A DNA stretch of 64,000 nucleotides. Source: Haladaptatus sp. ZSTT2. Its GTDB lineage: Archaea > Halobacteriota > Halobacteria > Halobacteriales > Halococcaceae. Below are positions 1 to 64,000 of the stretch, one piece after another (the stretch's first letter is position 1; each line of letters starts with the position of its first letter). The position numbers and the translations under genes were made by a program. Location of the stretch: the NCBI RefSeq assembly GCF_037081775.1, contig NZ_JBAMHQ010000001.1, positions 930,001 through 994,000 on the forward strand, in the 5' to 3' direction. Below the pieces are notes generated by a model that saw only the letters and a list, made by a program, of their open reading frames with translations, was not told where the DNA came from and searched no databases.

Positions 1-605
1 TCGCCCGCTTCGAGTCGCGTGTTCCCGCGGGGTGTAATCGGATGGCCCCCACCGTTTCGCTCGATGGCCACGATGAGCATTTCCGCCGAGAGAAGCCCAG
101 CCGTGTCGGCTTCCTGCAGCGTCTTGCCATCGATTGGCGAGTCCTCTTTGACGGTGATTTCAAACACCTCGGCCTCGTCACCGATGCGCATGTAATCGAC
201 GATTGCCGGGCGTTTGACCGAGCGATAGAGATACTCTGCGATGAGGCGCTGTGGGTTCTCCATCGTGTTCACGCCAATCTGGCGGAAGATGTCCATGTGG
301 TCTGGGTTGTGCACGACGGAGACGATTTTCGGGATGGACAGTTCCTTCGAGAGCAGACAGACCATGATGTTCGTCGCATCCTGGTCGGTCGTGCTGATGA
401 GCGCGTCTGCGCGGTCTGCGCCCGCATCGAGGAGCGTGTCTTTGACCGTGGCATCGTCGTGGATGACGAGACAGTCGAACGACGAGGCGACGAGTTCGGC
501 CTTAGCCTCGTCGCGTTCGATGACGACGACCTCATTTCCCCCCGCGGTCGCAATTTCGATGAGCGGAGTGCCAATGTCACCAGCACCAACGATGACGATA
601 TACAT
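1..605 (-). CDS. trkA: TrkA-type potassium uptake regulatory protein, partial at window edge
   Basis: Cytoplasmic NAD-binding regulator of Trk-type potassium channels (RCK fold). The start ATG is at 605 and the frame runs open off the left edge, so only about 200 residues are seen and the C-terminus is missing. The N-terminus MYIVIVGAGDIG carries the Rossmann GxGxxG, followed by VVIERD, the usual acidic end of beta-2. After about residue 130 the sequence (FEITV, then IDGKTL, then LIVAIERNG) matches the start of a TrkA-C/RCK-C ligand domain. The Trk membrane subunit is not visible in this window. Family call is strong; the exact partner is unknown. Confidence 0.85.
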   Translation of the reverse strand, partial: MYIVIVGAGDIGTPLIEIATAGGNEVVVIERDEAKAELVASSFDCLVIHDDATVKDTLLDAGADRADALISTTDQDATNIMVCLLSKELSIPKIVSVVHNPDHMDIFRQIGVNTMENPQRLIAEYLYRSVKRPAIVDYMRIGDEAEVFEITVKEDSPIDGKTLQEADTAGLLSAEMLIVAIERNGGGHPITPRGNTRLEAG

Positions 606-649
606 CTGGAATCGGGGTTCTCCGCCGGTTATTGAAAGTGTGTCGCTTC

Positions 650-1033
650 TCAGATTTGCGTGACCCACGCGACGTAGTCGTCCGACCGCTCATAGACAGT
701 ACAGAACGCCACATCGACGAACGCCGCGACGCGTTCTGGGTCGGTGCGCGCGGCGATGCGGACGTTCGCACCCTCTGCTTCCTCAGGGCGGGTGAGCTCG
801 TCGATTTTGAACGCCGGATAGTCTGCGAGCAGGGCTTTGAGGCGGTCGAGTTCGGCCGCGGTGCAATCGAGGTTGAGCGTGCCCGAGGCAAACTGTATCC
901 ACGGAGCGAGGGACTCGCCCTCGACTTCGGCTTCGATGGTGAGAAACTGGCTGTCTCGACTGTCGTGTGCGGCAATCGCATCGACGAAAAGTGCCCGACG
1001 CGTGTCGGCGGTATCGGCGGCAAATCGCGTCAT
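650..1033 (-). CDS. small conserved-type haloarchaeal protein of unknown function
   Basis: A 127-residue acidic soluble protein with no signal peptide or membrane segment. I do not recognise a named domain. It is mixed alpha/beta by inspection, with no Cys pairs and no nucleotide-binding motif. It is transcribed away from adk, whose start lies about 105 bases off, so the two share a divergent promoter region. Its 3' end is 45 bases from the start of the TrkA-like gene, which also lies on the minus strand, so the two may be co-transcribed. Composition and codon use fit its neighbours, which supports a real gene. Confidence 0.6.
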
Positions 1034-1107
1034 GCGGACGGCTTTGTCGCGGAGGAGTAAAAGCGAGGGGGCCGCAGGTTGGCAGGACCTTCGCCCGTTT
1101 CCATACG

Positions 1108-1115
1108 CCTTTTAG
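1108..1115 (+). promoter_or_regulatory. TATA-like box of adk
   Basis: CCTTTTAG is centred about 26 bases upstream of the adk ATG at 1138. This spacing fits a leaderless or near-leaderless haloarchaeal transcript and rejects the 57-residue N-terminal extension of the longest open frame (from 967). Confidence 0.5.
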
Positions 1116-1137
1116 GGCTGGCCTCAAATTCTCGGCT

Positions 1138-1770
1138 ATGAGTCAGCCGCACATCCTGTTGCTCGGCGCACCGGGCGCTGGTAAAGGCACCCAGAGCAGT
1201 CGAATCGTGGAGGCGTTCGATGTCGAACACGTCACGACAGGTGACGCACTGCGCGCCAACAAGGACATGGAGACGGAGTACGGCACGCCTCGGTCGTTCA
1301 TGGAAGCAGGCGAACTTGTCCCCGACCCGGTCGTAAACGCCATCGTCGAAGAGGCGCTCACGAGCGCGGACGGCTTCGTCTTAGACGGCTACCCGCGCAA
1401 CTTAGAGCAGGCAGAAGAACTCGACGACATGACGAGCCTCGATCTCGTTGCCTACCTCAACGTTGCAGAAGAGGAACTCGTAGAACGTCTGACCGGCCGC
1501 CGCGTTTGCAGTGAGTGTGGCACCAATTTCCACATCAAATTCAACCAGCCCGCAGTACAGGGCGTCTGCGACGAGTGTGGCGGCGACCTCATCCAGCGTG
1601 ACGACGACACCGAAGAGACCGTCCGCGAGCGCCTGCGCGTCTTTCGGGAGAACACGGAACCGGTCATCGAGTTCTACCGCGAGCGCGGCCAGCTCGTCGA
1701 AATCGACGGCGAAGGCACGCCCGACGAGGTCTGGGGGAAGCTGAAAGCCGCCATCGAAGCCGCACAGTAA
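1138..1770 (+). CDS. adk: adenylate kinase
   Basis: Cytosolic enzyme catalysing ATP + AMP to 2 ADP. The 210-residue protein begins [19 protein letters not shown], with P-loop GAPGAGKG at residues 9-16. The AMP-binding TGDALR follows, then LDGYPRN. The LID carries a Cys4 zinc-finger pattern, CSEC and later CDEC, which is typical of long-form bacterial-type kinases. The frame is open from 967, but the family N-terminus and a TATA-like box set the start at 1138. It is followed on the same strand by DUF106, cmk and truB. In many archaea this block sits beside secY, which is not present here. Confidence 0.95.
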
Positions 1771-1853
1771 GCGACTTTTCTTCCGGCGCGAAGCCGGTTT
1801 TCCGGCGCGCGCAGAGTAAAAGGTTGATTAACAGCTAGTGCCAAGAGAGGGCA

Positions 1854-2768
1854 ATGGCACGGACAGCGGAAAAAGTGACCGCACTCGTCAACCAAGACGG
1901 GTCGATGGCCGACGCCCTCAACGTCGTCCTCGAACACGCCCAAAACGGAGATGGCTCCGTGACGTGGGGCGATGTGAAAGGCGAGATTACGAGCGGCGAG
2001 TGGGGTCGTCTCATCGAGAAGGGCATCCTGGTGGAGGGGAACGGCGAAGGGTTCGTCGTCAACAACCCAGACCAGGTGCGCGCGGCGCTCGATGACACCA
2101 CCCCGGGCACGAAAAGTCGGTCGCGGTCGAAGAAGTCGAACAGTAGCGACACAGATTCGAGTTGGTCATCCTACGACAAGGCCGCAGCCCTCATCACCGT
2201 GGGGCTGTTCGCGGGCTACTCCTATGGCCCCGTTCGCGACATCATCGGTGGGGGGATGAACGTCCTCCTTGGTCCGCTCGAATCGATGTTGCCGTTCTAC
2301 GTCGTCGTGATGGTGCTTGCACTCTTTACTGGGCTTTACTCGACGCTCTTGCAGGCGAACCTCATGGACATGGAGAAGATGGGCGAGTACCAGTCTGCGA
2401 TGAAGGAGATTCAAGAGCGGCGCAAGGCCGCCCAAGAGCGCGGCGACGACGCCGAACTCGAACGCATCCAAGAAGAGCAGATGGAAGCCATGGGCGACAA
2501 CCTCGGCATGTTCAAAGAGCAGTTCCGCCCGATGGTGTGGATTATGCTCCTGACCATCCCGGTGTTCCTCTGGATGTACTGGATGCTCCTCACCCGCGGT
2601 GACGTGATTACGCCGAACCAAATCACCATGCCGCTGATCGGGACGGTCGGCTGGGAAGAGGGTGTCCTTGGCCCACTGCAGGCGTGGATTCTCTGGTACT
2701 TCGTCTGCTCGGTGAGCTTCACCCAAATCATCCGCAAATCGCTCAACATCCAGACGACGCCGACGTAA
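1854..2768 (+). CDS. DUF106 / EMC3-TMCO1-like (Oxa1 superfamily) membrane protein
   Basis: Predicted membrane-protein insertase-related factor of the archaeal DUF106 family, which belongs to the Oxa1/Get1/EMC3 superfamily. The 304-residue protein has an acidic cytosolic N-domain (about 1-85), a Ser/Arg/Lys-rich linker, and hydrophobic segments near 110-126, 141-163, 228-246 and 278-296. Between the second and third lies a long charged helical hairpin (EIQERRKAAQERGDD), the hallmark cytosolic coiled coil of this superfamily. It sits between adk and cmk, the usual archaeal position. Role in membrane-protein insertion is known for the superfamily and inferred here. Confidence 0.85.
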   Translation: MARTAEKVTALVNQDGSMADALNVVLEHAQNGDGSVTWGDVKGEITSGEWGRLIEKGILVEGNGEGFVVNNPDQVRAALDDTTPGTKSRSRSKKSNSSDTDSSWSSYDKAAALITVGLFAGYSYGPVRDIIGGGMNVLLGPLESMLPFYVVVMVLALFTGLYSTLLQANLMDMEKMGEYQSAMKEIQERRKAAQERGDDAELERIQEEQMEAMGDNLGMFKEQFRPMVWIMLLTIPVFLWMYWMLLTRGDVITPNQITMPLIGTVGWEEGVLGPLQAWILWYFVCSVSFTQIIRKSLNIQTTPT

Positions 2769-2804
2769 CGAACTTCTTTTTACTCCCTCGCTCGGAGGGT
2801 GTAT

Positions 2805-3380
2805 ATGCTAATTACCGTCTCCGGACCAGCCGGAAGCGGCAAGAGTACCACCGCGAAAGCGCTCGCCGAGGCACTTGGCTACGAGCACATCAGCGGTGGC
2901 GACCTCTTTCGCTCTCTTGCAGAAGAACGTGGACTGACACCGCTCGAACTCAACAAGCGCGCAGAAGAAGACGAGCAAATCGACCGCGACTTGGATCGAA
3001 GACTGCGCGACATCGCCCGCGACAAAGACGACGTGGTGCTCGAATCGCGCCTCGCTGGCTGGCTCGCAGGCGAGTACGCAGACCTCCGCCTCTGGCTTGA
3101 TGCGCCACTGCACGTCAGAGCCGCACGGATTGCAGACCGCGAGGGCAAACCCGTAGAGCAAGCACGAAAGGAGACGCGCGCTCGCTCAAGCAGTGAAGCC
3201 CAGCGATATCAAGAGTACTACGGCATCGACATCACCAACCTCTCTATCTACGACCTGAACGTCAACACGGCGCGTTGGAGCCCGGAAAGCGCGCTCGCCA
3301 TCGTCCGAACTGCGGCCGAAGAGTACACCGCAGCAGACGACGAAGGGACGGTCGAGATAACCATCGACTACCAGTTCTAA
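2805..3380 (+). CDS. cmk: (d)CMP kinase
   Basis: Cytosolic cytidylate kinase phosphorylating CMP/dCMP. The 191-residue archaeal-type protein starts [15 protein letters not shown] with the P-loop at residues 7-14, then the substrate-site HISGGDLFR and an Arg-rich lid ([17 protein letters not shown]). An upstream in-frame GTG at 2799 is possible, but ATG 2805 gives the family N-terminus and lies 6 bases after GGAGG (2794-2798), a good Shine-Dalgarno match. The stop TAA shares one base with the truB ATG, so truB translation is probably coupled. Confidence 0.93.
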
Positions 3381-4264
3381 TGCACACACGCGGCCCACCC
3401 GAAGAACGACGCCCCACAGACCGCCTCCAGTTCGGGGTCATCAACCTCGACAAACAGCCCGGCCCGTCGGCCCATCAGGTGACCGGCTGGGTGCGCGATT
3501 TGGCCGGAGTCGAACAGGCCGCCCACGCGGGAACCTTAGACCCGAAAGTCACGGGCTGTCTCCCGATTTTACTCGGTGACGCCACGCGCATGGCACAGGT
3601 GTTCTTAGAGGGCGAAAAGGAGTACGTCGCGGTGCTCGAACTCCACGGCCGCGCACCTGCGGACCTGGAAGCGACAGTGGAGGAGTTCGTCGGCCCGATT
3701 TACCAGAAACCGCCGCGCAAGAGCGCCGTGGTTCGTCGCCTGCGCGTCCGCGAGATTTACGACATCGACGTGCTCGAAGTCGCAGAGCGCCAAGCCCTCC
3801 TGAGAATTCGCTGTGAGAGCGGCACGTACATCCGGAAACTGTGCCACGATATCGGCCTCGCGCTCGGAACCGGCGGGCACATGGGCCACCTCCGCCGGAC
3901 GGCCACGACGCCGTTCGACGATTCGACCATGGTGACGCTCCACGACTTCGCAGACGCGCTTGCCTTCGCCGAAGACGGCGACGAAAGCTGGCTCGACGAG
4001 GTGGTGCAGCCAGCAGAGCGCGCGCTCACTCACCTGCCGAAGGTTACGATTGCGCCAAATGCGGCCGAACAGGTCGCAAACGGCGCACAGGTGTACGCCC
4101 CCGGCGTGATTTCAGTCGAAGGCGTCGAAGACGGCGCCGAGGCAGACCGCCCACTCGTGGCGTGCTACACGCCGGACGGCGCGGTCGTGTGCCTCGGCAG
4201 ACTGGTCGGTGCCCCGTCTCGGGAGACGGGCTGTGTGGTCTCCTTAGAGCGCGTTCTCGTCTGA
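3380..4264 (+). CDS. truB: RNA-guided pseudouridine synthase TruB/Cbf5
   Basis: Archaeal Cbf5-type pseudouridine synthase, the catalytic subunit of H/ACA ribonucleoproteins, which may also modify tRNA U55. The 294-residue protein carries the catalytic motif HAGTLDPKVTG with Asp54, the KSAVVRRLRVR segment and RCESGTYIRKL, and ends in a PUA-type RNA-binding domain (from about residue 215). The start ATG overlaps the last base of the cmk stop. Longer open sequence upstream lies inside cmk and is rejected. tRNA-Pro follows 65 bases downstream, which is only suggestive of a shared unit. Confidence 0.93.
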   Translation: MHTRGPPEERRPTDRLQFGVINLDKQPGPSAHQVTGWVRDLAGVEQAAHAGTLDPKVTGCLPILLGDATRMAQVFLEGEKEYVAVLELHGRAPADLEATVEEFVGPIYQKPPRKSAVVRRLRVREIYDIDVLEVAERQALLRIRCESGTYIRKLCHDIGLALGTGGHMGHLRRTATTPFDDSTMVTLHDFADALAFAEDGDESWLDEVVQPAERALTHLPKVTIAPNAAEQVANGAQVYAPGVISVEGVEDGAEADRPLVACYTPDGAVVCLGRLVGAPSRETGCVVSLERVLV

Positions 4265-4329
4265 GGAAACCCGTAGGCGGGACGCCGAAGCGAAGGGCTT
4301 AATGTGCCCACTCACATCTGCCGTATTGC

Positions 4330-4402
4330 GGGACCGTGGGGTAGCCTGGTATCCTCTGCGGATGGGGTCCGTAGGACCTGAGTTCGAATCTCAGCGGTCC
4401 CA
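4330..4402 (+). tRNA. tRNA-Pro (anticodon GGG)
   Basis: Acceptor arms GGGACCG and CGGTCCC pair perfectly, followed by discriminator A. The anticodon loop ATGGGGT has GGG at the anticodon and the invariant T33. The T arm is CTGAG-TTCGAAT-CTCAG, with the standard TTCGAAT loop. The D arm begins GGGT and contains CTGGT. CCA is not encoded and I see no intron. It reads codon CCC. The downstream 220 bases to the next gene show no second tRNA. Confidence 0.95.
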
Positions 4403-4629
4403 CCTTTTGACGCGAATAACGCTACGAGCGCCGCGTAGCGTGTGCGAGTAACTCCGTGAGCGTCGAAAGGTGGACAGAGCCTTGGCGTCTTGCGCGAGCG
4501 TGAAGAGCGACTGGCATCCACATTCAACCTCGCGTCCACCTTGCACATGCAAGCCCCAACCCGCCGCCGTACAGGACTTTCAAGCCAATCGGCCCAAGCA
4601 CATACAAGTGGTCGCGCCAAATCAGTGGT

Positions 4630-4839
4630 ATGGGGTTGGGTAAATTACTGAACTCTCGGGGAATAAAGCGGCTAAGTACGCTGTCGATGATTGCAGAGGC
4701 GGCGGTTGCGTTCCGTCGTGGAGAGAAGAAGATTGGAGCGATGCTCATCGGGGCGGCCGTGCTCTCCATGCGCTGGAGTGCCGTTGGGCTGGCCGGTGAG
4801 GGATTGATTCGACTGTACCGTCGGAAACGACCACTCTAA
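4630..4839 (+). CDS. small membrane-associated protein of unknown function
   Basis: A 69-residue basic protein with one weakly hydrophobic central stretch (GAMLIGAAVLSMRWSAVGLAG, about residues 36-56) flanked by Arg/Lys-rich ends (FRRGEKK, LYRRKRPL). This fits a small single-pass or membrane-surface protein. I do not recognise the family. The basic character is unusual beside the acidic neighbours, as expected for a membrane-anchored peptide. It is followed after 8 bases by the hydrophilic 60-residue frame at 4848, so the two probably form one transcript. Confidence 0.55.
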   Translation: MGLGKLLNSRGIKRLSTLSMIAEAAVAFRRGEKKIGAMLIGAAVLSMRWSAVGLAGEGLIRLYRRKRPL

Positions 4840-4847
4840 GCAAGCCA

Positions 4848-5030
4848 ATGACAGACGATAACTCCGAAGACAAAGCCGAGGCAGCACAGGCACAGCAAGA
4901 AGCGCGAAACGAGCACGAACAGGAGCGCAAACAGGAAAAGCTCGAACGCGAAGACCAGAAACGAGAGCAGGAAGCCGAAAAAGCGGAGAATCCGGACAAC
5001 CACCGCGACGGCGAGCCGTTCCAGAGCTGA
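4848..5030 (+). CDS. small highly charged helical protein
   Basis: A 60-residue protein composed almost entirely of Glu, Lys, Arg, Gln, Asn and Ala (EHEQERKQEKLEREDQKRE), predicted to be one long charged helix or coiled coil with no hydrophobic core. Such peptides occur widely in haloarchaea without known function. It begins 8 bases after the previous small gene on the same strand, suggesting a two-gene unit. Its 3' end is 4 bases from the convergent CopD-like gene. The repetitive composition makes homology hard to judge, so confidence is moderate. Confidence 0.5.
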   Translation: MTDDNSEDKAEAAQAQQEARNEHEQERKQEKLEREDQKREQEAEKAENPDNHRDGEPFQS

Positions 5031-5034
5031 TTTT

Positions 5035-5475
5035 TTAGAGCAGTCCGGCGACGACGAGCAGCGCAAGGGCGACCGCGCCCGCGGTGAAAAACAGCGGGAG
5101 GTTCTGCTCTACGGCCACCTTCGCGGTTTTACTGCCGAGTTCGCGGCGGAGACGGCGGAGACCGACTTGGAGGAGGCCGGAGAGAATCACCCAGAGGACG
5201 ACCATCGAGATGACGAGGTGGCCCCGCCCGGTCGAGGCCAGCGAGCCAAAGGTGTAGAAGTTCCCGGCGAGGTGGCCGCCGGTGATAAGCAAGAGAAGAA
5301 TCGAGGCGGTCGTCACGGTGGTAAAGCGCCCGGCAATCCACTTGAGACCGTCAGTGCTCATCTGCCCGGCGCGGGCGGCGGGGAGGATGATACCGACGAA
5401 AAAGAGCGTGCCGCCGACCCAGATGCCGGCGAACAGCATGTGGAACACGGCCATAATCGTATCAATGAGTGCCAT
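5035..5475 (-). CDS. CopD-like four-helix membrane protein
   Basis: A 146-residue integral membrane protein with four hydrophobic helices at about residues 5-28, 52-72, 82-104 and 126-146. The first contains FHMLFAGIWVGGTLFFVG and the second LLLITGGHLAGN. This pattern of a first-helix His with the WVGG motif resembles CopD/DUF2269-type proteins, some of which bind haem or copper. Which activity applies here is not shown by the sequence. It lies alone between a convergent small gene and the co-directional epimerase-like gene. Confidence 0.6.
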   Translation of the reverse strand: MALIDTIMAVFHMLFAGIWVGGTLFFVGIILPAARAGQMSTDGLKWIAGRFTTVTTASILLLLITGGHLAGNFYTFGSLASTGRGHLVISMVVLWVILSGLLQVGLRRLRRELGSKTAKVAVEQNLPLFFTAGAVALALLVVAGLL

Positions 5476-5529
5476 GTTCCGAGTATGGCACCGGGGTGTC
5501 CAAATTGTTCCGGTTGCTGAATTGTTTGG

Positions 5530-6501
5530 TCAGGCCGGGACCCATTGCGACCCAGAATTGCGGGTGACGATGATGCCTTCTGCTCGCCATTCGTCACAGA
5601 CGGCCGGTATGCCGTCGTGGATTGTTGGGTAGTGTGGCGTCCAGCCGGTCGCGTCCCGAAAGTGGGCGGCCGAGGTCGGCATCGGGCGGGTCAGAAAGCG
5701 GACGAGGCCGCTGCCAGCGACGAGGCGTCCCAAAAACGGTGGGATGTGTCTCGGTTCCGGGGCATCGAGTGCCTCCGCGAAGGTGTGTAGGTACTCGGCC
5801 AGCGAGACTGGCGTTTCATCAACGACGTGATAACGTCCCACTGCTCCGGCCTCCATCGCATCGACGAAGGCACGTGCTGCGTCCTCGACGTGCAGGTGGC
5901 TGAGGAGGGCGTCGCCTCGGCCAATGATGGGCATCCGTCGAGAGAGCACCCGTTGGGCAATGGTCTGTGTCTGGGTGCTGCCAGCGGAGTAGAACCAGCC
6001 ACAGCGCAGGATTGTCGTGTCGAACTCGTTCGTGGTTCCCGCCGCGGTGACGATGTCCTCTGCGTCGAGCGCCGAGGCAGTCGTTCGGTCGGGGTGGGGT
6101 GGTGCGGTCTCGTCGTAGAAACTCCCGTCTGGCTGGCGGGCAACCCAGACGATGCTTTGTTGGAGGAACTGCGAAGCGTCCACCGCCGCGGCCACATCGG
6201 TAAGGTTTCGCGTTCCCTCGCGGCGAACGCGGTCGTTCAGTTGCCATGCAGCCCGTTTGGGGCGAGCAGTCGTGGGGATGGCGGTCGCAGCGTTGATAAT
6301 CACGTCCGCGCCGAGCGCCGCTTCACGGAGTGAGTCGGGGTCTAACACGTCCCCGCGTCGAGGATGCCCGCCCGCCAATTCGATGCGTCTGTCACCCGCT
6401 GCCCCCCGCGACAGACCAATCGCTTCGTGACCACGGTTCGTGCACGCTTCGACCAACCTTTGTCCGAGGACACCCGTTGCTCCCGCAATGAACACCTGCA
6501 T
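5530..6501 (-). CDS. NAD(P)-dependent epimerase/dehydratase-like SDR
   Basis: Extended short-chain dehydrogenase (atypical/epimerase group), 323 residues. The N-terminus MQVFIAGATGVLGQ carries the GxxGxxG cofactor motif at residues 7-13. Characteristic features follow: DVIINAATAIP, SIVWVARQPDGSFYDE in the active-site region, ILRCGWFYSAG, and a substrate domain in the C-terminal half. The classic catalytic YxxxK is not obvious, so it may be an NmrA-like or otherwise atypical member rather than an active sugar epimerase. It is a monocistronic gene between the CopD-like gene and ilvD, all on the minus strand. Confidence 0.75.
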   Translation of the reverse strand: MQVFIAGATGVLGQRLVEACTNRGHEAIGLSRGAAGDRRIELAGGHPRRGDVLDPDSLREAALGADVIINAATAIPTTARPKRAAWQLNDRVRREGTRNLTDVAAAVDASQFLQQSIVWVARQPDGSFYDETAPPHPDRTTASALDAEDIVTAAGTTNEFDTTILRCGWFYSAGSTQTQTIAQRVLSRRMPIIGRGDALLSHLHVEDAARAFVDAMEAGAVGRYHVVDETPVSLAEYLHTFAEALDAPEPRHIPPFLGRLVAGSGLVRFLTRPMPTSAAHFRDATGWTPHYPTIHDGIPAVCDEWRAEGIIVTRNSGSQWVPA

Positions 6502-6558
6502 AGCTGGAAGTAGGAGTGCAGTAGGGATACTCGTTACCAGAAACGGGAAATAGTCGAG

Positions 6559-8286
6559 TTAGTCGTGCTTTGCGGCGGGGTTGGTCACCGCGCCGATTGC
6601 GGCCGAGCCGAACAGTTGGCCGTACTTTGCGAGCACGCCCGAGTCGTAGTTCGGTGCGGGTGCCTCCCAGTCGTCGAGTCGGGCGGCGAGTTCGGCCTCA
6701 GAGAGGTCGATGTCGAGGGAGCGTTCCGGGATGTCCACCGTAACGATATCGCCCTCTTCGAGGACGGCGATTGGCCCGCCGACGAACGCTTCGGGGGCGA
6801 CGTGGCCAATCATCGGGCCACGCGTGCCGCCGGAGAACCGGCCGTCGGTGATGAGCGCCACGTCGTCTTCGTGGCCCGCCCCGACGACGGCGGCGGTGAC
6901 GCCGAGCATTTCGCGCATGCCGGGGCCGCCCTGTGGCCCTTCGTTGCGGATGACGATGACGTCGCCCGATTCGATGTGACCCTCTTGGACGTAGGCCATC
7001 GCGTCCTCTTCGTCTTCGAAGATGCGGGCGGGGCCTTCGTGGTGGAACTTGTCGTCGCCGGTGACTTTGAGCACCGCGCCGTCGGGCGCGAGGTTGCCTT
7101 TGAGGATTTTGATGGCTCCCTCTGCCTGTTTCGGTTCCTCGACAGTGTAGAGGAAGTCTGTCTCGATGTCCTCGTCTGCAGGCAGGTCGAGCTGGTCGAG
7201 TTCGTCTGCGATGGTGCGGCCGGTCACGGTCATCGCGTCGCCGTGGATGAGTCCGGCGTCGAGCAGACGGCGGATGACGATTGGAACGCCGCCGATTTCG
7301 TGGAGGTCGTTCATGACCCGCGTGCCGCCGGGCTGGAGGTCGGCGATTTTCGGCGTGCGACGCGAGATCTCGTCGAAGTCGTCGATATCGAGGTCGATGC
7401 CCGCCTCGCGGGCGAGCGCGAGCAGGTGGAGCACGCCGTTGGTCGAACCACCAATCGCGGTCTGGACGGCGATGGCGTTCTCGAAGGATTTTCGGGAGAG
7501 AATGTCGGAGGGACGGCGGTCTTCGCGGATGACCTCGACGGCGAGTTCGCCTGCGCGTCGGGCCACGTCGTAGCGTTCGTCGTGTTCTGCGGGTGCGCTT
7601 GCACTCCCGAGTGGGGCCATGCCGAGCGCTTCGCTGATGGATGCCATCGTGTTCGCGGTGAACATCCCACCGCAGGAACCCGCGCCGGGACAGGCGTGGC
7701 GCTCTAGCTCGTCTAATTCTTCTTCGCTCATGTCGCCGGTTGCGTACGCGCCGACGCCTTCGAACACCTGGACGATGGTCACGTCGCGGCCGTCGTGGTG
7801 GCCGGGCATGATGGAGCCACCGTAGAGAAAGACGCTCGGGAGGTCGGTTCTGATGGATGCCATCATCATCCCCGGGAGGTTTTTGTCACAGCCCGCGACC
7901 GTGACGAGGCCGTCGAGTCGTTCCCCGAAGGCGACGAGCTCAACCGAATCGGCGATGACTTCTCGGGAGATGAGCGAGGCTTTCATCCCTTCGGTGCCCA
8001 TCGAGATGGCGTCCGAGATGGTGATGGTGCCGAACTCAATTGGCATACCGCCCGACTGGTCGACCCCTTCGATGGCCGAGGCCGCAACGTCGTCTAAGTG
8101 GACGTTACACGGCGTGATGTCCGCGGCGGGGTTTGCGATGCCAATCATGGGCGAGGCGAGGTCTTCGTCGTCGAAGCCCATCGCCCGGAACATGGCGCGG
8201 TGTGGCGCTCGTTCTGGCCCCTCGGTGACATCGCGGGAGGGAAGCCCCTCTGGCTTCTCTAACTTCTGCTTGTGACGCTGGCTCAT
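6559..8286 (-). CDS. ilvD: dihydroxy-acid dehydratase
   Basis: Branched-chain amino acid (valine, isoleucine) and pantothenate pathway enzyme that dehydrates dihydroxy acids to 2-keto acids. Length is 575 residues, normal for the family. Iron-sulfur cluster cysteines are visible at C60 ([10 protein letters not shown]), C133 ([10 protein letters not shown]) and C205 ([14 protein letters not shown]). The C-terminal half has [14 protein letters not shown]. On the minus strand CCTTTTAAG lies roughly 30 bases upstream of the start as a TATA-like box. Other ilv/leu genes are not in the window. Confidence 0.95.
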
Positions 8287-8393
8287 ACGCGGAGGTAGCC
8301 ACGGAGGTTCTTAAAAGGCCGCACCCGAACAGATGTTGCTGTCATTCCGAAACAACAGAACACCTTTGCCGTCGGGGGCGGGAAAACAGGGTG

Positions 8394-9101
8394 ATGAACG
8401 CCGACTGGCCGGAGGCTGCCGTCGTCATCGCCGCCTACGAGGAGGCCGACTCGGTTGGCCGCACGTTTGACGCGCTCGCTGGGCAGGACGCCGAGGTCAT
8501 CGTCGTGGTCGGCGGCGACGACGAAACGGCCGAGATTGCGATAGCCCACGACGCCGTCGACCGCGTTCTCTGCGACGAAGCCGAAGACGGCCCGAGCGCC
8601 GCGCGCAATCAGGGCGCACGCGCCGCGTCAGCAGAAGTCGTCTGTTTCACCGACGCGGACACTGTTGTTCCAAACTACTGGGTCGCAAAGCATCGGCGTC
8701 ACTATACGGATGATACGGTGGCGGGCGTTGGCGGCCCGCTCCGGCCACAGGGAAACAGCACGAAACACCGAATTTTGTTCAAACTCCTCTCTGACTACTG
8801 GTATCGCGCGGCGTGGCCCGTCGGCTTCGTTCAGCAATCGGGGAACAACTGTTCGTATCGCCGGAGTGCGTTTCTCGAAGCCGGTGGCTTCGACGAGGAG
8901 ATTCCGTTCATGGAAGATACCGAGTTGTCCCTTCGGATGAAGCACTACGGGCGCATCGTCTACGACAAGGAGTGTCCGGTGTACACCTCGACGCGTCGCC
9001 AGACCAACCAGGGCTACGTCGGGCTGTTTCTCACCTACGTTCGCGGCTATCTCGATTACTTCGTCCTCGACCGGCGACCCGACAACGGCTACTTTAAATA
9101 G
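8394..9101 (+). CDS. family 2 glycosyltransferase
   Basis: GT-A fold glycosyltransferase, 235 residues, no membrane segments. It has AVVIAAYEEADSVG at the N-terminus, then nucleotide-sugar motif SAARNQGA, the metal-binding CFTDADT (DxD), and the acceptor-side motif PFMEDTELSLRMK (ED). A GTG at 8391 is directly in front of the ATG at 8394; I use the ATG. It is probably involved in polysaccharide, lipid or N-glycan assembly at the membrane, but neither donor nor acceptor can be read from the sequence. The following GHMP gene begins 51 bases downstream and may be co-transcribed. Confidence 0.85.
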   Translation: MNADWPEAAVVIAAYEEADSVGRTFDALAGQDAEVIVVVGGDDETAEIAIAHDAVDRVLCDEAEDGPSAARNQGARAASAEVVCFTDADTVVPNYWVAKHRRHYTDDTVAGVGGPLRPQGNSTKHRILFKLLSDYWYRAAWPVGFVQQSGNNCSYRRSAFLEAGGFDEEIPFMEDTELSLRMKHYGRIVYDKECPVYTSTRRQTNQGYVGLFLTYVRGYLDYFVLDRRPDNGYFK

Positions 9102-9152
9102 TCAGTTGCCACTGTCGAAACCCCGATACCACAACCACGCCAAGCGACGGCC

Positions 9153-10121
9153 ATGGTGCGGGTCTCGACCGGTGGTCGTCTCCACTTTGGCTTTAGCAAC
9201 CTCTCGCTTGCGCACGCGCGCCTCTACGGCGGCGTCGGCGTCACGCTCGCAGAGCCACGCGTGGTGGTCGAAGCCCACCCCGCAGACGGCGTTGTGTGTG
9301 ACCACCCGGTCGCCGCCCGCTACGCACAAGACGCAGTCGCCGTCCTCGGCGTGCCCGGCGCGCGCGTGACGGTACACGAAGAACTGCCCCGACACGTCGG
9401 TCTCGGGAGCGGCACACAGCTCGCGTTGGCGACGCTCAAAGCCGTCGCAGAGGCGAACGATCAGGAGATTTCCGTGCGCGAAGTTGCGCCGACGCTCGGC
9501 CGCGGCGGGCGCAGCGGCATCGGAGTGGCAGGTTTCGAGTCAGGTGGGTTCATTTTCGACGCCGGTCACCCGACGGAGCGATTCACGACAAATCGCCCGG
9601 CGGACGGCGAGTGGGACGTGCCCGCGGTTGCGGCGCGCCACGACATCCCCACAGACTGGCGGTTCGTCGTCGTGATTCCAGCCATCCCATCGGGGCGAAG
9701 CGGCGCGGACGAAGACGAGAGCATTCGGACGGTCGTCGAAGACGCAGACCCGATGCTCGCAGACGACATTTCGACCCAAATTGCCCGGCGCATCCTGCCC
9801 GCGGTCGCAGAGGGCGACTGGCGGACGTTTGGCTCGGCGGTGGCGACCATCAGCCGCCTCAATGGCGCGTGGTACGCAGACGAACAGGGCGGCGTGTTCC
9901 GCCCGCCCCTTGGGGAACTCGTGAATACGCTGACCGCGAGCGGCGCGGTGTCGGGCGCAGGCCAGTCGTCGTGGGGACCAGCAGTGTTCGGCGTGACCGA
10001 CCGCGACCACGCGGAAGCAGCCCGAAACGTGGCACACGAAGCGCTCGACGCGGTTTCGGTATCGGGCGAGGTGTTCGTCACCCGGGGTCGAAACGCTGGG
10101 GCGGACATTCATTCGGAGTAA
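9153..10121 (+). CDS. beta-ribofuranosylaminobenzene 5'-phosphate synthase-type GHMP-family protein
   Basis: GHMP-superfamily protein of 322 residues. It opens VRVSTGGRLHFGF and has the glycine-rich loop PRHVGLGSGTQLAL at about residues 84-97, then GRGGRSGIGVAGFESGG. These two motifs are characteristic of beta-RFAP synthase, which condenses p-hydroxybenzoate or p-aminobenzoate with PRPP in methanopterin biosynthesis. Haloarchaea do not generally make methanopterin as methanogens do, so the pathway here is uncertain; a related C1-carrier or phenol-ribosyl product is possible. The gene lies between a glycosyltransferase and a KaiC-like gene on the same strand. Confidence 0.8.
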   Translation: MVRVSTGGRLHFGFSNLSLAHARLYGGVGVTLAEPRVVVEAHPADGVVCDHPVAARYAQDAVAVLGVPGARVTVHEELPRHVGLGSGTQLALATLKAVAEANDQEISVREVAPTLGRGGRSGIGVAGFESGGFIFDAGHPTERFTTNRPADGEWDVPAVAARHDIPTDWRFVVVIPAIPSGRSGADEDESIRTVVEDADPMLADDISTQIARRILPAVAEGDWRTFGSAVATISRLNGAWYADEQGGVFRPPLGELVNTLTASGAVSGAGQSSWGPAVFGVTDRDHAEAARNVAHEALDAVSVSGEVFVTRGRNAGADIHSE

Positions 10122-10152
10122 CACGTAAGCGGGAGGCCTGCCATAGCCCGGT

Positions 10153-10989
10153 ATGAAGCGCATCCCCTTTGGCATCCCGCGGCTCGACTCCATCATCGAC
10201 GGTGGCGCACCCGCCGGGAGCGTCGTCTTGCTGTCTGGAGAAGCAGGGGCAGGGGCACGGGAGTTCATGTACACGAGCGCCGTGATGAACGGCCTCGCAG
10301 ACGGTGATACGGAACTGTTCGACCTCTACTACGGCGACGTGCAACCGGAAACGGTGTTTCCGGACGAAGTTCATTATCTGTCATTTACCGCAGACGAAGC
10401 CCAACTCACCCGTGAGATTGGGATGACCATCGACGAAGAAATCGTCGAACAGAGCGTCGAGGCAATTACGTTTCACGACCTCTCAGACGAGTATTTCAAC
10501 GAGAGCCAAGTGCCGAGAGAGTGGTACGCAGAGAAGGCGCTCTCAATCGAAGACCTCGGCACGTCACACGACTCAGAAGGCGTGCTTACGGCACTCTCCC
10601 ACTGCCTCGACCGCGTCGCAAGCGGCAACCTCGTCGTCATTGACTCGCTCACTGACCTCGTGAGCATCGTCTCCGACGAACGCCCGTGGGCTGACATCAC
10701 GCTGATAATTAAAGGCCTCCAGAAGGCAGCCTACCGGTGGGACGGCCTGATTCTCCTCTACATCAACGCAGAGACGATTCAGCCAGAAGAACACGAACAA
10801 CTGGTCGAAGCGACCGACGGGACGATGGAATTTACGTGGGAAACCGGCGGGTCGAGTCGGGCGCGAACCATGTTCGTCAAACAGTTCCGCGGCATCCTCC
10901 CACGGATTGAGGCTGAAAACATCGTTCGATTCGAAACTGAAATTAACGACTCCGGGTTCGACATTAGCAACGTGCAGAAAATCAGATAA
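10153..10989 (+). CDS. RAD55/KaiC-like RecA-superfamily protein with degenerate Walker A
   Basis: A 278-residue single RecA-fold protein of the archaeal RAD55/KaiC-like group. It opens IPFGIPRLDSIIDGG, the usual lead-in to the P-loop, but the P-loop reads GEAGAGAR at residues 29-36: the invariant Lys and Ser/Thr are Ala35 and Arg36. The Walker-B-like strand NLVVIDSLTDL is retained. The protein is therefore unlikely to hydrolyse ATP in the normal way and may be a regulatory or scaffolding paralogue. It begins 31 bases after the GHMP gene and precedes the RHH/zinc-ribbon gene on the same strand. Confidence 0.8.
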   Translation: MKRIPFGIPRLDSIIDGGAPAGSVVLLSGEAGAGAREFMYTSAVMNGLADGDTELFDLYYGDVQPETVFPDEVHYLSFTADEAQLTREIGMTIDEEIVEQSVEAITFHDLSDEYFNESQVPREWYAEKALSIEDLGTSHDSEGVLTALSHCLDRVASGNLVVIDSLTDLVSIVSDERPWADITLIIKGLQKAAYRWDGLILLYINAETIQPEEHEQLVEATDGTMEFTWETGGSSRARTMFVKQFRGILPRIEAENIVRFETEINDSGFDISNVQKIR

Positions 10990-11033
10990 GTTGGAAGGAA
11001 CGTTTATGGTGATTGTTCCGAAATCTGTACTGA

Positions 11034-11906
11034 ATGGAGGGTGAGGAATCGAGGGATGTGGCGGTGCGGATACCGGAGTCGCTTGACGAGTGGCTCACAG
11101 CAAAAACAGCGGCGCTTGGCGTCTCGCGTGAGACGCTCCTCGTCCAGTTGCTTGCGGCGTATCGGTTGACTGACGAAACCACCGCAGGTGACCTCAAAGC
11201 GGCGCTCGAACAACACGATGCAGTCGATAGCAACCAGCTTGCGGCAGTCGAGTCTGCGCTCACACAGAAAGTCGACACAGAAGTGGGCGAGCTAGACGAG
11301 AAGGTCAACTCGCTCATCGACGACGTACGAGCGCGAGTCATTCAGGTGAAAAAAGAGGCAGATTCGAAAGCAGAGAGCGACCACACGCACCCAGAACTCT
11401 CGACCGTCGAAACTCTCGAAGAGTCAGTAAACCGCCTCCAAGACGAAGTAGACCGGCTGGAAACCGCCGTAGACCACGAGGCGAGCACGCGCACGGACGA
11501 ACACACGGCGCTTCGTGAGCGTATCGACGACCTCGAATCGAAGCTCCAGACCGTTGCCCGCGTCACACTCGACATGCGCAACGTGGTGCGCACTGACGCA
11601 GAGCGCGCAGAGCGCGAGCGACTGCTTTCAACCCTCAGAGAGATTGCGACGGAGGAGGGCGTGCGCAACGCGAAGTGTGGCGCGTGTGGCGCGCCAATCG
11701 ACGTGGCGCTCCTCAATGACCCAACCTGTCCGGGCTGTGGCCACCTGTTCACCGACATTGAACCGGGGACGTGGCTCATTCGCTCGCCACGACTCGTGAA
11801 CACCCGCCCCGAACTCGAAGTCGGAGGCGACGAGGAGACCGACTTAGACGTGCTCGCGGAGGTCGTCGGCGAGGTCGAAGTCGCCCCCGGAGGTAACAAC
11901 CAATGA
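11034..11906 (+). CDS. ribbon-helix-helix / coiled-coil / zinc-ribbon protein
   Basis: Unrecognised 290-residue protein with three visible parts. Residues about 8-45 (VAVRIPESLDEWLTAKTAAL, then GVSRETLLVQLL) resemble a CopG/RHH DNA-binding unit. Residues about 50-205 are heptad-like, charged coiled coil. Residues 215-235 form a Cys4 zinc ribbon (C215, C218, C232, C235 in CGAC and CPGC). An acidic tail follows. A TATA-like CGTTTATGG is centred about 29 bases upstream of the ATG. The stop overlaps the next start by ATGA, implying translational coupling with the Cys4 protein at 11903. A DNA-linked regulatory or structural role is inference. Confidence 0.75.
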   Translation: MEGEESRDVAVRIPESLDEWLTAKTAALGVSRETLLVQLLAAYRLTDETTAGDLKAALEQHDAVDSNQLAAVESALTQKVDTEVGELDEKVNSLIDDVRARVIQVKKEADSKAESDHTHPELSTVETLEESVNRLQDEVDRLETAVDHEASTRTDEHTALRERIDDLESKLQTVARVTLDMRNVVRTDAERAERERLLSTLREIATEEGVRNAKCGACGAPIDVALLNDPTCPGCGHLFTDIEPGTWLIRSPRLVNTRPELEVGGDEETDLDVLAEVVGEVEVAPGGNNQ

Positions 11907-12274
11907 CGCGCGACGACCACGACATCTTCGACCAACTCGCAGCGGAGACGAGCCACGAGGTGAAAGACCCGCTTTCAGAACTCGGCGCCGAGTCGCTGCG
12001 TGACGAAGAAGCCAAAACACTCGCCGAGGACGACCTCTGGGACGCGCTCGCGGACACAGACGACATGACGATTACGAGCACAGCCGGCGAGGGCGAAGAG
12101 GCCATCGTGGAAAAACAGGACTTCTGTGAGTCCTGCGAGCACTTCACCGCACCGCCGGAGGTCGGCTGTACGAACGACGGGACGAAAATCGTCGAACAGA
12201 CCGACATGCGCCACTTCAAGGTGCGAAACTGCCCCGTCGTCGCCCAACGGCGCGAACTCGAAGAAGAGCGCTAA
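11903..12274 (+). CDS. small Cys4 protein translationally coupled to the RHH/zinc-ribbon gene
   Basis: A 123-residue acidic protein I do not recognise. The first 65 residues are Asp/Glu-rich and probably extended or helical. The C-terminal half has four cysteines, C75 and C78 (CESC), C89 and C110, spaced as a possible metal-binding knuckle. No signal or membrane segment. Its ATG overlaps the stop of the upstream gene (11903-11906), so stoichiometric co-expression is likely. Transcription factor S starts 33 bases downstream but has its own TATA-like element. A partner role for the RHH protein is inferred from coupling alone. Confidence 0.7.
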   Translation: MTRDDHDIFDQLAAETSHEVKDPLSELGAESLRDEEAKTLAEDDLWDALADTDDMTITSTAGEGEEAIVEKQDFCESCEHFTAPPEVGCTNDGTKIVEQTDMRHFKVRNCPVVAQRRELEEER

Positions 12275-12275
12275 C

Positions 12276-12284
12276 CCTTTTTTG
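12276..12284 (+). promoter_or_regulatory. TATA-like / T-rich element upstream of transcription factor S
   Basis: CCTTTTTTG is centred 27 bases before the ATG at 12307. It lies directly after the stop of the preceding gene, so the same run of T could act both as promoter element and as an oligo-T terminator for the upstream unit. Confidence 0.4.
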
Positions 12285-12306
12285 CGCAGAGCGACAACCC
12301 GCGTCC

Positions 12307-12627
12307 ATGCAATTTTGCGACGAGTGTGGCTCCATGATGCACGCAGACGGCGATGAGATGGTGTGCAAGAGCTGTGGCGCGCGCGTGCCAAAGGACAAAG
12401 AGGCCGCGAAAAGCTTCGTCAGCACGGAAAAGCAAACCTTCGACGACGTTATCGAAACCAGCGAAGAGGCCTCAGACGAGGGGAAACCAACCGCCAACGA
12501 AGAGTGCAAAAAGTGTGGGCACGACCGCGCGTGGTACACCATCAAGCAGACCGGGTCTGCTGACGAGCCACCGACGCGGTTTTTCAAGTGTATGGAATGC
12601 GGGCATCGGTGGCGAGGGTATAGCTGA
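12307..12627 (+). CDS. tfs: transcription factor S (TFIIS/RpoM-like)
   Basis: Archaeal RNA polymerase cleavage factor that rescues backtracked complexes. The 106-residue protein has two zinc ribbons: C4/C7 with C20/C23, and C67/C70 with C95/C98. The C-terminal ribbon has the acidic hairpin tip ADEPPT (Asp86, Glu87), the catalytic pair that stimulates transcript cleavage, and aromatic WYTIKQT. Length and spacing match archaeal TFS. It is located between the RHH/zinc-ribbon unit and a CBS protein and appears to have its own promoter. Confidence 0.95.
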   Translation: MQFCDECGSMMHADGDEMVCKSCGARVPKDKEAAKSFVSTEKQTFDDVIETSEEASDEGKPTANEECKKCGHDRAWYTIKQTGSADEPPTRFFKCMECGHRWRGYS

Positions 12628-12759
12628 GGGCAGGTGTCGAGTAGCCGACGCGATAGTTCGAGACACATCACGCCGATTGGATGACGTGCTGCGGGCCCGA
12701 GACTGGGTGGGCTCACGTGAAGCAAAACACCATTACCTCCCGTGTCCGTGGCTAGTGGT

Positions 12760-13134
12760 ATGGGTTCAACGGACAAGGTGACCGTCAGAGACGTGATGTC
12801 CACGCCGCTTGAGACGATTTCGAAGGGCGCAACGATTCGGGAAGCCGCCCAGCAGATGCGTGAAAAGGATATCAGTGCACTGGTCGTCGAGACCACTCCG
12901 CGAGCGATTATTAGCAGTACGGACGTGCTCGATGCCGTCGCGAGCGGGCGTGACATCTCGAAGCTAACCGTAGCTGACGTGATGACCACCAACGTCGAGA
13001 CGGCCACGCCAAACCTCTACATGGAAGAGGTTGCCGCGATGATGACCAGTTACGGTATCAAACACCTCCCGGTTGTTGACGACGACTACGTCGGAATGAT
13101 CTCCTCAACCGACGTCATGGCGTACCTCTCCTAA
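12760..13134 (+). CDS. two-CBS-domain protein
   Basis: A 124-residue stand-alone CBS-pair (Bateman module). The first CBS begins VTVRDVMSTPLETISKGATI and the second VADVMTTNVETATPNLYM, ending HLPVVDDDYVGMISSTDVMA. Such modules bind adenosine nucleotides or related ligands and sense energy or redox state. I choose ATG 12760; the open frame reaches a GTG at 12742, but the sequence before 12760 is not CBS-like and CATTACC lies about 28 bases upstream of 12760. No effector domain is attached, so the target is unknown. Confidence 0.88.
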   Translation: MGSTDKVTVRDVMSTPLETISKGATIREAAQQMREKDISALVVETTPRAIISSTDVLDAVASGRDISKLTVADVMTTNVETATPNLYMEEVAAMMTSYGIKHLPVVDDDYVGMISSTDVMAYLS

Positions 13135-13170
13135 GCAACGTAGCAGTCAAGATATGGGAAGCGAGCAGGT

Positions 13171-14331
13171 TCACAACTGGACGACGAGGCCCTCACGGGC
13201 TCGTTCGTACGTCGTCTCGAATGGGTCGGTGCGGTCGCGGAGCGTCTCTCGCAGCCACGCAGCCTCGTCCTCGGTCGTCGGTCTGACCCCGTCGTCGATG
13301 TGGAACGGGACGAGCCGTATCTTTTCGAATTCCCCGTCGATGAGCGTGACTTCGAACAGGTAGCTCTTGTCGTTACCCAGGTCGTCTTTGATACCGAAAT
13401 CGTCCACAAGGTCGCCGGTATCGTGGAGGATGACGCCGTCTTCGTACTGTTCTATCGCTTGAACCACGTGTGCGCTGTGCCCGTGGACGAGGTCAACGCC
13501 GCGGTCTACGAGCCAGTGGCCGAACTCAACCAGTCGGTCGCGGGGACGTTCGATCCAGTTTTCGCCCCAGTGGACGGACGCGACGAGGATATCCGGATCC
13601 GTTGCTTTCGCTCGCTCTATTGCGTCACCGACGACGCGCTGAGTTTCCGGACCGTCGTAGTTCCGAGAAATCCAGGCGATTCCGGGTCGATCCTCAGTCG
13701 CCGCGTAAAATTCGTACTCGTCTGAAAACGAGATAGCGGCGACATCGAGGCCGCCGACCGAAAACGTCGCGGGTGCGCGCGCAGCCGCCGCGTTTTCGCC
13801 AGTGCCCGCGTGTTCGATACCACCTGCATCGAGTGCGTCGATTGTGTCGGTGAGGGCAACCGCGCCGAAATCCATCGCGTGATTGTTGGCGAGCGAGGCG
13901 AACGTAACGTTCCCGGCGTTGAGCGCGGGAACCGCCCACGCTGGATCCCCGCGAAAGTGGTAGGTGCGGTCGGGAAATCGTTCTCCACGCGTCGAGAGAC
14001 AGCATTCGAGGTTACAGAAAACGCCGTCGAGCGACTGGAGTCTGGGCTGGAAGTCACCCCAGATAGTCGCCGGGTCAACGTCTTCGTCGCCATAAATTCC
14101 GTTGAGCGATCGTCCGACCATCGTGTCCCCGCCGAATCCAATGGTCGTTTTTCGGTGTGCAGTCGTCGTCGAGTCGACAGTGGTAGCCGGGGTGGTGGTC
14201 GACTCGGAGGTGGGAGGGGCGTCGGCCCCAGTGGGCATCTCGGATGGGGGCGAGTCAGTGCTCGTTCCGATGCAGCCTCCGAACGCCACCACGCCCATCG
14301 CTGAGAGGAATGCGCGTCGATTCCGCTTCAT
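13171..14331 (-). CDS. CapA-family (poly-gamma-glutamate-synthesis-type) metallophosphatase-like lipoprotein
   Basis: Exported protein of 386 residues. The N-terminus KRNRRAFLSAMGVVAFGGC is a Tat-type signal (RRAFL) with a lipobox ending in Cys20, followed by a Ser/Thr-rich spacer. The mature domain has CapA/PgsA features: TTIGFGGDTMVGR, VFCNLECCLS, FASLANNHAMDFG (NNH) and VASVHWGENW, with VDLVHGHSAHVVQ. This fold is related to metallophosphoesterases. In bacteria CapA supports polyglutamate capsule anchoring; no capBC partners occur here, so the substrate is open. CTAAATAC about 30 bases upstream on the minus strand is a likely TATA box. Confidence 0.85.
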   Translation of the reverse strand: MKRNRRAFLSAMGVVAFGGCIGTSTDSPPSEMPTGADAPPTSESTTTPATTVDSTTTAHRKTTIGFGGDTMVGRSLNGIYGDEDVDPATIWGDFQPRLQSLDGVFCNLECCLSTRGERFPDRTYHFRGDPAWAVPALNAGNVTFASLANNHAMDFGAVALTDTIDALDAGGIEHAGTGENAAAARAPATFSVGGLDVAAISFSDEYEFYAATEDRPGIAWISRNYDGPETQRVVGDAIERAKATDPDILVASVHWGENWIERPRDRLVEFGHWLVDRGVDLVHGHSAHVVQAIEQYEDGVILHDTGDLVDDFGIKDDLGNDKSYLFEVTLIDGEFEKIRLVPFHIDDGVRPTTEDEAAWLRETLRDRTDPFETTYERAREGLVVQL

Positions 14332-14503
14332 TCAGTTGTTGGTTCAGTGTCATGTTCTAAATACCTGACGGCGTGAATGCGTAAATAACTGCCCACCAAC
14401 TGTCCGTAACTGCCCGCGACGACACTGCTTTGCTGGGTCGGTGAGGTTGTGAGAGGGTGTTTATTGCGAAAAAGACTTCCCCACCACTCTCCGAACCCCA
14501 GTC

Positions 14504-15013
14504 GTGAGTACAGACGCGCGACGAGTCGAGGTGCATCCGGGCTGTGAGGCGGTCGTGGACTTCGACCCCTCGCTCACCTTCGAGTGCGTAGAGGAGTGTA
14601 CGTGGTGTTGTACCCACGGCGTGCTCCTCTACGAGCCGGACTTTTTCGAACTCGCGAAGCACGCCGACTTGAACGAGGCGACGACGACGTTCCGGGGGGA
14701 GAACTTCGTCAAGCGCGAGCAGAAAAATCGCGAGGAACACGTAAACGAGGAGGGCCAAGCCTGCTTTTTCCTGCGCGACGACGGTCTTTGTGAACTCCAC
14801 TTAGAGCACGATTGGAAGCCAGCGCGGTGTTCGGTGTTTCCCCTGCAAGTGACGGTCGAAGACGGCGAGATTCACGTGTCAGTGCGCGAGTCGGCCCACG
14901 AACACTGCGAGGGACTCGACGTGAGCGAGCGGAAGGTTATCGACAATTTGGATGCGTTCTTGCCGCAGGTGCTCTGGGAACTCGACGACCCGGACACGCT
15001 GAAGGAACTCTGA
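14504..15013 (+). CDS. YkgJ-type cysteine-cluster protein
   Basis: A 169-residue soluble protein of the YkgJ/UPF0153 cysteine-cluster group, likely binding a zinc ion or iron-sulfur cluster. It contains ECVEECTWCCTHG near residues 27-39, then ACFFLRDDGLCELH (about 88-101) and KPARCSVFPL. The Cx3CxxCC arrangement with the later CxFL and CxxFPL motifs defines the family. It starts at GTG 14504 since no in-frame ATG is available upstream. The function of the family is unproven. The gene converges with the membrane protein gene at 15015, with one base between stops. Confidence 0.8.
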   Translation: MSTDARRVEVHPGCEAVVDFDPSLTFECVEECTWCCTHGVLLYEPDFFELAKHADLNEATTTFRGENFVKREQKNREEHVNEEGQACFFLRDDGLCELHLEHDWKPARCSVFPLQVTVEDGEIHVSVRESAHEHCEGLDVSERKVIDNLDAFLPQVLWELDDPDTLKEL

Positions 15014-15014
15014 T

Positions 15015-15431
15015 TTAGAACAGGAGGTGGGTTTCGAACCCAAGGACGATTGCGTAGTTAGTGAGTGTGATGCCCAGATATGCGATTACCAGCGGGAGGA
15101 GTGATTCGCTCCGTTGGTAGGTGGAAGCCACGAGTGCGAACACCGTGAGTTCGAGCGCGAAGAGGTCGATTCGAAAGGGGAGTGAAAACCCGCTCAGAAC
15201 GTCTCGCCTCGACGCATACGCCGCGAGGAACACGATGCATCCGGTGAGGCATATGAATCCCATGCCAAAACCGCCGGCCACCGACGCAGAGCCAAGCAGT
15301 GTGGCGTGCGACTGGGCGCTCGCACGCAACCCCCGACGCCACAGATAGACCACGCTCAACGCTCCGCCAACGACGCTGAGTTCAACGAGAACTCGACGGA
15401 CTGAGCGAGAGGGCAGCGACCGGGTAGACAT
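15015..15431 (-). CDS. four-helix membrane protein of unknown function
   Basis: A 138-residue protein with a basic N-terminus (RSLPSRSVRRVL) and four hydrophobic stretches, near 14-30, 46-70 (GGFGMGFICLTGCIVFLAAY), 85-103 and 110-132. Cys60 and Cys64 lie in the second helix. I do not recognise the family. The promoter region immediately upstream (15440-15490) is strikingly AT-rich. It is the last gene of a minus-strand pair with the ZIP transporter, though 89 bases and the AT-rich tract separate them, so it is probably transcribed independently. Confidence 0.6.
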   Translation of the reverse strand: MSTRSLPSRSVRRVLVELSVVGGALSVVYLWRRGLRASAQSHATLLGSASVAGGFGMGFICLTGCIVFLAAYASRRDVLSGFSLPFRIDLFALELTVFALVASTYQRSESLLPLVIAYLGITLTNYAIVLGFETHLLF

Positions 15432-15439
15432 GAAACATG

Positions 15440-15490
15440 TAAGTATCCAAAATATTTAAATTAATATGTATATCATAAATTTTGTAATGT
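15440..15490 (-). promoter_or_regulatory. AT-rich promoter region
   Basis: A block of almost pure A/T (including AAAATATTTAAATTAATATG) lies directly upstream of the minus-strand gene starting at 15431. It contains several overlapping TATA-like elements on both strands and contrasts sharply with the GC-rich surroundings. Confidence 0.5.
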
Positions 15491-15520
15491 TTCGAGATAC
15501 ACGAGGGTGAGAAGCCAAAC

Positions 15521-16366
15521 TTACGCGACCGCAAGCCACGCGAGGAGCACCGCGAACGCGCCGAGTGAGGTGCTGACGACGGCGTGTACCCGCAGTCGGT
15601 CGAGCAGTGCGTGGGCGTCGTCGGTGAGTTGGGCGACTTCACCGACCTCGCCGCCGACCTCACAGCGGGGGAGGAAGTCCATAGCGATGTGGAGGAAGAT
15701 GCCGGCGGCGAAGCCGAACACGGCGGCGTTCAGTTGGGCGGAAGCGGGGAGAGAGACCAATCCGGAGAGGATGGCGGTGATGCCGACGCCCGCTGCCGGG
15801 AGCAAAATAATTGAAGTGGATTTGTCGTTCGAGGCGAGGCGGCGGGCGGCGGCGTACCCGGCGGGGCCTTTGTGCGAGACGATGGCGAGCCCAAGGACGA
15901 GGCCGAGTTCGGGGAGCGTCGCGTAGACGACGCCGATGATGATGCCCGCGGTGAGCGAGTGGGCGGTCAGGTGGGCCGTCGTCGCGTCGAAGGGCAGGTC
16001 GAGGTGGGCGAGGCGGTGGCCAATCGTATGGGAGGCGAAGCCGAGGAGGATACCCGCGGCGACGCCGAAGCCGCCGACCTTGGGGTCGAAGCCGAACGCT
16101 TGCGGGAGGAGAAAGACGGCGGCGCTCGTGACCATCGCGCCCGCGGCGAGGCCGTACCCCCAGACGAGGCGGCCGGCGTGTTTCGAGGCGGCGGCGCGCT
16201 TGCCCGGGATTGCGGCACCGGCCATTGCGATGAAGGCGACCCACCCGATGGTGAGCACCTTCCAGAGGCCCGCCGAGACGGCGAGCCCGGAGAGGACGAC
16301 GAACGCGAGCACACCGGCGTACCCGACATAGGTGCGAGCGGGCGCGGAGGCTCCGGGCTGAGACAT
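15521..16366 (-). CDS. ZIP-family divalent metal transporter
   Basis: Polytopic membrane protein of 281 residues with about eight hydrophobic segments. The family signature is in the middle: HSLTAGIIIGVVYATLPELG followed by VSHKGPAGYAAA, corresponding to the HSxxxG of helix IV and the SHKxPxG of helix V that line the metal path. A further His-containing helix reads FAAGIFLHIAMDFLPR near the C-terminus. ZIP proteins import zinc, iron or manganese. A minus-strand TATA-like CTTATTAATTA is centred about 28 bases upstream of the ATG. The metal cannot be inferred. Confidence 0.82.
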   Translation of the reverse strand: MSQPGASAPARTYVGYAGVLAFVVLSGLAVSAGLWKVLTIGWVAFIAMAGAAIPGKRAAASKHAGRLVWGYGLAAGAMVTSAAVFLLPQAFGFDPKVGGFGVAAGILLGFASHTIGHRLAHLDLPFDATTAHLTAHSLTAGIIIGVVYATLPELGLVLGLAIVSHKGPAGYAAARRLASNDKSTSIILLPAAGVGITAILSGLVSLPASAQLNAAVFGFAAGIFLHIAMDFLPRCEVGGEVGEVAQLTDDAHALLDRLRVHAVVSTSLGAFAVLLAWLAVA

Positions 16367-16405
16367 GTTGTTAACGCAGTGGTTGTAATTAATAAGTTCG
16401 TCGGT

Positions 16406-17095
16406 TCACCGGGTTGCGCGCTTCCAGTCACCGAGGCCGACGATTTTCCCATCTACTGCTTCCGCTGGGCAGTCGGTCGCAGCCCAGTAGAACATCGGCG
16501 CGACCGTTTCGGGCGACCGGCCGGTATCTGAGAGCGCTGTTTCGACCGCACCGGGGTCGACAATCCCCACGGGCTGGTCGAGTTCGGCGGCGAATCCCTG
16601 TACGAGCGCTTCGGCGGCTGCCTTCGAGATGGCGTAGCTGCCGTACCCCGGTGTATACTCACGCGCCACCGACCCGGAAGTGACGAGAATGCGGGCGTCG
16701 GAAGCGAGGTGCGGGAGGGCTTCGCGGATGGTCGAGAACACGCCACGGGCGTTCGTCCGGAGATGGTCGTCAAAGGCGGCGTAGGACGCTTCGGTGAGTG
16801 GCGTTTCGCCGGGCGTGCCGTGATACACACCGGCGTTTGCGACGACGCAGTCGATGTCGCCGTTCACCCGGGCGGCCGTTTCCATCAGAAACTCCACGTC
16901 GAACTCGTCGCGCACGTCCGCTCGCTGCGTGGTCACGCCACCCGACGCGTCTGCGAGGTCGGAAGCGAGCGACGAGAGTGCGTCTGCGTCGCGCCCAGCG
17001 GCGACGACGTGTGCGCCTTCGGTGGCGAACGTGCGCGCGACCGCCCGCCCGATGCCACGGGTTGCGCCGGTGATGACTGCCGTGTACTCCTCCAT
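16406..17095 (-). CDS. short-chain dehydrogenase/reductase (classical SDR)
   Basis: NAD(P)-dependent oxidoreductase of 229 residues. The N-terminus TAVITGATRGIGR has TGxxxGIG; VVANAGVYHG is the NNAG-type motif; catalytic residues are in VTSGSVAREYTPGYGSYAISKAA (Ser, then YAISK as YxxxK). The C-terminus GIVDPGAVET is the PG motif. ATG 17095 is chosen over the longer frame to 17194 because it gives the family N-terminus and CCTTAATG lies 25 bases upstream. The substrate is unknown. It diverges from crtD, so their promoters share the 87-base gap. Confidence 0.88.
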   Translation of the reverse strand: MEEYTAVITGATRGIGRAVARTFATEGAHVVAAGRDADALSSLASDLADASGGVTTQRADVRDEFDVEFLMETAARVNGDIDCVVANAGVYHGTPGETPLTEASYAAFDDHLRTNARGVFSTIREALPHLASDARILVTSGSVAREYTPGYGSYAISKAAAEALVQGFAAELDQPVGIVDPGAVETALSDTGRSPETVAPMFYWAATDCPAEAVDGKIVGLGDWKRATR

Positions 17096-17152
17096 ACCGA
17101 TGCGTGCGAACCCGGGCATTAAGGCGATTTCCCTGTCTCGTTGGGGTGGTTC

Positions 17153-17158
17153 CTTATC
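17153..17158 (+). promoter_or_regulatory. TATA-like box of the crtD-lyeJ-cruF operon
   Basis: CTTATC is centred 27 bases before the crtD ATG at 17183. It supports that start against the open upstream frame and suggests a leaderless message for the operon. Confidence 0.5.
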
Positions 17159-17182
17159 ATCGTAGAACATGTAGAGTATCTC

Positions 17183-18670
17183 ATGAGTCCACACTCGCGC
17201 CAGTCGGTCGTCGTCATCGGTGGCGGCATCGGCGGCCTCTCGACGGCGTGCTACCTCGCTTCTGCTGACTTCGACGTCACGGTTTTAGAAAAGAACGAAC
17301 AACTCGGCGGCAGAGCCAGCCGTCTCACCGAAGACGGCTTTCGCTTCGATATGGGGCCGTCGTGGTACCTCATGCCCGACGTGTTCGAGCGCTTCTTCCG
17401 TCACTTCGGCAAACTCCCCTCCGAGTACTACGAACTCGACCGCCTCGACCCCCACTACCGGATTTTCTTCAAAGACGGCGACCAGGTGGACATCACGCCC
17501 GACCGCGAGCAGGTGAAGGCAGTGTTCGACTCGTACGAACCCGGCGCGGGCGCAAAGCTCGACGCCTATCTTGAGGAAAGCGAGCGCAACTACGAGGTTG
17601 CGATGAACGAGTTCGTCTACAAAGACCGCCCGAAACTCCGCGACTGGGTTGACCCCTCCGTGCTCAAGGCCGCACCAATCGGCCTCAACCTCGTTGGCTC
17701 GATGCAGGACCACGTCGAGAAATACTTCGAGCACCCGAAACTCCAGCAGATAATGCAGTACACGCTGGTGTTCCTCGGCGGCTCGCCGAAGAACACGCCC
17801 GCGCTCTACAACATGATGAGCCACGTCGATTTCAACCTCGGCGTCTACTACCCTGAAGGCGGCATCGGCGCGGTCGTAGACGGTATCGTCGCACTCGCAG
17901 AGGAACTCGGCGTGGAGTTCGTCACCGACTGTGAGGTGACGGAAGTGACCCGCCGACGCGAAGGCTTCCTCGTCGAATCGACGCAAGGTGAGTACCACCC
18001 AGACCTCGTCGTCTCAGACGCCGACTACGCCCACACGGAACAGGACCTGCTCCCCGAACACGAACGACAGTACTCGGCCGACTATTGGGAGGACAGAACC
18101 TACGCGCCCTCCGCCTTCCTGCTCTACCTCGGCGTCTCCGGCGACGTCGAGGAACTCGCCCACCACACGCTCGTCCTTCCCGAAGACTGGAACCAGCACT
18201 TCGACCAGATTTTCGAAACGCCCGCGTGGCCGGATAACCCGGCGTACTACCTCTGCGTCCCCTCGAAAACCGACGACACGGTGGCTCCTGAGGGCCACAG
18301 CAACCTCTTCGCGCTCGTCCCTATCGCACCCGGCCTGACCGACACGCCGAAACTCCGCCGCCAGTACCGCGCGAAGATACTCGATGATATCGAAAAGAAC
18401 ACTGGCGTCGCCCTCCACGATCGCATCGTCTTCGAGAAATCGTTCTGCGTGCGCGACTTCGCAAGCCGGTACAACAGCACACAAGGAACCGCACTGGGCC
18501 TCGCCCACACGCTCAGACAGACCGCCCTGCTTCGCCCGCCACACCGCTCAAAGAAGGTGAACGGCCTCTACTTCACTGGCTCGTTTACCACCCCCGGCAT
18601 CGGCGTTCCGATGTGCCTCATCAGCGGGGAGCACGCAGCGAACGCCGTCATCCACGATTCGACGCTATGA
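17183..18670 (+). CDS. crtD: carotenoid 3,4-desaturase (CrtI family)
   Basis: FAD-dependent carotene desaturase of 495 residues. It opens VVVIGGGIGGLSTACYLA (dinucleotide fold), then LEKNEQLGGRASRL and FDMGPSWYLMP, and ends with the CrtI C-terminal FAD motif YFTGSFTTPGIGVPMCLISG. CrtI and CrtD paralogues look alike. I assign CrtD because the following genes are lycopene elongase and the CruF hydratase, the arrangement described for the bacterioruberin genes crtD-lyeJ-cruF of Haloarcula. It would introduce the 3,4 double bond after C5 addition. The stop overlaps the lyeJ start (ATGA), so translation is coupled. Confidence 0.88.
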   Translation: MSPHSRQSVVVIGGGIGGLSTACYLASADFDVTVLEKNEQLGGRASRLTEDGFRFDMGPSWYLMPDVFERFFRHFGKLPSEYYELDRLDPHYRIFFKDGDQVDITPDREQVKAVFDSYEPGAGAKLDAYLEESERNYEVAMNEFVYKDRPKLRDWVDPSVLKAAPIGLNLVGSMQDHVEKYFEHPKLQQIMQYTLVFLGGSPKNTPALYNMMSHVDFNLGVYYPEGGIGAVVDGIVALAEELGVEFVTDCEVTEVTRRREGFLVESTQGEYHPDLVVSDADYAHTEQDLLPEHERQYSADYWEDRTYAPSAFLLYLGVSGDVEELAHHTLVLPEDWNQHFDQIFETPAWPDNPAYYLCVPSKTDDTVAPEGHSNLFALVPIAPGLTDTPKLRRQYRAKILDDIEKNTGVALHDRIVFEKSFCVRDFASRYNSTQGTALGLAHTLRQTALLRPPHRSKKVNGLYFTGSFTTPGIGVPMCLISGEHAANAVIHDSTL

Positions 18671-19563
18671 GAACTTCGACGCTTTCGCGTGCGACCGACG
18701 TGTTCGCCAACGCGCTTCCCGCAGAAAGCACGCTGCATGGCTACCTCCTCAGGCTCTCGCGGCCTCGCTTCTGGTTCTACCTCGCCGGGCCGGTCATCGT
18801 CGGCGCGGCCTACGGTGCAGAGTCGCTCGACGCGTTGCTCTCCCCGCTCAGCGTCGCCCTTTTTCTGTACTTCCTGCTCCCGGCGAACGTCTTCCTGTAC
18901 GGCATAAACGACATCTTCGACCGGGAAGTGGACGTTGAAAACCCGAAGAAGGACGAAAAAGAAGTTAGATACTCGGGCGAGCGTGGCGTGCTGGCCGCAA
19001 TTCTCTTGTCGGGGCTGCTCGGCCTCGTCTTCGTGCCGTTTCTGTCGCCGCTCGCGCTCGCCGTGCTCGCGGTGTACTACTTCCTCGCCGTCGAGTACAG
19101 CGCGCCGCCGTTTCGGTTCAAGACGACGCCGTTTCTCGATTCGCTCTCGAACGGGCTGTACATCCTGCCCGCCGTCGTCGCCTACACCGCGCTCGCGGGC
19201 AGCCTCCCGCCAACGCTCGCCATCGCGGGCGGGTGGCTCTGGACGATGGGAATGCACACCTTCTCTGCGATTCCCGACATCGAACCCGACCGCGCGGCGG
19301 GCATCCGCACGACGGCAACCGCACTCGGTCAGCGGCGAACCTACGTCTACTGTGCAGTCTGCTGGTTCGCTGCGGCCATCGCGTTCGCGCTCGTCCACCC
19401 GCTGCTCGGCGCGCTGCTCACTCTGTACCCCCTGCTGGTGTTCGGCATCGTCGTGGCCGGCGTCGGCGTAAATCGCGCGTACTGGTGGTATCCCGCCGTC
19501 AACACCGTCGTCGGGATGGTGCTGACCTTCGGCGGCCTCTGGAGGTTCGTCGGTGGCGTCTGA
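18667..19563 (+). CDS. lyeJ: lycopene elongase/hydratase (UbiA prenyltransferase family)
   Basis: Integral membrane prenyltransferase of 298 residues adding C5 dimethylallyl units to lycopene, with hydration, to give the C50 skeleton of bacterioruberin. The first Asp-rich motif is NDIFDREVD (Asp82, Asp85) and the second is IPDIEPDRAAG near residue 200. About eight hydrophobic helices surround them. The start ATG 18667 overlaps the crtD stop by four bases. The longer frame from 18613 lies within crtD and is rejected. It overlaps cruF by eleven bases, giving a tightly packed three-gene operon. Confidence 0.9.
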   Translation: MRTSTLSRATDVFANALPAESTLHGYLLRLSRPRFWFYLAGPVIVGAAYGAESLDALLSPLSVALFLYFLLPANVFLYGINDIFDREVDVENPKKDEKEVRYSGERGVLAAILLSGLLGLVFVPFLSPLALAVLAVYYFLAVEYSAPPFRFKTTPFLDSLSNGLYILPAVVAYTALAGSLPPTLAIAGGWLWTMGMHTFSAIPDIEPDRAAGIRTTATALGQRRTYVYCAVCWFAAAIAFALVHPLLGALLTLYPLLVFGIVVAGVGVNRAYWWYPAVNTVVGMVLTFGGLWRFVGGV

Positions 19564-20392
19564 GGTGTCGAAGGGGTTTGATAAACTCGTCCACGACAAC
19601 CGGTTCACGATTGCCGTCCTCTTCCCGCTCGTCGGCACGTTTCTGCTCATCCTCGGCAGCGAGGGCTACGTCCCGGCGGAACTCGCGCTCAATCCCTTCT
19701 TGCTCGTCGCGGCGACGTTCGTGATGCGCCTGCCGCTCATCGCTGGGTTGACGCCGCTCGTGACCCGGCGGGCAGCAGTTGCGCTCTGTACGCTCACCAT
19801 CTTCACCTACGCCGTCGAGCTCGTCGGCGTCAGAACCGGGCTTCCCTACGGCGAGTTTTCCTACCAACTCGCGCTCGGGCCGATGCTGTTCGGTGAAGTC
19901 CCCCTCGCCCTGCCCATCTTCTACTTTCCCCTCCTGCTCAACAGCTACCTCCTTGGCTTGCTCCTGCTCGGGCCACGCGCCACCTCGCGGTTGCGGCGGA
20001 TTCTCGCAGGCATCGGTATCGTCCTCGTGATGGACCTCGTGCTCGACCCGGCCGCCGTCGACCTCGGCTTCTGGGCGTACGTCGGCGGCGGCGCGTACTA
20101 CGACGTACCAGTCTCGAACTACCTCGGGTGGGTGTTCTCCGCCACGATTGCGATGTCGCTCATCGAACTCGGCTTCCACGCAGACGAGGTGAAACGTCGG
20201 CTTGCGAACTGCTCGTTCATGCTCGACGACCTCGTGAGCTTCGCCATTCTTTGGGGGGTCGTAAACGGCTACTTCGGCAACTGGATTCCCGCCGCGCTCG
20301 CCGTCGGTTTCGCCCTGACCTTGCTTCGTCTCGACCGCTTTGACTTCGCCGTCGGCTCGGTCGTCAGGTCACGAAAAACGAAACACAGCTAG
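19553..20392 (+). CDS. cruF: bisanhydrobacterioruberin hydratase (CruF)
   Basis: Integral membrane protein of 279 residues of the CruF/DUF422 carotenoid-hydratase family, with about seven hydrophobic helices. Conserved-looking blocks include AVELVGVRTGLPYGEFSY, DLVLDPAAVDLGFW and VPVSNYLGWVF, typical of the family. It would hydrate the C5 ends of bisanhydrobacterioruberin to give bacterioruberin, the red membrane pigment. The start is GTG 19553, inside the end of lyeJ. The stop overlaps the end of crtB on the other strand by four bases, making a convergent pair. Confidence 0.88.
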   Translation: MASEVSKGFDKLVHDNRFTIAVLFPLVGTFLLILGSEGYVPAELALNPFLLVAATFVMRLPLIAGLTPLVTRRAAVALCTLTIFTYAVELVGVRTGLPYGEFSYQLALGPMLFGEVPLALPIFYFPLLLNSYLLGLLLLGPRATSRLRRILAGIGIVLVMDLVLDPAAVDLGFWAYVGGGAYYDVPVSNYLGWVFSATIAMSLIELGFHADEVKRRLANCSFMLDDLVSFAILWGVVNGYFGNWIPAALAVGFALTLLRLDRFDFAVGSVVRSRKTKHS

Positions 20393-21339
20393 CGCGCCTG
20401 CGTGGGCGTGCCGGTCGGTTCCGGCGGTCTCGACCGCGTGGTTCCCGTCGTGCTCACCTTCTCGAAGACGACCTCCGGGTCTGAGTTCCACAGCCACTGC
20501 CACCTGGTTTCGGCGATGAGTCGGAGCTTTCGCACAGCAGAGAGCGACGGCGTCTGCGTGAGCGTGTCCATCCCCTGCTCGCGGATGAGGCGGTGGTGGT
20601 CTGCGTAGAGGACTGCGGACAGCAAGATGGCGAACTGGCTGTCTTCGGGCAGGTAGCGAATCCCCGCGACGCCCTCGCGGTAGAGGTCTTCTGCCCGCGT
20701 TAGTTCGAAAGAGATGGCGTCTGCGAACTCGGGAGTGAACTCGCGGCGTTCGATTTGGGCCTCGCTCACGCCGAAGGTGTCGAGGGTGGTTTGCGGGAGG
20801 TAGATGCGCTCTCGGTCGACGATGTCCTCGCCCACGTCGCGCAAGAAGTTGGTGAGTTGGAACGCCTCACCGAGACGGGTCGCGTGGGGGAGGGCGCATT
20901 CCGGTTCCTCGGGTTGCATCACGCAGGTCATCATCCGACCAACGGCGGCCGCAGACCCGCGCATGTAGGTTTCGAGTTCCTCGTAGGTCGCATACCGATC
21001 TTTCTCGATGTCGGCACACATCGCGTCGATGAACGCTTCGACCTCTGTGTCGGGGATGTCGTAGGTCACACAGAGGTCGCGGAAGGCGAGGAGGACGGGG
21101 TCGTCGGTCTCGCGGCGGCCGAGCACCTCGTCGCGGAGCGCCTCCAACCGCCGACGCTGGGCGTCGGGCGTGAGGTCGTTTTCGCTGTCTACGACTTCGT
21201 CCGCGATGCGGAAGAAGGCGTACAAGACGTACGTTGCGTGACGAATCCGCTTTGGGAGCAGTTTCGTCGCATAGTAGAACGTCTTGCCAGTCCGGCGGTG
21301 GATGGCCTTACTTTTGGCTATTGGGTGGCGGTGTACCAT
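20389..21339 (-). CDS. crtB: phytoene synthase
   Basis: Squalene/phytoene synthase family enzyme of 316 residues condensing two geranylgeranyl diphosphates to phytoene, the first committed carotenoid step. Both metal-binding motifs are present: FFRIADEVVDSEND (DEVVD) near residues 46-60 and RDVGEDIVDRERIYLP (DxxxD) near 165-180. I set the start at 21339 (MVHRHPIAKSKA); the frame is open to 21357. A TATA-like box lies at 21373-21378. The gene faces the crtD operon, so synthesis of the pigment is split between two promoters. Confidence 0.93.
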   Translation of the reverse strand: MVHRHPIAKSKAIHRRTGKTFYYATKLLPKRIRHATYVLYAFFRIADEVVDSENDLTPDAQRRRLEALRDEVLGRRETDDPVLLAFRDLCVTYDIPDTEVEAFIDAMCADIEKDRYATYEELETYMRGSAAAVGRMMTCVMQPEEPECALPHATRLGEAFQLTNFLRDVGEDIVDRERIYLPQTTLDTFGVSEAQIERREFTPEFADAISFELTRAEDLYREGVAGIRYLPEDSQFAILLSAVLYADHHRLIREQGMDTLTQTPSLSAVRKLRLIAETRWQWLWNSDPEVVFEKVSTTGTTRSRPPEPTGTPTQAR

Positions 21340-21370
21340 GCGGGAACAATAATACATTTGACGTTTCTCA

Positions 21371-21380
21371 GGGTTATAGA
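21371..21380 (-). promoter_or_regulatory. TATA-like box of crtB
   Basis: The minus strand reads TCTATAACCC, with TATAA about 37 bases upstream of the crtB start at 21339. This gives a short untranslated leader of about 10 bases. Confidence 0.45.
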
Positions 21381-21420
21381 GATTTGCGCGGGTTCGAAGA
21401 ACTACCCAACCAGTAAGGTG

Positions 21421-21642
21421 TGACAGGTATCCACGTCCAGCGACCCATCCCTACCGGTAAGAGGAACAACACGTTCGGGCGTGAAATCTCAGCCTACCGC
21501 CCGAGTAGTCACACGATAGCAAACAACATGGAACTCATCTTCTTGGTGAGAGATTCTCCGTGTTCGAGACCGACTCCGCGAGTTCGCGTGCCAGCTACGT
21601 CGCCCCGACTGCGCCCAGCAAAAGCAACGAGGAACCCGACTG
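21421..21642 (+). other. spacer between crtB and the glycosyltransferase, with a start-less protein-like frame
   Basis: The gap between genes is 303 bases (21340-21642). The crtB-proximal part holds its promoter. The rest has no recognisable RNA or repeat. A stop-free plus-strand frame runs from 21509 to a TGA at 21641-21643 that overlaps the glycosyltransferase ATG as TGATG. Its translation ends SNEEPD and looks protein-like, but it has no ATG, GTG or TTG. It may be a decayed small gene or chance open frame. Confidence 0.3.
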
Positions 21643-23097
21643 ATGGCAGGCCCCCTGCCGCTCAGCGTGTACGGCGCCGTCGTGGCGCTGTATCTCGGAT
21701 TGAAGCTGGTTGGTTACCTCAGATACCGGCCGTTCGGACACGCCACAACGACGCCCACGGTGAGCGTCATCATCGCGGCGTACAACGAAGACCCGGCGCT
21801 GATGCGCGCGTGTCTCGACAGCATTCTCGACCAATCGTACCCCGTGAGCGAAGTGTTCGTCACCGACGACGGCAGCGAAGACAAGCGGGCGTGGCGCGCG
21901 GTAAACCAGTACGCGGCGCGCGACTCACGCATCGTCACCCACCGATTCGCGGAAAATCGCGGCAAGCGCCACGCACAGGCCGCCGGCTTCGAGCGCGCGA
22001 CCAGCAACCTCTTCGTCACGGTTGACTCAGATTCGATTCTCGAACCGGGCGCGCTCGCTGAACTGGTCAAACCGTTTGCCGACGCGGACGTGACCGCCGT
22101 CACCGGCTATCCGAAAATCCTCGACCGAGAGAAATCCCTGCTCTCTCGGCTCATCGACATGCGGTATTGGAGTTCGTTCAACGTAGACCGCGGCGCGCAG
22201 TCGGTGCTCGGTATCACCACCTGCTGTACCGGCGTGTTCAGCGCCTATCGCGCAGACGTGGTGCGCGAGGTGCTCACCGCCTACGTCGAACAGGAGTTCC
22301 TCGGCAAGCCGTGTCACTACGGGGACGACCGCCACCTGACGGCCCACGCGCTCAAGCGCGGGAAGGTGGTGTTCCAATCGACCGCCCAGGCGTGGACGGC
22401 CGCCCCGGCTGACTTTTCGTCCTACATTCGCCAGCAGACGCGGTGGATGCGGAGTTTCTGGCGCGAGTCACTGTTGGCACTTGCGTGGGCACCGAAGCGA
22501 AGCGCCGTCCTCGCCGCGCTCATGGTCGTGGAGTTGAGTCTCCCGATCGCCCTGCTCGGCGTCGGCGTCGGGACGATGCTCTATCGCGTGTTCATCCTCG
22601 GCGCGCTCGCAAGCCTCGGGACGTACCTGCTTGCGATTGCGGTGATGGCGTATCTCAGAAATCTCGCCTACAGCCGTCGCCACCTCGGGACGTTCCTCAT
22701 CGCGCCACTCTACGGCGTGTTGTTCTTCACCGTCCACCTCCCGCTGTTGCTCTACGCGCTCGTGACGCTCCGGACGACCCACTGGGGGACGCGACAGGTC
22801 ACGACGGGTGACTCGCGGCGGGTCGCTCCCAGCGGTCGGCTTGGATTCTCGCTCGGCCTCGGCAGTTTGCTCAAACAAGACCGGGCGAACGCGGTGCTCG
22901 TGCCGATTCGCGGCGCGCGCCTCCATCACCTCCAACGGCGCAACGACCGCCACCCGACCGCCGACGCCACCTCAGTGACCGACCCGAGTGCGCCCCGCGA
23001 GGAGACTCCGGCCACACGCCACCGCGTCGTTCCATCGGATACGTCGCTCGCCGTCCAGCGATTCCGTGGCGTCGCAGACGAAGCGGACGACGGCTGA
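21643..23097 (+). CDS. processive family 2 glycosyltransferase (HasA/NodC-like)
   Basis: Membrane polysaccharide synthase-like protein of 484 residues. After one N-terminal helix (about 6-24) the GT-A domain has TVSVIIAAYNED, FVTDDGSED, VTVDSDSIL (DxD) and the processivity signature QQTRWMRSFW (Q/RxxRW) near residue 268. Three or four C-terminal helices follow (about 285-385), as in hyaluronan, chitin and cellulose synthases. A hydrophilic tail of about 90 residues ends the protein. It may extrude an exopolysaccharide. The sugar is unknown, and no associated export or modification genes lie nearby. Confidence 0.85.
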   Translation: MAGPLPLSVYGAVVALYLGLKLVGYLRYRPFGHATTTPTVSVIIAAYNEDPALMRACLDSILDQSYPVSEVFVTDDGSEDKRAWRAVNQYAARDSRIVTHRFAENRGKRHAQAAGFERATSNLFVTVDSDSILEPGALAELVKPFADADVTAVTGYPKILDREKSLLSRLIDMRYWSSFNVDRGAQSVLGITTCCTGVFSAYRADVVREVLTAYVEQEFLGKPCHYGDDRHLTAHALKRGKVVFQSTAQAWTAAPADFSSYIRQQTRWMRSFWRESLLALAWAPKRSAVLAALMVVELSLPIALLGVGVGTMLYRVFILGALASLGTYLLAIAVMAYLRNLAYSRRHLGTFLIAPLYGVLFFTVHLPLLLYALVTLRTTHWGTRQVTTGDSRRVAPSGRLGFSLGLGSLLKQDRANAVLVPIRGARLHHLQRRNDRHPTADATSVTDPSAPREETPATRHRVVPSDTSLAVQRFRGVADEADDG

Positions 23098-23128
23098 AAA
23101 TGCTCTTTTTCGTGGGTGTCGAACTCGT

Positions 23129-24439
23129 TTACGGCCCGAGATAGCCCCACGCGAGCAGACGGTCGCCGTCGCCCTCAATCCACCGGCGACCGATGTCGTC
23201 GCGGTAGTACAGGTTCGGGATGATGATGTTCTCGATGCGGTCGTAGGCTTTCTCCTGGGCTCTCGCCATCGTCGGCCCCTTGCCGGTGGCGATGATGGCG
23301 ATTCCTGAGGTTCCGGCGACGCGCCACTGGCCGTTTACCTTCTTCGTGTCCTCGATGTGGATGCCGTCGCGGTCGTCGGTCTCGAAGACGATGGCAGCGT
23401 TGCGCGAGTTTTCGTCGAAGGTCTTGTCGTCGTCGAACGGGAACGGCGGCACGCAGATGCGAACCGCAATCTGGTAGCCGTTGTGTACCTGTAACTCGGG
23501 GTCATCGCCGTGTGCGAGTTTGTAGAAGAACTCGCCGGTCGGCGTTTTGAACGATTCTTCTTGGAGGACGATGGTGGGGTAGCCAAAGCGCGGCGTGAAT
23601 TCGAGCGGGTAGATGCCCGAACTGTTGACGATGCAGTTGATGTCGATGCTTCCCACGTACCCCTCCGCAGCAAGCCAGTCTTCGAGTTTACCGAGGGTTT
23701 CGCGGAACAGTTTGTTCCGCCCCGTCCAGAACATCGAGGTGCCCATCTCACCCGTCGAGGGGCCGATGTTCCCCGGAAACAGCTTCTTGTGCTCGAAGTT
23801 GAAGTTGATTGGCTCGACAAATTTGTTGCCGTTGAAAAAGCCACAGACGGCGATTTCGACGCCCGAGACGCGGCGCTGGAGCTGAAAACCCTTCATCCGG
23901 TGGCCCCACGCCTTCTTGTAGGCGCGAAGCACGTCCACCACGTCGCTGCCGTCGTCTTCGCGGCCGACGTAGAGCAGGCGTTTGACGTTCTGTACCTCGC
24001 CAAGCGGTTTGATGACGTACGGGCCAGGATTCTCCCTGATGTACTCGATGCCCGCGTCGAAGTCGGAGAACTCGCGGTGTTGGATGGTGTTTACGCCGTG
24101 TTCTCTGAGTATCTCCATCGCGTAGCCGCGGTCGTCTTCTAAGCGGTCTGTGTTCTGCGTGCCGCCGACGACGGCTTTCCCCTGTTCGCGCAACTCCTCT
24201 GCGAGTTTCCCCGTGCCCACTTCAGAGCCGACCCAAATATCGTCGAAGATGATGACGTCCGCCCAGTCGATTTCGGCCTCCCAGTCGTCGGTTTTTTCGA
24301 CGAACCCATCCGCGATTTCGCGGTCGTCTTCGGTTTCGATGTAGTACTTGACGTCGTGGCCCTCCTCGGCCACCTGCCACGCAATATCCCCGATGAGGGC
24401 AGCATCGAGCGAGCAGAACAAGAAGTTCTTGGGGTCCAT
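23129..24439 (-). CDS. ATP-grasp ligase, PurD-like paralogue
   Basis: Cytosolic ATP-grasp protein of 436 residues resembling phosphoribosylamine-glycine ligase. Visible are the PurD-like N-domain (FLFCSLDAALIGDIAWQVAE), VVGGTQNTDRLEDDRGYAME before the grasp, YVIKPLGEVQN as the ATP-binding Lys strand, and SIDINCIVNSSGIYPLEFTPRFG as the metal/Mg-ATP Glu region. The N-terminal GxGGREHA signature of true PurD is absent, so I treat it as a divergent paralogue with an unknown substrate. CAATAAAAAG lies 27 bases upstream on the minus strand, giving a leaderless start at 24439. Confidence 0.75.
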   Translation of the reverse strand: MDPKNFLFCSLDAALIGDIAWQVAEEGHDVKYYIETEDDREIADGFVEKTDDWEAEIDWADVIIFDDIWVGSEVGTGKLAEELREQGKAVVGGTQNTDRLEDDRGYAMEILREHGVNTIQHREFSDFDAGIEYIRENPGPYVIKPLGEVQNVKRLLYVGREDDGSDVVDVLRAYKKAWGHRMKGFQLQRRVSGVEIAVCGFFNGNKFVEPINFNFEHKKLFPGNIGPSTGEMGTSMFWTGRNKLFRETLGKLEDWLAAEGYVGSIDINCIVNSSGIYPLEFTPRFGYPTIVLQEESFKTPTGEFFYKLAHGDDPELQVHNGYQIAVRICVPPFPFDDDKTFDENSRNAAIVFETDDRDGIHIEDTKKVNGQWRVAGTSGIAIIATGKGPTMARAQEKAYDRIENIIIPNLYYRDDIGRRWIEGDGDRLLAWGYLGP

Positions 24440-24460
24440 AGGAAGGCCGACTCAGGCCAC

Positions 24461-24470
24461 CAATAAAAAG
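24461..24470 (-). promoter_or_regulatory. TATA-like box of the PurD-like gene
   Basis: The minus strand reads CTTTTTATTG, centred 27 bases upstream of the start at 24439. It sets the start and predicts a leaderless transcript. Confidence 0.5.
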
Positions 24471-24570
24471 CCCCCTCCGGGTCGGTATTTCACCAGAGGA
24501 GAGGCGACTGGGGGGCTGTGCTACGACCCCGACTGCAAGTGCGAGCCAGGGACCCACCCGGTCGGACACA

Positions 24571-24576
24571 TTTAAG
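24571..24576 (+). promoter_or_regulatory. TATA-like box of the UspA gene at 24600
   Basis: TTTAAG is centred 27 bases upstream of the ATG at 24600, consistent with leaderless transcription. Confidence 0.5.
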
Positions 24577-24599
24577 GTCTTCACACCCAATTTTCTGAC

Positions 24600-24998
24600 A
24601 TGGTTCGATTTCTCGTCGGCACGAACGACGTCAACACGAGCGAAGCACTCGTTTCGTACCTCGAAGGGCGCGCAACTGACGGCGACACAGTGTACGCCAT
24701 AAACTCACTCATCGGCGGCGACGACACGGACGATAAAGACGTGTTCGCCGGACGCGACGCAATCGAGTACATAGAAGAGGCGTTGGGTGACACAGTAACC
24801 GTCGAAAGCCACCAGCTCGTCCGCGGCAACGCACCCGCAGACGACATCAAGAATTTTGCCGAAGAAAACGACGTTGACGAAGTCGTCATCGGTATCCGCA
24901 AGCGCAGTCCGACGGGGAAAGTCGTGTTCGGCTCGACCGCACAGGACATCCTCCTGAGTGCGAGTCGACCCGTGGTTTCGGTGCCACTCTCCCAATAG
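24600..24998 (+). CDS. universal stress protein (UspA) domain protein
   Basis: Single-domain UspA protein of 132 residues. It starts MVRFLVGTNDVNTSEALVSYL and has the ATP-binding C-terminal pattern VVIGIRKRSPTGKVVFGSTAQDILLSASRPVVSVP, which matches the usual GxxGxxxGxxxGS(V/T) arrangement only loosely: the loop begins IRKRSPTGK and then FGSTAQ. Usp proteins bind ATP or act as stress-responsive dimers in the cytoplasm. It is one of two single Usp genes in the window; a permease with C-terminal Usp-like domains also occurs. It precedes a small helical protein on the same strand. Confidence 0.88.
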   Translation: MVRFLVGTNDVNTSEALVSYLEGRATDGDTVYAINSLIGGDDTDDKDVFAGRDAIEYIEEALGDTVTVESHQLVRGNAPADDIKNFAEENDVDEVVIGIRKRSPTGKVVFGSTAQDILLSASRPVVSVPLSQ

Positions 24999-25039
24999 AC
25001 AGACAAACCATTTTTGTCGTCTGTACCCTATCTGTAGGT

Positions 25040-25312
25040 ATGAGCCGAGAGCATCTTCAAGCAGCAAGCGACCAACTCACAGAAATCGCCGCGGGCTTAG
25101 ACGACGACAGCCTCGCAGAGCGTCTGTCCGGCATCGCAGAGCAGGTTGGGAAATTCGCCAGCCAAGAGCGCGGCCCAGACCACGGCCGTCTCGCCCGTAT
25201 CGAAAACGCGCTCCACGAAATCAAAGCGAAGGTCGACGACGACCAGAAAAAAGCCATCGAACAAGCCCACGAAGAAATCAAAGCCTTCCGCGCGACGGTT
25301 TCGGGAATTTAA
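25040..25312 (+). CDS. small helical haloarchaeal protein of unknown function
   Basis: A 90-residue acidic, entirely helical protein (HLQAASDQLTEIAAGLDDDS, then ENALHEIKAKVDDDQKKAIE), probably a helical hairpin or short coiled coil. No cysteines, signal or membrane segment. Proteins with this pattern are widespread in haloarchaea, but I know of no function. CATTTTTG is centred about 30 bases upstream of the ATG, suggesting its own promoter 40 bases behind the Usp gene. Its stop overlaps the end of the convergent gene at 25309 by four bases. Confidence 0.7.
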   Translation: MSREHLQAASDQLTEIAAGLDDDSLAERLSGIAEQVGKFASQERGPDHGRLARIENALHEIKAKVDDDQKKAIEQAHEEIKAFRATVSGI

Positions 25313-26529
25313 GCCAGTAACTCTTCTTTGAGAATCGGGACGAACGTCCCGATGTCAGTCACCATCCCAATAGCCTGCGCGCTGCCGCGGTCTAACAGTT
25401 GCGTGACGGTCGCGGGGCTGATGTCTACGCAGACGACCTTCGTCGTGGACGGCAGGCAGTTGCCGACGGCCACCGAGTGCAGCAGCGTCGAGAGCATGAG
25501 CACCATATCCGCATCCCGCGCCTGCTCGCGGATGGCGTTCTGAGCTTCGATGGAGTCGGTGATGGTGTCGGGGAGCGGGCCGTCGTCGCGGATGGATCCG
25601 GCGAGGACGAACGGCACGTCGTTCGTGACACACTCGTACATCACACCGGAGTCGATGAGTCCTTCCTCGACGGCCGCTTCGATGCCGCCCGCCCGGATGA
25701 TTTCCGAGATGGTGTAGATGTGGTGTTTGTGACCCTTGCGAGGGTGGTCTAAGGTTTCGACGTCCATCCCGAGCGACGTCCCGTACAAATCACGCTCTAA
25801 GTCGTGAACCGCGAATCCGTTGCCCGCGGAGATGCCGTCGATGTAGCCTTCACGGACGAGTTCTGCGAGCGCTGGGCCTGCGCCCGAGTGGAGGAGCGCC
25901 GGGCCACAGACGGCGAGGATTTTCCCGCCTTCGTCTTTCGTTTTCTGCATTGCGTCTGCGATGTTCGAAATCGTCGTTTGCGAGGGGCGCTCAGAGGAGA
26001 TGCCACCTTGCATGAAGCCGAACGCGCCGCCCGCCTCACGGGGGCGCTCTGGTGGTTTGACCTTGATGCCCGAGTCGCCGGTGACGACGAGGTCGCCTTC
26101 TTCGATGGCATTGAGTACCTTCGTGTAGGCGCGATTGTCGTCGGTGTCGATGACGACCGCACAGTCCATCTCGATGTCTTCGACGGCGAGCCACTCGCCC
26201 TCGTAGCGGACCCACGTCGGGTGGTTGGTCGTTGAGTAAAATCCAATCGGGACGACCTGGTCGCGGGGGGCGGGGTCGAGTTCCACATCGCGCACGTCAG
26301 ACGGGTTTGCCCCCGACTGGTGGAGTTCGTGCAGGATACGGTCTAAGTCTGCTTCGGTTTCCGCAGACACCGTTAGTCGGGCGTAGGATTCGTCCGTCTT
26401 CTGGCGACCAATGTCGAACTCCTCGACGTTGAACCAGCCGTTGAAGTCCATGATGATGCCGAAACACGCCTGCATCATCCCCGAGTCGATGATGTGGCCC
26501 TCAAGTTCGACTTCGCTCGAAACGCTCAT
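25309..26529 (-). CDS. TIGR00300-family protein, ornithine cyclodeaminase-type (LOR/SDH domain)
   Basis: Cytosolic protein of 406 residues matching the archaeal TIGR00300/LOR-SDH family. The N-terminal domain (EVELEGHIIDSGMMQACFG to about residue 105) is the LOR/SDH region. The C-terminal domain has ILAVCGPALLHSGAGPALAE, DGISAGNGFAVHDLERDLYG and STLLHSVAVGNCLPS. Members have been assigned as ornithine cyclodeaminase converting ornithine to proline and are currently annotated as dependent on a nickel-pincer nucleotide cofactor. That assignment is from family knowledge. No larA/larB/larC/larE-type cofactor genes are in the window. It converges on the small helical gene. Confidence 0.85.
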   Translation of the reverse strand: MSVSSEVELEGHIIDSGMMQACFGIIMDFNGWFNVEEFDIGRQKTDESYARLTVSAETEADLDRILHELHQSGANPSDVRDVELDPAPRDQVVPIGFYSTTNHPTWVRYEGEWLAVEDIEMDCAVVIDTDDNRAYTKVLNAIEEGDLVVTGDSGIKVKPPERPREAGGAFGFMQGGISSERPSQTTISNIADAMQKTKDEGGKILAVCGPALLHSGAGPALAELVREGYIDGISAGNGFAVHDLERDLYGTSLGMDVETLDHPRKGHKHHIYTISEIIRAGGIEAAVEEGLIDSGVMYECVTNDVPFVLAGSIRDDGPLPDTITDSIEAQNAIREQARDADMVLMLSTLLHSVAVGNCLPSTTKVVCVDISPATVTQLLDRGSAQAIGMVTDIGTFVPILKEELLA

Positions 26530-26606
26530 GAAAACACCTCGGTGATGGGGCGATAAGACGGTTGTGGGATACTATCTACTGCACTCGTATGCCACACCCT
26601 GCTGGC

Positions 26607-26990
26607 TCACTCGGCCAACCGACACTCGACCGACCACGAGCACGCAGCGCCCGCGAGGAGGCGCTGGTAGAGCGCCTGCAAGCCCGGCGGTTCGGTCGCG
26701 GGGAGCACGTGAAACTCCACTGCACCCGCGCGAATGGCGACCCGGAACACGTCGCCCGTCTCGCGGTCGTAGACGAGAAACAGCGGCATCGGCAGGTCGA
26801 ACCAGTCGCCGTAGGTGTACGGGTCGTCGTCGAGGATGGAGACCAACAGCGTCTTGAGGTCGCTATCTTCCTGCTCGGGGTCGGGCGTGAGCGTGAAGAT
26901 GGTCTGGCCCGCGAAGGTGACGCCGCTGTCTCTCGAATACTCGCGTCGCGGGCGTTGTGGAATCTCGAACGTTGGAAGCTCCGTACTCAT
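26607..26990 (-). CDS. small soluble protein of unknown function downstream of the DsbA/CxxC membrane pair
   Basis: A 127-residue acidic soluble protein, family unrecognised. It has a Tyr/Arg-rich N-terminus (RREYSRDSGVTFAG) and a central segment DPYTYGDWFDLPMPLFLVYD that suggests a compact alpha/beta fold. The frame is open up to 27224, but ATG 26990 is supported by a strong TATA box (27025-27032) whose expected start site lies about 12 bases upstream of it. A 7-bp inverted repeat fills the space between box and start site. It lies 50 bases behind the membrane protein of the DsbA pair, so a functional link is possible. Confidence 0.65.
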   Translation of the reverse strand: MSTELPTFEIPQRPRREYSRDSGVTFAGQTIFTLTPDPEQEDSDLKTLLVSILDDDPYTYGDWFDLPMPLFLVYDRETGDVFRVAIRAGAVEFHVLPATEPPGLQALYQRLLAGAACSWSVECRLAE

Positions 26991-27006
26991 GACCCCTCTT
27001 ATCCAT

Positions 27007-27025
27007 GTGATTGGTTCGCAATCAC
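27007..27025. promoter_or_regulatory. inverted repeat overlapping a promoter (operator candidate)
   Basis: GTGATTG-GTTCG-CAATCAC: perfect 7-bp arms with a 5-base spacer. It begins at the edge of the minus-strand TATA box (27025-27032) and extends toward the predicted start site near 27002, the usual place for a repressor to block archaeal initiation. Confidence 0.5.
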
Positions 27026-27032
27026 TTATATA
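27025..27032 (-). promoter_or_regulatory. strong TATA box of the gene at 26990
   Basis: The minus strand reads TATATAAG, about 27 bases before an expected start site near 27002 and 38 bases from the ATG at 26990. Confidence 0.6.
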
Positions 27033-27040
27033 TGCTCGCC

Positions 27041-27631
27041 CTAGAAGTCCACGGGGCAGCCGTTTATCTCGCCGCCGCGCATGCCTTCTGCAATCCAGTA
27101 GATAGAGAGCAGGAGCGTGACGAGCGCGAGGAGGGCGAATTCGAGGCCGTCGAGCGGGAGGAAGCTGAGCGATACGGAGATACCGAAAAGCGAGAGCAAG
27201 CCGACGATGAGCACGGAGCCACACGCCGCACAGCCCGCCCCGAGCGTGCCGAGGACGAGGCCCGCAACCCCAGAACTGCCCTGGCGCACCGAGAGATCGT
27301 GTTCGCGCAGGTGGTAGGTGACCATCGCAATGTCGACGCCAAACAGCAGCGCGATGAGTACGAGAATCGAGCCGACGAGCAGGTCGAACGAGTCGCTCAC
27401 GAACGGGTACAGCCCCGAGAGCAAGGCAAGTTGATTTTCGAGTGGGAGGGTTCCCGAGAACAGCGCGAAGCCGACGAGGTCAGGGTTGAGCGAGAAGACG
27501 AACAGTGTGAGACCGAAAAACGCGCCGACGAAGGTCACGACGGCGTAGAGCGGAATGGTGACGACGAGCCGGGCGGTGCGCGCCATCAGTCGCCAGTCGC
27601 GCCCGCGGGTCGGCAGTCGGACGCGGCTCAT
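27041..27631 (-). CDS. polytopic membrane protein with an intramembrane CxxC, coupled to a DsbA-like lipoprotein
   Basis: A 196-residue membrane protein with hydrophobic helices near 22-48, 85-105, 121-150 and 160-183. The third helix opens with GTLGAGCAACGS, placing Cys134 and Cys137 in a CAAC at the membrane edge; a further Cys192 is near the C-terminus (NGCPVDF). The family is not one I can name with confidence. Its ATG overlaps the TGA of the DsbA-like gene (27628-27631), so the two are translationally coupled. A role as redox partner of that thioredoxin-fold protein is inference from the CxxC and the coupling. Confidence 0.75.
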   Translation of the reverse strand: MSRVRLPTRGRDWRLMARTARLVVTIPLYAVVTFVGAFFGLTLFVFSLNPDLVGFALFSGTLPLENQLALLSGLYPFVSDSFDLLVGSILVLIALLFGVDIAMVTYHLREHDLSVRQGSSGVAGLVLGTLGAGCAACGSVLIVGLLSLFGISVSLSFLPLDGLEFALLALVTLLLSIYWIAEGMRGGEINGCPVDF

Positions 27632-28311
27632 AGCTGGAGGGCGTTTTCGAACACCCGCACGTCTTGGGCACCTTGTATCTGCGTTTGGAACTCGCCGTCT
27701 AAGAACAGGTAGAACGTCGGCGTGGCGCTCGCACCGGCGGCTTTACCGGAGCTTAGGTCGAGTTGCACGGCGTCGTCGTACACCTTCTCGCGGGCGTCGC
27801 TGACGACGGCTGCCGCATCTACGTCGGTCGCGTCGGCGAGGAACTGTTCAGTTCGTTCAAGGACATTCGCTTCCGCGAACGACGACTGGTCTGCATAGTA
27901 GTGGTCTTTCAGCGTCCAGAAGGCGTCCTCGTCGCGGGCGTAGGTGGCTTCGAGCGCTTGGACGGCGGGCTTCCCCCACGGGTAGATGATGGGGTAGACC
28001 CTGAACGCGAACGCGACGTTTCCGGTGTCGATGTGCGTTGCTTTGAGTTCGGGGAACGTGTTCTGCTCAAACCGGCGGCACGTCGGACACGACGGGTCTT
28101 CGTAGGCGACGATGAGCGCCTCTTGGTCTACCGACCCAAGGATGGGCTGGGCGTCGATGTGCTCAAGCGCGGGGTGGGTCTTCGACGTTTCAGTAGTGGT
28201 GGATTCGCCGTCGGTTTCCGGAGACCCGGCGTCGCTCGCGCCGCCGAGACAGCCAGCGAGCGCAGCAACCCCGGTGAGGGCGGTTCCCGCGAGGAAGCGT
28301 CGTCGATTCAT
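27628..28311 (-). CDS. DsbA-family thioredoxin-fold lipoprotein
   Basis: Exported thiol-disulfide protein of 227 residues. The N-terminus MNRRRFLAGTALTGVAALAGC is a Tat signal (RRRFL) with lipobox Cys21, followed by a Thr/Ser/Glu-rich spacer. The active-site motif is C75-P-T-C78 in YEDPSCPTCRRF, and the cis-Pro loop is ASATPTFYLF, as in DsbA/DsbG/Thioredoxin_4 proteins. It should act on the outer face of the membrane as oxidase or isomerase. It is the first gene of a coupled pair with the CAAC membrane protein. Confidence 0.88.
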   Translation of the reverse strand: MNRRRFLAGTALTGVAALAGCLGGASDAGSPETDGESTTTETSKTHPALEHIDAQPILGSVDQEALIVAYEDPSCPTCRRFEQNTFPELKATHIDTGNVAFAFRVYPIIYPWGKPAVQALEATYARDEDAFWTLKDHYYADQSSFAEANVLERTEQFLADATDVDAAAVVSDAREKVYDDAVQLDLSSGKAAGASATPTFYLFLDGEFQTQIQGAQDVRVFENALQL

Positions 28312-28415
28312 ACCATTCGTTCGGGTGCGGTGCTTATGGTGGTTTTGCGGAATTGCACCAAACTCACACCAAAATTCAGGGAGCGTTTAACCGACTGGAA
28401 CGCCTTTGTACTGGC

Positions 28416-29126
28416 ATGTGTGGGCGATACAGCCTGTTTACGCCGCCTGACGAGGTCGAAGCACGATTCGATGCCCGCTTCGAACGCCGCTTTCGACCTC
28501 GGTACAACGCCGCGCCGAGCCAGAACCTCCCCGTGATTCAAAACACCGCCCGCGACCAGATTCGCACCCTCCGCTGGGGGCTGATTCCGTCGTGGGCGTC
28601 GGAGGCGAAGGTGGGGAACAACCTCATCAACGCACGTGCAGAGACCGTCCGCGAGAAGCGAAGCTTTGCAGACGCCTACGAACAGCGCCGCTGTCTCGTC
28701 CTCGCAGACGGCTTCTACGAGTGGGCGAAGACGGACACCGGCAAACAGCCCTATCGTGTCGCGTTCGACGACGACCGCCCGTTCGCGATGGCGGGGCTGT
28801 GGGAGCGCTGGAAGCCGCCACAGAAACAGACCGGTTTCGGGGATTTCGGCGGTGGGAAACCCGACGGCGCGGTCGAACCCGTTGAAAGCTTTACCATCAT
28901 CACGACCGAACCCAACGACGTGATACGACCGCTCCACAACCGGATGGCCGTCATCCTCGAACCCGAGGCAGAAGCCGCGTGGCTCACCGGCGACCCAGCA
29001 GAAGTGTACGACCTGCTCAAGCCGTATCCGGGCGACGACCTGCGTGCCTACCCCGTCTCGACGGCGGTCAACAACCCCGGAAACGACCGTCCTGAACTCA
29101 TTGAGGAGGTTGACATCGCCGCATGA
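28416..29126 (+). CDS. HMCES/YedK-type SOS-response-associated protein
   Basis: SRAP-domain protein of 236 residues that forms DNA-protein crosslinks with abasic sites in single-stranded DNA. It starts MCGRYSLFTPPDEV, giving the catalytic Cys2 after Met removal. Asn31 lies in RPRYNAAPSQ, a Glu in FYEWAKT and a His in PLHNRMAV, matching the conserved active site. The upstream open frame to 28353 would bury Cys2 and is rejected. The stop overlaps the next start by ATGA, so it is coupled to the flavin-fold protein at 29123. Confidence 0.93.
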   Translation: MCGRYSLFTPPDEVEARFDARFERRFRPRYNAAPSQNLPVIQNTARDQIRTLRWGLIPSWASEAKVGNNLINARAETVREKRSFADAYEQRRCLVLADGFYEWAKTDTGKQPYRVAFDDDRPFAMAGLWERWKPPQKQTGFGDFGGGKPDGAVEPVESFTIITTEPNDVIRPLHNRMAVILEPEAEAAWLTGDPAEVYDLLKPYPGDDLRAYPVSTAVNNPGNDRPELIEEVDIAA

Positions 29127-29578
29127 CGGGTGACCACATCGACCACATCGAGTACACCTACACCCACGGGATGACCGACGAAGACGTACAAGAAATCCTC
29201 AAAGATACCAACACGGGCGTCCTCGGCTTGTCGCGTGACGGGAGCGCCTACGCGATTCCGGTGGCGTTTCACTACGACGGCGAGCGCTTCATCATCCGGC
29301 TTGGCCGCCACGCCGACAGCGAGAAAATGTCGTTCATCGAGACAACGGCGTCTGCGTGTCTCACCTGCTACGACTACGAGCCGCCGGACACCTCGTGGAG
29401 CATCATCGCCCGCGGCCCGCTCCGCGAGTTGGACGCAGACGAACAGGAGGCATACCCGGACGCAGACATCAACGAGGCGTTCATCCCGCTCAGAATTTTC
29501 GGGGAAGCCCCAGAAGAAATGGAGCCTGTGCTGTTTGAGTTGAGCGTGATGGAGTTGACCGGCCGACGAACCGGCTAG
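29123..29578 (+). CDS. pyridoxamine 5'-phosphate oxidase-related flavin-fold protein
   Basis: Split-barrel flavin-binding family protein of 151 residues. It shows the family pattern VLGLSRDGSAYAIPVAFHYDGERFIIRLGRHADSEK in its first half, where the Arg/Lys-Ala-Gly stretch contacts flavin phosphate, and WSIIARGPLREL in the second strand group. Haloarchaea have many such paralogues. The cofactor could be FMN, FAD or F420, and the substrate is unknown. It is coupled by ATGA to the HMCES-type gene, possibly only for expression. It converges on the gamma-carbonic-anhydrase-like gene with a four-base overlap. Confidence 0.85.
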   Translation: MTGDHIDHIEYTYTHGMTDEDVQEILKDTNTGVLGLSRDGSAYAIPVAFHYDGERFIIRLGRHADSEKMSFIETTASACLTCYDYEPPDTSWSIIARGPLRELDADEQEAYPDADINEAFIPLRIFGEAPEEMEPVLFELSVMELTGRRTG

Positions 29579-30093
29579 TCGAACAGGTCGGAGTAGCGCT
29601 CTGCGAGATTCGTGTACTCCCCTGAGGAGTAGTCGGTGAAGATGGTTTCCGGGTCGATGGTGGTCTCAGACAGCGGCGTCACAATGGCGGGCACGCCGCG
29701 AGCGAACGACGCTGGCGGAATGTGATACTCCTCTGGAACCACGGAGCCGGAGGCGACAATTGTCTTTTCCCCGACGACGACGCCTGCGTTCAACACGGCG
29801 TTGAAGCCGACGAGTGCGCCGTCTTCGACGGTAGCCTCGTTGATGACCGCGCCGTGACCCACCATGACGCGGTTGCCGATGTTCGACGCGTGAACCACGG
29901 CGTTGTCCCCGATGTGGGACTCCTTGCCGACGCGGACTGGGCCGATATCGCCCCGCAGGATGACGCCGGGCCAGACGCTCGCGTCGGCTTCGACCGTCAC
30001 GTCACCGATGAGCGTCGATTCCCGGCTGACGTGGGCGTGTTCGTGAACGTTCGGTCGCATCCCCTCGAATTCGTAGTACCGTTGGTCACCCAT
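29575..30093 (-). CDS. gamma-class carbonic anhydrase-like hexapeptide protein
   Basis: Left-handed beta-helix protein of 172 residues. Hexapeptide repeats run from about residue 24 to 110 (STLIGDVTVEADASVWPGVI), with RGDIGPVRVG and a C-terminal helix. Zinc-ligand positions: His68 in NAVVHAS and His80 in VMVGHGAV are present, but the third ligand, normally His five residues later in GHGAxxH, is Asn85. Activity as carbonic anhydrase is thus doubtful. Start 30093 is supported by GTTATCAC 27 bases upstream on the minus strand. The longer frame to 30198 overlaps the divergent gene. Confidence 0.88.
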   Translation of the reverse strand: MGDQRYYEFEGMRPNVHEHAHVSRESTLIGDVTVEADASVWPGVILRGDIGPVRVGKESHIGDNAVVHASNIGNRVMVGHGAVINEATVEDGALVGFNAVLNAGVVVGEKTIVASGSVVPEEYHIPPASFARGVPAIVTPLSETTIDPETIFTDYSSGEYTNLAERYSDLFD

Positions 30094-30192
30094 GGAAAGA
30101 TGTACGCGCGCTAACGTGATAACACTGCGCACGATGTGGCCAGTTAGGCCGCAAGCATAACACGTAAACGAGCGCTCTGAGACTTCTCGCGC

Positions 30193-30909
30193 ATGCACTT
30201 AGCCCGCGTTCGAACCCCCGACGGGGTGGTTACCGGCGAGTACGACGACGGCGTCGTCATGCACAACGAGACCGCCTACGAGGTCGGCGAAGACGCGACC
30301 CTGCTCGCGCCGAGTGAGCCATCGACCTTCTACTGTGTCGGGCGCAACTACGCGAAGAAAATCGAGCAGATGTCCTACGAAATCCCGGACGAACCCGACT
30401 TCTTCATCAAGCCCGCCGTCTCGCTACATCACCCTGAACAACCGATTCCGTATCCGAGTTTCACGGACGACCTGACGTACGCAGGCGAACTGGCCGCCGT
30501 CATCGGTGAGGAGTGTCACGAGATTACCGCAGCCGAGGTGCCGGACGTGGTCCACGGCTACACCATCTTAAACGACTTAGACGCGCTCGACCAGCCGCGG
30601 CGGACGGCGCGCAAAGCGTTCGACGGCTCTGCGCCCCTCGGTCCCGTGATTGCCACCGACGTAGACCCCGCGAATCTGGCGATGGAGACGAAAATCAACG
30701 GCGAGACCCGCCAAAAAGACCACACCGAGAACATGCTGTTCGACCCGCTCGACATCGTCGCGTTCCTCTCAGAGCGCTTTACGTTCAAACCCGGCGACGT
30801 CATCTCCTTTGGCAGTCCGGCGAATCCGGGCGGCCTCGAACCCGGCGACGAAATCGAAATCTGGTACGAGGGCATCGGCACGCTACGAAATACGGTCGAA
30901 TCGTCATAG
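30193..30909 (+). CDS. fumarylacetoacetate hydrolase-family protein
   Basis: FAH-fold enzyme of 238 residues, the group that includes fumarylpyruvate hydrolases, oxaloacetate decarboxylases/tautomerases and 2-keto-acid hydratases. It contains FYCVGRNYAKKIEQM, FFIKPAVSLHHPEQPI, the metal ligands in YAGELAAVIGEE (two Glu) and GYTILNDLDALD (Asp), then SFGSPANPGGLEPGD. A role in central keto-acid turnover or aromatic degradation is possible; no degradation operon is nearby. It diverges from the gamma-carbonic-anhydrase-like gene across a 99-base gap. Confidence 0.88.
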   Translation: MHLARVRTPDGVVTGEYDDGVVMHNETAYEVGEDATLLAPSEPSTFYCVGRNYAKKIEQMSYEIPDEPDFFIKPAVSLHHPEQPIPYPSFTDDLTYAGELAAVIGEECHEITAAEVPDVVHGYTILNDLDALDQPRRTARKAFDGSAPLGPVIATDVDPANLAMETKINGETRQKDHTENMLFDPLDIVAFLSERFTFKPGDVISFGSPANPGGLEPGDEIEIWYEGIGTLRNTVESS

Positions 30910-30950
30910 GTTCATTACCGTAGCCATCCAACAGGTACGCAGGGTGGCGT

Positions 30951-31382
30951 ATGTACCAACACATTTTACTCCCGGTAGACGGACACGAGGGAACCGAGGC
31001 GGCGGTCGAGCACGCGATTGATCTGGCAAACACGTACGGCGCAAGCCTCCACGTGCTGTTCGCCGTCGAGGTTCGCGGACTCGATTTGTTGGAAGAACCG
31101 AACCTCGAAAAGTTCCGCGAAGACCTCGAAGCAGAAGGGGCGGCGGCCCTCGAAGACGCGGAGGTGCGCGCAGAGGATGCTGGCGTGACCACTGTCACGA
31201 CACTCGTCCACGACGACCCGCGGGAGGCGATTTTGACGTACGCAGACGAAAACGACATCGACCTCATCGTACTCGGACAGGGACGAGAAGGGCTCTCGCG
31301 GCTCATCCTCGGGAGCGTCACCGACCGTATCGTCCGCGAGGCATCCGTACCGGTGCTCGTCGTAGGGAACCCAGAGGGATGA
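30951..31382 (+). CDS. universal stress protein (UspA)
   Basis: Single UspA domain, 143 residues. It starts MYQHILLPVDGHEGTEAAVEHAI with the Asp of the nucleotide site and ends LIVLGQGREGLSRLILGSVTDRIVREASVPVLVV, a clear match to the Gx2Gx9G(S/T) ATP-binding pattern of the family. Cytoplasmic and probably dimeric. It follows the FAH gene by 41 bases on the same strand and converges with the hotdog-fold gene with no spacer. The stress response involved cannot be read from sequence. Confidence 0.95.
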   Translation: MYQHILLPVDGHEGTEAAVEHAIDLANTYGASLHVLFAVEVRGLDLLEEPNLEKFREDLEAEGAAALEDAEVRAEDAGVTTVTTLVHDDPREAILTYADENDIDLIVLGQGREGLSRLILGSVTDRIVREASVPVLVVGNPEG

Positions 31383-31817
31383 TTAGCGATACCCCACATC
31401 CTCGTCCAGCGCGATACGGCTCTTTACGAAGTTCCCCGTCCCGCGAGCGATGACGTTCCCGTCGCTGTCTCTCACGACTGCGTCTGCGATGAACTGACTC
31501 CCGCTCTCGTGGACGACTTCACCGACGGCCTCCATCCAGCCCTCGGTGATGGGCCGGGTGAGATAGAGGTTGAACTGGGAGGTGAGGACGAACACGTCTT
31601 CGACGAGCGAGTTGACCGCGAAGAAGGCAGCGTCGTCTAAGGCTTTGAAGTAGCTCGACCCGTGGACGGCGTGTGCGGCGTGGAACTGGTCTTCTTTGAC
31701 CGGCATCGTAAGCGTCGCTTTGCCCTCCTCGATATCGATTTCGGGTTCGTAGTACTCGTTGCACGGGGCGGCTGCGTACATCCGTTCGAGCTTGCGAAAG
31801 TGGGCGGTGTTGGGCAT
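31383..31817 (-). CDS. PaaI-type hotdog-fold thioesterase-like protein
   Basis: Hotdog-fold acyl-CoA thioesterase-like protein of 144 residues. Recognisable are AHAVHGSSYFKALDDAAFFAVNS, the central helix with the HGG/HGS substrate loop and an acidic residue, FVLTSQFNLYLTRPITEG and a C-terminal GNVIARGTGNFV strand, standard for PaaI/YiiD. Start 31817 is supported by CATAACT (GTTATG on the minus strand) about 29 bases upstream. The acyl substrate is unknown. It diverges from the OBG GTPase gene. Confidence 0.85.
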   Translation of the reverse strand: MPNTAHFRKLERMYAAAPCNEYYEPEIDIEEGKATLTMPVKEDQFHAAHAVHGSSYFKALDDAAFFAVNSLVEDVFVLTSQFNLYLTRPITEGWMEAVGEVVHESGSQFIADAVVRDSDGNVIARGTGNFVKSRIALDEDVGYR

Positions 31818-31910
31818 GGGAAAACTGAGAGGGGTGTCAGCATAACTCACAGGGTTTCGGCAGGCGGCGGTGCTGTGACAGCGCTGCGCACGGCGTTTTC
31901 GGAACAAAAC

Positions 31911-31918
31911 GCTTTACC
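31911..31918 (+). promoter_or_regulatory. TATA-like box of the OBG-family GTPase gene
   Basis: GCTTTACC is centred 27 bases upstream of the ATG at 31942, supporting that start over the in-frame codon at 31924. Confidence 0.45.
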
Positions 31919-31941
31919 CGCCGTTGGGGCAAGGAGCGGCA

Positions 31942-33132
31942 ATGAGCTACAAAATCGGCCTTGTCGGCAAACCCTCTGTCGGCAAGTCGAGTTTTTTCAA
32001 TGCGGCCACGATGAACGACGTCCCGGAGGGGGCTTACCCGTTTACAACCATCGACCCGAGCGTGGGCGAGGCCTACGCCCGCGTCGAGTGTGCGGCACCT
32101 GACTTCGAAGAGGAGTGTACCCCGACAACGGGCTACTGCGACCACGGCATGCGCTTTGTCCCGACGAAACTCGTGGACGTTGCGGGCCTGATTCCCGGCG
32201 CACACGAGGGCAAGGGCCTCGGCAACCAGTTTCTGACCGACCTGAACGAAGCCGACGTGCTCATCCACATCGTGGATTTTTCGGGGAAGACGGACGCAGA
32301 AGGCGAGCCAACCGAGGGTCACGACCCTCGCGACGACATCGAGTTCTTGGAGAACGAACTCGACATGTGGTATTTAGAAATTTTGGAGAAGGGTATCGAG
32401 CGCTACAACGGCAAGTATCAGGCAGAGGAGCTGAAAATCGAGGTCGAACTCGCAGAGCAGATGTCCGCGTTCCGCACGAACAAGGACGAACTCAAGCAAA
32501 TCATCCTCCGCTGTGATTTAGCCCTCGACCCCGACGAGTGGGACGCAGACGACCGCGAGCAACTCGCCCGCGAGATTCGGAAGGTGACCAAGCCCATCAT
32601 CATCGCGGCGAACAAGATGGACACGCCGGAAGCGCAAGCGAACTACGAGGAAATCACGGCAGATCCCGAGTACGAGCACCTGACCATCATCCCCGCGAGC
32701 GCCCACGCAGAGAAGGCGCTCAAGAAGGCGGACGAACAGGACGTCGTCTCCTATCGCCCCGGCGAAGCCGACTTCGAGATTCTCAAAGACATCTCCGCAG
32801 AACAGGAGAAGGGCTTAGAGCAGATTCGGGAGTTCATGCAGGCCCACGACGGCACGGGTGTCCAGCAGGCGCTCGAAGCCGCGCTGTTCTCAGAGCTCTC
32901 CGTGAAAGCCATCTTCCCCGGCACGGCAAACGGCAAGTGGGACGAGAAAGGCAAGTTCCGCGACTGTTTCCTCCTCCCCGACTACGCCACCGCAGAGGAC
33001 TTCGCCTACCACCTCCACACCGACATCGGCGACGGCTTCCTCCACGCCATCGACTGCCGGTCGAAGCGCCAAGTCGGCGCAGACCGCGAGTTGTCCCACC
33101 GCGACGTTATCGAGATTATCTCGACGAACTGA
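31942..33132 (+). CDS. YchF/OBG-family GTPase with TGS domain
   Basis: TRAFAC-class nucleotide hydrolase of 396 residues, the archaeal YchF-like (Rbg/OBG) branch that associates with ribosomes. Motifs: P-loop GLVGKPSVGKSSFF at residues 6-19, switch NDVPEGAYPFTTIDP, G3 VDVAGLIPGAHEGKGLG, and AANKMD as the G4 motif NKxD. The C-terminal TGS domain includes HTDIGDGFLHAIDCR. The cysteine-rich insertion ECAAPDFEEECTPTTGYCDH is typical of archaeal members. It is transcribed alone. Confidence 0.93.
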   Translation: MSYKIGLVGKPSVGKSSFFNAATMNDVPEGAYPFTTIDPSVGEAYARVECAAPDFEEECTPTTGYCDHGMRFVPTKLVDVAGLIPGAHEGKGLGNQFLTDLNEADVLIHIVDFSGKTDAEGEPTEGHDPRDDIEFLENELDMWYLEILEKGIERYNGKYQAEELKIEVELAEQMSAFRTNKDELKQIILRCDLALDPDEWDADDREQLAREIRKVTKPIIIAANKMDTPEAQANYEEITADPEYEHLTIIPASAHAEKALKKADEQDVVSYRPGEADFEILKDISAEQEKGLEQIREFMQAHDGTGVQQALEAALFSELSVKAIFPGTANGKWDEKGKFRDCFLLPDYATAEDFAYHLHTDIGDGFLHAIDCRSKRQVGADRELSHRDVIEIISTN

Positions 33133-33174
33133 CGCGTAGAATACGCTTATCGTCGTTCCCCGCGGAACACCGGT

Positions 33175-34587
33175 ATGAACGGGTATGGGCGGGGATTTTC
33201 GTCGCTCACAGAGGAGCGATCCGAAGCGTCGCTGCTCATCGTGGGTGCGATACCCGACTGGCTCAGGGGAACGCTCATCCGAAACGGCCCGGCCCACTTC
33301 GAACTCGGTGACGGGCGCGTCACCCACTGGTTCGACGGGTTGGCGATGATCAGGAAGTTCACGTTTGACGACGGTACTGTCACGTATGCGAATCGCTTTC
33401 TCCGCACCGAGACGTACAAGGCGCGCAAGCAGGGGCACCTCGGGCCGGGCGAGTTCGCCTCCGCGTCAACGACGGGCTTTCTCGCGAAACTCAAGTCGAT
33501 TATCGTCCCGGAGACGACAGACAACGCCAACGTCACCGTGGTGGAACTCGGCTCGCGCATGGTCGCGCTCACCGAAGTCCCGCGCGCCATCGCGTTCGAC
33601 CCAGAAACCTTAGCAACGCGCGAAGCGGTCGCCTTCGATGACGAACTGTCGGGCCACGTCATGACCGCCCACGTCCACCATGACACCGCGCGAGAAGAGA
33701 CGATTGGCCTGCTCACGAAGTTTGGCAAGCCGAGTACATACATCGTCTATCGCGTGGCGGACGGGAGCCTCTGCCGTGAGGAAATCGCATCGGTCAGCGT
33801 TTCGCGTCCGGCGTACATTCACAGCATCGGCCTCACCGACCGTTACGTCATCCTCACGGAAGCGCCGTTTACGGTGAACCCGCTCAGTTTCCTGAAACTC
33901 GGCAACGACGGCTTCATCGAACACTTCACTTGGGACGGCACCGACGAGACGCGATTTATCATCATCGACCGCGAAAACGGCCGCGTCGTCGCCACCCCTC
34001 GGGCGCCGTCATTTTTCACGTTTCACCACGTAAACGCCTTCGAGCGCGAGGGACACATCGTCGTAGACCTCGTGGCCTACCCCAATCCCGACATCATCGA
34101 CGGCCTCTATCTCGACCGGCTCGAACGCGGCGAGTTCAAAGGACTCGTTGGCGAACTCAGACGCTACACGCTGCCGACTGCTGGCACAGAACGGGTCGAG
34201 TGTGAGCCGCTGTCCGAGATTGCGATGGAGTTGCCAACCATCGCACCGACCGTCCGCAGACAGCCCCACCGCTACGTCTACGGGCAAGGAAGCGTCATGG
34301 ACGGCGACGGCTTTTCGAACTACCTCGTCAAAGCCGACGTGGAGTCGGGGTCGAGCGCAATCTGGACGGCCCAAGAGACGTTCTGTGGCGAACCCGTCTT
34401 CGTTCCGAGACCGGCCGGGGAGCGCGAAGACGATGGGGTAGTGCTCTCGGTGATTCTCGACACCGCAGGCGAGCAGTCGTCGCTGCTCGTGTTAGACGGC
34501 GAGACGTTCAGCGAACTCGCCAGAGCGCCGCTTCCCCACGTCTTGCCCTTTGATTTTCACGGCGCGTTTTTCGACCACGTCTGGTAA
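33175..34587 (+). CDS. carotenoid oxygenase (CCD/RPE65 family)
   Basis: Non-haem iron enzyme of 470 residues that cleaves carotenoid or other polyene double bonds. The four iron-binding His positions are visible: the HVHHD block at 166-169, YIHSIGLTD (His216), FTFHHVNAFE (His284/285) and PFDFHGAFF (His462), plus the N-terminal RNGPAHFEL. The substrate could be a bacterioruberin-path intermediate, beta-carotene or an apocarotenoid; retinal formation in haloarchaea usually uses Brp/Blh, an unrelated membrane family not seen here. GCTTATCG is about 28 bases upstream of the ATG. Confidence 0.92.
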   Translation: MNGYGRGFSSLTEERSEASLLIVGAIPDWLRGTLIRNGPAHFELGDGRVTHWFDGLAMIRKFTFDDGTVTYANRFLRTETYKARKQGHLGPGEFASASTTGFLAKLKSIIVPETTDNANVTVVELGSRMVALTEVPRAIAFDPETLATREAVAFDDELSGHVMTAHVHHDTAREETIGLLTKFGKPSTYIVYRVADGSLCREEIASVSVSRPAYIHSIGLTDRYVILTEAPFTVNPLSFLKLGNDGFIEHFTWDGTDETRFIIIDRENGRVVATPRAPSFFTFHHVNAFEREGHIVVDLVAYPNPDIIDGLYLDRLERGEFKGLVGELRRYTLPTAGTERVECEPLSEIAMELPTIAPTVRRQPHRYVYGQGSVMDGDGFSNYLVKADVESGSSAIWTAQETFCGEPVFVPRPAGEREDDGVVLSVILDTAGEQSSLLVLDGETFSELARAPLPHVLPFDFHGAFFDHVW

Positions 34588-34626
34588 CCGGCGAACAGTT
34601 ATCGTGACGGGAGCCAAGACAGCCAC

Positions 34627-35178
34627 ATGGCTCGCGTTCCGTATCTCGATTTTGACAACCTTTCTCCGGACGCCGCGGCGCTCATCGAGGAGACCAGCCT
34701 CGGGCCGCTAAACGTGTTCCGGGCGCTCGCGAACAACCCGGCCGCCCTCGCCACCCTCACGAAGTCTGCGGGAGTGCTCTGGACGGAGGCCGGACTCGAC
34801 AATCGTGGCGCAGAGTTCGTCATCCTCACCGTCGCTCGCGCCACGGACAACGCTTACGAGTGGCACCAACACGTCGAACTCGGCCTCGATGCAGGGCTCA
34901 CCACAGCAGACCTGCACGCAATCAACACGGGTACCCTCGACGCACTGTCGCCCGAAGACGCCGCGCTCTATTCGTACGTCACCGCCTACGTAGACGGCGC
35001 CGTCGATGACGCAGTTCACGAGCAGTTGGCAGAATTCTTCGACGACAGTGCAGTCGTCGGCATCACCATGCTCGCAGGCGAGTACCTCGCCCTCGCGCGA
35101 ACCATCGACGCCCTCGACATCGAAGTCGAAGGCGAATTCGTCGGATGGGATCTCAAAAACCTCGATACGACAGCCTGA
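34627..35178 (+). CDS. carboxymuconolactone decarboxylase / AhpD-like protein
   Basis: All-helical AhpD-like protein of 183 residues. The family core is ILTVARATDNAYEWHQHVELGLDAGLTTADLHAI. The CxxC found in peroxidase-type AhpD is replaced here by the EWHQH pattern of the carboxymuconolactone decarboxylase branch, so it is unlikely to be a thiol peroxidase partner. Enzyme activity is unknown. GTTATCG is centred about 26 bases upstream of the ATG. It precedes a SnoaL-like gene on the same strand by 91 bases. Confidence 0.88.
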   Translation: MARVPYLDFDNLSPDAAALIEETSLGPLNVFRALANNPAALATLTKSAGVLWTEAGLDNRGAEFVILTVARATDNAYEWHQHVELGLDAGLTTADLHAINTGTLDALSPEDAALYSYVTAYVDGAVDDAVHEQLAEFFDDSAVVGITMLAGEYLALARTIDALDIEVEGEFVGWDLKNLDTTA

Positions 35179-35269
35179 CAGACTGTACGGCGCAGTGTGA
35201 ATGCGAATTTTTGTGCCACCCGCCCTACCCTCTGTCACCGTGTGTCGCGGTGGCAGGCGGTGGTGAACG

Positions 35270-35704
35270 ATGGCACCGGAAATTTCCCCCGAGCAGCGCA
35301 ATCGTAGCCTCAGTTTGCGGCTGTTCACCGACTATCTGATGCGTGGTGAGGATGTGATAGACGAAGTCGTCGCCCCCGACTTCAGAGGCCACGGCTTTGG
35401 CGGCCACGACGGCGAAGTGGTTGGCCCGGCCGGGCTCAGAGAGTACTTCGGTGAGACGATTGGCACGCTCTGGTACGACATCCACGACCAGGTCGCAACG
35501 GACGACACGGTCGTAACACGATGGACAGTCCACACCCCGAGAGACATCGTCCGCGGCGGCCCGTCACCGACGGGTGGCGAAACGGAGATGTCCGGTATCA
35601 CAATCGACCGCTTCGAATCAGGAAAGCTACAAGAGACGTGGATGCAGGCGGACTACCTCCACCTGTATCGCCAACTCGGGCTCGTCAGCGAGCCGGAGCT
35701 GTGA
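35270..35704 (+). CDS. SnoaL-like (NTF2-fold) ester-cyclase family protein
   Basis: Polyketide-cyclase/SnoaL-like NTF2-fold protein of 144 residues. It shows LRLFTDYLMRGEDVIDEVVAPDFRGHG, GPAGLREYFGETI and the paired strands VVTRWTVHTP and GITIDRFESGKLQETWMQAD, the standard order of helices and curved sheet in the family. Most members bind small hydrophobic molecules, and catalytic function is often absent. Nothing in the context identifies a ligand. It converges on the methyltransferase-like gene with one base between stops. Confidence 0.8.
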   Translation: MAPEISPEQRNRSLSLRLFTDYLMRGEDVIDEVVAPDFRGHGFGGHDGEVVGPAGLREYFGETIGTLWYDIHDQVATDDTVVTRWTVHTPRDIVRGGPSPTGGETEMSGITIDRFESGKLQETWMQADYLHLYRQLGLVSEPEL

Positions 35705-35705
35705 G

Positions 35706-36197
35706 CTACGCCCGGCGAAGCCGCGGAAACCAGCGCGGCGTCTCGGTGCTGTAGCGGTCGTACTCCTCACCAAACTTTTCGCGGAGGTGAGGCTCCTCGT
35801 AGGAGACGATGAAGGCGTGAAACAACAGCCAGATGAGCGCGCCATACACCACCAACAGCCCCGACTGGAAAAACAGCGCCTCACCGAACACGATCGAGAG
35901 AACGCCCACGTACATAGGATTGCGGACGACGCCGTAGAGACCCGCGGAGACCAGCGACTGCGGTTCGTCAGAGGGGGCCGGCGTGCCCCCAGCGGCCGCG
36001 AACAACGCAACCGTCGTCGTGTAAATGCCGATGCCGATGAGAAAGAGGGTGATGCCGAGATAGCGAAGCGGGCCAAGTGACAGGACGAACATCAACGGAA
36101 AGCCCGTGAGAAGGATGTATGGCACGAGGACGGTGACCGTCCCCGGCCCGATGAGCGTAAAGAGTGCAGACCGGGCCAGAGGGTGCATACGTGTCAT
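35706..36197 (-). CDS. isoprenylcysteine methyltransferase-like (ICMT/PEMT-fold) membrane protein
   Basis: Membrane methyltransferase-type protein of 163 residues. Four to five hydrophobic helices are followed by the cofactor-binding signature GLYGVVRNPMYVG (RNPxYxG) and EEPHLREKFGEEYDRY, as in ICMT, phospholipid methyltransferases and NnrU-like proteins. It probably methylates a membrane-associated substrate with SAM. A strong TATA box (36222-36228) centred 28 bases upstream supports the first ATG over the second Met at codon 4. Confidence 0.82.
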   Translation of the reverse strand: MTRMHPLARSALFTLIGPGTVTVLVPYILLTGFPLMFVLSLGPLRYLGITLFLIGIGIYTTTVALFAAAGGTPAPSDEPQSLVSAGLYGVVRNPMYVGVLSIVFGEALFFQSGLLVVYGALIWLLFHAFIVSYEEPHLREKFGEEYDRYSTETPRWFPRLRRA

Positions 36198-36221
36198 TGG
36201 GTGTACTCGTTGAAATCCTTA

Positions 36222-36228
36222 TTTATAC
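36222..36228 (-). promoter_or_regulatory. TATA box of the ICMT-like gene
   Basis: The minus strand reads GTATAAAT, centred 28 bases upstream of the start at 36197, giving a leaderless transcript. Confidence 0.55.
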
Positions 36229-36317
36229 TGCTGTGAGAGACGGGTGGCGGTGACGTGTCGGATTGGTGCAAACACTATCGAGTCGCCAACACACCATTCG
36301 CATTAATATCACTCACT

Positions 36318-36329
36318 GGTTTGCAAACC
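36318..36329. promoter_or_regulatory. perfect 12-bp palindrome in intergenic DNA
   Basis: GGTTTGCAAACC is a perfect self-complementary 12-mer in the gap 36198-36470, followed after 6 bases by CTAAATAC, a TATA-like element on the plus strand. No annotated gene follows it directly. Operator function is a guess. Confidence 0.3.
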
Positions 36330-36337
36330 GGAACTAA

Positions 36338-36502
36338 ATACACTGGGGTCTGAATCGCGTCGGGGAGGAACTTGCGATTGGCGACGAGGAGAATCGAGTG
36401 CCGTGGCGGCCTGTATTGGCTCCGAGCGAGTGGATCTGGACGGTGGAAAAATTCGAGTGTGGCGTAGTCACTACGATGCGAAGCGCTCTACGTGGGTGAG
36501 GT
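36338..36502 (+). other. start-less protein-like frame, possible gene remnant
   Basis: A plus-strand stop-free frame runs from 36338 to a TGA at 36500-36502 and overlaps the end of the minus-strand gene at 36471. The translation contains VGEELAIGDEENRVPWRPVL and looks protein-like, but no good start is present and I do not recognise it. It may be a decayed gene fragment or chance. Confidence 0.2.
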
Positions 36503-36746
36503 AGGAGATTTCCGGCTTCCCAACAACACCCGCCCGCTCCATGACCTGTCGCAGGTCGTCCGACTCTGCAAAGCCGCGCGCGTGGGCTTCGGTGTCGAAC
36601 TCCATGAGGATGGTCACGTCGTTCGGGTCGTCGTCACTGCAGAACAGTTCGTGGCTTCGTTCCCCGTTTTTCTTTCGAGTCGCTGCGTGTTCGTCGAACG
36701 TCTTTTTCCACGTTGGATAGTCCTTCACTCGGTGATGGACGAGCAT
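36471..36746 (-). CDS. ABM-type dimeric alpha/beta-barrel protein
   Basis: Small ferredoxin-like-fold protein of the antibiotic-biosynthesis-monooxygenase type. The sequence MLVHHRVKDYPTWKKTFDEH, then NDVTILMEFDTEAHARGFAES, matches the two beta-alpha-beta halves. An in-frame ATG at 36755 would add three residues. I choose 36746 because the TATA-like TATTTATTGG at 36765-36774 is about 24 bases upstream of it but only 15 from 36755, and MLVxHKVxDY is the usual family beginning. Members act on aromatic or haem substrates or merely bind them; no role is evident. Confidence 0.8.
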   Translation of the reverse strand: MLVHHRVKDYPTWKKTFDEHAATRKKNGERSHELFCSDDDPNDVTILMEFDTEAHARGFAESDDLRQVMERAGVVGKPEISYLTHVERFAS

Positions 36747-36764
36747 GTGTGCCATGTGGTATCA

Positions 36765-36774
36765 CCAATAAATA
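36765..36774 (-). promoter_or_regulatory. TATA-like box that decides the start of the ABM-type gene
   Basis: The minus strand reads TATTTATTGG, centred 24 bases upstream of ATG 36746 and only about 15 upstream of ATG 36755. Confidence 0.45.
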
Positions 36775-36885
36775 CTACGACGAGACGAGAGAAAAGCCGC
36801 GTTTACGGAAAGTCGGACACTCACCACGGCAAGACAGTTCACACGCCACGCCGCCGCGAACCACGCACAGCGACTGCCCCCTACG

Positions 36886-36893
36886 CCTTTTAG
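36886..36893 (+). promoter_or_regulatory. TATA-like box of the alpha/beta hydrolase gene
   Basis: CCTTTTAG, the same sequence seen before adk, is centred 26 bases upstream of the ATG at 36916. Confidence 0.5.
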
Positions 36894-36915
36894 CCCGTGT
36901 GACGAACACCCACCC

Positions 36916-37761
36916 ATGCCCCGGACTGACGAGTTCGTCACGGTCGCAGACACAGAGATACACTATTCGTCGTGGGGGAATACAGACGACCCGCCCGTCG
37001 TGTGCGTCCATGGCCTCTCGCGTGTCGGGCGCGACTTCGACCCGCTCGCCCGGCGCTTAGCAGACGACTACTGGGTGGTGTGTCCTGACATGCCCGGCCG
37101 CGGCCTGAGCGAGTGGCCAACCGACGACGCGACCTACGGCCCTGAAGCGATGGGGGCGCTCCTCGTCGCGTTCTGTGACGCCCTTGACATCGATACGATG
37201 CGCTGGGTCGGCACGTCGATGGGCGGGATGCTCGGAATCGGTCTCGCCGCAGGCCCACTCGCAGACCGCATCACCCACCTCGTCGTGAACGACGTCGGGC
37301 CAGCTCCCAGCGAAGACGACGCCGCAGACGAAGGGTTAGACCGCATCATCGAGTACCTCACAAATCCACCGTCGTTCTCTCGGTTCTCCGAACTCGAAGC
37401 CTACTACCGAGAGACGTACGCGACTTACAGCGAGATGACGGACGCAGAGTGGCGACGCTTTACGCGCGAATCGATGCGACGGCTTGAAACGGGAGCGTTC
37501 ACCCCCGCCTACGACCCGCGCGTGGTCGAACCACTCTTGACCGCAGAACCGCCAGCAGACCCGTGGGCGATGTGGGAGGCGATTGAGGCAGACTTGTTCA
37601 TCCTCCGGGGGAAAACCTCGGACATTCTCGCTGCAGAAACGTTCGAGGAGATGAAAGAGCGCCAGCCGGATGCAGAGACGCTCGAAATCGACTCGGGGCA
37701 CGCCCCGTCGCTGAACACGCCCGAGCAGATTCGGCCGATTCGCGAGTTTTTCAGGGGTTAG
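36916..37761 (+). CDS. alpha/beta hydrolase
   Basis: Soluble alpha/beta-hydrolase-fold enzyme of 281 residues. It has the oxyanion-hole motif VCVHGLSRVG, the nucleophile elbow VGTSMGGMLGI (G-T-S-M-G), a cap region around 130-200, the acid in LFILRGKTSDIL and the catalytic His in IDSGHAPSLNTPEQI. Substrate unknown; related members hydrolyse esters, lactones or C-C bonds. It converges on nhaC with a four-base overlap of coding ends. Confidence 0.9.
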   Translation: MPRTDEFVTVADTEIHYSSWGNTDDPPVVCVHGLSRVGRDFDPLARRLADDYWVVCPDMPGRGLSEWPTDDATYGPEAMGALLVAFCDALDIDTMRWVGTSMGGMLGIGLAAGPLADRITHLVVNDVGPAPSEDDAADEGLDRIIEYLTNPPSFSRFSELEAYYRETYATYSEMTDAEWRRFTRESMRRLETGAFTPAYDPRVVEPLLTAEPPADPWAMWEAIEADLFILRGKTSDILAAETFEEMKERQPDAETLEIDSGHAPSLNTPEQIRPIREFFRG

Positions 37762-39224
37762 TCAGCGGGCTGAGCGGTGCCTGTTTTCGCCGTCCGCTCG
37801 GAGAGACCCCATCCCGTCGCCGCGATGGCGAATAGAATGAGCGGCGAGAGGAAGCCGAAGAAGTAGTACGGCGCGTAGCCTGCGAGGCCGAAGCTCCCGG
37901 CGAGCGTGGGCACGCCCGTCGCTTGGGCCATGAACAGCGCGCCTGCGTGCCACGGGATGAGCGCGCCGGTTGGCGTTCCGGCGGCTTCGATGGCGCGAGA
38001 GAGGTCTTCGCTCTCGAGGTCGTACTCCGCGTACACATCACGGAGGGTCAGGCCGGGGACGACGATACTCATATACTGCTGGGAAGTGAGCAGGTTCGTC
38101 AGGATGGCGGCTGCGCCCGTTCCGGCGACGAGGCCGCCGACGCTCGTGACGCCTTTCGAGAGGTGGTAGGCGAGCACGGCGAGAACGCCCGTGCGTTCGA
38201 GCAGGCCACCGAGCGAGAGCGCGGCGACGACGACGGTAATCGTCCACGCAGAGCCGGTCAGCCCGCCGGTTGCGAGCAGGCCGTTTACGAGTTCTGAGCC
38301 GGTTTCCGGGCTCGTGCCGTTCATGAATATCGTCCACGCCCCGGTGAAGGATGCGCCTTGGACGACGATGGTGGTGAACACGCCAGTGAGCACGCCCGCG
38401 ACGAGCGTCGGAATTGCGGGATAGCGTTTGAGCGCGAGGCCGAAGGTGACGAGCAGCGGGAGGAACACGACGGGGCTGAGCGAGTAGGTGCCCGCGAGCG
38501 CGCCCTGAATCTCGGCGATTTGGCCGGTGGGGATGGAGCCGTGCGAGCGCAGGCCCAAAATGGCGTAGCCCACGAGTGCGAGGCCGAACGCCAGAATCGT
38601 GCTGTTTCGCATCGCCCGGATGTGGTCGAACAGGTTCGTGTTCGTGACCCCGGCGGCGAGGTTCGTGGTGTCAGAGAGCGGCGACTGTTTGTCACCGGCG
38701 TAGGCTCCCGAGAGAATCGCTCCGACGGTCATCGGGGCGGGGACGCCAAGCCCGGAGCCGATGCCGACGAAGGCGACGCCGAGGGTGCCCACGGTGGTCC
38801 ACGACGAGCCGATAGAGAAGGCGACGATGCCCGCGAGCAACGCGGTCACGGGCAGGAAGATGACCGGCGTGAGCAGGTCGAGGCCGAAGTACATGAGCGC
38901 GGGGATGGTGCCGGCGCTGACCCACGTCGCAATCACGGCGTAGATGACGAAGATGATGAACAGCGCCTGTTTGCCCATCAGCAGGCCGCGGGTCAACCCC
39001 TCAGCGAGCGCGTCCCAGCTAAAGCCGAGGTAGAAGTGTGCCAGCGCGCCGACGAAGATGATGCTCCAGAGCAACGGCACGTGCGGTGAGAGTTGAAGCA
39101 CCGCAGAGCCGATGCCGAGGAACACGAGCACGGCGAGCACGGGAAGCAGCGCGATACCGAGCGACGGTCGCAACTCGGGGTCGATGTCGTCGTACCCGAG
39201 CGGGGTGAACGATGGTGAACTCAT
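37758..39224 (-). CDS. nhaC: NhaC-family Na+/H+ antiporter
   Basis: Polytopic membrane antiporter of 488 residues with about eleven hydrophobic helices. The family stretch SSWTTVGTLGVAFVGIGSGLGVPAPMTVGAILSGAYAGDKQSPLSDTTNLAAG contains GDKQSPLSDT, the most conserved NhaC motif. It would expel Na+ in exchange for protons and serve pH and sodium homeostasis in a salt-loving cell, though some NhaC-type proteins exchange organic acids. Start 39224 is chosen (MSSPSFTPLG); the open frame continues to 39296 through a non-family sequence. Confidence 0.92.
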   Translation of the reverse strand: MSSPSFTPLGYDDIDPELRPSLGIALLPVLAVLVFLGIGSAVLQLSPHVPLLWSIIFVGALAHFYLGFSWDALAEGLTRGLLMGKQALFIIFVIYAVIATWVSAGTIPALMYFGLDLLTPVIFLPVTALLAGIVAFSIGSSWTTVGTLGVAFVGIGSGLGVPAPMTVGAILSGAYAGDKQSPLSDTTNLAAGVTNTNLFDHIRAMRNSTILAFGLALVGYAILGLRSHGSIPTGQIAEIQGALAGTYSLSPVVFLPLLVTFGLALKRYPAIPTLVAGVLTGVFTTIVVQGASFTGAWTIFMNGTSPETGSELVNGLLATGGLTGSAWTITVVVAALSLGGLLERTGVLAVLAYHLSKGVTSVGGLVAGTGAAAILTNLLTSQQYMSIVVPGLTLRDVYAEYDLESEDLSRAIEAAGTPTGALIPWHAGALFMAQATGVPTLAGSFGLAGYAPYYFFGFLSPLILFAIAATGWGLSERTAKTGTAQPAD

Positions 39225-39457
39225 TAGCAGGCCGTATGCAGATGGCGCATAAAATACCTTTGAAATATACACACAGAGCATGAGTTGTGGTGGCATCTCT
39301 CACGAGAACGGCCGCCACGAACCACCCATATAACAAAGAAGAGTCATATTTTATTCCCCAGAATACTCGGCCAGAATTGAATACTAACAGAGATTTCAGA
39401 TTGTATGACGAATAAGCAACATTCTATTTCTCCGTATTCAGCGAAGTATTATGGGCA

Positions 39458-40855
39458 ATGGCAGTTCGAGAAGTACGTATCGACGAAAGTGCAATCGAGA
39501 CGCTCGCGATGGAGTTCCGAGGAGAGTTGATTCGACCGGGCGACCCGACATACGACGAGGCGCGGACGATTTGGAATGCGGCTATCGACAAGCACCCCGG
39601 GCTCATCGCCCGCTGTGCTGGCGTGGCAGATGTCATCGCGGCGGTCAACTTCGCCCGCGAGCAGGACATTCTGGTGGCGGTGAAGGGGGCCGGGCACAAC
39701 ATCGCCGGGAACGCGTTGTGTGACGACGGGTTGGTCATCGACCTCTCGGGGATGAACGCGGTGCGGATAGACCCCGAGGCGAAGACGGCGCGCGTCGAAC
39801 CCGGTGCGACGCTCGGTGATTTCGACCACGAGGCACAGGCGTTCGGGCTTGCGACGCCGCTCGGCATCAACTCGACGACGGGGGTGGCGGGCCTCACCCT
39901 CGGTGGTGGGTTTGGCTGGCTCACTCGGGCGTACGGCATGACCATCGACAACCTGCGGTCGGTCGACCTCGTCACCTCCGCCGGGACGCTGCTCCACGTA
40001 AGCGAGACCGAACACCCAGACCTGTTCTGGGGGATTCGCGGCGGCAGCGGCAACTTCGGCGTCGTGACGTCCTTCGAGTACGACCTCCACGAAGTCGGTC
40101 CGGAAGTGCTCTGTGGCCCGCTCGTCTACGACGCGGCAGATGGGAAGTCGGTGATACAACAAGTTCGTGAGTTCAACAAAACCGCACCCGACGAACTCTC
40201 GGCGTGGATCGTGTTGAGACAAGTTCCGCCGCTTCCATTCATCGACGAAGCGGACGTGGGCAAGGACGCAATCATCGTCGTTCCGTTCTACGTAGGCGAC
40301 ATAGCTGAGGGTGAGGAACTCATCAAGCCGCTCCGTGAACTGGGCACCCTCCTCGGCGACGGCGTCGGCCCAGCGCCATACGAAGCCTTCCAACAGGCGT
40401 TCGACCCGCTGCTCGAAGCCGGGCTTCGCAACTACTGGAAGACGCACAACTTCGAAGACCTGAGCGACGAGGTCATCGACATCGCACTCGACTTCTCGTC
40501 AAGACTCCCGTCGCCGATGTCCGAGATCTTCCTCATCCAACTCGGCGGAGAGATGGGACGAGTTTCTCACGATGCGACGGCGTATCCACACCGCGATGCG
40601 AGTTACGTAATAAACGTCCACACGCGCTGGGATGACCCGGCACTCGATGAGACCTGCAAGGCGTGGGCCAGAGAGTTCTACGACGCCCAAGAACCCAACG
40701 CCCAAGGTGGGGCGTACGTCAACTTCATCAGCGAGAGCGAAGGCGAAGAAGCGCTCGCGTACGGTGACAACTACGACCGTCTCGCGGAACTCAAGAAGGC
40801 ATACGACCCGCACAACCTGTTCCGGGTGAACCAGAACGTGAAGCCAATGGCCTGA
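39458..40855 (+). CDS. FAD-linked oxidoreductase, berberine-bridge-enzyme type
   Basis: Flavoprotein of 465 residues with an FAD-binding type 4 domain. His80 in AVKGAGHNIAG occupies the site of 8-alpha-histidyl FAD attachment. GLTLGGGFGWLTRAYGMT is the second FAD block; no Cys is at the usual 6-S-cysteinyl site, so attachment is at most single. The BBE C-terminal motif is YDPHNLFRVNQNV. Such enzymes oxidise sugars, alcohols or phenolics with O2. An ATG at 39451 lies out of frame; 39458 is used. The 230-base gap upstream is AT-rich and holds promoters for this gene and nhaC. Confidence 0.9.
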   Translation: MAVREVRIDESAIETLAMEFRGELIRPGDPTYDEARTIWNAAIDKHPGLIARCAGVADVIAAVNFAREQDILVAVKGAGHNIAGNALCDDGLVIDLSGMNAVRIDPEAKTARVEPGATLGDFDHEAQAFGLATPLGINSTTGVAGLTLGGGFGWLTRAYGMTIDNLRSVDLVTSAGTLLHVSETEHPDLFWGIRGGSGNFGVVTSFEYDLHEVGPEVLCGPLVYDAADGKSVIQQVREFNKTAPDELSAWIVLRQVPPLPFIDEADVGKDAIIVVPFYVGDIAEGEELIKPLRELGTLLGDGVGPAPYEAFQQAFDPLLEAGLRNYWKTHNFEDLSDEVIDIALDFSSRLPSPMSEIFLIQLGGEMGRVSHDATAYPHRDASYVINVHTRWDDPALDETCKAWAREFYDAQEPNAQGGAYVNFISESEGEEALAYGDNYDRLAELKKAYDPHNLFRVNQNVKPMA

Positions 40856-40921
40856 GTCTCAACAACCATTTTCACGCCACGGTTTACGCTTATCTGCCTG
40901 CACTGAGTTCCACCGCGTGTC

Positions 40922-41317
40922 ATGCTCACCGACGTAACCCACGCGACCGTTCTGGTCGCAGACGTAGACGAAGCACTCGAGTTCTACACCGAGAAATTCG
41001 GCTTCGAGAAACGCGCGAACGAGGAGTTCGCCCCCGGCATGCGCTGGGTGACGGTTGCGCCCGAAGGCGGAAGGACAGAGCTCGCCCTCAAAGCGCCAAC
41101 CGAGGACTTTTTCGGAGACGAAGCCGCGAAACTCCGCGAGCGAATCGGACAGGGAACCGTCACCGTCCTCGCCACTGATGACTGCCGCGAGACAGTTGCA
41201 ACGCTCGAAGGAAACGGCGTGACGGTGACAAACGCGCCCGAAGAAGTGCCGTGGGGCGTCTCTGCGATGGTCGAGGACTGCTACGGCAACCCCTACAATC
41301 TCGTCGAAGAGCGCTGA
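40922..41317 (+). CDS. VOC-superfamily (glyoxalase/bleomycin-resistance-fold) protein
   Basis: Vicinal-oxygen-chelate fold protein of 131 residues. The two beta-alpha-beta-beta-beta halves open DVTHATVLVADVDEALEFYTEKFGFE and GTVTVLATDDCRETVATLEGNG. Ends MVEDCYGNPYNLVEE, with Glu as a typical C-terminal metal ligand. Metal-dependent lyase, dioxygenase or binding protein; substrate unknown. It lies 66 bases after the BBE-type flavoprotein gene on the same strand and may be co-expressed. Confidence 0.88.
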   Translation: MLTDVTHATVLVADVDEALEFYTEKFGFEKRANEEFAPGMRWVTVAPEGGRTELALKAPTEDFFGDEAAKLRERIGQGTVTVLATDDCRETVATLEGNGVTVTNAPEEVPWGVSAMVEDCYGNPYNLVEER

Positions 41318-41410
41318 GCCGAGGCACCCAGATTTAGTCAGAAGGAAAGACAGTATTGTAAACAGTGATTTTATCGTTGTTTCCACCCTCTCTAGTGTGG
41401 TGAACTGCCG

Positions 41411-42853
41411 GTGAGTACCAGAAAACTCCTGAGTCTGTTGGTGGTAGGACTGCTGCTGACTGGGACAGTCGGCGCTGAAAACGCGCTCGTTGCGACCCAC
41501 CGGACGGTACTCGACCCCGGCTTCGTCAAACAGAGCCTCGCTGAGGAAGGCGGCTACGACGTGCTTTCTGCCGCCGCCATCGAAACGCTGGGCGGCCCCG
41601 CCGCGGGCGAGTTGAACGACAGCGAGATGGGCGTTGTCGCCTCGCTCACGGCGGAAGCCTACAGCGAGGCGTTGCTCGACCCGGCGTATCTTGCGGCGCA
41701 GACGAATGCCAATATTGATGATACGTATGCGTACCTCCACGGTGATGCGACAGAACCGCGCCTCGCGATAGACCTCGCGCCAGCGCAGGCGTCGTTTGCA
41801 GAGAATCTCGAAACGAGCATCGTAGAGACGCCGACCGCAGACCTCGTGGGTGACCTCGACGTGACGGCCACAGACCTCCCATTCGACACCGCCCTCCTCA
41901 GAGACGCAGAGACGAGCGAGGCGGGCTTCCTCGCCGCACGCGCGGAGGTGCGCGAAACCGTGCGTGAACAGGTCGTCCAACGTGCAGTTGCACAGGCTTT
42001 CTCGTCGGCTTCGGACGATTCCCTGCTCGCGCTCGTCATCGCAGAGTACGACCCGGATGACTACACCGCAGCGGAGAAAGCGCGAGCGGTCGACGCCCGG
42101 CGACCGGCCATCGAAGCCGCCCTGCGCGAGCGCGTCGAGGCAGACGACGAGCGTGTCGCAGCGCTGACCGACGAGGCACTCTCCGCGGTGCAGACGCAAG
42201 CCGTCGCCGCGGTTGAGGAGACAGTGCCACCAGGGGAGATTGACCCGGCGCTCGTCACTGCCTCAGCAGACCTCACGCTGGTCGTCGTCACCGGACTCAC
42301 CGACGAGACCGTGACCTACAACGAATTTAAGACGGACCTCACGGAGTCGAAGTCAGTCCTCGCACAAACGATTGCCACAGAGATGAACGACCAACTCGTC
42401 GCGGAACTCGGCGGGACGGAACTCGTCCTCACCGATGAGATGCCCGCAGAGTCGAAACAGGCGTTCGAGAACGCCCGCACGGTCGTCACCGCCCTCGACC
42501 GCGGTGTGGTCGTCCTTGCGGGCCTCATCCTCGTGCTGGTGGGAAGTCTCTGGTTCGTCGGCCGCTCTGGCGTGACATTTCTCTCCACTATCGGCGGGGC
42601 GTTCGTGCTCGCTGGGGGCGTTTCGTTCGCCCTCGGGTCAGTCGCCATCGCACAGCTCGGCGCGGCGCTTGCGGGCAGCGACGTTCCAATCCCGGCGCTC
42701 GCAGACCTCGTGGTCGCGCTCGTTGGGCGAGTGACCGGCGTGTTCACGAGCCAGTCGCTCGTCCTCGTCGGCCTCGGTTTGGTGTGCATCCTCGGGGCTG
42801 TGGTGTTGCACTATCGCGTCGATGCGATAGGCCGCTCGAACGCGGCCACGTAA
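41411..42853 (+). CDS. exported/membrane protein of unknown function
   Basis: A 480-residue protein not matched to a family. N-terminal signal or anchor STRKLLSLLVVGLLLTGTVGA (residues 2-22), then about 340 acidic, mostly helical residues rich in Ala, Glu and Asp on the outer face, then three C-terminal helices near 363-383, 392-415 and 443-463. GTG 41411 is the only reasonable start; TTTTAT lies about 38 bases upstream. The architecture of a large helical extracytoplasmic domain anchored by a C-terminal three-helix bundle suggests a surface or sensor protein. It is followed after 70 bases by the Asp-box protein. Confidence 0.65.
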   Translation: MSTRKLLSLLVVGLLLTGTVGAENALVATHRTVLDPGFVKQSLAEEGGYDVLSAAAIETLGGPAAGELNDSEMGVVASLTAEAYSEALLDPAYLAAQTNANIDDTYAYLHGDATEPRLAIDLAPAQASFAENLETSIVETPTADLVGDLDVTATDLPFDTALLRDAETSEAGFLAARAEVRETVREQVVQRAVAQAFSSASDDSLLALVIAEYDPDDYTAAEKARAVDARRPAIEAALRERVEADDERVAALTDEALSAVQTQAVAAVEETVPPGEIDPALVTASADLTLVVVTGLTDETVTYNEFKTDLTESKSVLAQTIATEMNDQLVAELGGTELVLTDEMPAESKQAFENARTVVTALDRGVVVLAGLILVLVGSLWFVGRSGVTFLSTIGGAFVLAGGVSFALGSVAIAQLGAALAGSDVPIPALADLVVALVGRVTGVFTSQSLVLVGLGLVCILGAVVLHYRVDAIGRSNAAT

Positions 42854-42923
42854 GTCACAGTATGTGAGCAACACAGACTAGCTATTTTGCCCGTGGCAAC
42901 GTCTCTCTAGGTGGGCTGGGGAA

Positions 42924-43988
42924 ATGGCGAGTAACACACCGAGTCCGCCACGAGTTGGCGACACGACGATTCCAGACGCACTGACTGCAACCACGTTCCT
43001 CGCAACGACGGACGGGGGTATCGCACGGGCCAGTTTCGAAGACCGCGAGTGGGGGGTCTCACACGAGCTTGTCACCAAAGACGTGCGCTGTCTCGCAGTA
43101 GACCCGACCACTCCGGCGATACTGTACGCCGGAACGCAGGGAGACGGGGTGTATCAATCGGTAGACGGTGGCGAGACGTGGGAGTTTCTTGGCCTCGACG
43201 GCGTGGTCGTGAAATCGCTCGCGGTGAGTCCACACGACTCGGCGGTCATCTACGCCGGGGCGAAACCCGCGGCCATCTACGTATCGAGAGATGGAGGACT
43301 GACGTGGACGAAGCCACCGGGCTTTTCGAAGATTCCCGGCCGTCGGCTCTGGTTTTCACCGGCCGAACCGCCGTTCGTGACGGCGTACGTCCAAGCGATT
43401 GCCCTGTCGCCAACCGACCCGACCCTCGTCCTCGCAGGGATTGAGTTCGGCGCGGTCGTCAGAAGCACCGACGGTGGCGAGACGTGGACTGGGCACCGGC
43501 CAGGTGCGATTCGCGACTGTCACAGCCTCGCGTTCCACGCCACCGACGGCACCCGCGTGTACGAAGGCGGTGCCGGGTTACGGGGGCGGGCAGGAGCGAC
43601 GAGCACTGACGGCGGAGAGACGTGGATTGCACCGACGAACGGCCTCGACCGGTCGTACGGCTGGGCGGTCACAGCAGACCCCGAAGACCCAACGACGTGG
43701 TATCTGTCGGCTTCGACCGGCCCGTTCGCGGCTCACGGCGAAGAAAACGCCCGCGCCTACATCTACCGCTGGCAGGAAAATGGGCCGTGGGAACGACTCG
43801 CCGGAGGCTTGCCACAGCCGTCGTTTGCGATGCCGTATGCGCTCTGTACGCTCCCGGGCGAACCCGGCCTCGTCGTCGCGGGGATGAGCGACGGGTCGGT
43901 CTGGTACTCGGCCACCTCCGGCGACGCGTGGGAGCGACTCCCGTTCTCGCTCGGGTCGATTCACCGGTCGCTCGTGCTCGCGCGCTGA
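42924..43988 (+). CDS. BNR/Asp-box beta-propeller protein
   Basis: Predicted beta-propeller of 354 residues. Asp-box repeats SxDxGxTW occur as SVDGGETW, SRDGGLTW, STDGGETW twice, and a degenerate ATSGDAW, spaced about 40-70 residues as in sialidase, VPS10 or YCF48-like folds. No signal peptide is seen and the catalytic residues of sialidases are not evident, so it is probably a binding or scaffold propeller in the cytoplasm. It starts 70 bases after the unknown membrane protein gene on the same strand. Confidence 0.82.
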   Translation: MASNTPSPPRVGDTTIPDALTATTFLATTDGGIARASFEDREWGVSHELVTKDVRCLAVDPTTPAILYAGTQGDGVYQSVDGGETWEFLGLDGVVVKSLAVSPHDSAVIYAGAKPAAIYVSRDGGLTWTKPPGFSKIPGRRLWFSPAEPPFVTAYVQAIALSPTDPTLVLAGIEFGAVVRSTDGGETWTGHRPGAIRDCHSLAFHATDGTRVYEGGAGLRGRAGATSTDGGETWIAPTNGLDRSYGWAVTADPEDPTTWYLSASTGPFAAHGEENARAYIYRWQENGPWERLAGGLPQPSFAMPYALCTLPGEPGLVVAGMSDGSVWYSATSGDAWERLPFSLGSIHRSLVLAR

Positions 43989-43989
43989 C

Positions 43990-44835
43990 TCACTCCCGCG
44001 AGTCGTACTGCTGGTAAATGACGTGCCCACACGCCTTGCAGTGGGAGGCGTCCCGGTCGTGGTAAGCAAGCCCACAGTTCTCACAGACGACGTTGACGCG
44101 CTCTTTGTACGTCCACTCTTTGATGATGCGACTCGCCTGCCACGGGATGATGATGATGCCGACGATGATGGCAGAGACCGTCACCCAGCGCCCGGCGTCG
44201 GTGATTGGCGTGATGTCCCCGAATCCGACCGTCGTGAGCGTGACGACGACGAAGTAGAAGGCGTCGCCGAAGTTGTTGACCGTCGGGTTCAACTGGTGTT
44301 CGAAGCTGTAGAACAACCCGGCTGAGACGAAGAAAATGGTCAGGACGGTGAGTGCGAGTTTCATCGCCCGCAACGAAGAGAGCGACACCGTGCCGAAGAA
44401 GAACTCCTCGTCTGCGGTAAACCGGTAGAAGCGAAGCGCCCGCACCACCCGGAGCACTCGCAGGAAGCCGACGTTGAACACGACGAGGTCGACGGTCGGA
44501 AACAAGAAGATGAGCAGCGTGGGGGCAATGGCGAGCAAGTCAATCATCGTGTAGGGGTTGAGCACCTCTGCGAGTCGATTTCGGGCGCTGTAGATGCGAA
44601 GCAGGTACTCACCGAGGAAGACGAAGCTAATCGCCACTTCAAGCTGGAACAAGATGGGCATGTACGGCTCTGCGAACGCGTAGGTTTCAAGGATAAACAA
44701 CGCGATGAAGACGAGAATCAGTGAGAGGAGCGCGACGTCGATGGTCTTCCCGACGAGCGTCTGGTGGTCAACCAGATAGAAGCGAACCCGCTCGCGGGAC
44801 GTGAGCTCATCGACAGCCGAGGCGTGACCAGCCAT
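43990..44835 (-). CDS. voltage-gated-type potassium channel with C-terminal zinc ribbon
   Basis: Six-helix cation channel of 281 residues. S4 is FLRVLRVVRALRFYRF (about 124-139), with regularly spaced arginines. The selectivity filter is TTVGFGD at 201-207 in TLTTVGFGDITP, typical of K+ channels. After S6 a short cytoplasmic tail carries a Cys4 zinc ribbon, C251/C254 and C266/C269 (CENC, CKAC). The ribbon could gate the pore in response to metal or redox state; that is inference. CTAAATAGC about 26 bases upstream on the minus strand is a TATA-like box. Confidence 0.9.
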   Translation of the reverse strand: MAGHASAVDELTSRERVRFYLVDHQTLVGKTIDVALLSLILVFIALFILETYAFAEPYMPILFQLEVAISFVFLGEYLLRIYSARNRLAEVLNPYTMIDLLAIAPTLLIFLFPTVDLVVFNVGFLRVLRVVRALRFYRFTADEEFFFGTVSLSSLRAMKLALTVLTIFFVSAGLFYSFEHQLNPTVNNFGDAFYFVVVTLTTVGFGDITPITDAGRWVTVSAIIVGIIIIPWQASRIIKEWTYKERVNVVCENCGLAYHDRDASHCKACGHVIYQQYDSRE

Positions 44836-44877
44836 ACCTGTCTGTAGCCCTGCGAGGGCTAAATAGCATGTTCCCGT

Positions 44878-46065
44878 TCAGGTGAGCGTCTCGTCAAGCC
44901 AGTCGTAGATGACGCCGTGGGCGAGCGGGAGATTCCCCAACTGACAGTGGTCTGCTGCGCCCTCGTGTTCCTCGAACACGCGCAGGGTGGTCGGCCCGGC
45001 TATCGCGTCCACGAACTCATAGACGAGCGGGAGGGGGATCAGGTGGTCGTCCTCCCCAGCGAGCGCGAGCGTCGGACAGGTGATTCGATGAGCGACGTCT
45101 CTGAGTGAGTAGGCTTTGAGCGTAGAGAGGAGGCCAGCCATGTCCGTGCCGAACACCCATTCTGCGTTCTGCCGTTGCCAGCGCGACCCGGCATCGACGC
45201 GGGCAGCAAGCGCCGCGACGCCGTTTACGAGCGCACCCGGCAGGTACGTGAACAGGCTCGCAACGGCTTCTTGTCCGTAGGCAGACGCCGCCCAGAGGTC
45301 GTAGCAGTGGTCGAACGCGATGCACGCCGCCACTCGGTCGTCGAACGCGGCAGCCCGCGGGGCGTAAAACCCGCCCATGCTGACGCCGAGCAGGGCGATA
45401 TTCGACGCATCGACGACGGGTTCCGTCTCAAGAAAGTCGAGTACCGGCCCGACGACCGTTTCCCACTCCGTTCGCGCCCGCATCGACTCGTATCTGAGCA
45501 GATCGCCCTGTCCGGGGCCGTCGAAGATGAAGCAGGCGTAGCCGCGTTCGAGCGCCGCGGGCACGCCACACAGGAAGTAGAGTTCTTCGGCTATCGAGTC
45601 GAAGCCGCCGAGACAGACGAGCGTCGGGCGAGGCTCCTCGCTGTCGTCGGGCGCGAACAGATACCCCGAAATCGCCGTGTCCTCGAAGGGAAGTTCGACC
45701 GTTTCGACGGGCGTGTCGAGGAAGTCGAGTGCGGCGCGGAACGTTTCACGGCTTCGGTCGTAGGTGGGCAGGCGTCGCGCGTCGTCACCCGCTAAGAAGA
45801 ACTCGGCCGTCCGGTAGTAGGTGTGCGCTCGGAAGAACGCGCCGCGGGCGGTCTCGTCGCGTCCCTCGTCACGGGCGCGTTCTGCCTCGCTCGCGACCCG
45901 ATCTGCGGTGCGTCGCCACTCGGTGTGCCACGACTCGAACTCACCCGCATCGATGCGTTCTGCGGTGGAGAGGCACTCGCCAAGTGAACTCCCCTCGTAG
46001 GGCGCGTACGCAGTGGCTCTGAGCGTCTGATAGTCGAACGTCTCGTCGGCAAAGTGGACGCGCAT
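44878..46065 (-). CDS. alpha/beta hydrolase, dipeptidyl-aminopeptidase/pseudooxynicotine-hydrolase-like
   Basis: Serine hydrolase of 395 residues with a long helical N-domain (1-130) before the catalytic domain, as in the FrsA/2,6-dihydropseudooxynicotine hydrolase group. The fold shows LVCLGGFDSIAEE, IFDGPGQGDLLRYE, the nucleophile elbow LLGVSMGGFYAPRA, the acid in LAGEDDHLIPL and the His in GAADHCQLGN. Substrate unknown. Start 46065 is chosen; a TATA-like GCAAAAT element about 25 bases upstream supports it over 46083. Confidence 0.85.
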   Translation of the reverse strand: MRVHFADETFDYQTLRATAYAPYEGSSLGECLSTAERIDAGEFESWHTEWRRTADRVASEAERARDEGRDETARGAFFRAHTYYRTAEFFLAGDDARRLPTYDRSRETFRAALDFLDTPVETVELPFEDTAISGYLFAPDDSEEPRPTLVCLGGFDSIAEELYFLCGVPAALERGYACFIFDGPGQGDLLRYESMRARTEWETVVGPVLDFLETEPVVDASNIALLGVSMGGFYAPRAAAFDDRVAACIAFDHCYDLWAASAYGQEAVASLFTYLPGALVNGVAALAARVDAGSRWQRQNAEWVFGTDMAGLLSTLKAYSLRDVAHRITCPTLALAGEDDHLIPLPLVYEFVDAIAGPTTLRVFEEHEGAADHCQLGNLPLAHGVIYDWLDETLT

Positions 46066-46198
46066 ACCGTACCTACACGTCACTGAAGCAAAATGATTCG
46101 TGACCGGTTTCGAGAAAAAGGTGGCGACGTGGCGTGGTGGGGGCCACGTCGCCGGAATGGCACACAGGTGGTCGCCAGTGCGACCGGGTCGGGGAGGA

Positions 46199-47521
46199 TT
46201 ACTCCTCTACGATGAATTGGCCGGCTATTTCAACCACCTCCTCCATGCCTTTTGGCTGGTCGACGGCCTCCGGGAACGGGTTCGCCACGTTGAGTTCGTT
46301 CAGGAAACTCGCGTGGCGTGCCTCGACGCTGTGGATGCCCGCGGCGGCCGCGAACACGTCGTCGTTCGAGACGGAGGTTGCTGCGCCCGCGTAGGCCGCA
46401 ACACCCGTGTTTTCGAGTGCCTTGCCAACGGCGAGGAACTCAGAAGGCGTCTCGTAGCCGAAGTCGTAGTTCGCTTCTTCGACCGGCGTCCCGCCGAGTT
46501 TTTCGATGGTGTCGGCAATAGCCGTCACGTGGGCAGACTCGTGTTCGCCGATGGCGGTGAGGCGGTCTGGAACCGTCATGCGGAGTTCGTCGTCGTAGTC
46601 CGAAAGGACGCTCGCGTTACGGAGTTCGTCCGCGCTGAACGTCTCAAGGCCTTCGCGGTAGAAGACGGCCTCTAAGTGTTCGAGCGTGAGCGCGTAGTTC
46701 AGGAGGTCCACGTCGCTCGTGCCGTCATCTTCCTTTCGCATCGGCGTCTCCATCGAGTCACCGCGCGCAAGCGCACTGCTGTCGTTCGGGTTCTCAGTTA
46801 TGAACCCGCCAGCGATTTCGATGACTTCCTCCATCGACTTCGCCTCGTCTACAGCCTTCGGGAACGGGTCTTCGGAGTTGACGAGATTGAGGAAGCTCGC
46901 GTGGCGCGCTTCGACGCTGTGGATGCCGAGGGCGGCGGTGAGCACGTCGTTGTTGACGATAGACGGCGCAGCACCCGCGTAGGCCGCAACACCCGTGTTT
47001 TCGAGTGCCTTGCCAACGGCGAGGAACTCAGAAGGCGTCTCGTAGCCGAAGTTGTACTCGGCTTCTTCGACCGGTGTGCCACCGAGTTTCTCGATGGTGT
47101 CTGCGATGGCTGAGACGTGAGCTGCCTCATGTTCGCCCGTTGCTTTCAGGTAGTCTGGAACCTGCATCCGGAGAGTCTCGCTGAAGTTGCTCAGCGCGTC
47201 GGCCTGCGTGAGTTCGTCATCCGCGAACGTATCGAGACCATCACGGTAGAACGCGTTCTCCAAGTGTTCGAGTGTGAGCGCGTAGTTCAGGATAGCAACG
47301 TCCGGGTTGGCGTCCATCGAGCCGTCTTCGGTCGTGGTCATGGTTCCGTCAGTCGTCGTCATGCCACCGTCTTCGGTCGTCGTGGTCGTTCCCTCGCCAC
47401 CGGAGCTGCCGCCCATACAGCCAGCGAGGGCGACGCCGCCGATGCTGGCAATGGTGCCGAGGACAGTGCGGCGCGAACTGAGGGCGCGACGGTCAGTTGG
47501 GGTTGGGTCGGAGTCTCTCAT
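46199..47521 (-). CDS. lipoprotein with two tandem ferritin-like domains
   Basis: Exported protein of 440 residues. A Tat-type signal (SSRRTVLGTIASIGGVALAGC) with lipobox Cys35 is followed by a Thr/Gly-rich spacer. Two ferritin-like four-helix domains follow at about 75-242 and 271-440. Each contains LNYALTLEHLE, GEHExAHVxAIADTIEKLGG and GIHSVEARHASFLN, the helices with Glu/His that usually bind a di-metal centre. The copies are offset by 196 residues and share 79 identical bases (46386-46464 and 46974-47052). A surface role in iron or manganese handling or oxidative defence is inferred. Confidence 0.88.
   Translation of the reverse strand: MRDSDPTPTDRRALSSRRTVLGTIASIGGVALAGCMGGSSGGEGTTTTTEDGGMTTTDGTMTTTEDGSMDANPDVAILNYALTLEHLENAFYRDGLDTFADDELTQADALSNFSETLRMQVPDYLKATGEHEAAHVSAIADTIEKLGGTPVEEAEYNFGYETPSEFLAVGKALENTGVAAYAGAAPSIVNNDVLTAALGIHSVEARHASFLNLVNSEDPFPKAVDEAKSMEEVIEIAGGFITENPNDSSALARGDSMETPMRKEDDGTSDVDLLNYALTLEHLEAVFYREGLETFSADELRNASVLSDYDDELRMTVPDRLTAIGEHESAHVTAIADTIEKLGGTPVEEANYDFGYETPSEFLAVGKALENTGVAAYAGAATSVSNDDVFAAAAGIHSVEARHASFLNELNVANPFPEAVDQPKGMEEVVEIAGQFIVEE
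46386..46464 (-). repeat. 79-bp direct repeat, copy in second ferritin-like domain
   Basis: Identical base for base to 46974-47052 in the same gene, 588 bases (196 codons) away. Flanking sequence of the two domains differs at many codons, so this identity stands out. Confidence 0.9.
46974..47052 (-). repeat. 79-bp direct repeat, copy in first ferritin-like domain
   Basis: Partner of 46386-46464. Both encode the helix with PSEFLAVGKALENTGVAAYA and stay in register with the protein duplication. Confidence 0.9.
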
Positions 47522-47682
47522 AGTGCTGAATCAGAACGGAGCGCGAATCGACACATGAGGGTTTGCCGAACTGTGACACCACTGGGACACCACTCTCACC
47601 CAAATTCGTTCGAAACTGGCCGTAATCGACAGCGAATGCTGTCGCTCATTGGTGGGAGAATGGGAGAGATAGAGGAGAAAAT

Positions 47683-49197
47683 TTAGTAGACGGCGTCGAG
47701 AATCGCGGCGTCGAGGTCGTCGAACTGCGTCAGGTGGGCGAGACGCTCGCCGCGCAGGTCAACGTTTTTCTGCTCGAAGTCCTCGACGTGGTCTGGGACG
47801 TAGAACTCGGTAATGTCGATGCCCGGCACGTTCGTCGGGATGGTGAGGCCGGTTTGCTCGTCGCGCTCCCAGGAAACGGTGCCGCGAGCGATTTCGCGGA
47901 GGATGGTGACGGACTCGGTCACGCCGATGTCCTGTGCGTTCGCGCCGATGTGGCCCGTGTTGAGGACGTAGCACTCGACGCCGAGGTCGGAGACGAGTTC
48001 GCGAAAGCGGTTGCCCTCCTCTCCTTTCGAGCCGATGATGAACGGATTAGTGCCGACGACGCGGATGGACTCACCTGCCTTCGATGGGTCGCCCGCGCTG
48101 GTCTCGATAGACTCACCGAGCATGAACGCGACGGCGGCCTCTTCGGGCGTGAGTTTGGCGACTGGCGGCATCACGGGGTTGCGCGTGATGAAGAACACCT
48201 GGTCTACCTCGGGCAGGTCGATGTCTGCGTCTGCGGAGGCGAGTTGGTCGCGGACGATGATGGCCCGCCCGTTGCTGGTGTGGAGGTCGGAGTCGAAGTC
48301 AACCGTGCCGTCCGTGTCGACATCGACGTTTTCGAGGATGGCCGATTCGTGGGTGACGGCGTCGTACATCGCTGGCTGTTCGTCCGCGTCTAAGCCGATG
48401 GTTTTGACGAACAGGCCGTTGCCTTCACTGCCCGCGACGGTGCCGTCGGGGAGGAGCGCACACACGTCGTCTTGGAGCATCGAGGCTTCCTCGTCGCCGT
48501 CGAGCCAGAGGCCGTGGGCGGTGAGTGTGGACTTGCCCGTCGCAGAAAGCCCGAGGAACAGTTGGCCAACGTCGTTCAGGTCGCCGTCGTCGTCTTTAAG
48601 CGTGACGCGCTTGCTGCCCGCGTGGAGGCCGAGGCCGCCTGCTTTCTTCGCGTAGTACATGTGCAGGCGGAGGAACGACTTTTTCGCCTCGCCGGTGTAG
48701 TCGCTGCCGAGAACTGCGGTGACACCCTCGTCTGGAAGGATGCGAACGGCGATTTCGTCCCACTCTGGAAGCTGGATGGTGACGAAGTCGGGGTCTGCGT
48801 CGTCCGCGACGGGTTCGAACAGTTTCGCCCACGCGAGCGCGATGCGGGCGAACTCCTTTTGCACGTACAGACGGCATCGGTAGGAGTGGTCTGTGTGTCG
48901 GCCCATCAGGCGGTCTACACAAATCATCGCTTCCGTTTCTGCGTAGTCGACGGCCGCATCGAGGTAAGCGTAATCCTCGTCGTCGAACTCCGCGTCAACG
49001 GCGTTTTTCGTCTTGTCTGCGTTCCGCGAGCGCTCCTCGCTCACGTAGGACGGCGACCCGAACTCGGTTGTGATTTCGTCTCCGCGCGCAAGCTCGCGGA
49101 GTTCGTCGAGCGATGGGTTGTAGAGGACGTTGTCTGCCTCTTTTGGATTCGGAAGTGCTGTTTTGAGCGACTGGGCTGATGTAGCCAGGTCCGTCAT
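47683..49197 (-). CDS. pckA: phosphoenolpyruvate carboxykinase (ATP)
   Basis: Gluconeogenic enzyme converting oxaloacetate and ATP to phosphoenolpyruvate. 504 residues. The ATP-type kinase-1a P-loop is LGLSATGKSTLT near residue 217, preceded by the metal/substrate block RLHMYYAKKAGGLGLHAGS, with ASMLQDDVCAL as kinase-2 and FFITRNPVMPPVAKLTPEEAAVAF as a family signature. The N-terminal oxaloacetate-binding region is somewhat divergent from bacterial PckA. The promoter has a duplicated TATA-like element at 49221-49233, giving a short leader. It is transcribed alone. Confidence 0.95.
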   Translation of the reverse strand: MTDLATSAQSLKTALPNPKEADNVLYNPSLDELRELARGDEITTEFGSPSYVSEERSRNADKTKNAVDAEFDDEDYAYLDAAVDYAETEAMICVDRLMGRHTDHSYRCRLYVQKEFARIALAWAKLFEPVADDADPDFVTIQLPEWDEIAVRILPDEGVTAVLGSDYTGEAKKSFLRLHMYYAKKAGGLGLHAGSKRVTLKDDDGDLNDVGQLFLGLSATGKSTLTAHGLWLDGDEEASMLQDDVCALLPDGTVAGSEGNGLFVKTIGLDADEQPAMYDAVTHESAILENVDVDTDGTVDFDSDLHTSNGRAIIVRDQLASADADIDLPEVDQVFFITRNPVMPPVAKLTPEEAAVAFMLGESIETSAGDPSKAGESIRVVGTNPFIIGSKGEEGNRFRELVSDLGVECYVLNTGHIGANAQDIGVTESVTILREIARGTVSWERDEQTGLTIPTNVPGIDITEFYVPDHVEDFEQKNVDLRGERLAHLTQFDDLDAAILDAVY

Positions 49198-49220
49198 TAT
49201 TCAATCAACAGGAGTTGAAC

Positions 49221-49233
49221 GCTATAACTATAC
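49221..49233 (-). promoter_or_regulatory. promoter of pckA
   Basis: The minus strand reads GTATAGTTATAGC, two overlapping TATA-like units lying 24-36 bases upstream of the start at 49197. The remaining gap to 49494 (about 260 bases) is AT-richer than its flanks and shows no gene. Confidence 0.5.
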
Positions 49234-49465
49234 AAGGTTCACGGCCGATATCGTTAGCGAGAGAGTGTGTAACACCCAAATACAACGATTTACAGAGATT
49301 GGAAGGTGCGGACTGAATCGGCCCGACTCGCGGGAAATCGAACACGATTGTTCGGTAATTTCTGAACGTTTGTGAGCGAAAATCGAGCATTTTTCGAGAA
49401 TTCCGATAGAATCGGTCGCGTGTGTCACCACCACACACTCGGATCGAAATCGCCTTCCCGTAGCG

Positions 49466-49472
49466 TTTTATT
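49466..49472 (+). promoter_or_regulatory. TATA-like box of the DAO-family gene
   Basis: TTTTATT is centred 26 bases before ATG 49495 and rejects the 41-residue upstream extension. Confidence 0.5.
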
Positions 49473-49494
49473 GCATCTCGTCTTGTGTCCACAC

Positions 49495-50634
49495 ATGTCA
49501 CGACGTGACTCCCGTGTGGTCGTCGTCGGAGCCGGCGTCTCCGGGCTGGCCATCGCCCGCGAGTTGGCTCCCGACCACGACGTGTTGGTGTTCGATAAAG
49601 GCGGCGTCGCAGCCGATACTTCCTCGCGCGCGTCGGGGATGATTTCACTCTCGCTCGAGCCGTTCCCTGACGAGTGGGCGACGTTCGCGCTCTCACAGTT
49701 TCGAGACCTCGATGGACACGGCATTTTCTCGTTTACCGACCGCGACACCGTCCGCCTCGTCCCCGAAGAAGACGCAGCAAAGTACACCGACCAGGCACCC
49801 GAGGGTGGCGCGTACCTCACAAAAGACGAACTTCGCGCGCGCTACCCCGACGCCTTCGCCGACCTGTCGGCTTACGGCGGGGCGCTCCACTACGACGGCA
49901 CGGGCTACTTAGACGCCCTCGATTACACGATGACGCTCAAGTGGGCCGCAGAGCAAGCGGGCGCAGCCGTGTTCCGCGACCACGAGGTCACCGGCCTGCG
50001 CGTCGAAGACGACGCAGTCGTGGGCGTCGAAACCGAGTACGGCCCCATCGACGCAGACCACGTCGTCTACGCGACGGGCTGGAAGACCCGCGACCTACTC
50101 GCGGACTACGTCGAACTCCCCGTCAAGCCGCTTCGCTGGAACGCCATCGTGGTCGAACCCGACACGCCGCTTCCGGCAGACGCCCCGATGGGCTCAGAGC
50201 CGACGATGCGCGTCTACTGGCGCACGACCGACCGCGGCGACGTGCTCATCGGCGGGAACGAACACCTCCTCTCAGACCCCGAAGGCACGCCAATGGGTGT
50301 CCAAGAGGCGTTTCGAGAGGTGGTGACCGATCGTGTTGCACCTCTGCTCGCGGGTGTCGAAGACGGCGACATCCGCCGCGAGGACTGCTGTCCGACCGCC
50401 GACTGCGCCTCGCCCGACGGTCTGCCGATCATCGACGCCCCCGAAGAAGTCCCCGATGGACTCGCTTTCGTGACGGGCCTCCACGGCCGCGGCGTCATGC
50501 TCTCGCCCGTGACGGGCCGAGCGATTCGGTGTCTCGTGACCGGCGAAGACGCCCCGTTCCCGATGGAACCCTTTGAACTCGGTCGGTTCGAAGACCGGTC
50601 TCCTGACTTCGAGTACCGAAGCCACTGGGACTGA
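49495..50634 (+). CDS. FAD-dependent amino-acid/amine oxidase (DAO family)
   Basis: Glycine/D-amino-acid-oxidase-type flavoenzyme of 379 residues. It opens VVVVGAGVSGLAIARELA (FAD-binding GxGxxG), continues VLVFDKGGVAADTSSRASGM (adenine-ribose contact then the isoalloxazine segment) and ends with FVTGLHGRGVMLSPVTGRAI, the C-terminal FAD contact of the family. It may oxidise a secondary or D-amino acid; the substrate is unknown. It converges on the HTH regulator at 50636 with one base between stops. Confidence 0.88.
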   Translation: MSRRDSRVVVVGAGVSGLAIARELAPDHDVLVFDKGGVAADTSSRASGMISLSLEPFPDEWATFALSQFRDLDGHGIFSFTDRDTVRLVPEEDAAKYTDQAPEGGAYLTKDELRARYPDAFADLSAYGGALHYDGTGYLDALDYTMTLKWAAEQAGAAVFRDHEVTGLRVEDDAVVGVETEYGPIDADHVVYATGWKTRDLLADYVELPVKPLRWNAIVVEPDTPLPADAPMGSEPTMRVYWRTTDRGDVLIGGNEHLLSDPEGTPMGVQEAFREVVTDRVAPLLAGVEDGDIRREDCCPTADCASPDGLPIIDAPEEVPDGLAFVTGLHGRGVMLSPVTGRAIRCLVTGEDAPFPMEPFELGRFEDRSPDFEYRSHWD

Positions 50635-50635
50635 C

Positions 50636-51295
50636 TCACTCGTCTTCGATGTGGCCGATGACCAGCGTATCTTCGAGGAGTGATTTCATCCCGCGGCGAA
50701 GGCGCTCTGAGAGCGCTTGATGGGAGACGTCGAACTCGTCTGCGAGGTCTTCGAGCGAGGTCTCGCGAGGGATTTCGAAATAGCCCGTCTCGACCGCGCG
50801 AATGAGCGTGTCGTACTGGTTCTGGGTGAGTCCGTATCGGCCAACCGGCTCCTCATCGAGCTCTCGAATCGAGTGAACCTCGAACGAGAGGTCTGCCGCT
50901 TTTGAGAAATCGACGTTCTGTGAGAACAGCTCTCGGTCCGGATACATCACCCGGAGGTTCCACTGGTCGCCCCGTCCGTAGGCGTTCATCACGGTTGCCT
51001 TAGAGTCGGTGAGCATACTGAGCAAGAACTGGATTTTATCGACCCACTCCATACGATAGAGAAATTCGTCACCCAAATCAGCGAGCAGTGTAACCGAATC
51101 GACGCTGTCGTCTTCTGCCAACAGCGTCTCTAATCGGTCTTTGTCGACGCCGTGAAACCAGACGAGCGGCATGACGCTTTCTTTGCCGCTCTGGACGATT
51201 CGCTCGACATTGACTTCGATAGGGAGGTCAGACCGCAGCACATGGGCGAGCGCGAGATCAGTTGCGGGAATCGAACCCCGCACAATGACGACCAT
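50636..51295 (-). CDS. bacterio-opsin-activator-type HTH transcriptional regulator
   Basis: Haloarchaeal regulator of 219 residues. The C-terminal HTH-10 domain has the diagnostic order LTQNQYDTLIRAVETGYFEIPRETSLEDLADEFDVSHQALSERLRRG (about 155-205). The N-terminal 150 residues form a ligand or sensor region of the Bat family. It is a DNA-binding protein acting in cis or trans; its targets are unknown and no opsin gene is in the window. A TATA-like GTATAAC lies 27 bases upstream. It diverges from the spermidine-synthase-like gene at 51437. Confidence 0.9.
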   Translation of the reverse strand: MVVIVRGSIPATDLALAHVLRSDLPIEVNVERIVQSGKESVMPLVWFHGVDKDRLETLLAEDDSVDSVTLLADLGDEFLYRMEWVDKIQFLLSMLTDSKATVMNAYGRGDQWNLRVMYPDRELFSQNVDFSKAADLSFEVHSIRELDEEPVGRYGLTQNQYDTLIRAVETGYFEIPRETSLEDLADEFDVSHQALSERLRRGMKSLLEDTLVIGHIEDE

Positions 51296-51318
51296 AGGTC
51301 ACCGTATCTTGCAGCCGA

Positions 51319-51325
51319 GTTATAC
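51319..51325 (-). promoter_or_regulatory. TATA-like box of the HTH regulator
   Basis: GTATAAC on the minus strand, centred 27 bases before the start at 51295. Confidence 0.5.
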
Positions 51326-51405
51326 GTACTTGCCACACCTCGCTTCGGGTGACAGTTGCAGAGTCCGGAACACGATGATTCAGGACGTGTCTAGTAGCTG
51401 TATCC

Positions 51406-51411
51406 TTTAAT
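51406..51411 (+). promoter_or_regulatory. TATA-like box of the spermidine-synthase-like gene
   Basis: TTTAAT is centred 28 bases upstream of the ATG at 51437. Confidence 0.45.
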
Positions 51412-51436
51412 GCCACGCTGCGCGTAGGACACAGGA

Positions 51437-52999
51437 ATGGCCCCGCTTCGAACCCGGTTGCCGCCCCCACCAGCCAAGCCCGAATTGGCGGTGTTCGCCT
51501 CCGGCATGACCAGTATGGGATTAGAGATTCTCGCAGGCCGCATGATTGCGCCACAGTTCGGGAGCAGTATTTTTACGTGGGGGAGCATCATCGGCGTGTT
51601 CCTCGCGGCGCTCAGCCTCGGCTATCTGCGCGGCGGCGCTTCTGCGGCCTCGCGTGCCTCACACAATCGGTTGGTGCGACTGTTGCTCGGAACCGCCCTC
51701 TACGTCGCGGTGGTGATTTTCGTTGGAGACACGCTGTTGCGGGCGTCTACGGCGTTCCCGCTCCCGAGTCGATTCGCGTCGCTTCCGGCCATCATCCTGC
51801 TGTTTGCACCCCCGACCTACCTGCTCGGGTTCATCAGTCCGTACGCGGCAGAACTCTCCGATAAACAGAGCACTGGGGCCGCCTCGGGGCGGGTGTACGC
51901 GATTGGGACGGTCGGCAGCATCCTCGGTGCGTTCGGCACGACGTTCCTCCTCATCCCGTCGCTTTCGATTACCCAAATCGGCCTCGTCCTCGGCCTGATC
52001 GCCGTCGGAACGGCCGTCCTCATCGCCCGTCCGGGGATGACGACCGACCAAGCGGTGGGCAGCGCGGCGGTCGCGCTCCTGCTCGTCGCAGCCGCCGGAA
52101 GTGGCCTTGCTGGGTTAAGCATCGAAGGCCAAATCGTCTACCAGACACAGACGCCGTATCAAGAGTTACAGGTCATTGACTTAGGCGACACGCGGACGCT
52201 CTATCTCGACGGCCAGCGCCACAGCGCGATGGACCTCTCTGACCCCAATCGCCACGTCTTCGGCTACACGCGCTACTTCCACCTTCCCCTGTTGATGAAC
52301 GACGACATCGACAACGTCCTGTTCATCGGCGGCGGTGGCTTCACCGGCCCCAAACGCTTCGTCGCTGACTACAACGTGACCGTCGACGTCGTCGAAATCG
52401 ACCCGGAGGTCATCTCGGTCGCAAAAGAGTACTTCGCGGTCGAAGAATCCGACCGACTCCGCATCCACAACATGGACGGCCGCCAGTATCTCAGACAAAC
52501 GAACCAGACGTACGACCTCATCGTCTTAGACGCCTACCAGAAGGACAAAGTGCCGTTTCAGTTGACCACAGAAGAGTTCATGCAACTGGCAGAAAGCCGC
52601 CTGAGCGACGACGGCATCCTGTTTGCCAACATCATCTCAGCGCCACAGGGCTCTGCCTCACAGTTCTACCGGTCTGAGTACAAAACCATCGACGCCGTGT
52701 TCCCGCGGGTGTACAGCTTCCCAACGGTCGATGCTACGGTCATCCAGAACATCGAAATTATCGCTACTAAAAACGGGACGCTCATCACCCGTGAGGAGTT
52801 GCTCGCGCGGAACACCGAACGCGACATCGGCATCGACCTCAGAAGCGAGATACGGAACTACCGCGCAACGGAGAACACGGCCGATGTGCCGCTGCTCAGA
52901 GACGGCCAAGCGCCGATTGACAGCCTGCTCGACCCGCAGGTCGACCAGCGCTACGTGATTCAAGAGACGAATCGAACGAACGCGACGGCGACAGGCTAA
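51437..52999 (+). CDS. membrane protein fused to a spermidine-synthase-like SAM domain
   Basis: A 520-residue fusion. Residues about 15-230 form seven or eight membrane helices (AVFASGMTSMGLEILAGRMIAPQFG, typical of the family start). From about 255 a Rossmann methyltransferase/aminopropyltransferase-like domain has VLFIGGGGFTGPKRFV (glycine loop near 294), VVEIDPEVISVAKEYF and LIVLDAYQKDKVP. True spermidine synthases have GGGDG and a catalytic Asp; here the loop is GGGGF, so polyamine synthesis is doubtful. Expected on the cytoplasmic face of the membrane; substrate unknown. Confidence 0.88.
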   Translation: MAPLRTRLPPPPAKPELAVFASGMTSMGLEILAGRMIAPQFGSSIFTWGSIIGVFLAALSLGYLRGGASAASRASHNRLVRLLLGTALYVAVVIFVGDTLLRASTAFPLPSRFASLPAIILLFAPPTYLLGFISPYAAELSDKQSTGAASGRVYAIGTVGSILGAFGTTFLLIPSLSITQIGLVLGLIAVGTAVLIARPGMTTDQAVGSAAVALLLVAAAGSGLAGLSIEGQIVYQTQTPYQELQVIDLGDTRTLYLDGQRHSAMDLSDPNRHVFGYTRYFHLPLLMNDDIDNVLFIGGGGFTGPKRFVADYNVTVDVVEIDPEVISVAKEYFAVEESDRLRIHNMDGRQYLRQTNQTYDLIVLDAYQKDKVPFQLTTEEFMQLAESRLSDDGILFANIISAPQGSASQFYRSEYKTIDAVFPRVYSFPTVDATVIQNIEIIATKNGTLITREELLARNTERDIGIDLRSEIRNYRATENTADVPLLRDGQAPIDSLLDPQVDQRYVIQETNRTNATATG

Positions 53000-53017
53000 A
53001 AAACGGCGTGACGGCGG

Positions 53018-54106
53018 TTACAGACCGCCCACGGAGATGAGGAACAACGCAACCGAGATGGCGGCGAACAGCACGCCAACACCCTTTTTGATGACGTCCG
53101 TGTCGAGCCGCGAGGCGACGTACGGTGCGATTTGGCCGCCGGTCACGGTTGCGGGAACCGTCCAGACGACCATGTTCCACGGCGTTGAGGCGAGGTCCAT
53201 CGCGTGCCCGCCGATCAGTCCGCCACCGAAGACGTGGACGAGCGAGGCGAGGACGGCCGTCAGCGCGACGACGATGTGGTTCGTGCCGATGGCGACTTTC
53301 ACGGGAATCTCAGAGCGGAGCATCGAGATGATACCGAGTTCGCCAATCCCGAAGCCTGCGAGGCCCTGGAACACGCCACCGATGCTGTAGTTGCCAAAGC
53401 GTTCGAGATACCCAGAGCGCTTATAGCGGAAGGTGTTGCCGTCGCGGTCGACGCGGGTTACGGTGCCGTCGTCGGTGACCGTGACACCCGCCGGGCCGAG
53501 CTTGTCGTCGTCGTCGGGGAGGTGCGTGCCACCGTCTGCACTGACCTCGGCGTCTACGTCTGCGTGCGCGTCATCCGGCTCTTCGTGGCTCAAGTCTGCT
53601 TTGAACAGCAGATACGCCGCGACAACGAGCGCGACGCCGAGCAGGAACTGGAAGATTGGCTCTGGAATCACGAACGACAGGAGTGCCCCGCCGATGACGA
53701 ACGGCACGGAGCCACCAACGAGCGTGAGCGCGAGTCTGCGGTCTACGAGTCCGTACTGGATGAACGCGAGTGCGGAACTCGACAGGCCAAAGGACTCACT
53801 GATGAGGCCAATCTTCACGATGGTTTCCGGTTCCAATGGGAACGCGAACACCGGGAAGATGAAGATGAGAAACGGCACGAACAGCGCCGAACCGCTGATG
53901 CCGACCGTGTTCACAATCGTCGCTCCGAGGATGAAAAACGGGAACAGCCACCAGTATTCGAGCCAGTAGCTCGTCCCCGCATCCGCGGGGGTCGGGGCGG
54001 CGAAAACCACTCCGAGGATGAACAGGACTGGTGCGGCGAACACCAGAACGTGTTGGTACTTGAGGAAGGTTCGCTTGAGTGTGCTTGCGTCCGGAGCCTC
54101 GCTCAT
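53018..54106 (-). CDS. TauE/SafE-family sulfite/sulfonate exporter-like permease
   Basis: Polytopic membrane protein of 362 residues in two hydrophobic halves, with about eight helices. The N-half has VNTVGISGSALFVPFLIF, the C-half GGVFQGLAGFGIGELGIISML and GGLIGGHAM, the repeated motifs of TauE/SafE (DUF81). The halves are joined by a hydrophilic loop of about 65 residues (from about 174) rich in Asp and His (HEEPDDAHADVDAE), longer than usual. It may move sulfite, sulfoacetate or another small anion. It converges with the spermidine-synthase-like gene. Confidence 0.87.
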   Translation of the reverse strand: MSEAPDASTLKRTFLKYQHVLVFAAPVLFILGVVFAAPTPADAGTSYWLEYWWLFPFFILGATIVNTVGISGSALFVPFLIFIFPVFAFPLEPETIVKIGLISESFGLSSSALAFIQYGLVDRRLALTLVGGSVPFVIGGALLSFVIPEPIFQFLLGVALVVAAYLLFKADLSHEEPDDAHADVDAEVSADGGTHLPDDDDKLGPAGVTVTDDGTVTRVDRDGNTFRYKRSGYLERFGNYSIGGVFQGLAGFGIGELGIISMLRSEIPVKVAIGTNHIVVALTAVLASLVHVFGGGLIGGHAMDLASTPWNMVVWTVPATVTGGQIAPYVASRLDTDVIKKGVGVLFAAISVALFLISVGGL

Positions 54107-54434
54107 GTCGGTGCTCGGGAGCCAATGGTTCAGCCCTAAAAGAAGTTTCCTTTGAGAAGTGGCAGTATTCGCCTATTGGGGGGGTGAACAGCCGGAATTC
54201 GGACGAACTATCATGTAAAGTTCGGGGTGAAATGCGTACCCATACCGCGCCAGAATCGAGGGAGAAACCGGGCGAGATTACCGGTCAACACTGACGAGAG
54301 CGATACCGGCTTGCTGCTCGCCAGTGGCTGGTGCGGAGATACGACTCGCGACGAACGCGGTTGCTCGCGGTGTGTAGTGTTCGTAAAGAAACGAAGTGTT
54401 TTGCTGTCGCCCGAGGGCGACTGAGAAATCCGAT
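54107..54434. other. intergenic region between the TauE gene and cspA
   Basis: 328 bases without a supportable gene. The left end carries the promoter of the TauE gene (CCCTAAAAG near 54134-54142, minus strand). The right end holds the cspA 3' region with a hairpin (54406-54421). Short open frames across it are unconvincing. Confidence 0.5.
54406..54421 (-). terminator. hairpin downstream of cspA
   Basis: GTCGCCC-GA-GGGCGAC: a perfect 7-bp inverted repeat with a 2-base centre, 13 bases after the cspA stop. On the minus strand it is followed by AACACTTCGTTTCTTTACG, a moderately T-rich stretch, so it could stabilise or terminate the cspA message. Confidence 0.45.
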
Positions 54435-54629
54435 TTACGCGCGAACGATGTTCGTTGCGCGTGGGCCCTTTGGGGCCTGTTCGATATCGAATTCGATTTC
54501 GGTACCTTCCGTAAGGTCCTCACCGCCGACATCTTCCATGTGGAAGAAAACGTCGTCGTCAGACTCGTCCGTCGCGATGAAACCGTAGCCGCCCGTGTCG
54601 TTGAAGAAATCAACTTTACCGTTTGCCAT
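54435..54629 (-). CDS. cspA: cold-shock protein (CspA family)
   Basis: Single cold-shock domain, 64 residues. MANGKVDFFNDTGGYGFI contains RNP1 (GGYGFI) and DDDVFFHMED gives RNP2 (VFFH), the single-stranded nucleic-acid-binding surface. It is very acidic otherwise, as expected for a haloarchaeal CSD, and probably acts as an RNA chaperone. A CTTATCC element about 29 bases upstream on the minus strand serves as TATA box. The AT-rich leader region and the downstream hairpin suggest a short monocistronic message. Confidence 0.96.
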   Translation of the reverse strand: MANGKVDFFNDTGGYGFIATDESDDDVFFHMEDVGGEDLTEGTEIEFDIEQAPKGPRATNIVRA

Positions 54630-54972
54630 TACAACTCAACAGAGACCGACCACACGGATAAGGGTTGTGTATTTGTGCGTAAAATTCGAGTTTTGCTGGA
54701 CAAATATACTGTGGAAAGTAGTTTTTGCGGAAATTTAGCCAGTATATCGAGAGAATTTCGAGATCGTGTCCGTTTCATCACATTGTCCGTCGGGTTCTGT
54801 GGTATCCCCAGTTCACGAACTGCGCGAGGTGCGCCAACAGGCAACACAGGTACTCTCGTGCTAGTTTGGCAGGCAGGAATCGGCCCACTGAAGCCGGTCG
54901 GTCAGAAGCAATTTGCACCGCGATTACTGTCCGTTCGTGCACCACACCCTAACTTCTCGACATACCCGCGTG
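54630..54972. other. intergenic region between cspA and the APC-UspA gene
   Basis: 343 bases with no supportable gene. The first 100 bases, upstream of cspA on the minus strand, are AT-rich and hold its promoter; the rest has normal composition and is the 3' region of the APC-UspA gene. I see no RNA-like structure. Confidence 0.5.
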
Positions 54973-57345
54973 TTACCGACGACCAAGGAGGTCACCGAGA
55001 CGAGAGGAGACGTCCAATTTCCGTTTGGTCATGATGACGGTGGTCGGGATGCGTTGTCCGATGGCTTCTGGCACCGCGCCGAACAGGAGGCGTTGGAAGA
55101 ACCCCTCGCGCGTCGCGCCGATGATGGTGAGGTCGTGGTTTTTCGCCTCGGTAACGATGCCTTCGACGACATCGGCATTCTCTACAAGCAGCGTTTCGAC
55201 CGGGGTGTCCTCGAAAGTCGCCGCGGCGGCCTCTAGCAAGGCGGTGGCCCGCTCGCGCTCTTCTGCATCGGCGCGCGGGTCGATGACGTAGATGACGCGC
55301 GTGACCGCGCCCGTGGCGTGTGAGATGGCACGCGCAGTCTCTGCGGCGAGGTACGCGTGTGGCCCGCCCGCGGTTGGGAGTAAGATTGAATCGACCTGTC
55401 CGTCCGCTCGCGGGCCGATTTTCTCGACGTACACGTCACAGTCTGCGTTCGTGATGACGTCATCGACGGTCGAGCCGAACACCACGTTCCGCCGATTCGA
55501 CCAACTGCCCCGCCAACCGACGATGACGGCGTCGCTCTCGTTCTGGCGAATCGTGTTGAGAATCGCGTGGGCGGCGTCGTGACTGACGCGAACCACTCCG
55601 CTCGCCGGGACGCCCCACTCGGCTGCGAACTCGATTGCGCGCACCAACACCGCCCGGCGCTGTTCTGCCAACCCACGGCCGCTCGAAAGCGGTGTCTGAT
55701 GGGGCACGGTGACCGCGCTGACCACGAACACCTCGCCGTCGTTTTCAGCCGCGAGCGTACACGCGGTGCGCATCAGCTGTTCGATGTTCGCAGGGTTGGC
55801 GATGGGGACGACCACTTGGTAGCCGCGTTCCGGTCTCGCTGCGGTGTAGTCTGCGATTGCGGTGGGCGTTTCTGCCTCAATCCGCTCGATAGACGGTGCG
55901 CTGCCGATGACGGCGAACCAGAGGCCAACGCCGATGAATTCTGCAACGAGGCCAATGGCGAAGCTCCGCGGTTCGACGTTTGCGAGCAAGACGAGGTTTG
56001 CGGCGATGGCGAGCAGCGGCACCCACGGCGCTGCAGGAACTCTAAAGGGTCGCTCGATGGTCGGGAACTTGCGTCGAGAGGCGATGATGGCGACATTCAC
56101 GATGGTCAGCCCGGAAAGGAGCAGGAAGTTCGCAAACCCAGCGAGCGTTTCCAGACCGAGGTGGAGGCCAAACGGTGTGGTCGTGGTTTCGCTCCCCGGT
56201 ACGCCACCGAAGATGACGGTGAAGATGACGACGTAGATGAGGATGAACCCGCCCGTGAGCATCACCGTCTTATACGGCGTGTTGAGTCGCGGGTGGAGTT
56301 CCTCGAACTGCGCCGGGAGGTGGTCGCGCCGGGCCATCGCCAGTTTCACGCGCGAGCCGGCCATAATCGTCGCATTCGCCGCAGACAGCATCGAGAACAG
56401 CGCGCCGACGATGATGACGTAGAAGCCAACGCTCCCGAGGTAGTACTGGGCGGCAAGTCCCATCGCTACCTCGCCGTTTTGGCCCACGAAGTCGCGGGCG
56501 GCCTCGTTGCCACCCAAGGTGAGTTGGTCAGACAGGAACGACAGGAACCCAACATCGTTTACGGCAATCACGATGACGAGGACGACGAGCGTGTAGATGA
56601 GCGTGACAAAGCCCATGCTGAAATAAATCGCGCGGGGAACCGTCCGAGCGGGCGACTGGATTTCCTCTGCGTTCGTCGCGATAGCCGAGAAGCCAAAGAA
56701 GGTGATGAACACGAGCGCACTGGTCAGCCCGATGTCCCTGACGTGGGTGATGTTTTCTGCCATCGACGCCGTGATGGTGCTCGAATCGATTGCCTGCAGC
56801 CCGCCGTAGAGAAACAGCACGATGAGCACGATTTTGAGGGCGGTCACGACGATTTGGAAGGTGTTCGACTCCTCCGTCCCTTTGAGGTTAAGCCCGACGA
56901 GCAAGAGGAGGATGACGACCCCGGCGACCCAGAACGGGATTGCTTGGGGGATGTTGAGCACTGGATAGATGAAGCGGAAAAACCACTCCGAGAAACTGGC
57001 GAGATAGAACGCCGCACTGGCTGGATAGCCGAGAATCATCGTCCAGCCCATGATGTACGTGAGGTCGGTGTCGAACGTCTCTGCGACGTACATGTAGCCG
57101 CCGCCACTCTCCGGATAGATTGAGGAGAACTCACCGTACGCGGCGGCGGTAAAGGCTGCGACGACCGCAGCAAGCAGGAACGCGACGATAGCGGCGGCTC
57201 CGACCTTGCTTACCGCCAGCCCGGAGAGAACGAAAATACCCGCCGCAATCATCGTTCCGATGCCGATCGCAGACGCCCCGATGAACCCGATTTGACGGTC
57301 AAGCTCCTCCTCAACCACTCTCTCGGGCGTAGATTCCTGACTCAT
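54973..57345 (-). CDS. APC-family amino acid permease fused to UspA-like domains
   Basis: A 790-residue fusion. The N-terminal 465 residues are an APC transporter with about twelve helices and the motif IGFIGASAIGIGTMIAAGIFVLSG (GxG unwound helix 1) and FITFFGFSAIATNAEEIQSP. The cytoplasmic C-terminus holds two Usp-like domains: about 505-650, with VVPIANPANIEQLMRTA and VIVGWRGSWSNRRNVVFGSTVD, and about 655-785, with ILLPTAGGPHA and IIGATREGFFQRLLFGAVPEA. The Usp part probably gates transport in response to nucleotides or stress. Start 57345 is chosen; GGCTATCACC is about 26 bases upstream. Confidence 0.92.
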   Translation of the reverse strand: MSQESTPERVVEEELDRQIGFIGASAIGIGTMIAAGIFVLSGLAVSKVGAAAIVAFLLAAVVAAFTAAAYGEFSSIYPESGGGYMYVAETFDTDLTYIMGWTMILGYPASAAFYLASFSEWFFRFIYPVLNIPQAIPFWVAGVVILLLLVGLNLKGTEESNTFQIVVTALKIVLIVLFLYGGLQAIDSSTITASMAENITHVRDIGLTSALVFITFFGFSAIATNAEEIQSPARTVPRAIYFSMGFVTLIYTLVVLVIVIAVNDVGFLSFLSDQLTLGGNEAARDFVGQNGEVAMGLAAQYYLGSVGFYVIIVGALFSMLSAANATIMAGSRVKLAMARRDHLPAQFEELHPRLNTPYKTVMLTGGFILIYVVIFTVIFGGVPGSETTTTPFGLHLGLETLAGFANFLLLSGLTIVNVAIIASRRKFPTIERPFRVPAAPWVPLLAIAANLVLLANVEPRSFAIGLVAEFIGVGLWFAVIGSAPSIERIEAETPTAIADYTAARPERGYQVVVPIANPANIEQLMRTACTLAAENDGEVFVVSAVTVPHQTPLSSGRGLAEQRRAVLVRAIEFAAEWGVPASGVVRVSHDAAHAILNTIRQNESDAVIVGWRGSWSNRRNVVFGSTVDDVITNADCDVYVEKIGPRADGQVDSILLPTAGGPHAYLAAETARAISHATGAVTRVIYVIDPRADAEERERATALLEAAAATFEDTPVETLLVENADVVEGIVTEAKNHDLTIIGATREGFFQRLLFGAVPEAIGQRIPTTVIMTKRKLDVSSRLGDLLGRR

Positions 57346-57502
57346 GGCACTCGTCGTCTGGCTACCGGTGATAGCCAACGTGAAGAATACCCAGTAGTAC
57401 GAACCCAGAGTATAGATAGATTCTGTGACGTTTTTCACCGGAAAGCTGTTCGCAGCGAGCGGGTCAACAACGGCTATTGCGCCGGCACGCATAGTCGAAA
57501 AG

Positions 57503-58354
57503 ATGACACCGCCCCACGCAGAGCCACCCGAGGGCCACGCCACGCTCAACACGGGCTACGTGACTGTGGATGGCACCCGCCTGTTCTACCGAACCGCTGG
57601 AAGTGGTACACCACTCGTCTTCGTGCATGCGGGCGTCGCGGACAGCCGCCTGTGGAACGAGCAACTCGACACGTTCGCTGCGGACTACCGCACCATCGCC
57701 TACGACCTGCGAGGGTTCGGCCGGTCGAAACTTCCGCCAGCACCCTACGCCCATTACCGCGACCTCGCCGCCGTGCTCGACGCGCTCGATGTCGAATCTG
57801 CACATCTCGTCGGCGCGTCGATGGGCGGGGCGGCCGCCCTCGATTTCACCCTCGACCAACCCCATCGCGTCAGGAGCCTCACCCTCGTCGCACCGGGGCT
57901 AAGCGGGTACGAAGTCCACGACCCGGACCTCCGCGCCCGCTGGGACGAAGTCGAAGCGGCCTTCGAGGCAGGCGATTTCGAGCGGACGGCGACCATCGAG
58001 AGCGAGATGTGGCTCGCCGGGCCATCGCGCTCGCTCGATGCGGTAGATGAAGCGAGTCGAGAACTGGTTCGGAAGATGCTGCTCCAGAGCTACGAACTGG
58101 CCACCGACGACGCGAGCGAATCGGAGGGCGAGCCGCCAGCGATTGGCAGATTGGGTGACGTTTCGGTGCCCGTATTACTGATTTCGGGCGCACTCGATGC
58201 GCCGGTCATGGCAGACATTGCGTCGGTGTTGGAAGCGGGCTTGGCGGATGTGCAGGTTGAAGTTATTGAAGGGACGGCGCATCTGCCGTCACTGGAGAAA
58301 TCTGGGGAGTTCGATGCGGTGTTGCGGTCGTTTTTAGAGCAAGTCTCGCTGTAG
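57503..58354 (+). CDS. alpha/beta hydrolase
   Basis: Soluble alpha/beta-hydrolase of 283 residues. TPLVFVHAGVADSRLW gives the oxyanion region, LVGASMGGAAALDF the nucleophile elbow (G-A-S-M-G), and the acid and base are in LLISGALDAPV and IEGTAHLPSLEK. It resembles 3-oxoadipate-enol-lactonase-like or haloalkane-dehalogenase-like enzymes, but no pathway genes are near. ATG 57503 is chosen over the longer frame from 57425; GCTATTGC is about 30 bases upstream. It converges on the GCS2 ligase gene. Confidence 0.9.
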   Translation: MTPPHAEPPEGHATLNTGYVTVDGTRLFYRTAGSGTPLVFVHAGVADSRLWNEQLDTFAADYRTIAYDLRGFGRSKLPPAPYAHYRDLAAVLDALDVESAHLVGASMGGAAALDFTLDQPHRVRSLTLVAPGLSGYEVHDPDLRARWDEVEAAFEAGDFERTATIESEMWLAGPSRSLDAVDEASRELVRKMLLQSYELATDDASESEGEPPAIGRLGDVSVPVLLISGALDAPVMADIASVLEAGLADVQVEVIEGTAHLPSLEKSGEFDAVLRSFLEQVSL

Positions 58355-58428
58355 CGAGAGGGCAACCCCAGAGGAAAATCTTGTGCAGGGATGCAGACAA
58401 GATGGTGGCGGAGCAACTCCCCGCATTG

Positions 58429-59538
58429 TCAGTCGATATCGACCGACTGGTGACGGACCTCTTGTTCGAGCAGGTCGGCACACTCCAGTCGTCGGTTCCG
58501 GGCCGACTCGGCGGTGATCGTCGGCCCGTCGTCGACATGCTCGGTGAGCGGGTCGTACGCCGCGATATCGAATCCCATCCGTTCGAGGTAGCCACGGACC
58601 GCCTCAGAGTCGAGGCCGTCCTCGATGGCGGCGTCGACGTATTCGAGGACAGTGTCAAAGGACGGGAGGACAACCTCCGCCTCGGTCCACCGGCCGGTCT
58701 CGCCCTCGATACGCACCTCGCCGTCGCGGACGGTGGCGGTCACGTCAGCCAACCGGTCGGCCAGCTGGACGACATGGCCCGGCAGTGCCGCGTCCGGCGA
58801 ACGCCATTCGACGGTCCCAAACTGCTTGCGGAACTGAACCGGTGTCCAGACCGCGCTCTCTGGGTCGAAATTCGCCTCAACGGTTGCCCGGTCGACACCC
58901 GCGTCCAGCGTGGCGGCGACGAACTCCTCGTAGCGACGCTCCAGACGGCGCGTCCACTCTCGCTTGTCGTCGATGTACGACCACAGCAGTCCCTGATGTG
59001 GCATGCTGTCGTACGCCTTCCGTCGGTATAGTTTCGAGCGCGCGCCCGTCGCCAGCCGTTCTCCCCGATAGTATGGCGAGGAGTTGACCAGCGCCAGCGC
59101 TGGATCGAGCGCGACGAACGCGTTCATCTGGTCGACCTCGTGCCCGGGTTGCTGTTCTACGTGTATGTGCGTCCCGGCACAGTGGCGGACGTATTCGAAG
59201 TCCCCGCCGACCACCGCGTTTTGGATGCGCGTGCGTTCGCTGGGTATCTCAGTGACCTCTTCGCCAGCCAGCGGCGTCGCCAGTGGGACAAGTCTCTTGC
59301 CAGCCGCTTCGGCCCGGTCGAGTACCACTCGCAGCTGTGCGAACAGTTCCTCGCGGAGTTGCCCCGTCGTTTCGCAGGGCGTCGTCTTGATTTCCAGCAG
59401 CGGGCGGACGAATTCCCGTTCGACCCTGGAAGACGCCGACACCAGTTCGCCCGGCTCGGTCAGTTCCCCCTGCTCGTCTACGACCCAGTATTCGACCTCG
59501 ATGCTCCGCCGAATCGGTTGTGTGGTGTGTGATGACAC
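58429..59538 (-). CDS. gshA: glutamate-cysteine ligase family 2 (GCS2)
   Basis: Carboxylate-amine ligase of 369 residues that would form gamma-glutamylcysteine, the main thiol of haloarchaea. It begins RRSIEVEYWVVDEQGELTEPGELV with the metal-binding Glu residues, has LLEIKTTPCET, GTHIHVEQQPG and a C-terminal FGTVEWRSPDA (ExR). The start is GTG 59538; an in-frame stop occurs a few codons upstream and no ATG is available. A TATA box (TTATAAAT near 59649-59657) lies over 110 bases away, giving an unusually long leader. GGTCA-GGT-TGACC (59549-59561) is near the start. Substrate preference among GCS2 paralogues is not certain. Confidence 0.82.
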   Translation of the reverse strand: MSSHTTQPIRRSIEVEYWVVDEQGELTEPGELVSASSRVEREFVRPLLEIKTTPCETTGQLREELFAQLRVVLDRAEAAGKRLVPLATPLAGEEVTEIPSERTRIQNAVVGGDFEYVRHCAGTHIHVEQQPGHEVDQMNAFVALDPALALVNSSPYYRGERLATGARSKLYRRKAYDSMPHQGLLWSYIDDKREWTRRLERRYEEFVAATLDAGVDRATVEANFDPESAVWTPVQFRKQFGTVEWRSPDAALPGHVVQLADRLADVTATVRDGEVRIEGETGRWTEAEVVLPSFDTVLEYVDAAIEDGLDSEAVRGYLERMGFDIAAYDPLTEHVDDGPTITAESARNRRLECADLLEQEVRHQSVDID

Positions 59539-60054
59539 GATAACGACCGGTCAGGTTGACCCGCCTTCCTCGCGTGGTCCACCGTCGCTACACCCCACCC
59601 ACAAACATATGCTAACAATTGACACGGTTGCATGTAGTGACGGTGGTCGCTTATAAATAGTTTCTGTGTGGAACCCCGGATATAGGGTATTAATAAATAC
59701 ATTTACCCCATTATTTCTGTCGGGCAAGTAGTTTGTAGGGAATTGTCGAGATAAATAGCTCATTTGTCCAGGCCGACTCTCAGCAGGAAACGCGCCTGTG
59801 TATCGTCGTGTTCGAACAAGGGATTGACGAGGCGGTGCTCGAACTCGACAACCTGCCAGAACAAAACGGGCGAGAGTATATAGCTAGAAAACAACTCCCG
59901 GCACTCACGACTCGCACGCAATCCAGAGAAGGGACAGAAGCATCTCATAATTACGACCGGGGCACGCTTTTTTCGAGGAGGGTATCGAGTGGGCTAGATG
60001 CGACCAAACCGCCGCGCGCAGCAGTTATAAGCTCTCAGTAGTCGAACTAGCGGT
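59539..60054. other. 516-base gene-poor AT-richer region
   Basis: Holds the GCS2 promoter (minus strand, TTATAAAT at 59649-59657), a very AT-rich stretch 59680-59760 with further TATA-like elements, and the CPBP promoter at 60025-60031. Open frames at 59760-59948 (minus) and 59808-60041 (plus) are unlike known proteins and I do not support them. Three CTAG tetranucleotides (59884, 59994, 60047) fall within 170 bases. Confidence 0.5.
60025..60031 (+). promoter_or_regulatory. TATA box that supports the GTG start of the CPBP gene
   Basis: TTATAAG is centred 27 bases upstream of GTG 60055, making GTG the first codon of a leaderless message. Confidence 0.55.
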
Positions 60055-60903
60055 GTGAAAGCCGGTGCCCCATCAGCCGACTCTGCCGATGTCGGATGGG
60101 GAGGGGTTGTCGCGTTCCTCGTGCTCACATTCGGGTTCTCGTGGGGGATGTGGGTGCCACAAGCACTTGTCGCCGAGGGGGTCCTCGAAAGTGTTCCAAC
60201 GCTCCCCAGTATCGGCGCGTTTGGCCCGACCCTGGCCGCGTTCGTCCTCGTAACGTATGCGAACGGGGTCGGTGGAGCAAGGCATCTCGCAAGGCGAGCC
60301 GTGCAACTGGATTTCCCGAAGCGCTGGCTCATCCCGACACTCGTTCTCGCACCAGCAATCGTGTTGCTCTCGCTTGGGGTGGCAGTCGTGACCGAGACGG
60401 TGCCGTCGTTCCCGTGGGCCGGGAGCCTCCTCATCCTCCCTATCGCATTCGTGGTCATCCTGTTGTTGGGTGGCCCCGTTCAGGAGGAGTTCGGCTGGAG
60501 AGGATACCTGCTCGGGCCGTTGCAAGCACGGTTTTCTGCACTCGGCGGTGGGATTGCGGTGGGGCTCATCTGGGCACTCTGGCACGTCCCGCTGTTCTAC
60601 ATCCCGAGTGAGACGATCTACTATCAGAGTTCGTTCGTCGGGTTCACCGTCTCGGTAACCCTGCTCTCCGTCCTCATGACGTGGGTGTACAACAACACGA
60701 ACGCGAGCCTCCTGCCCGCACTGCTCTTTCACACGACGTGGAACTGGTCACAGGGGATGTTCCCAATTCTCGAATCCGACCCTGCAAGCCTCACGATGGT
60801 CGTCCTACTTGTCGTTACGACCGGTGCAATCGTCGCGTACTGGGGGCCACGTAGACTTCGGCGTGGTGGCGTTTCTGTGTCCACTCGCTCGTTTGAAAGA
60901 TAG
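60055..60903 (+). CDS. CPBP-family intramembrane metalloprotease (CAAX/bacteriocin-processing type)
   Basis: Polytopic membrane protein of 282 residues, about eight helices. The three ABI motifs are present: QEEFGWRGYLLGPLQ (EExxxR), GLIWALWHVPLFY (WxxWHxP) and LLPALLFHTTWNWSQ (FHxxxN), which form the metal or Glu active site within the membrane. In bacteria such proteins are linked to bacteriocin self-immunity, and in eukaryotes to prenyl-protein processing; in haloarchaea the target is unknown. Start codon GTG 60055 fits the TATA box. Confidence 0.9.
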   Translation: MKAGAPSADSADVGWGGVVAFLVLTFGFSWGMWVPQALVAEGVLESVPTLPSIGAFGPTLAAFVLVTYANGVGGARHLARRAVQLDFPKRWLIPTLVLAPAIVLLSLGVAVVTETVPSFPWAGSLLILPIAFVVILLLGGPVQEEFGWRGYLLGPLQARFSALGGGIAVGLIWALWHVPLFYIPSETIYYQSSFVGFTVSVTLLSVLMTWVYNNTNASLLPALLFHTTWNWSQGMFPILESDPASLTMVVLLVVTTGAIVAYWGPRRLRRGGVSVSTRSFER

Positions 60904-61138
60904 GGTTCTGTGGCATGGTAAGCAGCGGTTCTGGTCTCGTTTTTCAGGGTCAGACTTGTTGGTGAGATGTGTTGGTTAGAAAGCAGGCCTCGGCACTCAT
61001 AGGGCTCCGCATCACCAACTGCCTAGGTTGGTTCGGAGTCGGTGCCTCGTCATTGGCCACCTGCAGTTATCCAGCGAACGAGCAAGTCAGTTTTCTTCTG
61101 GGGAACATTTTTCGAGGCGACCTGAGAACCAGCGAGCG

Positions 61139-61324
61139 ATGAGCTGGCGCAAGATTCGGCCGGTGGTGCTCGGACTCGTGCGGCGAAACGACGAGGTGCT
61201 CGTGGGGCGGGGATACGACCCCGAGGCGGACGAGGTGTTCTGGCGGCCGCTCGGCGGTGGGATGGAGTTTGGCGAGCGACCCCTCTATCCTGAGGAGTTG
61301 CTCGACGTGGTAAAAGCGGACTGA
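61139..61324 (+). pseudogene. Nudix hydrolase with internal deletion
   Basis: An in-frame 61-residue remnant. It starts like a Nudix protein (SWRKIRPVVLGLVRRNDEVLVGRGYD) up to WRPLGGGMEFGERP, where the Nudix box (Gx5Ex7REUxEExGU) should follow. Instead it jumps to LYPEELLDVVKAD, which looks like the C-terminal end of the same family (aspartate/leucine-rich tail after PLYP). The whole catalytic box, roughly 70-90 residues, is missing, so it cannot hydrolyse nucleotides. A TATA-like ACATTTTTCG is about 30 bases upstream. Whether it still makes a short peptide is unknown. Confidence 0.7.
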
Positions 61325-61330
61325 TGGGGA

Positions 61331-61816
61331 TTAGAATTTCGTGGCGAGGACTGGGTAAAGCGCGCCAAGGACGACGCCGTAGACAGCGTGCCCGATGAAG
61401 CTCGACAGTGCGAGGTTCGGAACGGGTGGCGCGGCGGGGAAGCCCACCGCTTGCAGCCAGAGGGGCATGATGAAGCCAACCGCGACGATCGTCTGGAGTA
61501 CGCTGAAAGCGATGCCGAGAACGGCTCCCGTCGGGAGTTTTGCGGCGTACTCCCGGAGTGGCTCCGTGGAGACGAACGCGGCGTAGACGATGCCGAATAT
61601 CGCGCCGTGGACTAGGTGGATTCCCCAGCCAGCGGCGAGGGCTGGTCCCTGAATCCCGTAGAGGGCGGGGAGGGCGTTTGCGATGACGCCGCTGCTCCCC
61701 ATCGCAGTTTGGAACCCGCCGAAGGCAAGCGTTGCGAGGAGTCCGGCGACGGCCGCGCCGAGCCAGTTGGTCGAGACGGTTCGTGTGACCGAATTCGTCT
61801 GTGTTTCTGAAGCCAT
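61331..61816 (-). CDS. five-helix-type membrane protein, DUF6789-like
   Basis: A 161-residue integral membrane protein with four or five hydrophobic helices (NWLGAAVAGLLATLAFGG, GWGIHLVHGAIFGIVYAAF, FSVLQTIVAVGFIMPLW and FIGHAVYGVVLGALYPV). Conserved-looking His residues sit in the second and last helix (HLVHG, GHAVYG), a pattern of the haloarchaeal DUF6789-type family; that name is my best guess. Start 61816 gives an ordinary N-terminus; the frame continues to a GTG at 61876 with a Cys/Arg-rich extension. GTAAATACC at 61893-61899 is a possible TATA box. Confidence 0.65.
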   Translation of the reverse strand: MASETQTNSVTRTVSTNWLGAAVAGLLATLAFGGFQTAMGSSGVIANALPALYGIQGPALAAGWGIHLVHGAIFGIVYAAFVSTEPLREYAAKLPTGAVLGIAFSVLQTIVAVGFIMPLWLQAVGFPAAPPVPNLALSSFIGHAVYGVVLGALYPVLATKF

Positions 61817-61908
61817 ACGTTGGCGTCTCGGACGTGGGAGAAAAGCGCACCTCGGACGGGCGAAAATGCAACACACGCGCCCAGTCGGTCGTGGTATTTA
61901 CGGGCGTA

Positions 61909-61968
61909 TTACTGGGCTTGAATCTTCTCGCGCGCCCCAGCAACCACGAGTGGCAAGGTTATCGTCAC
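61909..61968 (-). pseudogene. decayed second copy of the dys 3' end
   Basis: The minus strand reads V-TITLPLVVAGARE-KIQAQ-stop, matching the C-terminal TITLPLVVAGARE-RIQE of deoxyhypusine synthase (62099-63115) nearly perfectly, including the stop position. Homology ends upstream of it. The bases differ at many third positions from the intact gene, so this is an old or foreign copy. It lies about 130 bases downstream of the real dys stop. Confidence 0.7.
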
Positions 61969-62098
61969 CTCCCACCTTTTTTTCACCTCCCTCGCGAGGC
62001 TCGGTCGGGCAAAAAGCTGGACCAAAAAGACTGCCGCGTTCCCGGTGGTCACGCGTTGTCCCGCTCGTTCGGAAGCCTCACTCGCGGTAGAAGCGTAT

Positions 62099-63115
62099 CT
62101 ACTCCTGAATCCTCTCGCGTGCTCCCGCAACCACGAGTGGGAGGGTGATTGTGGCGTCTGCGTACACCGAGACGTTTCGCGCTGCCTTCTCCAACTTGCC
62201 CCACGAGCGGGCTTCATCAAGGGTTGCCCCGGAAAGACCGCCCGTGTTCGGCGCGTCCATCGTAAGTTGGACGGCGTAGTTGTAGGCGTCGGGGACGACG
62301 AGCATCGTCTGGAGGACGAAGTTCTTCGGGACGCCACCGCCGACGACCATCGCGGCTGCCTGCTCTGCGTCGAATGCGATGTCGGTGAGGCCGGTCATGT
62401 CCGAGAGCGCGTCGAGGCTGAACTCGTTGACCTGCGAGTACATCCACGCCTGCAGGCCGAGCACGGAGTCTTGAATCGCGGGGACGTAGATTGGCACGTC
62501 GTTCTCGTAGGCGGCGGCAGCGATACCTGCGTCCTCCTCGATGCCCTCGCGCTCATTTATCTCGGCGTTCGCGCGGCCGAGTTCTTCGGTGAGTTCCTGA
62601 ATGGTCACCGTCCGGTCGATGTTCGGGAACACTTCGGAGCGGAGGTGGCCTTCAAAGGCAGTAAAATGCTCCTGGGGGAGATAGACGTTGTAGATGCGGT
62701 CGACCCACTCGTCGCGGAGTTTTTCGTCGAAGTCGCGTGGCGTGGATTCGCCGTCATGGTCGCGGCCGTGGTGGTGCTTGCCGCCGATAGCCTCGATGGC
62801 GTCGTGGGTGAGGTTCGCGCCGGTCGTCACGAGCACGTCGATGTGGCCGTCGCGGATGAGGTCGGCCACGAGGTTTCGCATCCCCGTGGGAACCATCGCG
62901 CCTGCGAGGCCGAAGAAGTTGGTCACGTCATCGTTGCCAATCATCTCAGCGTAGATGTCCACGGCTTCGTGGAGGTCTGCTGCGCCGATTCCGGCGTGAC
63001 CGTACTCGGAGACGAGCTCGCCAACGGTCATGCCCGCCCACACGTCGGTGTGGCCGATTGGGTCGTGGTGGAACTCCTCTCTGGGTGGGAGTTCGTGATC
63101 TGCGTCGTCGCTCAT
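62099..63115 (-). CDS. dys: deoxyhypusine synthase
   Basis: NAD-dependent enzyme of 338 residues carrying out the first step of hypusine formation on aIF5A. It contains DVTNFFGLAGAMVPTGMRNL, LVTTGANLTHDAIEAIGG (NAD site) and the active-site Lys307 in ARSWGKLEKAA. The C-terminus ends ITLPLVVAGARERIQE. Some haloarchaea use agmatine instead of spermidine as the aminobutyl source; this sequence alone cannot say. T-rich stretches on the minus strand near 62022-62030 and 62009 follow the stop and may terminate transcription. Start 63115 is chosen over 63190. Confidence 0.94.
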   Translation of the reverse strand: MSDDADHELPPREEFHHDPIGHTDVWAGMTVGELVSEYGHAGIGAADLHEAVDIYAEMIGNDDVTNFFGLAGAMVPTGMRNLVADLIRDGHIDVLVTTGANLTHDAIEAIGGKHHHGRDHDGESTPRDFDEKLRDEWVDRIYNVYLPQEHFTAFEGHLRSEVFPNIDRTVTIQELTEELGRANAEINEREGIEEDAGIAAAAYENDVPIYVPAIQDSVLGLQAWMYSQVNEFSLDALSDMTGLTDIAFDAEQAAAMVVGGGVPKNFVLQTMLVVPDAYNYAVQLTMDAPNTGGLSGATLDEARSWGKLEKAARNVSVYADATITLPLVVAGARERIQE

Positions 63116-63170
63116 TGTCACAGGGTGTGGGTTGCGAAGGTTTGAACGGCGCGGTCTGTGGCGGCTACAA

Positions 63171-63180
63171 CGCTTATGAG
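63171..63180 (+). promoter_or_regulatory. TATA-like box of the small membrane protein gene
   Basis: CGCTTATGAG, with CTTATG centred 27 bases upstream of the ATG at 63203. Confidence 0.45.
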
Positions 63181-63202
63181 ATGGTAGCAAGACTCATGCA
63201 GT

Positions 63203-63412
63203 ATGGCACCCGCTGTCCCTCCCCTGTCGGTGCTCCCCTCTGCCCCCGACCTGTTCCTCATCGTGCTGTCGGGCGTGGTGGTCTTTGGCCTCCCGCTCGC
63301 CGTCGGCCTCGTGTTCATGCGCGGCGTCAATGAGGAGCGAGCCGTCCTCGATGAGTCTGTCCACGACTTAGAACAGCAGATAGACCACCTCGAATACGGC
63401 CGCAATCCGTAG
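63203..63412 (+). CDS. small single-pass membrane protein
   Basis: A 69-residue protein with one hydrophobic helix (PDLFLIVLSGVVVFGLPLAVGLVFM, about residues 15-39) and a short charged cytoplasmic tail predicted as a coil (AVLDESVHDLEQQIDHLE). No family recognised; such anchored mini-coiled coils are common in haloarchaea. The TATA-like box at 63171 supports translation from the ATG at 63203. It diverges from dys and converges with the NIF3-like gene. Confidence 0.6.
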   Translation: MAPAVPPLSVLPSAPDLFLIVLSGVVVFGLPLAVGLVFMRGVNEERAVLDESVHDLEQQIDHLEYGRNP

Positions 63413-63413
63413 G

Positions 63414-64000
63414 CTAGAGTCCCGTCGGTTCACCGATGAACGCTGTCTCCAGTCCCCACTGTTCGGTGAGGCTCTGGAGCGCACGCACCCCGAACGTCTC
63501 GGTCGCGTAGTGGCCAGCAAGCACGACGTGGATGCCCGCTTCCTTCGACTCGTGGTAGGCAGGCTGTTTCCCCTCGCCCGTGATGAGCGCGTCTACGCCC
63601 ACCGCTTCTGCTTCCGGGAGCCAGTCGGTTCCGCTCCCGGTGATGATGCCGATATGCTCGATTTCGTCGGGACCGTGGTCGAGTATCTGCACGCCCTGCC
63701 CGCCATTGTCGAGGCCAACGAGTGCTTCGCGGAGGTCAGTCACGGAAAGCGGGTCGGGAGCCGACCCACGAAGCCCGATGTATTCTGCAGCCTCCGCACC
63801 GAATCGCTCGCGGTCTTCGAGCGCAAGCAAGTCTGCGATACCGGCGGCGTTGCCGAGTTCTTCGTGCCCGTCAAGGGGGAGGTGTGAGGCGTAAAGGGCG
63901 ATGTCGTTCTCCAAGAGCAGGCGAATGCGCTCGTAAGTCGCGCCGGTCACGCGCTCGATACCGCCCCACGAGAGGCCGTGGTGGACGACGAACACGTCCG
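63414..64000 (-). CDS. NIF3/DUF34-family protein, N-terminus outside the window
   Basis: The frame is open to the right edge; the visible 195 residues lack the beginning. Dinuclear-metal-site motifs are clear: FVVHHGLSWGG (His-His), ASHLPLDGH, then ITGSGTDWLPEAEAVGVDALITGEG and VLAGHYATETFGVRAL with a further His and Glu. NIF3-like proteins are found in all domains; one role proposed is repair or hydrolysis of damaged nucleotides, such as GTP cyclohydrolase type I-like activity, but this is unsettled. The codon at 63995 reads GTG (Val) inside the frame and is not the true start. Confidence 0.88.
   Translation of the reverse strand, partial: DVFVVHHGLSWGGIERVTGATYERIRLLLENDIALYASHLPLDGHEELGNAAGIADLLALEDRERFGAEAAEYIGLRGSAPDPLSVTDLREALVGLDNGGQGVQILDHGPDEIEHIGIITGSGTDWLPEAEAVGVDALITGEGKQPAYHESKEAGIHVVLAGHYATETFGVRALQSLTEQWGLETAFIGEPTGL

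Follow-up and report, generated by a model that had tools for sequence, protein, structure and literature searches.

Two adjacent genes on the minus strand of the stretch analysed here (64,000 nucleotides of the Haladaptatus sp. ZSTT2 genome, hereafter the window) encode a DsbA-like lipoprotein and a small membrane protein. The pair, both CxxC motifs and a further cysteine of the membrane protein, Cys192, are conserved, the DsbA lineage is distinct, and the membrane half falls into none of the known families. Its probable role, which we infer from sequence, is to carry electrons, or possibly a soft metal ion, across the membrane together with the DsbA. With a confidence somewhat short of even, we propose that the pair works as a dedicated thiol relay of the envelope, most likely a reductive one. 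An earlier note on this DNA had suggested a haloarchaeal redox relay in which the membrane protein re-oxidizes or reduces the DsbA; what it observed is confirmed and its general idea finds partial support, the scope now reaching beyond haloarchaea and the re-oxidant reading being weakened.

The gene pair and its DsbA-like lipoprotein

The gene for the DsbA-family lipoprotein (227 aa; 27628-28311, minus strand) shares an ATGA (27628-27631, minus strand), a 4-nt overlap of its stop codon and the following start codon, with the gene for an unclassified membrane protein of four predicted helices (196 aa; 27041-27631, minus strand). The open reading frames, their ATGA coupling, and the CPTC, CAAC and Cys192 described in the earlier note are all present on the minus strand at the positions given here. 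The motifs are not chance occurrences, as the CxxC of each protein is conserved, in a clade of 58 DsbA sequences and in 69 membrane-protein sequences, respectively.

By its profile, its CxxC and its cis-proline the first protein is a member of the DsbA family, whose thiol oxidase activity it may share. It matches Pfam PF13462 (Thioredoxin_4) with 76.6 bits against a curated cut-off of 23.2 (E 3.4e-21), and its sequence starts with a leader combining a twin-arginine signal and a lipobox. Its only cysteines are the lipobox Cys21 (codon at 28249-28251, minus strand), kept in 50/58 members of the paired DsbA clade, and those of the CPTC active site (28078-28089, minus strand), Cys75 (58/58) and Cys78 (57/58). 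Pro198 of an ATPT motif (codon at 27718-27720, minus strand; 57/58) is presumably the cis-proline known from the family. The residues between the active-site cysteines vary among the paired DsbAs (CPTC, CHNC, CPRC and others). The nearest solved structure is that of Bacillus BdbD (E 9.5e-13), while ScsC-type metal and copper-resistance proteins are among the weaker matches in the structure set. In a phylogenetic tree, the DsbAs linked to the window clade, to haloarchaeal paralogues and to bacterial relatives form three separate groups with 100% support, and the DsbA that is linked to DsbB in the window's own genome falls outside all three.

The membrane protein

The membrane protein contains exactly three cysteines: Cys134 and Cys137, forming the CAAC motif (27221-27232, minus strand) of the third hydrophobic segment, and Cys192 (27056-27058, minus strand), located past the last helix. 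We collected 42 loci of the family from one scan of genome contigs, and more from 60 related genomes. Of 69 membrane-protein sequences, 67 retain Cys134 and Cys137 and 65 retain Cys192, the exceptions being one degenerate tandem copy and sequences with a frameshift or truncation. Comparison with paralogues 26-30% identical leaves P27, G124, G133, C134, A135, C137, G138, P159, G162 and C192 invariant, and at 25-30% identity the invariant residues (numbered as in the L082 relative) are Gly71, Gly93, Cys103, Cys106, Gly107, Pro124 and Cys153, including all three cysteines.

Neither the window copy nor its relatives matched any Pfam or NCBIfam family. The earlier note could not assign the protein to DsbB, VKOR or CcdA, and this judgement is upheld both by these scans and by profile-profile comparison (hhalign), in which the three families reach at most 2.5%. 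The known membrane partners of DsbA proteins belong to few families, DsbB, VKOR and DsbD/CcdA/ScsB. DsbB and VKOR require a second, extracytoplasmic cysteine pair, and the transmembrane domain of CcdA/DsbD has six helices with cysteines in helices 1 and 4. Pfam gives no match between the membrane protein and DsbB (PF02600; hhalign <1%), and with Cys134, Cys137 and Cys192 only, the protein lacks the two pairs of that family; likewise it matches neither the VKOR profile (PF07884) nor its four-cysteine pattern. No match was found to CcdA/DsbD (PF02683; hhalign <=2.5%), and four helices are predicted, not six. Searching the PDB with the family profile returned nothing beyond one chance-level match, 3dxs, and a Foldseek search of two models against the PDB gave no match at E <= 0.001, which is weak evidence as the models are of medium confidence around the CxxC. 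No relative was found in the viral contigs searched, and our literature search found no paper on haloarchaea that joins DsbA with DsbB, or DsbA with thioredoxin and a membrane protein.

The AlphaFold2 model of the window protein (pLDDT 75) contains four helices. The earlier note placed the CAAC at the opening of the third helix, which is now uncertain: in the window model helix 119-149 is continuous and bears the motif about 15 residues inside, with pLDDT 50-58 there, whereas in the model of a bacterial homologue the helix breaks at 114-118 and restarts right at the CxxC. The two models concur on the helices and differ on this break, but under either one the CxxC is predicted to sit within the membrane and not at its edge. 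The mean number of arginines and lysines is 6.3 in the N-terminus, 1.4 in loop 1 (35 residues), 1.35 in loop 2 (17 residues), 0.03 in loop 3 and 1.3 in the C-terminus. From this pattern both termini are predicted to lie inside, and Cys192 is consequently predicted to be cytoplasmic; the topology as a whole is a prediction from charge bias and a medium-confidence model.

Conservation of the pairing and bacterial relatives

Across 63 measured loci, a DsbA gene lies directly upstream of the membrane gene, on the same strand and within 81 nt, in 61; the exact 4-nt overlap occurs in 31, and two loci have the DsbA on the opposite strand. Neighbourhoods of 15 kb, taken from genomes sampled independently, include a DsbA in 21/21 cases for the window clade and in 20/20 for the distant haloarchaeal paralogues, against 0/20 control stretches. 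Since no further neighbour besides DsbA is conserved in the window clade, the pair itself is the unit. Across haloarchaeal genomes the two genes and the CxxC motifs of both proteins are thus conserved together, a point that the earlier note had proposed to check, and the outcomes that it named as counting against it, an unconserved CAAC, a membrane gene mostly found without DsbA or a structural match to an unrelated transporter, did not occur. One copy, on a Natrononativus plasmid (L149), keeps all three cysteines and has no DsbA within 5 kb. A degenerate tandem copy (L067:1453-2031) has lost the three cysteines and has no adjoining DsbA, an intact pair being located close by in the same genome. 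Elsewhere, a truncated second C-terminal half with its CxxC (L031:6677-6901) was observed about 1.1 kb downstream of an intact membrane gene.

The family is not confined to haloarchaea, the scope given in the earlier note. A relative in a metagenome-assembled genome labelled 'bacterium' (L043) pointed to related genomes of small size (about 0.4-1.3 Mb), and 13 of 142 such genomes carry the family. The short bacterial form directly follows a DsbA gene; no DsbA is found in 6 of the 14 bacterial neighbourhoods, one of which ends at a contig edge, and these mainly hold fused forms of about 500 aa. These longer forms (L083:532-2181, L086:478-1971, L087:466-1965, L088:321-1829 and L090:1345-2844) carry a cysteine-rich C-terminal part (YRPCC...QDCNHGSA), and in L083, L086 and L088 they adjoin a gene for a CCCKCWRW protein.

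Bacterial members are found in copper and metal resistance islands. A metal P-type ATPase is encoded within about 8 kb of 10/14 bacterial loci and in 0/12 control stretches; the query proteins were partly drawn from the same loci, hence the comparison with controls outweighs the raw count. Other neighbours encode multicopper oxidases, CsoR/RicR-like repressors, HMBD copper ATPases, DUF305 and DUF5676 proteins and CopY/BlaI-like regulators, and one bacterial copy directly precedes a MerA-like fragment. Copper or metal genes lie near the haloarchaeal paralogues in 5/20 neighbourhoods, and neither metal nor mer genes were found in the 21 neighbourhoods of window-clade orthologues. A metal function for the window clade is accordingly unsupported by gene neighbours.

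A proposed thiol relay and its alternatives

In the relay that we propose, the membrane protein would be the membrane partner of the DsbA-like lipoprotein, which would act on the outer face through its CPTC. Electrons from a cytoplasmic thiol donor would pass to Cys192, then to the intramembrane Cys134/Cys137 and finally to Cys75/Cys78, keeping the DsbA-like protein as a dithiol, in the way that ScsB maintains ScsC or CcdA its thioredoxin-like clients. Disulfide exchange between the two proteins and the direction of electron flow are inferred. A transmembrane relay is favoured by the predicted cytoplasmic position of Cys192 together with the intramembrane CxxC. The reductive direction is favoured because the genome encodes a separate canonical DsbA-DsbB operon (contig 1, 2408432-2409377), because Cys192, the one conserved cysteine beyond the CxxC, is predicted to lie in the cytoplasm and because the copper context of the bacterial relatives resembles that of ScsB-ScsC. 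The constancy of the DsbA pairing in both haloarchaeal groups, set against DsbA-free controls, the lack of any other conserved neighbour at the orthologue loci, the invariance of all three cysteines even in distant relatives and the distinct clades of the paired DsbAs argue for such a relay, as does the L067 copy, which lacks its cysteines and its DsbA alike. Against it, the cytoplasmic side offers a single cysteine and not a pair, a CcdA-like protein encoded elsewhere in the genome could supply reductant, the L149 copy keeps its cysteines and the six bacterial neighbourhoods keep the membrane protein without any DsbA, and the topology is predicted from a medium-confidence model and a charge bias, the outer loop 1 also having 1.4 arginines and lysines.

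The bacterial islands require that a metal relay be weighed beside an electron relay. In a system like MerP-MerT, the CxxC of the DsbA-like protein would bind Cu(I) or another soft metal and hand it to the intramembrane CxxC, then to Cys192 and to a cytoplasmic acceptor; we consider this unlikely, though it is the strongest of the alternatives. Its geometry equals that of the published MerT relay, in which the metal passes from MerP Cys33/36 to the intramembrane Cys24/25, the cytoplasmic Cys76/82 and then MerA (PMC5715351). The ATPases of the bacterial islands, the copy abutting a MerA-like gene and the metal genes near a quarter of the haloarchaeal paralogues (5/20) also point this way, and Cu(I) is bound by DsbA proteins of the ScsC type (PMC8900818), while the window-clade orthologues are never found near a metal gene (0/21).

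No Pfam match to MerT (PF02411) was found in 20 members scanned singly or in the bacterial members, yet in profile-profile comparison MerT outscores every other family tested. The profile of the whole family reaches 83-85% probability against MerT, with reversed controls at 3-4%; depending on the alignment used, however, the value ranges from 39 to 85%, the haloarchaeal orthologues alone give 1.4%, and the score hangs on small alignments in which one bacterial member weighs heavily. Moreover, the near-palindromic GCAACG, nearly identical when read backwards, inflates scores to the point that reversed family members (about 52-56) outscore MerT (about 41). Since these reversed-sequence controls within the family score so high, firm kinship with MerT was rejected as unproven, and we treat it as a lead.

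In a third reading, which we find improbable, the membrane protein would be a counterpart of DsbB or VKOR: it would re-oxidize the DsbA-like protein, and its Cys134/137 would hand the electrons to a membrane quinone. The order of a DsbA gene followed by that of its membrane partner matches the canonical DsbA-DsbB operon of the same genome, and BdbD, the closest solved relative of the DsbA-like protein, is an oxidase; but the three cysteines leave no extracytoplasmic second pair as needed by DsbB and VKOR, and neither a profile nor a fold match was obtained. We also considered the redox background. No VKOR was found in the genome of the window; a further DsbA-like protein with CPYT in place of CxxC is encoded at 1138947-1139477. 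Of 145 haloarchaeal genomes, 58 contain the family (33 of them a close orthologue), 61 contain DsbB and 29 VKOR. Uncorrected for shared ancestry, DsbB is enriched in genomes with the orthologue (21/33 vs 40/112, p 0.005), VKOR is depleted (1/33 vs 28/112, p 0.005), and the presence of either shows no association (22/33 vs 62/112, p 0.32). The VKOR depletion would suit a re-oxidant, though shared ancestry can explain it. The idea of a replacement re-oxidant with a distribution complementary to DsbB and VKOR was rejected in view of this DsbB enrichment and the missing association with either family, and the genome counts do not look like DsbB replacement. The separate DsbA-DsbB operon and the 21 of 33 orthologue genomes with DsbB together make a simple DsbB substitute unlikely. 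Of the redox relay put forward in the earlier note, the reductant half is therefore the one we favour, the other half being weakened by this operon, the DsbB-enriched genomes and the predicted cytoplasmic Cys192.

Finally, a structural anchor or thiol-unrelated transporter merely co-transcribed with the DsbA, its cysteines binding metal or stabilising the fold, would fit glycine-rich helices serving for packing, but is very improbable given that the cysteines are among the few residues invariant from archaea to bacteria and that the DsbA pairing recurs in three separate clades with otherwise unrelated neighbourhoods.

If the thiol relay is real, it would add a further and widespread family of DsbA partners, one that Pfam and NCBIfam lack and that is annotated as 'hypothetical protein', and a new route by which three cysteines carry reducing equivalents or soft metals through the membrane. 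More broadly, and with slightly less confidence, we suggest an uncatalogued class of minimal transmembrane conduits for thiol electrons or soft metals, which haloarchaea have in common with small-genome bacteria, every conduit being paired with a DsbA of its own, and possibly reflecting an evolutionary link between MerT and DsbA partners. Thanks to the copper islands of the bacteria, the choice between electron and metal can be put to the test, and as a small system of two proteins the archaeal pair suits the same question.

Relation to known systems

The pair resembles DsbA-DsbB, BdbD-BdbC and VKOR systems in that a dsbA gene is followed by that of a small polytopic CxxC partner, and its DsbA half is a true PF13462 protein closest to BdbD. 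Unlike DsbB, BdbC and VKOR, which have four or more cysteines, the membrane half has three, and it matches them neither in sequence, nor in profile, nor in fold.

With MerT, the membrane protein has in common a cysteine pair inside a helix, a Pro/Gly hairpin and a cytoplasmic-side cysteine after the next helix. It differs by an extra N-terminal half of two helices, by a CxxC instead of CC, by a DsbA partner in place of MerP and by the lack of mer genes near the archaeal copies. A third small gene encoding a protein with a C-terminal cysteine ('hypothetical protein' in RefSeq) often lies near the haloarchaeal paralogue loci (L162:5201-5710, L163:5368-5787, L164:5312-5728, L188:6726-7166 and others). 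Its family (GCPICN...FDPLRP) is likely homologous to the membrane protein (hhalign 94-96%, 131 columns) and also resembles MerT (hhalign 82%, 49 columns), but it is shorter, has a CxxC-like C-terminal pair and is absent from the window clade. A 72-residue MerF/MerT-like ORF (LCCLGP...CSTC; L199:8975-9193) was also noticed near a gene for a dihydrolipoyl-dehydrogenase-like flavoprotein.

In ScsB and DsbD, a CcdA-type transmembrane domain is joined by two extracytoplasmic domains, whereas the membrane protein has four predicted helices with one CxxC and one additional cysteine, and no similarity to the DsbD_TM profile. Like ScsB-ScsC and DsbD/CcdA, however, the pair combines an outside DsbA-like CxxC protein with a membrane partner bearing intramembrane cysteines, and the association of ScsB-ScsC (in which ScsB keeps the DsbA-like, Cu(I)-binding ScsC reduced; PMC8900818) with copper resistance recurs here in the bacterial relatives.
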